Source of the DNA: Deferrisomatales bacterium
GTDB taxonomy: Bacteria; Desulfobacterota; Deferrisomatia; Deferrisomatales; JARGFW01
Direction: 5' to 3'
Assembly: GCA_029211085.1 (NCBI GenBank)
Contig: JARGFW010000025.1
Location: 1-36,399 of the forward strand
Length of the DNA: 36,399 nucleotides
The notes under the pieces were generated by a model. The model ran no database searches, was not told the DNA's origin, and was given only the letters and a program-made list of their open reading frames with translations. The translations under genes and the position numbers were made by a program. Positions 1 through 36,399 of the stretch are shown here, one piece after another. Numbering within the stretch: the stretch's first letter is position 1; each line of letters opens with the position of its first letter.

Positions 1-114
1 CAGTGGACGGCATGCGTCGGAATCGGTGGTCGGCTTGGACCGGTACACGCACCCAAGGCCAGATCCCAGGGCAACGCGCGCTGGGATTTCCTCGGAGGTC
101 AGCCCTAGGGCGGT

Positions 115-142
115 TTGACAGCCGGCTGGCTCCAAGTACGGT
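115..142 (+). promoter_or_regulatory. Candidate sigma70 promoter of the cytochrome P460 gene
   Basis: A perfect TTGACA (115-120) is followed after 16 bases by TACGGT (137-142), about 38 bases before the ATG at 180. The -10 match is partial. The same hexamer TACGGT occurs at the candidate cysS promoter in this window. Inferred from sequence only. Confidence 0.4.
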
Positions 143-179
143 GCTCCAACAGAGTGGATTCCAAAGCGGAGGTGGAGAG

Positions 180-689
180 ATGGGATCAGGAGCGAAGAGG
201 CGGGTCGGAATCGCGGCGTTGACGGGGGTGGCCCTGGGAGTTCTGGCGGGCGGAGCGGTTCACGCTGCGGACCGTGCCGCGGTAACCGGGGTGGTGATGC
301 CCGAGGGGTACCGAGAGTGGGTGGCGGTGGCGCCTAGCCACCGCACTGACAAGGGGCACATCCGCATGATGCTCGCCAACCCCAAGATGGTGAACGCCTA
401 CCGGGCCGGCACGTTGCCGTTCCCGGACGGTTCGGTCATCGCCAAGTTGGTGTACGAGGCGGTGAAGAGCCCCACCTGGGATGGGGCGGTGGTGCCTGGC
501 GAGCCGGTGATCATCGAGTTCATGGTAAAGGACAGCGCCCGCTTCCCTCAGAACAAGGGCTGGGGGTTCGGGCGGTTCGCCCCGGACGGCACACCCCGCG
601 GCGACGAAGCCCTGTACCAGACCTGTTTTCCCTGCCATCAGGCCCAGGTGTCGGACACGGACTACATCTTCACGCACTGGGCGCCCTGA
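180..689 (+). CDS. Cytochrome P460 family protein (periplasmic c-type haem protein)
   Basis: The 169-residue product has an N-terminal Arg/Lys-rich stretch, a hydrophobic segment (about 9-28) and a likely signal cleavage near AVHA-A (about 29). The mature part carries the compact beta-rich P460-type domain and one C-terminal haem-c motif CFPCH (149-153), placed as in cytochrome P460 and c'-beta proteins. Known members oxidise hydroxylamine or bind NO; which applies here cannot be told, because the cross-linking lysine of true P460 cannot be assigned by eye. The ATG at 180 is chosen because GGAGGTGGAG lies directly upstream (168-177) and because the signal peptide then starts at the terminus. 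It stands alone, convergent with the LysR gene, with no partner oxidase or reductase beside it. Confidence 0.82.
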   Translation: MGSGAKRRVGIAALTGVALGVLAGGAVHAADRAAVTGVVMPEGYREWVAVAPSHRTDKGHIRMMLANPKMVNAYRAGTLPFPDGSVIAKLVYEAVKSPTWDGAVVPGEPVIIEFMVKDSARFPQNKGWGFGRFAPDGTPRGDEALYQTCFPCHQAQVSDTDYIFTHWAP

Positions 690-723
690 CCACCCGGGCC
701 CGTCGCCTTCGCCGGGCGGGAAC

Positions 724-1626
724 CTACCCCGTCTTCCCCTGGGGCAGGTTCCGGCGGGTGTAGCGTACCAGCGCCGCGGTCAGTTCCCGGATCGGACCTG
801 CCTGCAGATCCCAGTGGTGCCAGTATAGGTGGGTGGGCAGCGAGCGCTCCGGTGCGAGGTCCGTCACCTGTCCGGAATCGAGGAGCGCTCCTGACTGGAG
901 ATGGGGCAGCAGTCCGTATCCGAGACCGCCCACGATGGCATCGACGAAACCGTGTGACGACGGAATGAAGTGGTGGGGGAACGGTGGGCAAGGGGTGCCG
1001 TAGAGACCCTCCAGGAAGCGGTTGTGGATGCGGTCCTTGGGGCTGTACACCACCGCCGGCGCCTGCCGCACCGCCGCCTCATGGAAGCCGTTGGAAAACC
1101 AGCGCTGGACGAAACCGGGGCTGGCCACACAGCGGTAGTCCACCCGGCCCAGATAGACGACCGAACACCCCTGCAAAGCCTCGTTGCGGGTGCTGATGCA
1201 CCCCAGCACCTCGCCCAGTTTGAGCAGTTTGTGGGTCTCCTCCTGGTCGTCCACCGCGAAGTGCAGCAGGTAGCCGCGCTCACGGGCCAGATCGGCGATG
1301 GCGGGGGTGAACCAGGTGGCGATGGTGTCTTCGTTGACCCCGATGGATAGGGTGAGCAGTCCGTCCCGGGGCCCCGGTTGCAGGTCGTCCTCCAGGTCAC
1401 GCTCCAGCTGGGTCACCCTGCGGTAGTGGGCGATGAGACGGTTTCCGATGCGGGTGGGTCGCGGGGGGGGCCCGCGCACCACGAGGGGCACTCCGAGTTG
1501 ACGCTCCAGCTGTCGCACCCGCTGGGAGATGGCGGACTGGGTGAGGTGGAGCACCCGCGCGGCCCGGTCGAACCCTCCTTCCTGGCAGACCATCGCCAGG
1601 GCTTCGATCAGTTTGTAGTCGAGCAT
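724..1626 (-). CDS. argP: LysR-family regulator of the ArgP/LysG type
   Basis: This 300-residue protein has the LysR layout: an N-terminal winged helix-turn-helix (about residues 4-62, with recognition-helix core TQSAISQRV) and a C-terminal effector-binding domain. The opening LDYKLIEALAMV and the C-terminal LYWHHWDLQAGP stretch match the ArgP (IciA)/LysG branch, whose members sense lysine or arginine and usually activate a LysE/ArgO amino-acid exporter. No exporter gene is found next to it, so the target is unknown. The ATG at 1624-1626 faces an AT-rich leader containing a LysR-like inverted repeat. Family assignment is firm; the ArgP sub-family and effector are inferred from resemblance. 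Confidence 0.85.
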   Translation of the reverse strand: MLDYKLIEALAMVCQEGGFDRAARVLHLTQSAISQRVRQLERQLGVPLVVRGPPPRPTRIGNRLIAHYRRVTQLERDLEDDLQPGPRDGLLTLSIGVNEDTIATWFTPAIADLARERGYLLHFAVDDQEETHKLLKLGEVLGCISTRNEALQGCSVVYLGRVDYRCVASPGFVQRWFSNGFHEAAVRQAPAVVYSPKDRIHNRFLEGLYGTPCPPFPHHFIPSSHGFVDAIVGGLGYGLLPHLQSGALLDSGQVTDLAPERSLPTHLYWHHWDLQAGPIRELTAALVRYTRRNLPQGKTG

Positions 1627-1647
1627 GGCTAATGATTAGCAGAATTG

Positions 1648-1669
1648 ATTCAGCTTCACAATAATGAAT
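1648..1669. promoter_or_regulatory. Possible LysR-type operator
   Basis: ATTCA (1648-1652) and TGAAT (1665-1669) form a perfect inverted repeat separated by 12 bases, in the only AT-rich stretch of the neighbourhood and just upstream of the LysR start at 1626. The shape fits a T-N11-A LysR box used for autoregulation. Not tested beyond symmetry and position. Confidence 0.35.
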
Positions 1670-1769
1670 TTCCGTTCCTCAGTACTCCCCCCTATGCTTC
1701 TCCCTCGGGACGCTGGTTGTCCCGCGCCGGTTCAGTGCACGGGCCTGCGTGCCCGAGAGGAGGGAAGTC

Positions 1770-1994
1770 GTGAGTCACATGGAAGCGGAGTTTCAGTTGC
1801 AGCAGTTTCTGCGGTCCTTGCCGCAGAGAGAGGCTGCGGAGCCGGCCTCAAGAGCGGCCAGGGGCGGGGTGGTTCGGGTCGCGGCGGGATGGGGGCTGAT
1901 CCCGTTGTGGAGTCTCGTGCGGTGGTGCACCGTGGCGACAGGGCTGACCGGGGGACTCAGCCGCGCCGGAACACTCCGAACGCGATGCGGGTGA
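1770..1994 (+). CDS. Possible small protein, unrecognised
   Basis: An open frame of 74 codons starts with GTG at 1770 behind an excellent ribosome-binding site (GAGGAGGGAAG, 1755-1765) and has a second in-frame ATG at 1779. The product would have a charged N-terminus (about 1-30) and a moderately hydrophobic middle (GVVRVAAGWGLIPLWSL and onward). The last 38 bases overlap the 3' end of cheR on the opposite strand. It is similar to no family I recognise. It lies divergently from the LysR regulator, where a target gene would be expected. The strong ribosome-binding site is the main support; high GC makes chance open frames common here. Confidence 0.3.
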   Translation: MSHMEAEFQLQQFLRSLPQREAAEPASRAARGGVVRVAAGWGLIPLWSLVRWCTVATGLTGGLSRAGTLRTRCG

Positions 1995-2790
1995 AGCCGG
2001 GCGGGGCGGTGTCCAGTTCGTCGGATTCCCCCACGAACAGGTATGCGCCCCGGGGCAGGATGGCGCGGAAGCGCCCCAGGAGCTCTTGTTGGGCCGGTTC
2101 GTCGAAGTACATCAGCACGTTGCGGCAGAAGATGACGTCGAACTGGTCCTTGAGGGGATCGGCGTTGGATTGCAGATTGAAGCGGCGGAAGCGGATCCGG
2201 CGGCGGATCTCCGGGCTGATGCGCAGGTGGCCCGGGGGGGTTTCGGCGTCGCGCACCAGGTACTTGAGGTGCCACTCCTGGGGAATCTGCTGCAGGCGGT
2301 CCTCCGGGTAGGAACCGTTCCTGGCGGTGCGCAGCACCCGCCGGTTGATGTCGGTGGCCAGGATCTGGAAGTCGTACCACTCGGCGTTCTCCACCGCTTC
2401 TTGGAACGCGATCGCCACCGAGTAGGGTTCTTCCCCGCTGGAGCAGCCCGCGCTCCACACCCGCACCCGGTCGCTGCCCTCCGCTTCCTTGCGGGCCACG
2501 ATCTCGGGAAACACCTCGGCGCTGAGCGCGGCGAACTGGCTCTCCTCCCGGAAGAAGTAGGTGTAGTTGATGGTCACCGCGTCGAGCAGCGCTGGAATCT
2601 CGTCGCGGCCCCTGTTGCCCCGCATGCGTTCCCGGTAGGCCCAGAACGAGTCGAGACCCAGGTTGCGCACCCTGCGCCCCACCCGAGACTCCAACATGCC
2701 CCGTTCCCGCTCGCCCAGGAGGATTCCCGAGTGGCGGTACACCAGGTCGGTAAAGAACGCGAAGAGGGTGTCGTCGAAGGTGTCGGTCAT
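1957..2790 (-). CDS. cheR: CheR-type chemoreceptor glutamate methyltransferase
   Basis: The product (277 residues) transfers methyl groups from S-adenosylmethionine to glutamates of chemoreceptors in the cytoplasm. The N-terminal helical CheR_N domain covers about 5-60. The family signature NYTYFFRE (75-82) follows, then the SAM-binding loop SAGCSSGEEPYS (113-124), ATDIN (145-149) and FDVIFCRNVLMYFD (217-230). The length is normal for a single-domain CheR with no TPR extension. No receptor, CheA, CheW or CheB lies beside it; a CheV gene occurs 26 kb away. It is flanked by a LysR gene and uvrB, so it looks like an orphan chemotaxis gene. Start ATG at 2788-2790; no clear ribosome-binding site. 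Confidence 0.93.
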   Translation of the reverse strand: MTDTFDDTLFAFFTDLVYRHSGILLGERERGMLESRVGRRVRNLGLDSFWAYRERMRGNRGRDEIPALLDAVTINYTYFFREESQFAALSAEVFPEIVARKEAEGSDRVRVWSAGCSSGEEPYSVAIAFQEAVENAEWYDFQILATDINRRVLRTARNGSYPEDRLQQIPQEWHLKYLVRDAETPPGHLRISPEIRRRIRFRRFNLQSNADPLKDQFDVIFCRNVLMYFDEPAQQELLGRFRAILPRGAYLFVGESDELDTAPPGFTRIAFGVFRRG

Positions 2791-2937
2791 TGGTTCGCGA
2801 GTCGCACGGGAAGACGGTCGACGATTTCAGAGACTACCTGATTCACTCCCGGGCGGCTATCTTCCGATCGCTGGTTTCACGGTTGACCCGTACCGCACCG
2901 GTCTCCACGGCACCTGCCTCGGCTTGGGTGTAGGGGG

Positions 2938-4962
<2,025 letters not shown>

Positions 4963-4998
4963 GAGAGGGAGCCCTCCGTGGCAAGATCGGAATGCCGG
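4963..4998 (+). repeat. Intergenic repeat, copy 1
   Basis: A 36-base unit beginning GAGAGGGAGCCCTCCG and ending GGAATGCCGG. It matches copy 2 (5011-5046) at 27 of 36 positions by hand alignment. It abuts the uvrB start codon and contains its ribosome-binding site. Confidence 0.55.
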
Positions 4999-5010
4999 GG
5001 GTGGGGCCGC

Positions 5011-5046
5011 GAGGGGGAACTCTCCGCGACGCGATCAGAATCCCGG
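5011..5046 (+). repeat. Intergenic repeat, copy 2
   Basis: Second 36-base unit, same orientation, start-to-start distance 48 bases from copy 1. Its CTCTCCGCG (5020-5028) is also the left arm of a perfect 9-base inverted repeat with copy 3. Confidence 0.55.
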
Positions 5047-5135
5047 ACGTTGGATGGGGTGGGGTGGGTAGATGGGGGATATGTCCCGTCTCGGTGTGTC
5101 GCTCATGGCGAGCGGTTCGCTTGCTGTGCGGCCCG

Positions 5136-5164
5136 GTCGCGCCGCGGAGAGCTCCTCCTCGCTC
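5136..5164 (-). repeat. Intergenic repeat, inverted copy 3 (partial)
   Basis: Read on the minus strand, this stretch (GAGGAGGAGCTCTCCGCGGC and onward) resembles copy 2 over about 25 bases with roughly 20 identities. CGCGGAGAG at 5143-5151 pairs exactly with 5020-5028, so the transcript of this gap could fold into a long stem. The whole 4963-5236 gap contains these repeats and no convincing gene. Confidence 0.45.
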
Positions 5165-5236
5165 TTTGGGCGGGGAAAGGAGCGGGGCCGGCCCCGCCAC
5201 CTCCCGGCGTCCTAGCCTCCTAGCGTCCCAGCTTAC

Positions 5237-6718
5237 TCACCGCTTCATCGTCCAGGTGGTGCCTTCCGGTCCGTCCTTGAGTTCGATGCCCAGTTCCGCC
5301 AGTTCGTCCCGCACCTGGTCGGCTTTCGCCCAGTCCTTGGCTGCACGGGCGGCGGTGCGCTCGGCGATCCTGGCTTCGATGGCGATGTCCTCCAGTCCGG
5401 CGCGCTCCAGCCCTTCCTGGCGCTGCCCCAGGAAGTAGGCCGCGGGTTCTTCCTGCAGGAGGCCCAGTACCCCGCCCAGCCTGCGCAGACTGTTCCGGGC
5501 GTAGCCCAGCACGGCCAGGGATCGCTCGCTGGGTGCGAATCCCTCGTGCAGATACGCCCCCACCTGCCGGGCGCAGCGGTGGAGGTGGCCCAGTGCCTCG
5601 GCGGTGTTGAAGTCGTCGTTCATGGCCTGGTCGAAGTCGTTGAACAGGCCCAGTACCGCTTCGTGCACGGTGCGTTCGCCGTTACCCAGTTCCGCCACCG
5701 GCACCTGGTTCGGCACGGCCTGGCCGTCCAGGGCCTGGCCCAGGCGTTCCAGCGTTCCGTACAAGCGGTCCAAGCCGGCGGCAGCGTCGCGCAGGGAGGA
5801 CTCCGTATAGTCCACGGGGCTGCGGTAGTGGTGGGAGAGCAGGAACAGGCGCAGCACCTCGGGGTGCACGCTAGCCAGCACGTCGCGGATGGTGAAGAAG
5901 TTGCCCAGGCTCTTGGACATCTTCTCCTTGTCGATGTTGACGAAGCCGTTGTGCACCCAGTAGCGGGCGAACGGCTGGCCGGAGTCGGCCTCGGCCTGGG
6001 CCACCTCGTTCTCGTGGTGGGGGAACACAAGGTCCTTCCCGCCGCCATGGATGTCGAAGGTCGCGCCCAGGTACTTCTGGCCCATCACGGTGCACTCAAT
6101 GTGCCAGCCGGGACGGCCTGCGCCCCAGGGACTGTCCCAAGACGGCTCCCCGGGCTTCGACGCCTTCCACAGGGCGAAGTCCAGGGGGCTCCTCTTGCGT
6201 TCGTCCACCTCCACCCGGGCTCCGGCCTCCAACTCGTCGAGGGGCCGCTTGGAGAGGCGGCCGTAGGCCGGGTAGCTCTGCACCGAGAAGTACACGTCCC
6301 CGTCAACGGCGTAGGCGTGACCTGCCTGCTCCAGGCGCTCGACGTGCCGGATCATCTCCTGGATGTGGTCGGTGGCCAGGGGCTCGCGGGTGGGGCGCTC
6401 CACACCCAGGGCGTCCATGTCGCTGTGAAACGCCTCGATGTAGCGTCCCGCGAGTTCGGCGGAGGACACGCCCTGCTCGTTGGCCCGGCGGATGATCTTG
6501 TCGTCCACGTCGGTGAAGTTGCGGACGTACTCCACCTCGTAGCAGGAGTACTTCAGGTAGCGGAAGATCACGTCGAACACCACCGCGGAGCGGGCGTGGC
6601 CGATGTGGCACAGGTCGTATACCGTTACGCCGCACACGTACATGCGCACGTGCCCCGGTTCCAGGGGCTCGAACGGGTCCTTCTGGCCGGTGAGGGTGTT
6701 GTAGATCTTGAGCGCCAT
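5237..6718 (-). CDS. cysS: Cysteinyl-tRNA synthetase
   Basis: This class I aminoacyl-tRNA synthetase charges tRNA-Cys. The 493-residue product has the nucleotide-binding HIGH motif (HIGH 38-41), the catalytic zinc cysteine in YVCG (C29), a WHIEC zinc-site segment (about 205-209), [14 protein letters not shown] (about 225-238), and KMSKS (266-270). The DALR-type anticodon region and a C-terminal extension follow. I chose the ATG at 6718 ([11 protein letters not shown]) rather than the upstream in-frame start at 6769, because the conserved N-terminus begins there and a candidate promoter overlaps the longer form. It is transcribed alone toward uvrB. Confidence 0.97.
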
Positions 6719-6759
6719 GGGGGTTGCGCATCCTTTCGGGGCCGAAAATCGCCGGGCGG

Positions 6760-6788
6760 ACCGTACCAAAGAGGGTCCCGGAAGTCAA
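6760..6788 (-). promoter_or_regulatory. Candidate sigma70 promoter of cysS
   Basis: On the minus strand TTGACT (plus 6783-6788) is separated by 17 bases from TACGGT (plus 6760-6765), 42 bases upstream of the cysS ATG. The spacing is ideal, the -35 has five of six matches and the -10 is weaker. The lack of any other -35-like box nearby supports it. Confidence 0.45.
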
Positions 6789-6803
6789 AGCCATGACGCG
6801 GTG

Positions 6804-8246
6804 CTACAGGGCGGGGGCGAACTCTCGGGGAGCGCCCTGGGGGCGAGCATCCGTGTCCTCGGGGCCGAGATCCAAGGCTTCCAGTTCCGCCCGTACCGCG
6901 TCCTTCTCCGGCCCGTCGGCCAGCAACTTCAAGGCGGCGGTGAACTGGCGACGGGCCAGGTCCCGTTGGCCTTTGTCGGCGTGGTAGCGGCCCAGTTCCG
7001 CGTACCCTTCCCCGGCGCGGCCGGCCTTGCCCAGGGCCAGGCCGCGGTAGTAGGGCAGCTCCTGCCAGCGGGCGTTGGTCTCGCGCAACTGATCGTACAC
7101 CGCCAGGGCCTCTGCGCCGCGTTCCGTCTCCAGGTAGGCCCACCCCAGGTCGCGTAACACCGCCGGGCCGGCTGCGTTGTCGCGGCGCAGGGCCTCCAAC
7201 AGGGCCAACCCCTCCCCTACCCGGCCCTGTCGCAGGCGGGTCGCCGCCAGTTCGTGGAAGGCCTCCGGATCCCCTGGGGCCAGGCGCTCGGCCTGCTGCA
7301 GTTCCGCGACCGCTTCCTCGAACTGCCCCTGTTTGCGCAGCAGCAGCGCCAACCCCAGATGGGCGGCGGGGCTGGTCGCGTGGGCTCGCACCCGTTCCTG
7401 GAACAGCCCCATGCCCCAGGGCCGCGGATCACCAACCAACACCCGGGCTTGGGCACGCCACAGGCCCTCCAGTTGCTCTGCACCCGGGGCCGCCTGGGGA
7501 GCGTCGCGAAGGCTCGCGGAGAGGTACGCCGTGCGGTTCGCGGGCAGGGGGTGGGTGAACAGATAGGCGGGTATACCGTCCGGGGTGGGGGTGGTCTTGC
7601 GCAGCGTTTCCATGAACCGCACCATACCCCAGGCGTCATACCCCGATGCCTGCAGGGCGCGCACCGCCCGGCGATCCGCGTCCTCCTCGTCGAAGCGGCT
7701 GTACTGCAGCAACTTGGCCTGGGCGCCGGCCAGCGCGAAGCTGGTCGCCGCGACGGCGAGCTCCGGGTTGCCCAGGAAGATACCGGCGAGCACCGCGGCC
7801 GCGGTGGCCACATTGACCCTGCCGGCTTTCTCGGCCCGGTAGGCGATGTGGCGGCCCTCCACGTGCCCCATCTCGTGGGCGATCACTCCAGCCAGTTCGC
7901 TCTCGTCGCTGCTGTTGAGGATCGTCGAGCTGGTGACGAAGATGTAGCCACCGGGCACCGCGAAGGCGTTGATGCTGGGGTCGGCCACCACGTAGAACTC
8001 CATCGCGAACTCGCTGGCTCCCATCGCCTTGCTGAAGGTGTCGCCGATGGCCTTGAGATACGCCTCCAGGTACGGGTCGTCGAGCACCACACTGGAATGG
8101 CGCACCTGTCCCAACACCTTCTTGCCGATCTTGCGCTCCTCGGCTTTGGACATGATCGCAGCCCGGGCGGGCGGGGCGGGCAGGGTGGCACAACACAGGG
8201 CGGCCAGGGTCAACCACACGGCTAGGCGACGCAACGGGGAGCTCAT
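6804..8246 (-). CDS. M48-family periplasmic metalloprotease with C-terminal TPRs (BepA-like)
   Basis: The 480-residue product starts with a signal peptide (positive RR near 6-7, hydrophobic core 8-22, probable cleavage near ARA-A about 29). The M48 zinc protease domain has HEMGH at 124-128 and the third metal ligand glutamate in FDEEDADRRA (about 187-188). After about residue 290, degenerate tetratricopeptide repeats run to the end. This order is that of BepA/YfgC, which handles outer-membrane protein assembly and quality control at the BAM complex. The ATG at 8246 is preferred over the longer open frame because it puts the signal sequence at the N-terminus. It is divergent from the chelatase gene. 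Confidence 0.9.
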   Translation of the reverse strand: MSSPLRRLAVWLTLAALCCATLPAPPARAAIMSKAEERKIGKKVLGQVRHSSVVLDDPYLEAYLKAIGDTFSKAMGASEFAMEFYVVADPSINAFAVPGGYIFVTSSTILNSSDESELAGVIAHEMGHVEGRHIAYRAEKAGRVNVATAAAVLAGIFLGNPELAVAATSFALAGAQAKLLQYSRFDEEDADRRAVRALQASGYDAWGMVRFMETLRKTTPTPDGIPAYLFTHPLPANRTAYLSASLRDAPQAAPGAEQLEGLWRAQARVLVGDPRPWGMGLFQERVRAHATSPAAHLGLALLLRKQGQFEEAVAELQQAERLAPGDPEAFHELAATRLRQGRVGEGLALLEALRRDNAAGPAVLRDLGWAYLETERGAEALAVYDQLRETNARWQELPYYRGLALGKAGRAGEGYAELGRYHADKGQRDLARRQFTAALKLLADGPEKDAVRAELEALDLGPEDTDARPQGAPREFAPAL

Positions 8247-8377
8247 TCCGGCACGGTAGCGCAATTGCGTCCACGGTGGAAGCCGCTGCCTTCCCGGCCG
8301 GCCGGCTCCGTGGTAGCATCCGCGACCTTCCACCGCAGCCACCGCCGTGCTCCGGACACACGGCCCGAGAGGACGTC

Positions 8378-9463
8378 GTGCCCCACTCCGAGGTGTACCC
8401 CTTCTCTGCCCTGGTGGGGCAGGAGAAGATGAAGTTGGCGCTGATTCTCAACGTGATCGACCCCACCATCGACGGGGTGCTGATACGCGGGGAGAAGGGC
8501 ACCGCCAAGTCTACCGCGGTGCGCGCCCTGGCCCGACTGCTGCCCGAGATCCCCGTGGTGGCGGACTGCCCCTACCGCTGCCATCCCACTCGCCAACGGG
8601 AGATGTGTGCGACCTGCCGTCAGCGCCTGGAGGCGGGAGACCAACGGCCCGTGGCGGTCGAGCGCATGCGGGTGCTGGACCTGCCGGTGGGGGCCACCGA
8701 GGACCGGGTGGTGGGCTCCCTGGATCTGGAGCACGCCCTCCAGGCGGGCCAGAGCCGCTTCGAGCCGGGCCTGCTGGGACGGGTGAACCGCGGCATCCTG
8801 TACGTGGATGAGGTGAATCTATTGGAGGACCACATCGTCGATGTGCTCCTCGACGCCGCGGCCATGGGGGTGAACCACGTGGAGCGCGAGGGGGTCAGCT
8901 ACACCCACCCCTCCCAGTTCGTGCTGGTGGGCACCATGAACCCCGAGGAAGGGGATTTGCGCCCCCAGTTGCTGGATCGCTTCGGCCTGTGCGTGGATGT
9001 GACGGGCATCCGCGACCCGGCTCAACGGGTGGAGGTGATCAAGCGCCGCCGCGCCTACGAGGCCGACCCCGCTGGATTTCGGGATGCCTGGGCGGACGCC
9101 GACGGCCACATCGGCGAAGCCCTGGTGCGGGCCGAGAAACTGCTTCCATCGGTGACCGTGGACGACGACACCCTGGAGGTGATCGCCACCCTCAGCGTGG
9201 ACCTCGGGGTGGACGGCCACCGCTCCGACGTGGCGATGGTCAAGACCGCATCGGCCCTGGCTGCGTTTCGCGGCCGCACCCGTGTCGTCGAGGAGGATCT
9301 GGCCGAGGCCGCCCCCCTGGTGTATTCCCACCGGGTAAAGAAGGGCGCCCTGGACGAGAAGCTCCTCTCCGAGGAGGAGACGGTCACCTCCATCCGCCGC
9401 ACCCGCGACAAGCAGAAGGCCCGCAAGCCCGCCAAGGCCCCTAAAAAAAAACTTCCGGCCTGA
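8378..9463 (+). CDS. AAA+ chelatase subunit (ChlI/BchI-like; N-terminal part of a chlD-type gene)
   Basis: The 361-residue product is an AAA+ ATPase of the magnesium/cobalt chelatase family. Walker A is GEKGTAKS (38-45) and Walker B is LYVDEVN (141-147), followed by LLEDHIVDVLLDAA and the TMNPEEGDLRPQLLDRF segment. Four cysteines (C64, C68, C77, C80) sit in the CPYRC and CATC motifs, an insertion I associate with the fused ChlI-ChlD type linked to cobaltochelatase rather than with phototroph BchI. The start is GTG at 8378, with GAGAGG five bases upstream. The last codons are CCT AAA AAA AAA CTT, then GCC TGA. The VWA subunit continues in the -1 frame, so this may be the short product of a frameshifting gene. 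No cobN or bchH is in the window. Confidence 0.88.
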   Translation: MPHSEVYPFSALVGQEKMKLALILNVIDPTIDGVLIRGEKGTAKSTAVRALARLLPEIPVVADCPYRCHPTRQREMCATCRQRLEAGDQRPVAVERMRVLDLPVGATEDRVVGSLDLEHALQAGQSRFEPGLLGRVNRGILYVDEVNLLEDHIVDVLLDAAAMGVNHVEREGVSYTHPSQFVLVGTMNPEEGDLRPQLLDRFGLCVDVTGIRDPAQRVEVIKRRRAYEADPAGFRDAWADADGHIGEALVRAEKLLPSVTVDDDTLEVIATLSVDLGVDGHRSDVAMVKTASALAAFRGRTRVVEEDLAEAAPLVYSHRVKKGALDEKLLSEEETVTSIRRTRDKQKARKPAKAPKKKLPA

Positions 9464-9491
9464 ACCCGGTCAAGAAGGAGGCCGACCGGGT
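9443..9491 (+). promoter_or_regulatory. Putative programmed -1 frameshift / slippage site
   Basis: Nine consecutive A (9443-9451) stand as three AAA lysine codons in the ChlI frame, three codons before its stop TGA (9461-9463). Twelve bases after the run, ACCCGGTC (9464-9471) and GACCGGGT (9484-9491) form a perfect 8-bp stem with a 12-base loop. A -1 shift on the A run leads straight into the VWA frame, which has a stop (TAA 9442-9444) only immediately before the run. A run of nine A can also cause RNA polymerase slippage with the same outcome. Confidence 0.6.
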
Positions 9492-9534
9492 CGTCCTCGA
9501 GGAACGGATCTACGGGGCCCGGGGTGAGTTTCGC

Positions 9535-10371
9535 GTGCGGGGTTCCCTGATCAGTCGCCAGGCCCGCAGGAGGTTGGCCAGGGGCCGGCGCCAGAAGAAC
9601 AAGACCTCCCCAGACAGTGGCCGCTACGTGCGCGCCCGCATTCCCATAGCCAAGCCCCGCCATCTGGCCCTGGACGCCACCCTGCGGGCCGCCGCTCCCC
9701 ACCAGGTGCGCCGCCGCAGCCTGGGGCTGGCCCCGCCCGATGGCATCCGGGTGCTGCCGTCCGACTTCCGAGAGAAGGTGCTGGCCCGGCCTTCCGGGGT
9801 CAGCCTGCTGTTCGCGGTGGACGCCTCCGGCTCCATGGGGGCCGACCAGGTGATGACCCGGGTCAAGGGCATCGTGCTGTCCCTACTCACCGACGCCTAC
9901 CAGAAGCGTGACCGGGTGGGGTTGCTGGCGTTTCGCGGCACCGAAGCCCGTTTGGTGTTGCCGTTCACCGCCAGCGTAGAACAGGCCCAGCGCCGCCTGC
10001 GGGGTCTGCCCACCGGCGGCAAGTCGCCCCTGGCCCTGGCTCTCGCCCGCAGCCTGGATGTGCTGGCCCAGGAGACCCGCAAACACCCCGGGCGCACCCC
10101 TATGCTGGTGCTGCTCACCGACGGCAAGGCCAATATCAGCATGGCCGGCGGCGAACCCTTCGACGAGGCCCTGGCCCAGGCCCGCCGGCTGCGCGCCACC
10201 CGCCTGCGTTGCCTGGTGGTGGACACCGACACCACCTGGATCCACTCCTTCGCCTACCCCCGCGCCCTGGCCCAGGCCCTGGGGGGCCGCTGCCTGTCCC
10301 TGCCCAACCTGGAACTCAACCGCATCATCGACTTCGTGAACCTGGGGGAGGGGGGGAGCGCGGCTGTTTAA
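9535..10371 (+). CDS. VWA-domain chelatase subunit (ChlD C-terminal half)
   Basis: From the first usable in-frame start (GTG 9535, preceded by weak GGTGAG) the product has 278 residues: a basic segment (RRLARGRRQK) and a von Willebrand A domain with the MIDAS motif DASGSMG, the second-site threonine region and VLLTDGKAN. This is the C-terminal half of ChlD/BchD medium subunits. The same frame is open further upstream to 9445, and the extra residues (NPVKKEADRVVLEERIYGARG) look like chelatase linker. An independent start is therefore less attractive than production as a fusion with the preceding AAA+ frame; the -1 fusion would be about 664 residues, a normal ChlD length. It lacks its own AAA+ domain. 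The likely role is cobalt (or magnesium) insertion into a tetrapyrrole. Confidence 0.82.
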   Translation: MRGSLISRQARRRLARGRRQKNKTSPDSGRYVRARIPIAKPRHLALDATLRAAAPHQVRRRSLGLAPPDGIRVLPSDFREKVLARPSGVSLLFAVDASGSMGADQVMTRVKGIVLSLLTDAYQKRDRVGLLAFRGTEARLVLPFTASVEQAQRRLRGLPTGGKSPLALALARSLDVLAQETRKHPGRTPMLVLLTDGKANISMAGGEPFDEALAQARRLRATRLRCLVVDTDTTWIHSFAYPRALAQALGGRCLSLPNLELNRIIDFVNLGEGGSAAV

Positions 10372-10398
10372 TTGCCGGGTCAATAATGTGCGGAAGCG

Positions 10399-10427
10399 TT
10401 GCGAAAGACAGTTGAACGTTTTCGCAA
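10399..10427. repeat. Inverted repeat downstream of the chelatase gene
   Basis: TTGCGAAA (10399-10406) pairs perfectly with TTTCGCAA (10420-10427) across a 13-base loop. It may form a weak 3' stem of the chelatase transcript. The rest of the 10372-10656 gap shows only the long terminator-like hairpin at 10594. Confidence 0.35.
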
Positions 10428-10593
10428 TGACCGGGTTGGTCAACGATCTGAGATCACAAGTCAACACCTGAGCCCCGCCAGGGTCTCGCCGAAACGATGC
10501 CTTTCCGCGAAAGCAACCACCCGTCCACGGACCGGGTCAACTCCAGTTCCCCCTGCAGTCCGTTGGTGCCGGATCTCAGGTATCTATCGAGAG

Positions 10594-10627
10594 GCCGACA
10601 GCGCCGGCGAGAACCGGCGCTGTCGGC
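10594..10627. terminator. Long perfect hairpin between convergent genes
   Basis: GCCGACAGCGCCGG (10594-10607) and CCGGCGCTGTCGGC (10614-10627) form a perfect 14-bp GC-rich stem with a 6-base loop, between the ends of the VWA gene and the X25 lipoprotein gene. No T run follows on either strand, so it is a bidirectional pause or 3'-protection structure rather than a textbook intrinsic terminator. Confidence 0.6.
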
Positions 10628-10656
10628 GGCTTGCGTCCGGATAGGCTGATGCCGGC

Positions 10657-12339
10657 CTAGAGAGCTGCTTCTGTAGCATCGTACAAGGGGCCGCCGTCTA
10701 CCGCGGTCCCGTTGGGGCCCTGGCTCTTTGGCACAGTCACCGCCACATCACCAGAACACATCCCCCCGTATCCGTCTTCAGCCGTAAAAGCAATGTGATA
10801 GACACGCCCGTTGCCTCCACCGTCTCGCTCGGCCCGGAGATCCATGGATGACGTGCCGACACCTGCCCCGTCTGGTCCGTGATTCCCATCGCCGGTACCA
10901 TTCACGGGTTCATCCTGCCAGATCGAATCCACAACGAGGGAGACCGCGTCACCGTCGGGATCGTAGACACCGAAAATCTCCACACTGACCATCTTGTGGT
11001 TGGCGGGCCAGAGAGAATCCATGCTCGGAGTGGCTTCCGAGCACACCGGAGGTTCGTTGCCCACATCGACGGTTACCTCGGCACTGTCCGCCCCTCCGTC
11101 CTTGTCCGTTACGGTCAAGACGAGTGGGTAGGTTCCTACCGTCGGGAACGAGATCGTCAGCAGGATGGTTTCCCCATATGTGGCTGTTCCCTCAACATCC
11201 GCAATTCCGTCGTCATCCGTATCCCACGCCCATGCATACGGTTGGTCCATCTCGGCCGCCGGATCCGTCCATGTCGCGACGATCTCGACCAACTCATCGG
11301 GGCGTGCAGACATGGATGGCCCGAGGTCAACCGTTGGTGCCACATTGTCCACCGCCAGATCGAACGTCACGTCGGTTATGCTACCCGTGGCGGTCTCTGC
11401 GGTCACCGTTATGCCCGTCTGGCTCTCCGCAGGTCCATCGCCAACCGGCAGCGACCAGGACCACGTGCCGTCCATATTGTTTACGATTGATCCCGAGGAG
11501 ACGCTGAGGGCGATCACCTCACCTTCGGGGCCCGAGACCGTGCCGGAATTCGTCGCCGTGCTACCCTCTGCGGCGGTCACGGTACCTGCGTCAACCGTGA
11601 GGACCAAAAGGTCAGCGGCGGTCGAGATCGTCAAGACATGGGTCGTCGGATCGTACTCGAACTGGACGCTACTTTCTGCCGGGACCGTGAAGGGAATGTT
11701 ATCGCCGCCGGGTACTCCTCCGGCGCCGTAATTCTCGTCCCAAGACTCACCGTGAGTTACCTTCGCCTCGTAGTTTCCGGGTGGGATCTGGTTCGTCGAG
11801 AAGTTGTAGATGCCATCACCATCGGGGTCCTGCAGCCAGGAACGCAGACAGTCTGGCTGCCAGTCACCGGGGCATCCCAGTTCGTCCTGAAAGCTGCCGG
11901 GAACCGTTGCGATCACACTGCGTTGGTCATCCGTCACCCAGTGGGTCCCGTGATCGTAGTAGAACTTCACGTCGGTTACCGCCGCGAGGTCCAGGGGGAT
12001 GTTGGGACCGTTGGACGTTGCGTTGAGGCCGTAGTTCTCAACCCACGTCCCGTTCAAGGCTGCCTTGTACTCCCATGATCCTGCAGGGATCGTAAGTGTC
12101 TGCTGCCAGACATCGTCATCGCCGTCATAAGCTAGGCCAGTTACCGCACAGTCTGGCTGCCAGTCGCCCGGACACCCCAGTTCGGCCTGGAGGCTGCCGG
12201 CAAGCGTTACGCTCGCGGGTGGCGGCGTATGCATGGCGGCGGTGCGTATGTCGGTCGGCACCGACTCCTGGGGTCCACCCCCACCACAGGCTGCCACCAA
12301 AGTAAGGGAGAGGATGGGGGCAAGAGATCGACAGCGCAT
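10657..12339 (-). CDS. Lipoprotein with two X25 (pullulanase-type) modules and a PKD-like domain
   Basis: The product (560 residues) begins with a lipoprotein signal ending LVAAC (acylated Cys at residue 18). Two consecutive domains share GCPGDWQPDC, SWEYKAALNGTWVENYG or its counterpart, and FYYDHGTHWVTD-like ends. These are X25 modules, known as starch-associated domains of pullulanases. A Ser/Thr-rich beta region follows, then a PKD-like segment (DTDDDGIADVEG, VTDKDGG). The C-terminal domain contains LWPANHKMV and DPDGD, a repeat seen in secreted proteins of delta-proteobacteria and myxobacteria. No catalytic domain is visible. GAGGAGGT precedes two adjacent ATGs (12342 and 12339); the second has the better spacing. 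The gene is less GC-rich than its neighbours, a sign of transfer. Confidence 0.85.
   Translation of the reverse strand: MRCRSLAPILSLTLVAACGGGGPQESVPTDIRTAAMHTPPPASVTLAGSLQAELGCPGDWQPDCAVTGLAYDGDDDVWQQTLTIPAGSWEYKAALNGTWVENYGLNATSNGPNIPLDLAAVTDVKFYYDHGTHWVTDDQRSVIATVPGSFQDELGCPGDWQPDCLRSWLQDPDGDGIYNFSTNQIPPGNYEAKVTHGESWDENYGAGGVPGGDNIPFTVPAESSVQFEYDPTTHVLTISTAADLLVLTVDAGTVTAAEGSTATNSGTVSGPEGEVIALSVSSGSIVNNMDGTWSWSLPVGDGPAESQTGITVTAETATGSITDVTFDLAVDNVAPTVDLGPSMSARPDELVEIVATWTDPAAEMDQPYAWAWDTDDDGIADVEGTATYGETILLTISFPTVGTYPLVLTVTDKDGGADSAEVTVDVGNEPPVCSEATPSMDSLWPANHKMVSVEIFGVYDPDGDAVSLVVDSIWQDEPVNGTGDGNHGPDGAGVGTSSMDLRAERDGGGNGRVYHIAFTAEDGYGGMCSGDVAVTVPKSQGPNGTAVDGGPLYDATEAAL
11848..11880 (-). 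repeat. Intragenic direct repeat, second X25 module
   Basis: The bases encoding the GCPGDWQPDC region of X25 module 2 closely match those at 12148-12180, at an offset of exactly 300 bases. This suggests a fairly recent duplication of a 100-residue module, or selection/conversion on this motif. Confidence 0.6.
12148..12180 (-). repeat. Intragenic direct repeat, first X25 module
   Basis: Partner of the repeat at 11848-11880, in X25 module 1. GTCTGGCTGCCAGTC is identical in both copies. Confidence 0.6.
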
Positions 12340-12393
12340 CATACCTACCTCCTCGGCCCTCGGGCCGTTCAAGAGTCATCCGATCCAAGATGT

Positions 12394-12421
12394 TATCTAG
12401 ATCAAGCCTCAGGAAAAGCAA
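12394..12421 (-). promoter_or_regulatory. Candidate promoter of the X25 lipoprotein gene
   Basis: On the minus strand TTGCTT (plus 12416-12421) is 16 bases from TAGATA (plus 12394-12399), which continues as TAGATAACAT. It lies about 52 bases before the start codon, in an AT-rich stretch that contrasts with the rest of the window. Confidence 0.35.
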
Positions 12422-12424
12422 GTT

Positions 12425-12977
12425 TCGGTCCCAGCTGCAGCGTGAAATGTCTTAAATAAAGAATATCAATTACTTACACTTGTTGTTTCGTCACCTGCCA
12501 GGCCATCGAATGCACTCAGAATATGAAAGAGTTTTCCACCAATGCGCCATAACCGGCCTAAGGGCGCTCCAGTTGCCAGGACTAGGCACCGCGGGTAGTG
12601 GGTGAGGGCTTCCCGCAACAGCCGCATGAACGACGGTCGTGGAACCTGTGGGAAGATGTCCTGCTGGCGGTGTCCAGATGGACACCGCCTAGCGTGATAT
12701 TCGAACGGAGGCCGCTTCTCCAGCGATCCGTCCGAGAGTCGAATCTAAGAAACCGATCACTGATATGGCTGACTTTTGGCAAACGATTTCGAGGGGCTAC
12801 AGAGTGAACGACTCTCCACGGCGGGGCCGTGACACACGGCGCCCTTCCTGCCGCGCCTCAAGGTGACGGCGGCCGTGGGCTGGTGAGTCGGCGAGCACGA
12901 CCTTCCCAGTTGGTGCAAAAGGGTAGCGCCGTCTTTTGGGCCTGGGCGCTGGGCGAGTAGTCGCCCTCATCGGTGCA
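12425..12977. other. Gene-poor stretch, no intact gene seen
   Basis: Apart from the palindrome at 12666-12689 and a short CACGGC-GGG-GCCGTG hairpin near 12816, I see no supported gene. Open frames here are short, lack ribosome-binding sites and resemble nothing. Base composition is mixed. Together with the adjacent transposase remnant it looks like decayed mobile DNA. Confidence 0.5.
12666..12689. repeat. Near-perfect palindrome (11-bp arms, 2-base centre)
   Basis: GGCGGTGTCCA (12666-12676) and TGGACACCGCC (12679-12689) are exact inverted copies around GA. The arms are too close for a normal RNA loop at full length, so a protein-binding site or a relic of a transposon end is more likely than a terminator. 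Confidence 0.55.
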
Positions 12978-13088
12978 CCAGGTGGCGCGGTGGGTGGCCC
13001 GCACCAGGACCTGCTTACCCACATAGCGGGTGGGAACCGAGTAGAAACTGCGCTGGAATACCACGTGGTGGTCCCGGTGCACTTTGGC
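12978..13088 (-). pseudogene. Remnant of an IS21-family transposase (istA C-terminal fragment)
   Basis: A 37-codon stretch reads KVHRDHHVVFQRSFYSVP and continues TRYVGKQVLVRATHRATW. This is the small beta-barrel segment that IstA proteins of IS21 elements carry after the DDE catalytic core. No upstream catalytic part, no istB and no terminal inverted repeats are seen, so this is a decayed fragment. Its left junction coincides with the point at which the secreted-protein frame loses sense (about 13089-13099), so the insertion or a following deletion probably cut that gene. Confidence 0.65.
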
Positions 13089-13473
13089 CTCGGTTCGCGT
13101 TCTTGGACAGGAGTGACTCGTACCCGAAATTTCCTTGCACCCGGGAATGCACATTCGTTGGGTCGTAGCCGTCCGGAGCCTTGCCGAAGCCGTAGGATCC
13201 GTAAATGTCGATGAAGGTGTCACCGGATGCCGTGTTGCCGTGGCCATCCTTGAAGTTATAGCCGCCCACCAGCGACAGGGTGTTGCCGTGCAGCAGGAAC
13301 GCTTCCAGGTCCCAGGCTTGGTTGTTGACCATTCCCGGCTCGGTCTCACCGTTCTCGTTTGTGTTCGTCCCCGCTCCGGCGTAGATGGTGATGTTGCTGC
13401 CCAGGGTCAGTGCCCAGGCTGAGGTGGTGGCGAGTGCCAGGGCCCCGGTCAGCAGGGTGAAGATCCGTTTCAT
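13015..13473 (-). pseudogene. Secreted protein gene truncated by an IS21 remnant
   Basis: The frame opens with a clean signal peptide (MKRIFTLLTGALALATTSAWA) and about 100 mature residues rich in Gly, Asn and Asp, including WDLEAFLL, LVGGYNF and SGDTFIDI. This resembles small extracellular beta-type proteins, often PEP-CTERM-like, of unknown role. From about residue 126 the sequence is the istA remnant read in a wrong frame, ending at 13015, so the original C-terminus is missing. If a sorting signal existed it is lost. The family is unnamed. The truncated product could still be exported. Confidence 0.6.
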
Positions 13474-13677
13474 GGGTGATGCCTAGTTAGTGTCAGTGGA
13501 TACACCACGGTACCGGAACAAAATGCCGTCCAAGGGATGTTTTGATGGAAAAGCGGATTCGTACAGCGCTCGGCAGGGATCGCGGCAGGGACTGAATGGA
13601 GGTAAAAAAATGGTTCCAGATCGTGGTGGAAGAGATTTTCCCTGTGGAGAAAAGCGCTACTGAGGGAGGCCGAGTTC

Positions 13678-14475
13678 TCAGTCGTGCTCTTCCCCCAGGT
13701 ATGCCTTGATCACGGCGGGGTTGTCGCGGATCTCCTGGGGGGTTCCCTCGGCGATCTTGCGGCCGTAGTCGACCACGAAGATGCGGTCGGAGAGGCTCAT
13801 CACCAGCTTCATGTCGTGCTCGATGAGCAGGATCGAGATGCCCTCTTCGTCGCGGATGCGGTTGATCAGCACCACCAGTTCCCGGGTCTCCTGGGGGTTC
13901 ATGCCGGCGGCGGGTTCGTCGAGCAGCAGCAGAAAGGGGTTGGTGGCCATGGCCCGGGCGATCTCCAACCGTCGCTGGGCGCCGTAGGGCAGGTTCTTGG
14001 CCAGTTCGTTGACGTGGGCCTCCAGCCCCACCTTTTGCAGCAGGCGGTAACTCTTCGCCACCGTGTCGCGCTCTTCGGCGCGGGTGCCGGGGCCGCGCAG
14101 CACAGCGCCGAGGATGCCTGCCCGGGTGCGGCAGTGACGGCCGATCATCACGTTTTCCAAAGCCGTCATGTTGGAGAACAGGCGGATGTTCTGGAAGGTG
14201 CGGGCCAGCCCCTGCTCGGTCACCTTGTTGGGTTTCAGGCCGTTGAGGCGTTTCTGCGGGCCCTGCGGAGGGAGTGCAAACACGTCGCCCTCGCTGGGGT
14301 TATAGATGCCGGTGATGCAGTTGAAGAACGTGGTCTTGCCGGCGCCGTTGGGCCCGATCAGCGCCGCAATCTCACCGCGTCGCACGTCCAGGTCCACCTC
14401 GTCGATGGCTCGCAGGCCGCCGAAGTTCATGCTCAGGGCGCGTACATCCAGTACGCAGTCGTTGTTGTCTGTCAT
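13678..14475 (-). CDS. livG: Branched-chain amino acid ABC transporter, ATPase LivG
   Basis: This is one of the two cytoplasmic ATPases that drive LivHM import of leucine, isoleucine and valine. Walker A is GPNGAGKTTFFN (about 41-52); the LivG-type insert LARTFQNIRLFSNMTALENV follows. The signature is degenerate (LPYGAQRRLEIARA instead of LSGGQ), as usual in LivG. Walker B is LLLLDEPAAGMNP, and the switch histidine lies in IEHDM. The ATG at 14475 is chosen; a TTG nine bases upstream (14484) is also open but overlaps the livM stop (14481-14483). This is the last gene of the livK-H-M-G set. Confidence 0.95.
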   Translation of the reverse strand: MTDNNDCVLDVRALSMNFGGLRAIDEVDLDVRRGEIAALIGPNGAGKTTFFNCITGIYNPSEGDVFALPPQGPQKRLNGLKPNKVTEQGLARTFQNIRLFSNMTALENVMIGRHCRTRAGILGAVLRGPGTRAEERDTVAKSYRLLQKVGLEAHVNELAKNLPYGAQRRLEIARAMATNPFLLLLDEPAAGMNPQETRELVVLINRIRDEEGISILLIEHDMKLVMSLSDRIFVVDYGRKIAEGTPQEIRDNPAVIKAYLGEEHD

Positions 14476-14480
14476 GGGTG

Positions 14481-15689
14481 TCAACGCTCACCCACGGCGT
14501 TATCCAGGCCGTGGAACTCGTAGCGGCGGCGCACGTTGGTGATGAGCCCCTGGGGCCGGAACACCATCATCAGCACCATGGTGGCGCCGAACACCAGCAT
14601 CCGGTACTCGGAGAACGCCCGCAGGTATTCGGGTAGCAGGATCAGGGCCAAGGCGCCCAGGATCACCCCGGTGATCGAGCCCATGCCGCCGAACACCACG
14701 ATAGAGAGGATGATGATGGACTCCCACAGGGTGAAACTGGCGGGGTTGATGAAGGTGGTCTTGGCGGCGAAGATCACCCCCACCATGCCGGCCCAGGTGG
14801 CTCCCAGGGCGAACGCGGCGAGCTTGGTTTTCATGCGGTCGATGCCCATCGCCTCGCAGGCGATATCGTCCTCCCGTAGCGCCACCCAGGAGCGCCCCAG
14901 TCGGGAGTTCTGCAGCCGGTTGACCACGAAGATGGTGAACAGCACCAGGCCGATCATCAGGTAGTACATGTACACGGTGGACTGTTGCAGGTCCAACTCC
15001 AGCCCGAACAGGCCCGGGCGGGGGATGTTGGCGATGCCGCTGGGCCCCTTGCTGAAGTCATTCCAGTTCTCCAAGACGAGGCGGATGATCTCGCCGAAAC
15101 CCAGGGTGACGATCGCCAGGTAGTCGCCGCGCAGGCGCAGTACCGGTATGCCCAGCAGGATGCCGAACCCGGCACCGATCGCCATGCCCACGGGGATTGC
15201 AGCCCAGAACCCCAAGCCGAAGTGCAGGTTGAGCAGCGCGTAGCTGTACGCACCCACCGCGTAGAACGCCACGTAGCCCAGATCCAGCAGCCCGGCCAGC
15301 CCCACCACGATGTTCAGGCCCAGGCCGAGCACCACGTAGATCAACGCGGTGATCATGATGTTGACCTGGTAGGAGCTGAACAGGTTGGGGAACACCCCGG
15401 CGAACAGGGCCACCCCGGCCAGCAGTGCCAGTTGTGCCCGCCGCTGTGCCAACAGTCGGTGGATGAAGGGGCGGTGTCCCTCGGCATCGTCCCCCCCTCC
15501 CTGCTCCTTGCGCTTGTGCATGTAGCGCCACAGGTACGACAGCACGAAACTGCCCGCGGCGATGTAGAGGACATTCATCCAGCGCCACTCAACCGTTTCT
15601 TCCACGGTGTTCACCCGGATGACCAGGATGGGGAAGGTGAGGAACGCAAACCAAAGGGCGATGAGCAGGGAGCGGCGGAACTCTTTCAT
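14481..15689 (-). CDS. livM: Branched-chain amino acid ABC transporter permease LivM
   Basis: This inner-membrane permease of 402 residues has many hydrophobic helices and the LivM signature region GLAGLLDLGYVAFYAVGAY. The cytoplasmic coupling segment RLRGDYLAIVTLGFGEIIR interacts with the ATPases, and GGMGSITGVILGA lies near the end. The N-terminus carries two extra hydrophobic segments and a charged loop (KRKEQGGGDDAEGH) before the conserved core, as in longer LivM proteins. The ATG at 15689 has GAGGGAAG eight bases upstream. It follows livH by 13 bases and meets livG with the stop and start six bases apart. Confidence 0.95.
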   Translation of the reverse strand: MKEFRRSLLIALWFAFLTFPILVIRVNTVEETVEWRWMNVLYIAAGSFVLSYLWRYMHKRKEQGGGDDAEGHRPFIHRLLAQRRAQLALLAGVALFAGVFPNLFSSYQVNIMITALIYVVLGLGLNIVVGLAGLLDLGYVAFYAVGAYSYALLNLHFGLGFWAAIPVGMAIGAGFGILLGIPVLRLRGDYLAIVTLGFGEIIRLVLENWNDFSKGPSGIANIPRPGLFGLELDLQQSTVYMYYLMIGLVLFTIFVVNRLQNSRLGRSWVALREDDIACEAMGIDRMKTKLAAFALGATWAGMVGVIFAAKTTFINPASFTLWESIIILSIVVFGGMGSITGVILGALALILLPEYLRAFSEYRMLVFGATMVLMMVFRPQGLITNVRRRYEFHGLDNAVGER

Positions 15690-15702
15690 GGCGTCGCTTC
15701 CC

Positions 15703-16605
15703 TCATACCTTCTGGGTAGTGGACCGGCCGAGGATGCCCTCGGGCCGGAAGATCAGGACGGCCACCAGCAACGCGAACGCAAACACGTCCTCGTAGTCGC
15801 TGGAGACGTAGCCGGTGGCAAAGCTCTCCACCAGACCCAGGAACAGGCCGCCCACAGCCGCGCCGGGGATGCTGCCGATGCCGCCGAGCACTGCCGCTGT
15901 GAATGCTTTGATTCCCGCGATGAAGCCGATGTAAAAGTTGATCTGTCCGATGTGGGAGGCGATCAGCACCCCGCCGATCGCCGCCAGGGCCGAGCCCACG
16001 ATGAACGTCACCGAGATTACCCGGTCCACGTCGATGCCCACCAGCATGGCCATGGTCTTGTCCTGGGCGGTGGCGCGCATGGCCTTGCCGATGCGGGTGT
16101 ACTTGATGAGCAGATTGAGAAGCACCATCACCACCGCTGCGGTGGCCACGATGAGCAACTCGGCCGAGCCGAAGATATGGGCCACCGGTTCCATGAACGC
16201 GAAGTCCGGGATCAGGGCGGGAAACGACACGAAGTCAGAGGTCTGGGCCAGCAGCACATAGTTCTGTAGGAAGATCGACATGCCGATGGCGCTGATCAGG
16301 GGCGACAACCGGGGAGCGTTGCGCAAGGGCTTGTAGGCGATCTTCTCCACCGTGTAGCCGTAGGCGGCCGAGTAGGTCACGGCGGCCACGGCGGCCAGGA
16401 TGAGCACCGCCAGTGCTGGCATCCCCTGCATGGTCAGCACGTTGGCCACGATCAACGCGGTGAACGCGCCGATCATGTAGATCTCACCATGGGCAAAGTT
16501 GATCAGTTGGATGATGCCGTACACCATCGTGTAGCCCAGGGCGATGAGGGCGTAGATGCTGCCGCGGGTCAAACCGCTGAGCAGGAGCTCGAAGAAGTAT
16601 TCCAT
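15703..16605 (-). CDS. livH: Branched-chain amino acid ABC transporter permease LivH
   Basis: The product of 300 residues is the second permease. Typical features are the N-terminal LTRGSIYALIALGYTMVYGI, INFAHGEIYMIGAF, RATAQDKTMAMLVGID (cytoplasmic coupling loop) and AAVLGGIGSIPGAAVGGLFLG. The ATG at 16605 (MEYFFELL) matches the family start; the frame is open further upstream but only with non-conserved Pro/Arg-rich sequence. A 12-bp hairpin separates it from livK. Confidence 0.95.
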   Translation of the reverse strand: MEYFFELLLSGLTRGSIYALIALGYTMVYGIIQLINFAHGEIYMIGAFTALIVANVLTMQGMPALAVLILAAVAAVTYSAAYGYTVEKIAYKPLRNAPRLSPLISAIGMSIFLQNYVLLAQTSDFVSFPALIPDFAFMEPVAHIFGSAELLIVATAAVVMVLLNLLIKYTRIGKAMRATAQDKTMAMLVGIDVDRVISVTFIVGSALAAIGGVLIASHIGQINFYIGFIAGIKAFTAAVLGGIGSIPGAAVGGLFLGLVESFATGYVSSDYEDVFAFALLVAVLIFRPEGILGRSTTQKV

Positions 16606-16665
16606 GTGGCGGATCGGCATCCTGTGGGGTGGCGGTGCGCGCGGCGCCCCGGGGAGAAAACGCAA

Positions 16666-16693
16666 CAGGGGAGGGGCCGTAGCCCCTCCCCTG
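16666..16693 (-). terminator. Hairpin between livK and livH (partial terminator / processing stem)
   Basis: CAGGGGAGGGGC (16666-16677) and GCCCCTCCCCTG (16682-16693) form a perfect 12-bp stem with a 4-base loop, 22 bases after the livK stop. On the transcribed strand it is followed by TTGCGTTTTC, a poor U tract. This fits an intra-operon structure that lets the binding-protein mRNA outnumber that of the membrane genes. Confidence 0.6.
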
Positions 16694-16714
16694 ACTTCCA
16701 TCTCAGTCGCGGTG

Positions 16715-17842
16715 CTACTTCACCTCGACGTACTTGCCGTCCTTCACCTGGTACATGGAGAAGCCCACACCCTTGGCGTCGCCCCTGGCGTCGAAGCTGA
16801 TCTTGCCCACCGGGGTATCCACCCACTCGCTGCGCAGGGCCTTCTCCATTGCCGCGTACTCGGTGGAGCCGGCCTTCTGGATGGCGTTGAGCAGGGCCGT
16901 GGTCGCGGCGTAGGCCTCTTTGTAGAACGCGCCGGGTTCTTCGCCGAAGGCATCCTGGTGCTTCTTCACCGCCATCTTGTACAGGGGCAGCTCCGAGGTA
17001 TCCATGGGGCCGCTGGCGTACACTCCCTCGGCGTACTCCTTGGCCACCTTGATGAAGGTGTCGTCCTTCACACCGTCGTCGGAGACGAAGGGAATCTCCA
17101 TGCGCTTCTTGCGCATCTGGGTGACGATCTTGGAGGCCTCCGGGTGGTAGCCGCCGTATAGCACCGCCTCGGCGCCGGACTGCTTGATCTTCGACACGAT
17201 CGCGGAGTAGTCCACCGCGCCGGGGGTGATGCCCTCGTAAAGCACCACCTCGGCACCGGCCATCTCCTCCAGGTACTTCTTGGCGAACTCGGCATAGCCT
17301 TTGCCGTAGTCACCCTTGTCGTGGATTACCGCCAGTTTCTTGGCACCCAGCTTGCCGGTGGCGAACTCCACCCCCAGCTTGGCCTGCATGTCGTCCGAGG
17401 CGATGGTGCGGTAGAAGTTGGGGTAGTCGCCGCTCTGGGTCAGGGCGGGGTTGGTGGCCGAGGGGGACATGACGATGATCTTGGCGTCGTTGTAGGTGCC
17501 CAGGGCGGCCTTGGTGGCGCCGCTGCAGATGTGCCCCAGTACCGCAACTACCCCGTCGGAGACCAACTTGGCCGCCGTGTTGGCCGCCACTTCGGGTTTG
17601 CACACGTCGTCTTCGACGAGCAACGCCACCTTCTTGCCCAGTACGCCGCCCTTGGCGTTGAGTTCGTCTACCACGAACTTGGCCGCCTTGGTGGCCGGGA
17701 TGCCGTAGGAAGCCAGATCGCCGCTGTGCGGACCGGCCACGCCCAGCTTGATGGTGTCAGCGGCGGTGGCCGCGCCGGCCCAGACCAGGCAACCAGCCGC
17801 CGCCAGGGAGAGTGCCCACTTCAGGGTTTGGGAACTGCGCAT
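16715..17842 (-). CDS. livK: Branched-chain amino acid-binding protein LivK (periplasmic)
   Basis: The 375-residue substrate-binding protein has a signal peptide (hydrophobic 10-27, cleavage at ATA-A near 28) and a type I periplasmic binding fold starting with IKLGVAGPHSGDLASYG. It contains AKLVSDGVVAVLGHICSGAT, as in leucine/isoleucine/valine-binding proteins. The ATG at 17842 is selected because AAGGAGGT lies eight bases upstream; longer in-frame starts would add unrelated residues. It has its own promoter, downstream of livF, and is followed by a strong hairpin. Confidence 0.95.
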   Translation of the reverse strand: MRSSQTLKWALSLAAAGCLVWAGAATAADTIKLGVAGPHSGDLASYGIPATKAAKFVVDELNAKGGVLGKKVALLVEDDVCKPEVAANTAAKLVSDGVVAVLGHICSGATKAALGTYNDAKIIVMSPSATNPALTQSGDYPNFYRTIASDDMQAKLGVEFATGKLGAKKLAVIHDKGDYGKGYAEFAKKYLEEMAGAEVVLYEGITPGAVDYSAIVSKIKQSGAEAVLYGGYHPEASKIVTQMRKKRMEIPFVSDDGVKDDTFIKVAKEYAEGVYASGPMDTSELPLYKMAVKKHQDAFGEEPGAFYKEAYAATTALLNAIQKAGSTEYAAMEKALRSEWVDTPVGKISFDARGDAKGVGFSMYQVKDGKYVEVK

Positions 17843-17880
17843 TGTGAACCTCCTTTTCATCTTCTCAGATGATGAGAGAC

Positions 17881-17897
17881 GCCGACCCGGGGTCGGC
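17881..17897 (-). promoter_or_regulatory. Leader hairpin of livK
   Basis: GCCGACC (17881-17887) and GGTCGGC (17891-17897) pair perfectly around CGG, near the predicted 5' end of the livK mRNA. It could stabilise the transcript; no attenuator peptide was seen. Confidence 0.35.
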
Positions 17898-17915
17898 ACG
17901 AATTCCAAGGTACAC

Positions 17916-17944
17916 GTTCTAGCAACAAGCGCGGCGGCCGTCAA
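17916..17944 (-). promoter_or_regulatory. Sigma70 promoter of livKHMG
   Basis: On the minus strand TTGACG (plus 17939-17944) is exactly 17 bases from TAGAAC (plus 17916-17921), 74 bases upstream of the livK ATG and just past the livF stop. Five of six and four of six matches to consensus make it one of the better promoters here. Confidence 0.6.
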
Positions 17945-17966
17945 CTCGTTGGTTGGTAGGCGTGCC

Positions 17967-18674
17967 TTATAGCCCGAGGTATGCCTTCTTCACGGCATCG
18001 TTGACCATGAGATTGGCAGCGGTGTCCTCCAGGGTGATCACCCCGTTCTCCATCACGTAGCCGCGGTGGGCGATGCGCAGCGCCAGGTTGGCGTTCTGCT
18101 CTACCAGGAAGATGGTGGTGTTCTCTTCGCGGTTGATGCGCTGGATCACCTGGAAGATTCGCTGCACGATCAGCGGTGCCAGGCCCAGGGACGGCTCGTC
18201 CAGGAGCAGCAGCTTGGGCCGCGCCATCAGGGCCCGGGAGATCGCCAGCATCTGCTGCTCCCCGCCGCTCAGGGTGCCGCCGGCCTGATTGCGCCGTTCC
18301 TGGAGGATCGGGAACAGGCCGAACACGTGGTCTAGGTCCTGCTTTATGCCGTCCTTGTCGCGGCGCAGGAACCCGCCCAGGTCCAGGTTCTCCAGCACGC
18401 TCAGGTGGGGAAATATGCGCCGCCCCTCGGGTACCTGGATCACACCCAAGCTGACGATGCGGTCCGGCGGCATACCTTGGATCGGGTCGCCGCAGAAGGT
18501 GATCGAACCGGCCTTGGGCGGCACGACCCCGGAGATCGACATCAGAGTGGTGGTCTTGCCGGCGCCGTTGGCGCCGATCAGCGAAATGATCTCCCCCTCG
18601 GCGACCCGCAGGGACACTCCCTTGAGGGCTTGGATGCCGCCGTAGTAGGTCTGGACGTTGCGAAGTTCTAGCAT
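17967..18674 (-). CDS. livF: Branched-chain amino acid ABC transporter, ATPase LivF
   Basis: The 235-residue ATPase starts MLELRNVQTYYGGIQALKGVSL. It has Walker A GANGAGKTTT, the LivF-type VPEGRRIFPHLSVLENL (Q-loop area), the signature LSGGEQQMLAISRALM, Walker B LLLLDEPSLGLAP and the switch VEQNA. It works with LivG, LivH, LivM and LivK. The ATG at 18674 is the family start; the open frame further upstream is Pro-rich and not conserved. It sits upstream of livK on the same strand, an order different from the common livKHMGF. Confidence 0.95.
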   Translation of the reverse strand: MLELRNVQTYYGGIQALKGVSLRVAEGEIISLIGANGAGKTTTLMSISGVVPPKAGSITFCGDPIQGMPPDRIVSLGVIQVPEGRRIFPHLSVLENLDLGGFLRRDKDGIKQDLDHVFGLFPILQERRNQAGGTLSGGEQQMLAISRALMARPKLLLLDEPSLGLAPLIVQRIFQVIQRINREENTTIFLVEQNANLALRIAHRGYVMENGVITLEDTAANLMVNDAVKKAYLGL

Positions 18675-18804
18675 GGCACGCTGGGTTGGGGCGCCGCCTG
18701 GGCGGCCGCCGGTGAGCGGTTGGCGAATCTTAGGGGGCCCTGGGGCACACGTCAAGCGGCAGAGAAAGCCTCTGTGTTCACGGGGTTTGCCTGGTCCCAC
18801 CGTG

Positions 18805-18834
18805 TTGACCGGCGTCGAGTGGGCTCCCTATAAT
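18805..18834 (+). promoter_or_regulatory. Strong sigma70 promoter of the regulator-tgt pair
   Basis: TTGACC (18805-18810) is 18 bases from a perfect TATAAT (18829-18834), 40 bases upstream of the regulator ATG. This is the closest match to consensus in the window. A housekeeping promoter fits tgt, the second gene of the unit. Confidence 0.75.
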
Positions 18835-18874
18835 CGACGCGCCCTTTTCCTGACCCCTTGTTCCCGGAACTCCA

Positions 18875-20440
18875 ATGGATGGTTCGCCCGCAGTTCGCGA
18901 GCTGCGCGCCCTGTACCGGGTGAGCCAGTGCGTGCACGCAACCCTCGACCTGCCTGCCGCCGTGCGCTCTGCCCTCGGCGTGTTGGCGGAGGAGCTTGGG
19001 ATGCAGCGTGGCGCCTTGGCCCTGGTGGACCCCGACAGCGGGGAGTTGGTGATCGAGGTGGCCCACGGGTTGAGCCCGGCGGAGATCCGGCGTGGTCGCT
19101 ACCGCTCCGGTGAGGGGGTGATGGGCCGGGTGCTGGCCACCGGGGAGCCGATGGCGGTGCCGTGCATAGGCGCCGAGCCCCTGTTTCTGGATCGCACCGG
19201 CGCCCGCCGACGCCTCGATCGCTCCCGGGTGGCGTTTTTGTGCGTGCCGGTGCGCTGGGGCAGCGACATCGTCGGAGTGCTCAGCGCCGACCGGCTCACT
19301 TTGGGGCCGGCGGACCTGGAAGAAGACCTGCGTCTGCTCACCCTGGTGGCCGACGTGATCGCCCAAGCCGTGGGGGTGCAGCGCCGGGTCCGGGGGGAAC
19401 GCAGCGGACTGGAGCGCGAGAACCGCGAGCTGCGCCAACAGCTGCGCGAGCCCTTCGCCACCGCCGGGGTGGTGGGCGCCAGCCGCGGCATGGCCGCGGT
19501 GCGGGGGCAGATCGAGTTGGCAGCGCGCAGCAGCGCCCCGGTGCTGGTGAGCGGTGAGGAGGGCAGCGGCCGGCGCACGGTGGCCCGGGCCATCCACCTC
19601 CTCTCCGAGCGCGCCGAGCGGCCCCTGTTGCGGGTACCCTGTGGTGGTGCCTCGGCACCCGTGGTGGCCGGGGCCCTGTTCGGGGATCCAGACGCTCTCG
19701 GCGGCGCCCCCGGCGCCCTGGTTGAGGCCGGTGGCGGCTGCGTGCTGCTGGAGGCGGTGGAGCGGCTTCCCGCCGACAGTCAGGAGCGCCTGTTGCCTGT
19801 GCTGCAGGAGGGGTGTTTCCCCCGTGCTGGCGAGAGGGTGCCGGTGCGCTGTCGCGTCCTGGCCTACACCGCCGTGGATCTGGCCGGAGAGGTGCGCGCC
19901 GGGCGCTTCGACGAGATGCTGTATCACAGGCTCAACGCCGTTCCCCTGCACTTGCCCCCCCTGCGCCGGCGGCGGGGAGATATTCCCCTGTTGGTGTCCC
20001 ACTTCCTGGACCAACTGGCGCGACGCGACGGGACATCGGCGCTGCGCTGGCCCCAGGCCTGCACCGAACTGCTGCAGCGTTGGAACTGGCCGGGCAACGT
20101 CGGCGAACTGCGGCAGGTGGTGGAGCAGGCGGCGCGCGCCAGCAGCGGGGGGAGCGTGGCAGCCGCGGACCTGCCAGCCTCGCTGCGGGGAAAAACGGGT
20201 GCTGCGCCCGGGGCGTTGGCGGCGGGCGCCTTGGAGGCGGCCACCCGGGACGCCGCCGAAGAACTGCTCCGCGAGTACCCCGAGGGAAGGGTGCACCGAG
20301 CGGTGCTCGACCGGGTGGAACGGGCCCTGCTGGAACTGGCTTTGGAGCGCAGCGGCGGGGTGAAACTCGCCGCTGCCAGGCTGCTGGGCATCAACCGCAA
20401 CACCCTCTACCACAAACTTGCCTTGATCGAGGAACCATGA
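18875..20440 (+). CDS. Degenerate NtrC/NifA-like regulator (GAF, AAA+, Fis HTH)
   Basis: The product has 521 residues: a GAF domain (about 8-168), a short charged helix (about 176-192), an AAA+ domain (about 198-420) and a C-terminal Fis-type helix-turn-helix (about 470-518, LAAARLLGINRNTLYHKL). It keeps late AAA+ features such as YHRLNAVPLHLPPLRRRRGDI and WPGNVGELRQV. However, Walker A reads GEEGSGRRT (227-235) with the essential Lys replaced by Arg. Walker B reads CVLLEAVE (289-296) without the Asp-Glu pair. The GAFTGA loop that contacts sigma54 is deleted between ALFG (267-270) and AGGG. It therefore probably cannot activate sigma54 polymerase. Its stop overlaps the tgt start (ATGA). Confidence 0.88.
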   Translation: MDGSPAVRELRALYRVSQCVHATLDLPAAVRSALGVLAEELGMQRGALALVDPDSGELVIEVAHGLSPAEIRRGRYRSGEGVMGRVLATGEPMAVPCIGAEPLFLDRTGARRRLDRSRVAFLCVPVRWGSDIVGVLSADRLTLGPADLEEDLRLLTLVADVIAQAVGVQRRVRGERSGLERENRELRQQLREPFATAGVVGASRGMAAVRGQIELAARSSAPVLVSGEEGSGRRTVARAIHLLSERAERPLLRVPCGGASAPVVAGALFGDPDALGGAPGALVEAGGGCVLLEAVERLPADSQERLLPVLQEGCFPRAGERVPVRCRVLAYTAVDLAGEVRAGRFDEMLYHRLNAVPLHLPPLRRRRGDIPLLVSHFLDQLARRDGTSALRWPQACTELLQRWNWPGNVGELRQVVEQAARASSGGSVAAADLPASLRGKTGAAPGALAAGALEAATRDAAEELLREYPEGRVHRAVLDRVERALLELALERSGGVKLAAARLLGINRNTLYHKLALIEEP

Positions 20441-21633
20441 GCGCCCAGCGATCCCACGCCGTCACGTTTGAACTGGAGCACACCGACAGCGGGTGCCGCG
20501 CCCGGGCCGGCACCCTGCAGACCCCCCACGGTACGGTGCCGACCCCACTGTTCATGCCCGTGGGCACCCAGGCGGCGTTGAAGACCCTGCACCCGGACCA
20601 GGTGGCCGCCGCGGGAGCCCGCATCGTGCTGGCCAACACCTACCACCTGTTTTTGCAGCCCGGCTCGGCGGTCGTCAAGCGCTGCGGTGGCCTGCACGGG
20701 TTCATGGGGTGGGACGGTCCGATCCTCACCGACTCCGGCGGGTTTCAGGTGTTCAGTCTGCCCGGTCGGGAGATTGTCGAGGAGGGGGTGCGCTTTGCCT
20801 TCGAGAAGGGGGGCCAGGCCACCTTCCTGGGCCCCGAGGAGTCCATCGGCGCCCAGAACGACCTGGGTGCCGACATCATCATGGCGTTCGACGAGTGCAT
20901 TCCGTTCCCGGCCGAGCGCGACTACGCCGCCCGCTCGGTGGAACGTACCCTGCGCTGGATGGAACGCTGCGTCGCAGCCCACGCCCGGCCCCAAGACCAG
21001 GCCCTGTTCGGCATCGTCCAGGGTTCGGTGTTCCCCGAACTCCGGGAGCACTGCGCACGGGAGTTGGCGCGGCTGGATCTGCCGGGTTACGCCGTGGGCG
21101 GGGTCAGCGTCGGCGAAGGCCACGACTTGATGCGGGAGGCGGTGGAGTATAGCGAGCCGTTCCTGCCCGTCGACAAACCCCGCTACCTGATGGGGGTGGG
21201 CAAACCGGAAGACATCCTGGAGGCCATCGAGCGAGGCATGGACCTGTTCGACTGCATCATTCCCACCAAGTTCGGGCGCGGCGGGACCCTGTTCACCGGT
21301 AGCGGCAAGCTGCGCATCCAACGCAAGGAGTACCGCAAGGATCGCTACCCCATCGACACCAACTGTCAGTGTCCCACCTGCCGGCGCTTCTCCCGGGCCT
21401 ACCTGCACCATCTGTTCACGGTGGACGAGCCCCTGGGCAAGGCCCTGGCTTCGGCCCACAACATCCACTTCTATATGACCCTGGTGGCGCGTGCCCGCCG
21501 GGCCATCGTCGCCAATCGCTTCCCGGCGTTCAAGCGGGAGTTCTATGCGGAGTTCTTCGGCGATGCTCTGGGACCGGAGGCCCCCCAGGGGAGAAAACGA
21601 AACCGCCGGAAACGCCCAGAAAATCCAGAGTGA
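20437..21633 (+). CDS. tgt: tRNA-guanine transglycosylase
   Basis: Tgt swaps guanine 34 of tRNAs with GUN anticodons for preQ1, the key step of queuosine modification. The 398-residue product has the active-site Asp in LTDSGGFQVFSL (D99), the nucleophile-region DLFDCIIPT, GGVSVGEGHD, and a zinc site C310, C312, C315, H341 (CQCPTC motif). The C-terminus has a basic tail (RGRKRNRRKR in part: GRKRNRRKR). The ATG overlaps the stop of the preceding regulator by four bases, so translation is coupled. A probable queD begins at 36357, another queuosine gene. Confidence 0.97.
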   Translation: MSAQRSHAVTFELEHTDSGCRARAGTLQTPHGTVPTPLFMPVGTQAALKTLHPDQVAAAGARIVLANTYHLFLQPGSAVVKRCGGLHGFMGWDGPILTDSGGFQVFSLPGREIVEEGVRFAFEKGGQATFLGPEESIGAQNDLGADIIMAFDECIPFPAERDYAARSVERTLRWMERCVAAHARPQDQALFGIVQGSVFPELREHCARELARLDLPGYAVGGVSVGEGHDLMREAVEYSEPFLPVDKPRYLMGVGKPEDILEAIERGMDLFDCIIPTKFGRGGTLFTGSGKLRIQRKEYRKDRYPIDTNCQCPTCRRFSRAYLHHLFTVDEPLGKALASAHNIHFYMTLVARARRAIVANRFPAFKREFYAEFFGDALGPEAPQGRKRNRRKRPENPE

Positions 21634-21634
21634 T

Positions 21635-21692
21635 TTAAAAAACCCTGAAAATACATATACTTGCATGTGCACAAAAGAAGTGCACTCAGGGT
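21635..21692 (-). terminator. Intrinsic terminator of the LarA-like gene
   Basis: ACCCTGA (21642-21648) pairs with TCAGGGT (21686-21692), and inside it GTGCAC (21667-21672) pairs with GTGCAC (21680-21685); an 18-base bulge separates the stems. On the minus strand the outer stem runs directly into TTTTTT (plus 21636-21641). The hairpin lies 54 bases after the larA-like stop. Confidence 0.6.
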
Positions 21693-21746
21693 GATGGGGC
21701 GCATCTCGGGGGACGCTGGGGGCTTCTCCACAAACCTCCCAACAAC

Positions 21747-22925
21747 TTACCCGCAGGGTCTGTGGACAGCGGCTCGGGGGGAGGCTAGGGCCGGCGACAC
21801 CTCGATCTCGGTGAGATGCGAGGTATCCCGGATGCGCACCGCCCGCGGCGCGGCTCGTGCCTCCGCCGGCAGGTCCGCCAGCGCGGCGGCTACCGCCCGC
21901 TCCTCGTCGGCTGCCACCGGGGGCAGGACCGCCGCCTCGGCGAAACCGGTGGTGCGGGCGTTGGCGCGGGTGACTTTCCAATCCACCGCCGCCGCCAGGC
22001 TCTCGGTCACCCAATCGGCGTAGCCCACTCCGTTGGCGTTGCCGTGGCTGGCCGGGCTGAGTGCCAGGCACACCACCCGGCGGATGCGCGGGGGTTCGTC
22101 ACACCCCGGGAAGCGGCGGTCCAGGCCGACCACGTTCAGGTCCATGCCGGTTCCGGAGATGTCCTTGCCGATCTCCCGCACCACCAGCAGATCCAACGTC
22201 TCCCACGGTAGTCGCGGCAGCAGGGCCCGGGCCCTGTGCAGCAAGTTGGATTCCCGGTCCAGCCAGGTGGGGGGCGTGAGCACGGCGAGTTCGGCTACTC
22301 CGTGGTAGGCGTTTTCCACCAGGGCCACCCCGCAGGGCACCCGCCCGCTGCCCAACCAGAACCGGGTTACCGCGGGGATCGCCCGCGCCAGACCGGCGCG
22401 GTGGCACGCCGCCGCGCTGCGCCCCTTGCCCAGTCCCACCGCCAGCAACTTGGAAGGCCCGCTCTCCACCGTTCCCCGAAAAGCCGTGTGGGGCTTGACC
22501 CGGTTGATCGGTACCAACGCGTCTGCCTCCCACGCCGCGGCGTCGCACCACACCGGAGAGCCGTCGGCGGCGGTTCCCGCCCGCACCACCGTGTCGCGGC
22601 TAACCACCGGCACACCCAAACGATCCCCGGTGACTCCCAAGTCGGCGAGCACCCGGGCCTGGGCCGCGGCGGTGCCCCCGCCGTGGCTGCCCATTGCCGG
22701 AACCACCTGCACCACCGCACCGGCGGCTCGCAGGGTGCGCACCGTCACCTCCACCCAGCGGGCGATACCGGTGATGCCGCGGCTGCCCACCGCCACTGCC
22801 ACCCGACGGCCGTGCACCGGCCGGGCAGCCAGGGCAGCGGCCAGCCCGTCCTCCAGGACCTTCTCCGGGTCGCGGAGCTCCGACCGGGGAAAGGAGAGAT
22901 GCAGGGGTTGCCAGAGGATCGTCAC
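21747..22925 (-). CDS. LarA-like (DUF2088) nickel-dependent racemase family protein
   Basis: The 392-residue protein matches the lactate racemase LarA superfamily: MGSHGGGT (H81), RVKPHTAFRG (H146), SGPSKLLAVGLGKG (K159) and a following His (H175). These are the relative positions of the catalytic and nickel-pincer-binding residues of LarA. The C-terminal half has KDISGTGMD and SHGNANGVGYAD. LarA itself racemises lactate using a nickel-pincer cofactor made by LarB, LarC and LarE; none of these is beside it. Substrate unknown: related 2-hydroxyacid racemases or epimerases are possible. The start is GTG at 22925, with AAGGAA eight bases upstream. Confidence 0.8.
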   Translation of the reverse strand: MTILWQPLHLSFPRSELRDPEKVLEDGLAAALAARPVHGRRVAVAVGSRGITGIARWVEVTVRTLRAAGAVVQVVPAMGSHGGGTAAAQARVLADLGVTGDRLGVPVVSRDTVVRAGTAADGSPVWCDAAAWEADALVPINRVKPHTAFRGTVESGPSKLLAVGLGKGRSAAACHRAGLARAIPAVTRFWLGSGRVPCGVALVENAYHGVAELAVLTPPTWLDRESNLLHRARALLPRLPWETLDLLVVREIGKDISGTGMDLNVVGLDRRFPGCDEPPRIRRVVCLALSPASHGNANGVGYADWVTESLAAAVDWKVTRANARTTGFAEAAVLPPVAADEERAVAAALADLPAEARAAPRAVRIRDTSHLTEIEVSPALASPRAAVHRPCG

Positions 22926-23375
22926 TGTGGGTTCCTTGGTACGGAAGAGGGGAAAATGGCGCCCAGGGATCTCCGCAGCACCGGAATGGACACCACGGCC
23001 AGGGCTGACGAGTCCCCAAGAGCTTTCGGCGCCCCCTTTGGAGTGGCGGTCGCTCTGCTTCCATGGATGGCCCGTATAGCGCTACTCCCCCTGGGTTTTC
23101 GAATCGGGGTGGCGTGCCGTCGGCGGGTTTGAGCCACTATAGGTCCGGATGAAACCCATCACAACCGGGGTCCGGGGGCGGGCGGGTACACAGGGGAGAA
23201 CGGGCCGTGTTAGCGGTCGTCACCAACGAAACGCCGGTCGCCGCGGCTTCGTCACCGGGGTAACCCGGGTGACCGAGCCCGAGTGCCAGGACAATCGATC
23301 GCTGGCACTGGCCATCGGCCCGGTGCCGATGATGCGGTCCTGGTACCACCTTGTCCCTGGGCCGGTGGACGTGGC
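22926..23375. other. Non-coding gap with clustered hairpins
   Basis: No supported gene. The right half holds three close hairpins: a quasi-palindrome TCACC-GGGGTAACCCG-GGTGA (23252-23272), AGTGCCAG/CTGGCACT (23282-23289, 23302-23309) and CATCGGC/GCCGATG (23313-23319, 23325-23331). They lie just past the HD-GYP stop, so a 3' end structure is the simplest reading. No T run follows. The left half shows nothing clear. Confidence 0.45.
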
Positions 23376-24647
23376 TCACGTTGCCTGCGGTGAGTCTTCC
23401 ACGCCGCCGCTGGTCATCACCTGGTGCACGTCGATGTCGCAGCGCCCAGGGTCCAGCACGCCCTTCACCGAGCGGGCGAACGGTTTCTCCCCGCGGGGGT
23501 CGGGATCGCGCAGATCCACGTCGAAGAGGGGGGAGTAGGGGGCGCCGTTGGGGGCTCTTGCCAGGCGAACCCAGGGGCGCAGCAGTTCGCCCCGGTTCTG
23601 GCGCACCACCACGGCCACTTCGTCGCTGTCGAGCCCCACCACCGATCCCACGGGGAAGATGCCCAGACACTGGATGAACTTGCGCACGTAGATCGGGTGG
23701 AAGTGGGTGCCAGCCCACTGGTAGGTCATGCGCAGGGCCACATCCGGAGGCATGCCCTTTTGGTACGGCCGGTTGGTGGTCATGGCGTCGTACACGTCGG
23801 CGATCCCGGTGATCAAACCAAACTTTCCCACCTTGAGGCCGGTCAGGTGGCGGGGGTAGCCGGTGCCGTCGTACCGCTCGTGGTGGTTCATGGGCACCGC
23901 CGCGCACTCCTTGGGCAGGTTCCCGGCGTCGAGGATCAGCTTCGCGCCGTGGGCGGCGTGGGTCTTCACTACCTCGTACTCGGTGTCGCTGAAGCGGCCC
24001 GGTTTTTGGATCAGGCCGTCGGGCATGCGCACCTTGCCCAGGTCGTGGAGCACAGCGCCGACTCCGAGGCGCTGCAGTTCCTGATCCAGGATGCCCATGT
24101 GCACCGCCAGGTTCAGTGCCAGCACGGCCACGTTGATGCTGTGGTTGAAGGTGTACTCGTCAAAGCTCTTGATACGCGACAGGCTGAGCAGGGCGTTGCG
24201 GTTGCGGAAGATTGAGTCTACCAGGTCCTTGACCGTTTCGTGGGCGCCTTCTCCATCCACGGGGTGTCCGGTGCGCACATCCTCGAACTGGTCCTTCACC
24301 ACCTGGCGGGCGTCCTGGTAGACCCGACGGGCCTTGGGCAGCTCCCGGGCCAGGGGGATCGCGTCGGGGGCGAGGGCCGGTGCCTCGTCCTCTCCCTGCA
24401 GATCCTCGATCATATCCTTCTCAACCTGCCGATCCACTTCGTACAGCCCCAACGCCTTGGAACTGTCCCGTCCCCGGGAGGTGTCGATCATCACCTCTTT
24501 CATCCCGCAGCGGAGCATCCTGTCTATGTCCCCGGCGCCTCCCACCCGGCGTCGGTTCGGCAGGAACGGGTGGCTGAGGTACGGGGTGTTGAAGTCGGAG
24601 ATGAACATGCCGACTTCCAGGTTCTCGACGCGGATACGTTTGATCAT
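23376..24647 (-). CDS. HD-GYP domain cyclic-di-GMP phosphodiesterase
   Basis: The 423-residue cytoplasmic protein starts with a DUF3391-type domain (KRIRVENLEVGMFISDF, about 3-75). After a linker comes the HD-GYP domain with NHSINVAVLALNLA, the metal-binding HDLGK (201-205), HHERYDGTGYP (255-265) and ADVYDAMTTNRPY. Both the HD and GYP signatures are intact, so degradation of cyclic-di-GMP to GMP or pGpG is expected. An unusual C-terminal extension of about 80 residues follows (VGLDSDEVAVVVRQNRGELLRPWV). This is a common tail in this subgroup, probably a small beta module. Neighbours are not functionally linked by spacing. Confidence 0.92.
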   Translation of the reverse strand: MIKRIRVENLEVGMFISDFNTPYLSHPFLPNRRRVGGAGDIDRMLRCGMKEVMIDTSRGRDSSKALGLYEVDRQVEKDMIEDLQGEDEAPALAPDAIPLARELPKARRVYQDARQVVKDQFEDVRTGHPVDGEGAHETVKDLVDSIFRNRNALLSLSRIKSFDEYTFNHSINVAVLALNLAVHMGILDQELQRLGVGAVLHDLGKVRMPDGLIQKPGRFSDTEYEVVKTHAAHGAKLILDAGNLPKECAAVPMNHHERYDGTGYPRHLTGLKVGKFGLITGIADVYDAMTTNRPYQKGMPPDVALRMTYQWAGTHFHPIYVRKFIQCLGIFPVGSVVGLDSDEVAVVVRQNRGELLRPWVRLARAPNGAPYSPLFDVDLRDPDPRGEKPFARSVKGVLDPGRCDIDVHQVMTSGGVEDSPQAT

Positions 24648-24814
24648 CGTCGGCAGGGTGAGGGGGTTCAGGATGAAGACGGCGACTGGGAGGGCTTATC
24701 GGCCCGGTGGGGGGGCGTGCTTGAACCGGGCGCGGCGGGACGGAGCCCTGGGCCCATCTGTCCGCGGCCGACGACGGGGAGGGCGTTATCCCTGCGATAC
24801 GGTTCGGGCGGCAC

Positions 24815-24857
24815 AAAAAGAGCGCCGGATGGGGCGACAGTGGCCCCGTCCGGCGCT
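24815..24857 (-). terminator. Intrinsic terminator of the TPR protein gene
   Basis: AGCGCCGGA (24821-24829) with TCCGGCGCT (24849-24857), and GGGGC (24831-24835) with GCCCC (24843-24847), form a 14-bp stem with one mismatch and a 7-base loop. On the minus strand it is followed after one base by TTTTT (plus 24815-24819). It lies 26 bases past the stop of the TPR gene. Confidence 0.85.
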
Positions 24858-24883
24858 GCAGGAGGAACGGATTCTCGGCGAGC

Positions 24884-25435
24884 TCAGGCCGGAATCAGGC
24901 GTGCCCGCAACAGACCCAAGGCCTGGTTGGCCGGGTGGGTCCGGTCGAGGAACCGCAACACCGGGCGCCGCCGCAGACCCATGTCGCGGATGTGGCTGTG
25001 CAGGGCCCGGTGGTGTGGGTCGATCTGCAGTCCCCGACGAAACACCTGGTAGGCCTGATCTCGGTGCCGGGATTTCACCAGCAGCACCCCGAGGGCGCAG
25101 TAGAGGTCGGGGATGTAGAAGGTCTTTTCGATCAGCTCGGAGCAGCGCTCGATCCCCGGGCGCAGGCGGCCGGAAACCAGGGCGTTGCACGCGCCCAGCA
25201 GGGCTGCGACCCGGGGGTCGTCCGCGGCAGTCGCTTCCACCTTGCGCACCTCGCTGAGGCAGTGGGCGTAGCGACCGCCGTGGAACAGGGCCATGGCGTT
25301 CTGGATCTGGGTTTCCACATCGCCGTCGAACGGGTTGCCGCGTTCTGCCGCGGACTCGACGGGGGGCGTCGCGAGGTCGTCCCCGCCCGTCAGGGATTGG
25401 AACATCTGGTCGAATTTGCTCGTGCCGCGTGCCAC
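24884..25435 (-). CDS. Small TPR-repeat protein, function unknown
   Basis: The 183-residue protein has no signal peptide. An N-terminal acidic linker (about 1-38) is followed by three or four degenerate tetratricopeptide-like helix pairs: AMALFHGGRYAHCLSEV, AALLGACNALVSGRL, LYCALGVLLVKSRHRDQAYQVFRRGLQIDP. The C-terminus is basic (LRRRPVLRFLDRTHPANQ). TPRs mediate protein contacts; no partner is evident. The start is GTG at 25435 with GGAGGA nine bases upstream, and a clear terminator ends the gene, so it is a monocistronic unit. It is the nearest plus-ward neighbour of the HD-GYP gene but has its own terminator. Confidence 0.75.
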   Translation of the reverse strand: MARGTSKFDQMFQSLTGGDDLATPPVESAAERGNPFDGDVETQIQNAMALFHGGRYAHCLSEVRKVEATAADDPRVAALLGACNALVSGRLRPGIERCSELIEKTFYIPDLYCALGVLLVKSRHRDQAYQVFRRGLQIDPHHRALHSHIRDMGLRRRPVLRFLDRTHPANQALGLLRARLIPA

Positions 25436-25662
25436 GGTCGGTCCTCCGTGTGGGTGGGGAGATCGGTCGCCGCATGTTTTGCAAGTGGGAGGCCACGGTT
25501 AACCCGGGTTTATGGTGCTGCAGCGGGGTGGCTCGGGTCCCCAGGGGGGAGGCTGTGACGGGATCGTTCTCTACGGTTCCGCTATGGGAACGCTGGAGGG
25601 GTGCGGAGGATCTCCCTGCGTCAGGTGCAGACGGGTGCGGCCGAGCGTGCGGCGACAGGTCG

Positions 25663-25691
25663 TTGACACCCGCGGACGGCGGCTGTTACCT
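25663..25691 (+). promoter_or_regulatory. Candidate promoter of the oxidoreductase operon
   Basis: A perfect TTGACA (25663-25668) is 17 bases from TTACCT (25686-25691), 38 bases before the ferredoxin-subunit ATG. The -10 is poor, so an activator may be needed. The remaining 25436-25729 gap shows no gene. Confidence 0.4.
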
Positions 25692-25729
25692 TCCTCCGCT
25701 TCGTGTCCATGATGAGAGGGTTACGAGAC

Positions 25730-25939
25730 ATGCCCAAACTGGTGATCCGTGAAGACCGCTGCAAGAGTTGCGGAATTTGCGTCGAGTTTTGCCCAGAACA
25801 CTGCCTCGAGATTGGCGATCCACTCAACACCATGGGCTATCGGCCGGTGGTGTTGAAGGATGAGGAGGCCTGCAAGTCCTGCGGGGTCTGCGCCCGGATG
25901 TGTCCGGACGTGGTGCTCGAGGTGTGGAAGGTGAGGTGA
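25730..25939 (+). CDS. korD: 2-oxoacid:ferredoxin oxidoreductase, delta (4Fe-4S ferredoxin) subunit
   Basis: The 69-residue protein carries two CxxCxxCxxxCP clusters (C11, C14, C17, C21 and C48, C51, C54, C58), i.e. two [4Fe-4S] centres that pass electrons from the thiamine-bound intermediate to external ferredoxin. The size and the MPKLVIREDRCKSCGICVEFCP opening (in part) match KorD/VorD/PorD subunits. I use the ATG at 25730 because conservation starts there; in-frame starts at 25703, 25709 and 25712 are possible. The alpha subunit begins one base after its stop. Confidence 0.93.
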   Translation: MPKLVIREDRCKSCGICVEFCPEHCLEIGDPLNTMGYRPVVLKDEEACKSCGVCARMCPDVVLEVWKVR

Positions 25940-25940
25940 G

Positions 25941-27008
25941 GTGGTGAACAAAGTTTTCGAGAAAGGCAACGTGGCCATTGGCAAGGCGGCGGTGGCGGCA
26001 GGCTGCCACTACTACTTCGGCTACCCGATCACCCCCCAGAGCGACATCCCCGAGTACCTCAGCGGCGCGTTGCCCAAAGCGGGGGGCCAGTTCGTGCAGG
26101 CCGAGAGCGAGATCGGGGCGATCAACATGGTGCTCGGTGCTGGCGCCACCGGGAAACGGGCCATGACCAGTTCCTCCAGCCCGGGCATCAGCCTAAAGCA
26201 GGAGGGCATCAGCTACATGGCCGGCAGCGAGATCCCCGGCTTGATCGTCAACATCCAGCGTTCCGGGCCGGGGCTGGGGGGGATCGACCCGAGTCAGGGG
26301 GACTACTTCCAGGCCACCCGGGGGGGCGGCCACGGCGACTACCGAGTGATCGTGTTGGCCCCGGCGTCGGTGCAAGAGATGTATGACCTCACCGTGCGGG
26401 GCTTCGACCTGGCGGATCAGTACCGCACGCCGGTGATGATTCTGGCCGACGCGATGCTGGGCATGATGAAGGAACCCCTGGAGGAGTGGGTGCCGGAGGT
26501 GAAGGAGTTCGGCAAGCAGGCTTGGTGCCTGACCGGTGCCGCGGGGCGGGAACGCCGGCGGGTCAAGTCCCTGTACCTTTCGGACGGCGAGTTGGCCAAG
26601 CACAACTGGGCGCTCAAGGAAAAGTACGAGGAAATCTGTCGCTGCGAGGCCAGGGCCCACGTGGAGATGCCCGCGGACTGCGAACTGGCAGTGGTGGCGT
26701 TCGGCTCGGCGGCGCGCATCGCCAAGAGCGCGATCGACCGGGTGAACGACGCCGGTCGCCGGGTGGGTCTGGTGCGGCCGATCACCCTGTGGCCGTTTCC
26801 GACGGCGACGGTGGGGGGTGTGGCCGACAGTGGTGTGCCGCTGCTCACGGTGGAACTCAACACGGGACAGATGGTGGAAGACGTGCGCCTGGCCGTCGAA
26901 GGCCGGGTGCCGGTGGGGTTTGCCGGCTATCCCCCGGGCTACATGCCCAGCCCGGACGATGTGTACGGGGAGATCCTCAAGCGTCTCCCGTCCCAGGAGA
27001 TGAGCTGA
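25941..27008 (+). CDS. korA: 2-oxoacid:ferredoxin oxidoreductase, alpha subunit (VorB/KorA family)
   Basis: The 355-residue subunit contains the pyrimidine-side thiamine domain (AAGCHYYFGYPITPQSDIPEYL, in part; ESEIGAINMVLGAGATGKRAMTSSSSPG) and a C-terminal transketolase-like domain (RPITLWPFP, ELNTGQMVEDV). The gamma domain is separate (last gene of the operon). Its length is closer to the VorB-type alpha (branched-chain 2-oxoacids) than to longer 2-oxoglutarate KorA, but the specificity cannot be settled by eye. The start is GTG 25941, preceded by GGTGAGGTGAG. Its stop overlaps the beta start (TGATG). Confidence 0.93.
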   Translation: MVNKVFEKGNVAIGKAAVAAGCHYYFGYPITPQSDIPEYLSGALPKAGGQFVQAESEIGAINMVLGAGATGKRAMTSSSSPGISLKQEGISYMAGSEIPGLIVNIQRSGPGLGGIDPSQGDYFQATRGGGHGDYRVIVLAPASVQEMYDLTVRGFDLADQYRTPVMILADAMLGMMKEPLEEWVPEVKEFGKQAWCLTGAAGRERRRVKSLYLSDGELAKHNWALKEKYEEICRCEARAHVEMPADCELAVVAFGSAARIAKSAIDRVNDAGRRVGLVRPITLWPFPTATVGGVADSGVPLLTVELNTGQMVEDVRLAVEGRVPVGFAGYPPGYMPSPDDVYGEILKRLPSQEMS

Positions 27009-27760
27009 TGAAAGCCGTGTTCACCCGCCCCGAGAGCCTGGTCGACACGCCGTCCCACTTCTGTCCCGGGTGCGATCACGGACTGATCCACCGTCTGGTG
27101 GCTGATGGCATCGACAAGTACCAGGTCCGTGACCGGGCCATCGGTGCCGCGTCGGTGGGCTGCAGCGTGTTCATGTACGATTACTTCGACATCGACGTGG
27201 TGGAGTCGCCCCACGGCCGCGCCCCTGCGGTGGGCACCGGTATCAAACGGGCCAACCCGGACAAGTTCGTGCTGCTCTACCAGGGGGACGGCGATCTGGC
27301 GGCGATCGGCACCGCCGAGATCATCCACGCCGCGAACCGGGGCGAGAACCTAACGGTGGTGTTCGTCAACAACACCGTGTACGGCATGACCGGCGGTCAG
27401 ATGGCCCCCACCACCATGTTGGGCCAGGCCACCACCACCAGCCCCTACGGTCGGGAGTTCGGCCAGGATGGCTACCCCATCAAGATGACCGAAATGCTGG
27501 CCCAGTTGGAGGGGGTGGGGTTCGCGGCACGGGTGGCGGTGGACACCCCGGCCCATCTCGGCCAGGCGCGCAAGGCGGTGTTCAAGGCGTTTGCCGCCCA
27601 GGTGGAGGGGCTGGGCATGGGGTTTGTCGAGGTGTTGGCGACCTGTCCCACCAACTGGGGCATGTCGCCCCTGGATGCCAACCGGCGCATCGAGGCGGAG
27701 ATGATCCCCTACTTCCCCCTGGGGGTGTACAAGGAACGCAAGGCCGCGGACTTCGCGTAG
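27008..27760 (+). CDS. korB: 2-oxoacid:ferredoxin oxidoreductase, beta subunit (TPP-binding)
   Basis: The 250-residue subunit binds thiamine diphosphate: the motif GDGDLAAIGTAEIIHAANR starts at about 93 and the NN end is NNTVYGMTGGQ (121-131). CPGCDHG (19-25) near the N-terminus is typical. With the alpha subunit it catalyses decarboxylation of a 2-oxoacid to acyl-CoA plus CO2 with reduction of ferredoxin, a reversible step in anaerobes. The ATG at 27008 overlaps the alpha stop by one base, indicating coupled translation. The gamma gene follows after 26 bases. Confidence 0.94.
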   Translation: MKAVFTRPESLVDTPSHFCPGCDHGLIHRLVADGIDKYQVRDRAIGAASVGCSVFMYDYFDIDVVESPHGRAPAVGTGIKRANPDKFVLLYQGDGDLAAIGTAEIIHAANRGENLTVVFVNNTVYGMTGGQMAPTTMLGQATTTSPYGREFGQDGYPIKMTEMLAQLEGVGFAARVAVDTPAHLGQARKAVFKAFAAQVEGLGMGFVEVLATCPTNWGMSPLDANRRIEAEMIPYFPLGVYKERKAADFA

Positions 27761-27786
27761 CCCGGCGACTGCAGGAGAGGGACTCC

Positions 27787-28332
27787 ATGTACCACGACTT
27801 GATTATGGCCGGCTTCGGTGGCCAGGGTATCTTGATGATCGGGAACCTGCTGGCCGTTGCCGGCATCCGCCAGGGCTACCGGGCCACGTTCTTCCCCTCC
27901 TACGGGGTGGAGATGCGCGGGGGCACCGCCAACTGCACCGTGACCCTATCGGATCGCGAGATCGGCAGCCCGGTCACCTCCCGGCCCCTGGGGGTGATCG
28001 CGATGAATGAACCGTCGGCCACCAAGTTCGGGCCCCGGGTGCGGGAAGGGGGGGTGTTGGTGATCAACGCTTCGCTGATCTCCGCCGATGTGACCGGCCC
28101 CGCGGGAGTGCGGGTGGTGCGGGTGCCGTGCAACGAACTGGCTCAGGAACTGGGGGACACCCGGGTGGCGAGCATGGTGGCCCTGGGTGCCTACGTGGCG
28201 GCGTCCGGGGTGGTGGAGGTTGCCAGCATCGAGGCGGCCCTGCCCGAGGTGCTGCCGCAGCGAGCCCACAAACTGATTCCACTGAATCTGCAGGCAGTTG
28301 CGGCCGGCGGCCGCCAGGTGACCGATGCCTGA
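27787..28332 (+). CDS. korC: 2-oxoacid:ferredoxin oxidoreductase, gamma subunit
   Basis: The 181-residue protein is the gamma-type domain: GFGGQGILMIGNLLA near the N-terminus and YGVEMRGGTANCTVTLSD (38-56 region) are diagnostic. It completes the D-A-B-C operon. GGAGAGGG precedes the ATG. The XRE-cupin regulator starts 21 bases after its stop, so both probably share the transcript. Confidence 0.94.
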   Translation: MYHDLIMAGFGGQGILMIGNLLAVAGIRQGYRATFFPSYGVEMRGGTANCTVTLSDREIGSPVTSRPLGVIAMNEPSATKFGPRVREGGVLVINASLISADVTGPAGVRVVRVPCNELAQELGDTRVASMVALGAYVAASGVVEVASIEAALPEVLPQRAHKLIPLNLQAVAAGGRQVTDA

Positions 28333-28353
28333 CCCGGTAGGGAGAGGGGAGCG

Positions 28354-28938
28354 ATGAGCAGAGAGACCACACCGACTCCAGTGGGGGAGTGCATCAAGGC
28401 CCTGCGCGAGCGCGCCGGACTCACCCTGCAGCAACTGGCTGACCGCACCGGCTACACCTCTGCCCTCCTCAACCAGGTGGAGAACCACTTGGTCAGCCCA
28501 CCCCTAGGGTCTCTGGGCACCATCGCCCACGCCCTGGAGGTGTCCATCGGTGAACTGTGGGGGGAGCGGGCCCGGGAGCCGTTCGCGCTGGTACGCCGGG
28601 ACGACCGCCGGCAAGCATCGCGGTTTGCCTCCAAGGAGGGTGTGTCCTACGGCTACGCCTACCAGTCCCTGGGGTTCGGCAAGAAGAACCGCCACCTGGA
28701 ACCCTTCGTGGTAACCCTGGAACCGCCCACGGTGGCCAGCCGTCGGGCCTCCGTGCACGACGGTGAGGAGTTCGTGTTCGTGCTCTCCGGGTCCGTGGAA
28801 GTGACCCTGTCGGGTCACAGTGACGTGCTCGAGCCCGGGGACAGCATTCAGTACGACGCCACGCTTCCCCACCTGGTGCGCTGCGTGGGCGACGAGCCGG
28901 CGCAGATTCTGGCGGTGATCTGGAGCCCCGGGGACTGA
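28354..28938 (+). CDS. XRE-cupin transcriptional regulator
   Basis: The 194-residue protein has an N-terminal XRE helix-turn-helix (about 10-66, LRERAGLTLQQLADRTGYTS in part) and a C-terminal cupin_2 domain (about 110-190) with GEEFVFVLSGSVEVTLSGH and LEPGDSIQYDATLPH. Such proteins sense small metabolites through the cupin pocket. Being 21 bases downstream of korC, behind GGAGAGGGGAG, it is a good candidate regulator of the oxidoreductase operon, sensing a 2-oxoacid or acyl-derived ligand; that is inference from position. This gene order (kor/vor genes followed by an XRE-cupin gene) is plausible for operon autoregulation. Confidence 0.88.
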   Translation: MSRETTPTPVGECIKALRERAGLTLQQLADRTGYTSALLNQVENHLVSPPLGSLGTIAHALEVSIGELWGERAREPFALVRRDDRRQASRFASKEGVSYGYAYQSLGFGKKNRHLEPFVVTLEPPTVASRRASVHDGEEFVFVLSGSVEVTLSGHSDVLEPGDSIQYDATLPHLVRCVGDEPAQILAVIWSPGD

Positions 28939-29083
28939 CCCCCGAGCGTTGCCACGAAACGCGGGACTCCTGCCCCTGAGCCCTGCTCCTTCCTCCGCTG
29001 CACCCGCCCGCGACTCAAGCGAGGCCCCGCGCGCGCCGATCCGTACTCCGGATACCCCTTCCCCTGCGCGAGGCACACCCCCT

Positions 29084-29986
29084 ATGGCACAGCACCACCC
29101 AGGCATTCTCACCGAGGTAGGCACCAACGAACTGGAAGTGGTGGAGTTCACCATCGGCCAGCGCCCGTACGCCATCAACGTGGCCAAGGTGCGGGAGATC
29201 ATTCGTCCCGTGGAGCCGATGTCGGTCCCCGACTCCCACCCCTGCGTGCTCGGCGTGTTTCGCAACCGCGACGAAGTCCTGCCCCTGGTGGATCTCGGCA
29301 AGTGGCTCAAGAGCGCAGAGGTGTTGGACCCTGCCCAGACCAAGATCGTCGTCGCTGAGTTCAACGAGATGAAGGTCGGGTTCCTGGTCCACGGGGTCAA
29401 TCGCATCCACCGGGTATCCTGGGCGGACCTGGAGGCGCCGAAGGCGGGCAGCATGGTGGACAGTCACGCCGCCGTGGGGTTCCTGCGCCTGGGGCGTGAG
29501 ACTCCCGAGGGGGAGCGCATCGTGTTCCTGTTGGACTTCGAGGGTATGGTGGCTGCAATCAGCCCACGGCGGGTGGCCTCCGACTCCGAGGGGGACGCCG
29601 TAGCGCGAGACCGGCGGGCGGGCAAGGTGGTGCTGATCGCCGAGGACAGCCAACTGGCTCGCAAGGTGCTCCGTGGGCGACTGGAAGGCGGCGGGTTTAC
29701 GGTGGTGGTGGCCCAGGACGGCGCCGAGGCGTGGGAAAAACTGGATACCGGCACCGTGGCGGACGCGGTTATCAGCGACATCGAGATGCCCCGCATGGAT
29801 GGCCACCACCTCACCCGACGCATCAAAGGAGACGAGCGCTTCCGCGGGGTTCCCGTGATTCTGTACTCCTCGATGATCTACGAGGAAGTGCGCCACAAGG
29901 GTGCTGCGGTGGGTGCCGACGCGCAGGTCTGCAAACCCGATCTGGCGGACGTGCTGGCTACCTTGGACCGGCTGCTGTTCCCCTAG
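29084..29986 (+). CDS. cheV: Chemotaxis protein CheV (CheW-receiver fusion)
   Basis: The product has 300 residues: a CheW-like coupling domain (about 16-165, LEVVEFTIGQRPYAINVAKV in part) and a response-regulator receiver domain (about 181-300). The receiver has acidic residues E187-D188, phosphoacceptor D232 (SDIEMPRMDG), and Lys in VCKPDL. CheV links receptors to CheA, and its receiver can be phosphorylated for adaptation. All receiver residues are present. The ATG at 29084 is preferred over the upstream open frame, which is Pro/Ser-rich and lacks conservation. It stands alone between the regulator and the sdh/frd operon. Confidence 0.93.
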   Translation: MAQHHPGILTEVGTNELEVVEFTIGQRPYAINVAKVREIIRPVEPMSVPDSHPCVLGVFRNRDEVLPLVDLGKWLKSAEVLDPAQTKIVVAEFNEMKVGFLVHGVNRIHRVSWADLEAPKAGSMVDSHAAVGFLRLGRETPEGERIVFLLDFEGMVAAISPRRVASDSEGDAVARDRRAGKVVLIAEDSQLARKVLRGRLEGGGFTVVVAQDGAEAWEKLDTGTVADAVISDIEMPRMDGHHLTRRIKGDERFRGVPVILYSSMIYEEVRHKGAAVGADAQVCKPDLADVLATLDRLLFP

Positions 29987-30164
29987 ATCCCCCGGCCTGT
30001 AGCTTTGGCGACGGGGCGGCCCGGCCGGATGGGCTTGACAGCCCCTGGGCCTGGGACCGGTGGGGCCCCGGGTACCCGCCATCCCGTCCCCGCTGTTCCC
30101 CACACGTGCAGACGATCCTCCCCCCTGTCCAACCCATACCGCAAGGCTCTGGCTCGGTCTCTCC

Positions 30165-30192
30165 TTGGATAGCCTACTCCTGCAGTGATAAT
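30165..30192 (+). promoter_or_regulatory. Candidate promoter of the sdh/frd operon
   Basis: TTGGAT (30165-30170) is 16 bases from GATAAT (30187-30192), a five-of-six -10 match, about 68 bases before the first gene. No other gene lies in the 29987-30259 gap. Confidence 0.4.
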
Positions 30193-30194
30193 GT

Positions 30195-30210
30195 GCCGCA
30201 GGGATGCGGC
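30195..30210 (+). promoter_or_regulatory. 5' leader hairpin of the sdh/frd transcript
   Basis: GCCGCA (30195-30200) and TGCGGC (30205-30210) pair around GGGA, directly at the expected transcript start. A stem at the very 5' end often protects an mRNA from degradation. Confidence 0.35.
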
Positions 30211-30259
30211 GGTGTTGCCTTCCCCGGTTCCGGGGACTTCGTCAGTGGAGAACGTGACC

Positions 30260-30787
30260 ATGTCAGATGCGCGGACCTGCTGCAGCCAGTTCTGGTTGCG
30301 CAAACTGCACAGCCTCACCGGATTCCTGTTCCTGGGGTACTTCCTGTGCCTCCATGTGCGCGGCGAGGGAGCCTACGACTCCACCGTGCTGCGCATCTTG
30401 TTCCTCTACCTGCCGCTGCTGTTCCACGGTGCCTATGGGTGCTACATCACCTGGGAGGCGAGCCCGAACCTGGGCAGGTATCCTTGGGTGCGCAACGGCA
30501 TGTACGTCGCCCAGCGGGTCACCGGCCTCCTGCTGGTGCCGTTTCTGCTGCTGCACTTGGGGGCGATGCTGTGGGGGGCGGGGTACGGGGACGCTGGCTG
30601 GTACCTGGCGGTGTGGTACGCCGGGGTGGTGGTCGCCGTGTTCCACCTGGCCAATGGCCTGTTCGGCACCTTCATCGACTGGGGTGTCACGGTAGGCCCC
30701 CACAGTCAACGGGTGTTCGTGGGGGTGAGTTTCCTGGCTTTTTTTGTGCTCTCCGCGTATGGCTTGTACACACTGGCGCAGTGGTAG
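30260..30787 (+). CDS. sdhC: Succinate dehydrogenase/fumarate reductase cytochrome b subunit (type B)
   Basis: The 175-residue membrane protein has five hydrophobic helices and histidines at 17, 32, 56, 99 and 129 that include the di-haem axial ligands. Motifs LHSLTG (16-21), LFHGAYG and FHLANGLFG are those of the single-polypeptide (type B) anchor of Bacillus, Wolinella and Geobacter complexes. It anchors the flavoprotein and iron-sulfur subunits and exchanges electrons with (mena)quinone. The ATG at 30260 follows GGAG at nine bases. The flavoprotein starts within about 15 bases. Direction (oxidation or fumarate reduction) cannot be told from sequence. Confidence 0.9.
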   Translation: MSDARTCCSQFWLRKLHSLTGFLFLGYFLCLHVRGEGAYDSTVLRILFLYLPLLFHGAYGCYITWEASPNLGRYPWVRNGMYVAQRVTGLLLVPFLLLHLGAMLWGAGYGDAGWYLAVWYAGVVVAVFHLANGLFGTFIDWGVTVGPHSQRVFVGVSFLAFFVLSAYGLYTLAQW

Positions 30788-30802
30788 ACGGGAGTGGACC
30801 TA

Positions 30803-32548
30803 GTGGAACGACAGAACATCGTAGTGGTCGGCGGCGGTCTGGCAGGGCTGATGGCGGCGGTGCGTGCCGCGGAACAGAACTTCCAGGTGTCCCTGGTGAG
30901 TCTTGTGGCGGTGCGTCGCTCCCACTCGGTGTGCGCCCAGGGCGGTATCAACGCCGCGGTGAACACCAAGGGGGAGGGGGACAGCCCCTGGGAACACTTC
31001 GACGACACCATCTACGGCGGTGACTTCCTGGCCAACCAGACCCCGGTGAAGCGCATGTGCGAGGCCGCCCCGGGGGTCATCTACCTGTTTGATCGCATGG
31101 GGGTGATGTTCAATCGCACCCCCGAAGGGTTGCTGGACTTCCGCCGTTTCGGCGGTACCCGGCACCACCGCACCGCCTATGCCGGCGCCACCACCGGACA
31201 GCAGCTCCTGTACGCCCTGGATGAACAGGTGCGCCGCTACGAGGCGGCGGGGCTGGTGACCAAGTACGAGGGGTGGGAGTTTCTCTCCGCCGTGCGCGAC
31301 GACGGCGGCCGCTGCCGTGGGGTGGTGGCGATGGACCAGACCAGCGGCGCGGTGGAGGCGATCACGGGGGCGACGGTGATCATGGCCACCGGGGGGCCGG
31401 GTATGATCTACGGCAAGTCCACCAACTCGGTGATCAACACCGGCGGGGCCAACGGCAGCCTCTACAGGCAGGGCGCGGTCTACGCCAACGGCGAGTTCAT
31501 CCAGGTGCACCCAACCGCGATTCCCGGCAGCGACAAACTGCGTCTGATGAGCGAGTCGGCCCGGGGCGAGGGGGGCAGGGTATGGGTGCCTCGGAACGGT
31601 CAGCCCTGGTACTTCCTGGAAGAGAAGTACCCGGCCTACGGCAATCTGGTCCCTCGCGATATCGCCACCCGCGAGATCTTCGACGTGTGCGTCAACCAGG
31701 GACTGGGGGTGGATGGGGAGATGCAGGTGTATCTGGATCTCACCCACCTGCCCGCGGACTACCTGGAGGTGAAGCTCGGTGGAATTCTTGAGATCTACCG
31801 CAAATTCACCGGCGATGACCCCGCCAAGGTGCCCATGAAGGTGTTCCCCGCCGTGCATTACTCCATGGGGGGGCTGTGGGTCGACAGCGACCAGATGACC
31901 TCGATCCCCGGTCTGTTCGCCGCGGGCGAGTGCGAGTACCAGTACCACGGGGCGAACCGGCTGGGGGCAAATAGCCTGCTGTCCTGCATCTACGGCGGCC
32001 AGATCGCCGCCCAGCGGGCCATGGAGTATGTGGCCGGTGCGGAGCATGGCACCCCGGACCGGGCCGAACAGGAACTGCAGCGGCAGCGGCAGCACCTGGA
32101 GGATATCGCCGCCATGGACGGCAGCGAGAACCCGTACCGTCTGCACGCCGAACTGGGCCAGATGATGACGGAGAACGTCACCGTAGTGCGCCACAACGAG
32201 CGCCTGGACCAGACCCTGGAGAAGATCGTCGAGTTCAAGGAGCGCTGGCACGACATCGGGCTGCCCGACCGCGGCACCCGCCACAACCAGGCGCTGCAGT
32301 TCACCCGGCAACTACAACTCATGCTAGAACTGGCCCACGCCATCACCCTGGGTGCGCGCCTGCGCGACGAGAGCCGCGGGGCCCACTACAAGCCGGAGTT
32401 CCCTGAGCGCGACGATGCGCGGTTTCTCAAGACCACCCGGGCCACCTGCACCGAGGACGGCCCCAGGATCGACTACGAGGACGTGGACGTGCAGTACCTC
32501 CAGCCACGGCCGCGCACCTACGCCGAGGACAAGAAGGAGAGCGCCTGA
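30803..32548 (+). CDS. sdhA: Succinate dehydrogenase/fumarate reductase flavoprotein subunit
   Basis: The roughly 581-residue product binds FAD: dinucleotide motif VVGGGLAGLMAA (about 8-19), the covalent-FAD histidine in RSHSVCAQGG (H41), IQVHPTA, SARGEGGRV, and AAGECEYQYHGANRLGANSL (in part) near the C-terminal third. The arrangement is that of type-B enzymes. The GTG at 30803 has GGAG at eight bases; an earlier in-frame GTG (30794) overlaps that site, so it is less likely. Its stop overlaps the start of the iron-sulfur subunit (TGATG), showing coupled translation. Confidence 0.95.
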   Translation: MERQNIVVVGGGLAGLMAAVRAAEQNFQVSLVSLVAVRRSHSVCAQGGINAAVNTKGEGDSPWEHFDDTIYGGDFLANQTPVKRMCEAAPGVIYLFDRMGVMFNRTPEGLLDFRRFGGTRHHRTAYAGATTGQQLLYALDEQVRRYEAAGLVTKYEGWEFLSAVRDDGGRCRGVVAMDQTSGAVEAITGATVIMATGGPGMIYGKSTNSVINTGGANGSLYRQGAVYANGEFIQVHPTAIPGSDKLRLMSESARGEGGRVWVPRNGQPWYFLEEKYPAYGNLVPRDIATREIFDVCVNQGLGVDGEMQVYLDLTHLPADYLEVKLGGILEIYRKFTGDDPAKVPMKVFPAVHYSMGGLWVDSDQMTSIPGLFAAGECEYQYHGANRLGANSLLSCIYGGQIAAQRAMEYVAGAEHGTPDRAEQELQRQRQHLEDIAAMDGSENPYRLHAELGQMMTENVTVVRHNERLDQTLEKIVEFKERWHDIGLPDRGTRHNQALQFTRQLQLMLELAHAITLGARLRDESRGAHYKPEFPERDDARFLKTTRATCTEDGPRIDYEDVDVQYLQPRPRTYAEDKKESA

Positions 32549-33294
32549 TGAACGATACCGTGCGGCTGAGAATCCTCCGGCGTGACGCCCCCGGGGAGTC
32601 GACCCGCTGGGAGGAGTTTGCCGTGCAGCGAATGCCGGCGATGAATGTCATCACCTGTCTGCAGGAGATCCAGAAGCATCCGGAGGACGCCGCCGGCAGC
32701 CCGGTGACCCCGGTGGTGTGGGAGTGCAACTGCCTGGAAGAGGTGTGCGGTGCGTGCACCATGGTGATCAACGGGCAGGCCCGCCAGGCATGCACCGCAC
32801 TGGTGGACGAGTTGAGCGAGCCGATCATTCTTGAACCCCTTACCAAGTTCCCGGTGCTCCGCGACTTGGCGGTGGACCGCGGGATGATGTTCGAGAGTCT
32901 CAAACGCATCAAGGCGTGGATTCCCATCGACGGCACCTACGATCTGGGTCCCGGTCCGCGACTGGCCGAGCAGGAGCGCCAGTTTGGCTACCGCCTCAGC
33001 CGCTGCATGACCTGCGGGTGCTGCATGGAGAGCTGCCCCCAGGTGAACCCCAAGACCAACTTCATGGGTCCCGCCCCCCTGGCCCAGGCCCTGTACTTCA
33101 ACACCTCCCCCACGGGCCGCATGAACGCCGGGGAACGACTGGAGGCGATCATGGGGGACGGCGGTATCACCGAGTGCGGCAATGCCCAGAACTGTGTCAA
33201 GGCGTGCCCCAAGGAGGTGCCTCTGACCACCGCCATCGCCGGTTTGAACCGGGCTACCACCTGGCACTTTATCAAGAGCTGGTTGACCCGCTGA
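32548..33294 (+). CDS. sdhB: Succinate dehydrogenase/fumarate reductase iron-sulfur subunit
   Basis: The 248-residue product has the three cluster sites: [2Fe-2S] ligands C62, C67, C70, C82 (C-x4-C-x2-C-x11-C), a CMTCGCCMESCP site for the [4Fe-4S], and CGNAQNCVKACP for the [3Fe-4S] together with the closing cysteine. It links flavin to the haem/quinone of the membrane subunit. It overlaps the flavoprotein gene by one base. The mltG gene starts 22 bases downstream. Confidence 0.95.
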   Translation: MNDTVRLRILRRDAPGESTRWEEFAVQRMPAMNVITCLQEIQKHPEDAAGSPVTPVVWECNCLEEVCGACTMVINGQARQACTALVDELSEPIILEPLTKFPVLRDLAVDRGMMFESLKRIKAWIPIDGTYDLGPGPRLAEQERQFGYRLSRCMTCGCCMESCPQVNPKTNFMGPAPLAQALYFNTSPTGRMNAGERLEAIMGDGGITECGNAQNCVKACPKEVPLTTAIAGLNRATTWHFIKSWLTR

Positions 33295-33316
33295 CGCCGT
33301 CAACCCGGCCGCGATC

Positions 33317-34327
33317 GTGATCTCCAGACCCTCCCTGCCACACCGCATCGCCTGGCTCCTGGTGACCCTGGTGCTGGCGGCGCTGGTGCTGCTGCCCCTG
33401 CGCCTGGCCCAGTATGTCCACCAGCCCCGAGGCGAGGGGCGGGTGCGCTTCCAAGTGGCCCGGGGAGACGGGCCGCGGCAGTTGGCGGAGTCCTTGGCCG
33501 TCGACGATCTGGCCTCCTGGCCCCGCGGCACTGCGTTGGGCATGCGCCTGTGGGGGGAGCCCGGGGCGATGAAGGCGGGCAACTATGACCTGCCCGCACC
33601 CACCCGTCTGGTGGACGTGTACCGTGCGGTGGCACTTGGACAGGTGCACCAGGTGACCGTGACGTTTCCAGAGGGTCTCACCGCCAAGGAGATGGCCCCG
33701 TTGCTGGAGCAGGCCGGGGTGACCGCCGCCGACGGATTCCTGGCCGTGGCACTGGACCCGCAAGCGGCGGCGCGTTGGGGGTTGCCGGGTAGTACCTTGG
33801 AGGGGTTCCTGTTCCCCGACACCTACCGCTTCGCCGAAGGGGTGGGGCCCGACACCGTGGTGGCTGCCATGGTGGCGCGCTTCCGGGGGGTGACGGAACC
33901 GTTGGCCGGGGAGCTGGCCCGCCGGGAGCTGGGCCTGCTGGAGTGGGTCACCCTGGCCTCGGTCGTGGAGAAAGAAACCGGTGCCGAGGAGGAGAAACCA
34001 TTGATCGCGGGGGTGTTCACCAACCGCCTGCGCCGGCGCATGCGCCTGGAGAGTGATCCCACGGTGATCTATGGCCTGGCGTTCTTCGACGGCAACCTGC
34101 GGCGCCGAGATCTGGACACCGACACGCCCTACAATACCTACACGCGCCGCGGCTTGCCCGCCGGCCCCATCGCCAACCCCGGGCGATCAAGCCTGGTGGC
34201 TGTCCTGCGCCCGGCCAAGGTGCCGTACCTGTACTTCGTCAGCCGCAACGACGGCACCCACGAGTTCTCCGCAACCTACGAAGACCACCTTGCGGCAGTG
34301 GATCGGTACCAGCGGAGGCGCCGGTGA
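33317..34327 (+). CDS. mltG: Endolytic peptidoglycan transglycosylase MltG
   Basis: The 336-residue protein has one N-terminal membrane helix (about 11-31) and an outward-facing catalytic region. LEGFLFPDTY, LASVVEKET (catalytic Glu 218), GVFTNRLRRRMRLESDPTVIYGL (in part) and RRGLPAGPIANPG are MltG (YceG) hallmarks. It cleaves nascent glycan strands and sets their length. The start is GTG 33317; the frame then overlaps the next gene by four bases (GTGA). Its position behind sdhB is likely read-through rather than a functional link. Confidence 0.95.
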   Translation: MISRPSLPHRIAWLLVTLVLAALVLLPLRLAQYVHQPRGEGRVRFQVARGDGPRQLAESLAVDDLASWPRGTALGMRLWGEPGAMKAGNYDLPAPTRLVDVYRAVALGQVHQVTVTFPEGLTAKEMAPLLEQAGVTAADGFLAVALDPQAAARWGLPGSTLEGFLFPDTYRFAEGVGPDTVVAAMVARFRGVTEPLAGELARRELGLLEWVTLASVVEKETGAEEEKPLIAGVFTNRLRRRMRLESDPTVIYGLAFFDGNLRRRDLDTDTPYNTYTRRGLPAGPIANPGRSSLVAVLRPAKVPYLYFVSRNDGTHEFSATYEDHLAAVDRYQRRRR

Positions 34328-34950
34328 TAGGGCGGGCTCTGGTTCTCGTGCTGTGTGCGATAGGATGGCCCGCGACGTTCACCGGAGCCCAGGTGCTCGA
34401 TGCCCTGGTGGCGCGGGTCGATACGGAGGTGGTCACCTGGAGCCGGATGGTCCAAGAGCGCGAGCTGCGCCGCATGGGCGGCGCCCCGGCACCGGAATTG
34501 ACGCCGGAGGTGGTGCGGGAGACCCTGGTGCGGCGGCACCTGTTGGTTGTCGAGGCGCGCAAGCTGCGGCTGGAGGTGAGCGCCGCCGAAACCCTGGAAG
34601 ACGTGGAGCTCCTGGCGCGGGCTGCAGGGGGCGCGGCGTTCTGGGAACGTGCGGCGCGGCTGGGCCTCGACCGGGCCCAACTCGAGGAGCGGTCGGCGCA
34701 GCAACTGCTGGTGCGCCGCTACCAGGAGCTGCGCAGGGAGATGACCTTCGTGCCCGAATCCGAGGTGCGCGCGTTCTTCCTCGCGAACGCCAACCCGCAG
34801 CCCCAGGGTTCCCTGGCCGAGATGCGCGACGTGATCCGTACCCAGTTGGCCGAGCGGAAGTACCAAGAGGAGCTAGAGCGATGGATCAGGCGACAGGTCG
34901 CAGAGGGGCGGGTGGAGTGGTTGCCCCTGCCGGAGGCGCCCGCAGGCTGA
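34324..34950 (+). CDS. SurA N-terminal domain-like periplasmic protein lacking a PPIase domain
   Basis: The 208-residue product begins with a signal peptide (hydrophobic 6-20, likely cleavage near TGA about 22). VLDALVARVDTEVVTWSRMV, then helices ending in the SurA-type VVRETLVRRHLLVVEARKL, match the SurA N-terminal chaperone domain. The C-terminal helices (QLAERKYQEELERWIRRQ) are the returning helix of that fold. No parvulin (rotamase) domain is present, so only chaperone-like binding is expected. The GTG start overlaps the mltG stop, and the gckA start lies 70 bases inside its 3' end. Length is half that of SurA. Confidence 0.78.
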   Translation: MIGRALVLVLCAIGWPATFTGAQVLDALVARVDTEVVTWSRMVQERELRRMGGAPAPELTPEVVRETLVRRHLLVVEARKLRLEVSAAETLEDVELLARAAGGAAFWERAARLGLDRAQLEERSAQQLLVRRYQELRREMTFVPESEVRAFFLANANPQPQGSLAEMRDVIRTQLAERKYQEELERWIRRQVAEGRVEWLPLPEAPAG

Positions 34951-36287
34951 GACAACACCTGTTGGAGATCTTCCAGGCGGCGGTGGCAGCCGCGGAGCCC
35001 GCCCGGGCGGTGCGCCAGCACCTGTCCCTGGACGGCGACGCGTTGGTGGTGCACGGCATTCGGGACAGTTCCCGGGTTCCCCTGCTGGCTCCGGGGCGGG
35101 GGAGGATTCTGGTGGTCGGGGCCGGCAAGGGCTCGGCACCCATGGCCCGGGCGCTGGAGGAGTTGCTCGGCGAGCGCATCACTGCCGGGGTGGTGTGCGT
35201 AAAGGACGGCCACGGCTGCTCCCTGGATCGGGTGCAACTCCGGGAGGCGTCCCACCCGGTACCGGACCAGCGGGGCGTGGCGGCCGGGACGGAGATTCTG
35301 GAACTCGTGGCCGGCGCCGGCCCCGGCGACCTGGTACTGGCAGTGCTGTCCGGGGGCGGTTCGGCCCTGCTCGAGGTGCCGGCGCCAGGGGTGAGCCTCG
35401 CCGACCTGCAACAGCTTACCGACCTGCTGCTCTCCTGTGGCGCCAGCATCGATCAGATCAACACCCTGCGCAAGCACCTCTCCCGGGTCAAGGGTGGGCG
35501 ACTGGGGGTGGCCGCCCACCCGGCACGGGTGGTGAATCTGGTACTGTCCGACGTGGTGGGCGATCGTTTGGACGTGATCGCCTCCGGACCGTTTTCCGCG
35601 GACCCCGGCACCTTCAGGGATGCCCGCGAGATCCTGGAACGGTATGGACTGTGGTCGCGGGTGCCCGGGGCGGTGCGGGAGGTGTTGGAACAGGGCCTGA
35701 CGGGGGCCGTGCCGGAGACCCCGAAGCCGGGCGCGCCCGAACTCGCCGGGGTGACCCACGTGGTGGTGGGTTCCAACCGCATCAGCCTCGACGCGGCAGC
35801 CGACGCTGCCCGGGAACGGGGCTACCAGCCCTTGGTGCTCAGTTCCCAGGTGCAGGGAGAAGCCCGGGAGGTGGCCCGGGTATTGGCCGCCGTGGCCAAG
35901 GAGTGCCGCTGCACCGAAACCCCGCTGGGGCCCCCGGTGGCGGTTCTGGCCGGTGGCGAGACCACCGTGACCCTGCGGGGTGGGGGCCGCGGGGGGCGCA
36001 ACCAGGAACTGGCCCTGGCCCTGGCCCTGGAGTTGGAGGGCTGGGAGGGGGTGGCGGGACTCTCCGGGGGCACGGACGGCAGCGACGGCCCCACCGATGC
36101 GGCCGGGGGGTTGGCGCTGCCCGACAGCGTGGCGCGGGGTGACGCGGCGGGTCACGACGCCTACGCCAGTTTGGCGCAAAACGACAGCTACCATTATCTG
36201 GACGCCGTGGGAGACCTGATCCGCACCGGCCCCACCCGCACCAATGTGATGGACATTCAAGTGCTGCTGGTGGCGGCTGCACCCTGA
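34881..36287 (+). CDS. gckA: Glycerate 2-kinase (MOFRL family)
   Basis: The 468-residue product matches type II glycerate kinases that phosphorylate D-glycerate to 2-phosphoglycerate. Landmarks are VVGAGKGSAPMARALEE, ASHPVPDQRG, SGGGSALLEVPA, LRKHLSRVKGGRL, LSDVVGDRLDVIASGP, GGETTVTL with GGRNQELALA (MOFRL domain), and GTDGSDGPTDAAGG. The ATG at 34881 has GAGGAG eight bases upstream but overlaps the previous gene by 70 bases and adds about 20 unconserved residues; a later in-frame GTG at 34917 is possible. It is the last gene of the mltG-surAN-gckA run. Confidence 0.93.
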   Translation: MDQATGRRGAGGVVAPAGGARRLRQHLLEIFQAAVAAAEPARAVRQHLSLDGDALVVHGIRDSSRVPLLAPGRGRILVVGAGKGSAPMARALEELLGERITAGVVCVKDGHGCSLDRVQLREASHPVPDQRGVAAGTEILELVAGAGPGDLVLAVLSGGGSALLEVPAPGVSLADLQQLTDLLLSCGASIDQINTLRKHLSRVKGGRLGVAAHPARVVNLVLSDVVGDRLDVIASGPFSADPGTFRDAREILERYGLWSRVPGAVREVLEQGLTGAVPETPKPGAPELAGVTHVVVGSNRISLDAAADAARERGYQPLVLSSQVQGEAREVARVLAAVAKECRCTETPLGPPVAVLAGGETTVTLRGGGRGGRNQELALALALELEGWEGVAGLSGGTDGSDGPTDAAGGLALPDSVARGDAAGHDAYASLAQNDSYHYLDAVGDLIRTGPTRTNVMDIQVLLVAAAP

Positions 36288-36356
36288 AAGATCTGGACAC
36301 CCTTTTTACCCCGGTGCTACCGTACCTGTTTGGTTGATTTCCTTGGGAGGAATTGG

Positions 36357-36399
36357 ATGTACGAACTCAAGATCGAGGACGCCTTCGCGGCGGCCCACA
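36357..36399 (+). CDS. queD: Partial gene, probable 6-carboxytetrahydropterin synthase (QueD)
   Basis: Only 14 codons are in the window (MYELKIEDAFAAAH), running off the end. The start is clear: GGGAGGA stands six bases upstream. The N-terminal pattern and the FAAAH motif, whose His is a zinc ligand, match QueD/PTPS-I proteins, which make the first carboxytetrahydropterin of queuosine synthesis. Confidence is limited by length. Confidence 0.6.
   Translation, partial: MYELKIEDAFAAAH

Follow-up and report, generated by a model that had tools for sequence, protein, structure and literature searches.

The DNA analysed here, a 36,399-nucleotide stretch from a Deferrisomatales bacterium (the window), carries at positions 8378-10371 a gene that we read, with a probability of roughly 80%, as fs-chlD: a short ATPase and a slippage-made ChlD would together form an AAA+/VWA machine, probably with a target other than cobalt. 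The gene is a new member of a published and experimentally tested family (PMC3711429, PMC9227772). A first-pass annotation of the window had listed chlD frameshifting as known, which holds in that the family is published, although the annotation covered it only in part.

Two frames of one gene meet at a run of nine adenines

The relevant features of the window are as follows.

2938-8342, minus strand: uvrB, cysS and the gene of an M48-TPR peptidase, which diverge from chlD in the window as in several relatives of the order
8367..8373, plus strand: Shine-Dalgarno-like GAGAGGA 5' of the gene start, from direct reading of the sequence
8378..9463, plus strand: zero frame, ChlI-like AAA+ ATPase of 361 aa, GTG start and TGA stop
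9442..9444, plus strand: TAA, which ends the -1 frame on its upstream side and overlaps the first bases of the A9 run
9443..9451, plus strand: putative A9 slip site, in register as AAA AAA AAA and including A_AAA_AAA
9445..10371, plus strand: -1 frame, linker and VWA domain (MIDAS DASGSM), the ChlD half
9461..9463, plus strand: TGA, the zero-frame stop and end of the short product
9464..9491, plus strand: hairpin with an 8-bp stem, ACCCGGTC at 9464-9471 and GACCGGGT at 9484-9491, not supported as a signal
9535..9537, plus strand: GTG, the sole early codon at which a separate VWA product might start, unsupported

The zero frame continues past the A9 run as CTT CCG GCC TGA, so that the stop lies soon after the run, as first annotated, but as the seventh codon counting from the run start and not eight codons after it. 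The VWA frame is indeed -1 to the AAA+ frame and open right back to the run, and the predicted lengths are borne out by the frame structure: a -1 shift would give a fusion of 358 + 306 = 664 residues, compared with the 361-residue ChlI-like ATPase without a shift.

Both halves fit a single NCBIfam model, TIGR02442, named putative cobaltochelatase; their presence in one gene, with the VWA frame at -1 and an A-rich slip site in the overlap, is as in fs-chlD. The zero-frame half matches TIGR02442 at model positions 1-340 (E 5e-150) and also TIGR02030 (E 1.6e-127), in each case under the whole-protein cut-off, and the VWA half matches TIGR02442 at positions 392-640 (E 1.1e-73) as well as VWA_2 (PF13519). 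A profile built on the AAA+ homologues of the order matches the ChlI structures 6l8d, 8osf and 1g8p (PDB, ChlI/BchI). The AAA+ half contains Walker A (GEKGTAKST), Walker B (LYVDEVNLL) and GTMNPEEG motifs, and four of its Cys residues are invariant across the order.

The junction is conserved across the order

Orthologous loci were aligned from the host and 11 other genomes of its order that were reached by search, most of the genomes compared being drafts. The VWA half was found in 12/12 genomes and the junction lay on a contig in 10 of the 11 others, giving, with the window, 11 readable junctions from separately assembled genomes of four families. Near relatives that bear names are the 'Deltaproteobacteria' MAGs BM512 and BM525 and 'bacterium isolate 128-326'. 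The run is A9 in 10/11 junctions and A10 in the remaining one (G004), the VWA frame is at -1 in all 11, and a zero-frame stop follows in all 11 at 15-19 nt past the run start (5-6 codons on). The T directly before the run is kept in 10/11. Besides the stop, the run is the sole conserved element of the junction. The proteins of these relatives are 66-78% (AAA+) and 55-72% (VWA) identical to those of the window, and the arrangement is therefore old. Runs of nine A's are rare, with only nine in the 5.78-Mb assembly of the host, and lysine is preferentially encoded by AAG (109/128 Lys codons in eight coding stretches of the window); together with the recurrence at every readable junction, this means that the A9 arrangement is not due to chance. 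The host genome is itself a draft (96.9% complete, 8.5% contamination), and the tree nonetheless groups the gene with its order, whose chlD genes make up a single clade (SH-aLRT 100).

Selection in the -1 frame and the origin of the VWA half

We compared the -1 frame among relatives over the 20 codons that begin at the zero-frame stop and counted 319, 239 and 515 pairwise differences at codon positions 1, 2 and 3, respectively. Judged from this pattern, protein-type selection in the -1 frame begins at the zero-frame stop codon, and in most genomes of the order it sets in ahead of any start codon. The motif KKxSHLSPEKKxxDRxV, which includes LSPEKKxxDR, is conserved in the VWA frame from the run onward.

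These observations bear on two simpler accounts of the locus. Homopolymers are error-prone and the window stems from a draft genome, and the frame break might accordingly have arisen by missequencing or by a recent mutation in a single metagenome assembly; however, the identical break and frame recur with near-constant run length in 10 other separately assembled genomes of four families, and selection in the -1 frame starts immediately after the run, which leaves this account with next to no probability. The relatives' junctions rule out an indel or a pseudogene. A continuous frame in another strain, named beforehand as the result that would overturn the two-product reading, was found at none of the 11 junctions of the order. 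The VWA protein could instead be a separate translation product, initiated either at GTG 9535 or, through translational coupling, at the stop codon. That in-frame GTG is present in the window and, as first annotated, is a weak and solitary early candidate, but start positions are not conserved among the relatives, the VWA frame is already conserved at residues ahead of 9535, and G002, G009 and G011 offer no ATG, GTG or TTG in this frame over the 161-194 nt that follow the run start. Independent initiation therefore cannot be the general route, and we regard a separately started VWA protein, including an internal start at GTG 9535, as very improbable.

Because the junctions are conserved in the order and selection appears to run from the stop codon, it is very likely that a single gene encodes and yields both a ChlI-like ATPase and a ChlD of about 664 aa, and the proposal of one gene with two chelatase-type subunits through a -1 frame change at A9 is upheld by the same evidence. 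We infer that both products are made: reading straight through A9 would give the 361-residue AAA+ ATPase, and slippage at A9 would give the 664-residue ChlD-type protein, consisting of the identical ATPase and a VWA domain. Slippage would most likely consist of RNA polymerase inserting one A to yield A10 transcripts, or otherwise of a ribosomal -1 shift on A_AAA_AAA, and the two products may then assemble as a ChlI/ChlD-type AAA+/VWA machine.

The hairpin folds like shuffled sequence

The first-pass annotation had joined the run to a perfect 8-bp stem beginning 12 nt past it. The stem exists, but a role in the signal did not hold up: the region is no more stably folded than its shuffled versions (z = 0.03 over 49 nt and +1.36 over 79 nt), RNAalifold found no common structure among 11 relatives, and pairing across this stem is seen in 53.4% of cells, the same as the shuffled mean. 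The hairpin was thus rejected as a stimulator. A downstream stimulatory RNA structure, usual though not strictly required in fs-chlD, was accordingly not found here. An Rfam search of the window gave no matches, and inspection by eye of the junctions of the order showed no Shine-Dalgarno-like element at a constant position before the run, in agreement with the first annotation.

A second gene, gspH, is split in the same way

The gene for the type II secretion minor pseudopilin GspH is cut likewise in the order, reading TTC AAA AAA AAA GCC TAG with the remainder at -1.

Host genome G000, contig C454, 18270-18278: A9 run in gspH (loci L172, L173 and L185; relatives at L174-L184)

The split is present in 12/12 genomes of the order, at A9 in 11 and at A8 in G006, where the C-terminal frame lies at +1 and the shorter run may be an assembly error. 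As to the identity of the gene, the first half has its best match in TIGR01708, under the cut-off (E 1.4e-5), and in G006 it directly follows a clear gspG. An SLAL motif is conserved straight past the run, and the differences at the three codon positions number 387, 243 and 710. Outside the order, in other families of the phylum, gspH homologues mostly form one uninterrupted frame (26 genomes with a match). Taken together, these sequence features make gspH a probable second slippage gene; in the literature searched, we found no pseudopilin gene, gspH included, described as undergoing slippage or frameshifting.

We inspected the remaining A9 runs of G000, G001, G003 and G004 for broken frames and found no clear conserved case besides gspH. 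Two runs (L169 at G000:C311:103-111 and L203 at G004:C18:69108-69116) lie in similar frames, ...FGGSAKKK and ...FAGGAKKK, with early stops in both alternative frames. An A9 run is also conserved between G000 (L165) and G001 (L198) in a conjugation gene that resembles TraB/VirB10 (named by eye) and has one frame; slippage there would truncate the product.

Polymerase or ribosome

The frame junction holds what polymerase slippage calls for, a homopolymer of conserved length, and the sequence evidence leans somewhat towards RNA polymerase over the ribosome, because bare A9 runs occur in two unrelated genes that lack conserved stimulators, and because of the A8 variant of gspH with its frame at +1 and the separate tRNA-Lys UUU and CUU in G003, a situation linked to polymerase slippage in Thermus dnaX (PMC5009743). 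Ribosomal -1 frameshifting on A_AAA_AAA would lead to the same two products and is a serious contender, if somewhat short of an even chance. The published family has been read as ribosomal and is frameshifted in E. coli, A_AAA_AAA is a valid site and in register, the first AAA codon adds just two A's to the heptamer, and other fs-chlD loci carry the heptamers A_AAA_AAG (L049, L099) or C_CCT_TTC (the archaeal L050, L089 and L095). Against this, the order has neither a conserved stimulatory structure nor the upstream Shine-Dalgarno-like element, the exact length of nine A's is kept in two unrelated genes, and the gspH A8 variant, unless it is an assembly error, would be beyond a -1 ribosomal shift and reachable by polymerase slippage.

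Those archaeal genes, from Methanomassiliicoccales and relatives, have no A run; C_CCT_TTC is conserved immediately before the zero-frame stop, with the VWA frame at -1, and by its sequence looks like a classical ribosomal slip site.

Relation to known fs-chlD genes and other slippage systems

Frameshifts of -1 in 'magnesium chelatase' genes were described in Pseudomonas, Burkholderia, Delftia, Herpetosiphon and methanogens, and fs-chlD cassettes in E. coli gave 63%, 40% and 10% frameshifting with 11, 9 and 7 A's, respectively (Antonov et al., 2013; PMC3711429). A_AAA_AAR is under purifying selection there while structure is not strongly conserved (Atkins et al., 2016; PMC5009743), and fs-chlD occurs in different phyla, where some of its hosts, termed 'stage 1', have no large subunit and its function in them is given as unknown (Kuznetsov et al., 2022; PMC9227772). 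The genes of the order share with this family the ChlI-like AAA+ frame, the A-rich slip site, the short zero-frame tail with its stop, the -1 VWA frame, conservation across species and the lack of a separate chlI, and with its 'stage 1' members also the lack of a large subunit. They differ in keeping a near-exact A9 throughout (with one A10), in having no conserved hairpin and in forming their own clade. Among 77 homologues with comparable frames, 66 are continuous, and the frameshifted ones sit at few places on the tree. A further paper on this programmed-frameshift family was reportedly published by Antonov in 2020.

Slippage at an A run giving two length variants is also found in dnaX of Thermus thermophilus and tssM of Citrobacter rodentium (PMC5009743, PMC4256274), the latter being, like gspH of the order, a secretion-system gene. 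These are different genes, and in the order the run length is conserved in two genes.

A ChlI/ChlD pair mostly without CobN or BchH

The host genome was searched for a separate chlI/bchI, cobN and bchH, and none was found: matches to the small subunit elsewhere in the genome are weak and YifB-like, and there is no match to PF02514, the family of both CobN and BchH. PF02514 is missing from 9/12 genomes of the order (the host and eight others, mostly drafts, one of them 100% complete). CbiK and CbiD are both present in 12/12. They are markers of the anaerobic B12 route, which has its own single-protein cobalt chelatase, and B12 cobalt insertion in the order could be carried out by CbiK. The same markers set these hosts apart from the published stage-1 hosts, which have no B12 synthesis. 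The gene neighbourhood (M48 peptidase, cysS, uvrB) gave no functional clue.

Within the order, a CobN-like gene occurs only in genus g4 (G003, G008 and G010). The CobN-like protein at G003:C1:3639307-3642375 and that on G010:C98 (L137) are encoded a few kb from a CbiK-family gene. Elsewhere in the phylum, G013, G039, G053 and G056 have CobN matches without a full ChlI, and these may be HmuS-like. CobN-like HmuS proteins with a role in heme iron are known (PMC12583661, PMC6460266).

The first-pass annotation had assigned the pair to cobalt insertion, which we find unsupported. The Mg-chelatase BchHID was rejected on the absence of BchH (PF02514), and the CobN-ChlID cobaltochelatase on the absence of its large subunit from the host. 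As a cobaltochelatase, the pair would fit the name of TIGR02442, the published association of fs-chlD with cobN in B12 producers, where it is common (PMC9227772), and the CobN-like gene of g4; it would also share two smaller subunits with the CobN-ChlI-ChlD enzyme (Rodionov-type). Yet nine genomes of the order lack the large subunit, CbiK is present instead, in G003 some 1.9 Mb separate the g4 gene from chlD, the G010 protein scores under every CobN/BchH cut-off (a fragment ended by the locus edge was scored), and CobN matches in the phylum occur without full ChlI. A role as cobaltochelatase is thus unlikely.

As the order shows no tie to a CobN/BchH large subunit, the pair probably serves some other target, and since CbiK-containing hosts still keep the two-product gene, it must have its own use. 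By analogy, the ChlI/ChlD pair probably acts on a target other than B12 cobalt, like the MoxR/VWA metal-centre chaperones, a proposal that builds on the absence of the large subunit in mostly draft genomes. In the MoxR/VWA pairs (NorQ/NorD, CoxD/CoxE, RavA/ViaA) an AAA+ ATPase works with a MIDAS-VWA partner and no corrin- or porphyrin-binding subunit. The sequence here is of the ChlI/ChlD class and the analogy is functional only; a chaperone role resembling that of other AAA+/VWA pairs is our best guess.

The slippage device itself was already known; here it is kept across a whole order, mostly without the presumed partner subunit. This adds to the fs-chlD family an order-wide, strictly conserved case apart from the large subunit that is usually invoked, and an own use of the ChlI/ChlD pair is a question that the literature itself names as open. 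We hold at even odds the combined proposal that the order has fixed polymerase slippage at A9 in at least two unrelated genes, chlD and gspH, and that its ChlI/ChlD acts without CobN or BchH. That gspH has an A9 run as well suggests that this lineage uses homopolymer slippage as a routine means of expression.

Follow-up and report, generated by a model that had tools for sequence, protein, structure and literature searches.

A degenerate sigma54-activator-like regulator linked to a second tgt gene in the Deferrisomatales, with a putative role at sigma70 promoters

The gene directly upstream of tgt in the window (the whole analysed stretch of 36,399 nucleotides, contig JARGFW010000025.1 of a Deferrisomatales genome), here termed REG, encodes a GAF-AAA+-Fis protein of the sigma54-activator type in which the polymerase-contacting loop and the ATPase residues have been lost. 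With moderate confidence, we infer that the degenerate REG binds DNA and regulates sigma70 promoters independently of ATP and under the control of its GAF domain, a proposal that covers its activity, its DNA binding and its targets alike. The ATP-using and polymerase-contacting parts have gone while the gene stays in place and under selection, which makes a sensor-controlled DNA-binding role the most likely one. The features of REG are listed below, with the families of the order labelled f1 (that of the window) to f4.

18875..20440, + strand: REG, degenerate GAF-AAA+ (sigma54-type)-Fis regulator, 521 aa
18947..19372, + strand: GAF sensor domain, residues 25–166 (Pfam PF01590; 64–74% identity to f2 and f4 orthologues)
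19553..19576, + strand: Walker A remnant GEEGSGRR, residues 227–234, with Lys changed to Arg233 (alignment; canonical GESGTGKE)
19682..19714, + strand: L1 loop remnant GDPDALGGAPG, residues 270–280, in place of the GAFTGA loop (alignment; low-confidence loop in the model)
19739..19765, + strand: Walker B remnant CVLLEAVER, residues 289–297, with Asp changed to Glu293 and Glu to Ala294 (alignment; canonical TIFLDEIG)
20306..20419, + strand: Fis-type HTH, residues 478–515, with a recognition region (LLGINRNTLY) identical to that of the intact orthologue in genome G005 (PF02954, 47.2 bits; alignment)

The REG reading frame begins with ATG and contains no internal stops at the coordinates given. 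Pfam assigned GAF (25–166), Sigma54_activat (200–358), AAA lid (364–442) and Fis-type HTH (478–515) domains, in agreement with the complete GAF-AAA+-Fis plan of the original prediction, and homology to the sigma54 activators is evident from the PF00158 score of 106.5 bits (cut-off 20.2). Alignment bore out the three losses first read from this gene: Arg233 stands in place of the Walker A lysine, Walker B has become Leu-Leu-Glu-Ala (CVLLEAVE aligned against TIFLDEIG), and GAFTGA is deleted, with no shifted intact copy. The corresponding region reads F269-GDPDALGGAPGA, is around five residues shorter and lacks Phe-Thr whichever alignment is used. Further changes were found in sensor I, where AATN has become AYTA (330–333) with loss of the asparagine; in the FREDLYYRLN segment, now RFDEMLYHRLN, which has lost the first arginine and, by alignment, retains that of LYHRLN; and in WPGNVR (405–412), whose arginine is replaced by glycine.

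In the predicted structure the AAA+ fold is kept, with core pLDDT values mostly above 90 and a low-confidence loop (271–280) at the GAFTGA site, and structure comparison matched the AAA+ model to the cores of FleQ, NtrC1 and VpsR (7v2b). REG thus has the fold and homology of a sigma54-dependent enhancer-binding protein (bEBP), while the GAFTGA element, the Walker A Lys and the Walker B Asp-Glu that a functional one carries are missing. Judged from these residues, sigma54 activation through ATP hydrolysis is predicted, with fair confidence, to have been lost.

The losses stand out against the other sigma54-type AAA+ proteins of the same genome. Of the 29 other PF00158 matches, 27 keep the Walker A Lys together with an identifiable GAFTGA element (counted as GAFTGA, GSFTGA, GSFSGA or GAFTDA), and REG has the lowest full-length score (109.5 bits vs 140–250), which argues that its motif losses are not due to chance. 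Two other proteins of this genome were also seen to be altered. A REC-AAA+ response regulator (L130, G000:C27:11300-12600) has GALPDA at the GAFTGA site, LEEI at Walker B, no sensor I and an intact Walker A, which makes it another candidate for an activator uncoupled from sigma54. The other (L132, G000:C198:6600-7600), a short AAA+ protein of the sigma54 type that is likewise degenerate, keeps Walker A as GEPGAGKS, with GAL--A at the GAFTGA site, LEGV at Walker B and loss of sensor I.

The window genome also encodes sigma54 and has more than 25 intact paralogues, among them a close GAF-containing bEBP (L041, 42% identity to REG), and the inactive AAA+ subunit might mix with these and poison or tune sigma54 activation, not acting at promoters of its own. 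Such a hetero-oligomer would draw on the retained AAA+ fold, lid and LYHRLN arginine, yet the interface residues are partly gone, the first arginine of FREDLYYRLN being absent both from the window protein and from that of G006. Moreover, a subunit of this kind needs no DNA-binding domain, yet that domain and its recognition helix are conserved, and we consider this explanation quite unlikely.

Orthologues were compared across 12 genomes of the order, mostly draft assemblies and equal to the full return of the class search, with ten loci compared; the window genome is 96.9% complete and 8.5% contaminated. REG lies immediately 5′ of tgt in 10 of the 12, namely the window, eight genomes from which both genes were fetched (L010–L017) and G009, in which REG is cut by a contig end (L069) and is counted as tgt-linked. 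At least nine of the 11 other genomes therefore carry a tgt-linked orthologue. In G008 a REG fragment runs into the contig end (L025). The remaining genome, G001 (f2, 95% complete), has neither a regulator-linked tgt nor a close REG, reflecting either loss or an assembly gap. Outside the order, none of the top REG matches adjoins tgt, and a further genome scan gave no REG orthologues beyond the genomes of this set.

The AAA+ domain is canonical in five complete orthologues, from f2 (G004) and f3 (G005, G002, G007 and G011). GAFTGA is absent from all REG proteins of f1 (window) and f4 (G003, G010, G008 and G006), a degenerate set of five that includes the window and the G008 fragment; the four genomes of this second family thus show losses comparable to those of the window. 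Sensor I is lost in all three f4 proteins whose sequence reaches it. G003, G010 and G008 have an arginine in Walker A and ‘KD’ in Walker B, and G006 keeps the Walker A Lys and Walker B Asp and has lost the Walker B Glu. In the GAF tree the degenerate proteins group together as a single clade (support 99/98), and in the RpoB species tree their genomes, together with G001, form a clade (starred) for which a single change suffices. Both trees fit one loss of GAFTGA, which would have occurred in the common ancestor of f1 and f4. The boundaries of the deletion are unequal among the window, G003 and G006, so the simplest reading is a single first loss after which each lineage eroded independently; independent losses would be a less simple one.

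The coupling to tgt that was originally proposed for the disarmed protein holds across the order, but the losses are confined to f1 and f4. The AAA+ domains of the tgt-linked orthologues in these other two families, f2 and f3, are canonical, so the coupling is older than the loss of the motifs.

Selection was assessed in the genus g4 pair G003/G010, a genus other than that of the window. In the degenerate AAA+ core this pair shows 3 nonsynonymous changes, against 11.9 predicted under neutrality, and 14 synonymous ones; the corresponding counts are 2 and 13 for the GAF domain, 4 and 15 for the HTH region and 22 and 63 for the whole gene (60.2 nonsynonymous predicted under neutrality; NG86 omega 0.13), with a looser lid (omega 0.32). 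Across families, the intact orthologues are more alike in the AAA domain (74–80% identity) than in GAF (53–62%), whereas the degenerate orthologues compared across genera are less alike in AAA (47–53%) than in GAF (64–74%), GAF being the most conserved REG domain within the degenerate clade. This inversion of domain rates, taken with the selection seen in genus g4, indicates that the former constraint on the AAA+ domain has gone and that the protein is nevertheless maintained. Neither stop codons nor frameshifts were found in degenerate REG across the five genomes. The original view that the gene is not obviously decaying is upheld by these results and by the syntenic orthologues across the order, and REG as a pseudogene was rejected on the purifying selection in genus g4 and the five open frames.

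A milder version of decay, in which relaxed REG persists chiefly because it opens an operon whose REG and tgt cistrons are translationally coupled, would accord with the faster divergence of AAA+ and lid than of GAF in the degenerate clade, and with the four-base tgt overlap in all four of its complete operons. The low nonsynonymous counts of genus g4, the uninterrupted frames and the level of GAF identity across genera and families speak against it; this reading is already disfavoured for genus g4 and appears distinctly improbable overall.

20437..21633, + strand: tgt (TGT1), second TGT paralogue (TIGR00430, 488.6 bits; alignment)
21747..22925, − strand: LarA-like nickel-pincer isomerase, NPN group 22 (NF052515, 400.4 bits, cut-off 400)

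The four-base overlap with tgt noted at the outset is an ATGA at 20437–20440. It recurs at the same length in 4/4 complete operons of the degenerate clade, and in the intact operons the tgt start lies between −1 and +283. Most genomes of the order contain another tgt, around 50% identical to TGT1, which in the window genome belongs to a queA-tgt-yajC-secD arrangement. The REG-adjacent gene is hence a second paralogue, distinct from the housekeeping gene of the queA-tgt-yajC arrangement, a point on which the original prediction is corrected. REG-linked tgt genes share 71–77% identity within the order; the relatives that come next (54–59%) were found in seven of about 190 other genomes of the phylum, none beside REG. 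In the alignment, TGT1 retains the catalytic Asp, the Zn-ligand and the GGVSVG motif, with a preQ1-type pocket (PMC11570991). The valine of GGVSVG is the criterion that separates queuine-type TGT (PMC11570991), and with this valine retained a queuine-type assignment is not supported. An apparent in-frame queA-tgt fusion was also rejected, the junction being an assembly gap of Ns. The LarA-like gene is convergent with tgt and adjoins it in G003, G005, G006 and G010 as well.

13678..18674, − strand: livF-livK-livH-livM-livG, branched-chain amino-acid-type ABC transporter operon, divergent from REG (Pfam/NCBIfam)
18805..18834, + strand: sigma70-like promoter of REG-tgt, TTGACC-18-TATAAT, with the −35 at 18805
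18727..18755, − strand: divergent sigma70-like promoter of the liv operon, TTGACG-17-TAAGAT

A Liv-type ABC operon is divergent from REG in nine of the ten loci and is a third conserved neighbour, which the original prediction had not included. The liv genes of genus g4 (L058, L060 and L064) are distant (livK around 35% identical; order K-H-M-G-F vs F-K-H-M-G) and occupy the same place beside REG, which suggests replacement in situ or rearrangement. The REG-side promoter is the top consensus match of the window, with one mismatch against three for the runner-up, as the original prediction had ranked it. TTGACC-N17/18-TATAAT or TATACT was found on the REG side in 7/10 orthologue loci, from both clades, and the same arrangement of a sigma70-like promoter on the liv side in 9/10, where shuffled sequences give an expected 0–0.3 per region. 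The presence of these back-to-back promoters in the intact clade as well indicates that they did not originate with the loss of the motifs.

By eye, sigma54 −24/−12 sites in the REG-liv intergenic regions amounted to weak candidates that share no position across lineages, and no shared dyad operator in these regions exceeded shuffled expectation. A search of the window for preQ1 or other riboswitches gave no Rfam match. In two f3 genomes (G007 and G002; L062 and L061) a strong dyad lies shortly upstream of REG (GGGCGTGTGA-N8-TCACACGCCC and GGCGTGTGA-N7-TCACGCGCC), which the other families do not have; it is possibly an operator or a hairpin.

With no conserved operator between the genes and a synteny older than the motif loss, REG might regulate distant sigma70 promoters only, the arrangement with liv and tgt being inherited from the intact ancestor. 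The tight REG-tgt and divergent liv arrangement nonetheless persists through four families, and even the far more distant liv operon of genus g4, with its other gene order, keeps the same place, which makes exclusively distant targets unlikely.

The favoured course of events, regulation that includes local promoters, would be as follows. The starting point was probably a NifA-like GAF-containing bEBP, of which the f2 and f3 orthologues keep every canonical sigma54-activator motif. The ancestor of f1 and f4 would then have begun to lose the sigma54-contacting loop and the ATPase residues, while the GAF sensor, the Fis-type DNA-binding domain and an AAA+ scaffold that still folds were retained. 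The degenerate REG would act at sigma70 promoters as a repressor or modulator controlled by a GAF ligand and independent of ATP hydrolysis. The roles suggested in the original prediction, a sigma70 repressor or activator or a ligand-sensing scaffold, are likewise putative. Its targets probably include the back-to-back promoters of REG-tgt and the divergent liv operon, which are the most economical putative targets; that dyad operators do not rise above shuffled expectation counts against these local targets. It is a very doubtful extension that the GAF regulator ties a queuosine-pathway metabolite or a Liv substrate to expression of a dedicated second TGT through sigma70 promoters, creating a regulated second route of wobble modification.

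The locus offers a natural experiment, with one gene at one place whose sigma54 AAA+ domain is canonical in two families and dismantled in two related ones. It would allow testing of how an ATP-driven activator becomes a plain DNA-binding regulator, and of whether the leftover AAA+ fold is a mere oligomerisation scaffold. The second tgt, moreover, is apparently order-specific and has its own regulator and a transporter neighbour; further families of queuosine-precursor transporters are thought to be still undiscovered (PMC11130926).

Among known systems, REG shares the GAF-AAA+-Fis plan of NifA and other GAF-type enhancer-binding proteins. Its top curated model is TIGR01817 (NifA; 289.8 bits, under the cut-off of 528.85) and its best PDB sequence match is 9qq6, NifA of A. 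vinelandii; unlike NifA, REG is without the ATPase and sigma54-contact motifs. VpsR of Vibrio cholerae, which has a receiver-like N-terminus and c-di-GMP as ligand, resembles REG as a bEBP fold without GAFTGA and is among its structural matches, but the gene neighbourhoods are unrelated. VpsR regulates sigma70 promoters and reportedly does not require ATP (PMC10274813). The GAFTGA-less NtrC proteins of Caulobacter and Rhodobacter capsulatus have a lineage-specific deletion within the AAA+ L1 loop that takes out GAFTGA, and act at sigma70 promoters; ATP binding and hydrolysis are reportedly needed by the former and ATP binding is essential in the latter (PMC10274813). These are response regulators with REC domains, whereas the REG sensor is GAF and REG additionally lacks Walker A, Walker B, sensor I and the WPGNVR arginine. 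TyrR, DhaR, HupR and YplP are likewise descendants of sigma54 activators with defective GAFTGA, the first three shown to be sigma70-dependent (PMC3162934), but with other sensor domains and other targets; no report of any of them beside tgt was found in the literature searched. With intact f2 and f3 orthologues at the same locus and the HTH retained, the degenerate REG proteins fit descent from a bEBP with loss of GAFTGA. REG differs from these precedents in how completely the motifs are lost, in its GAF sensor and in having intact orthologues preserved at the same locus.
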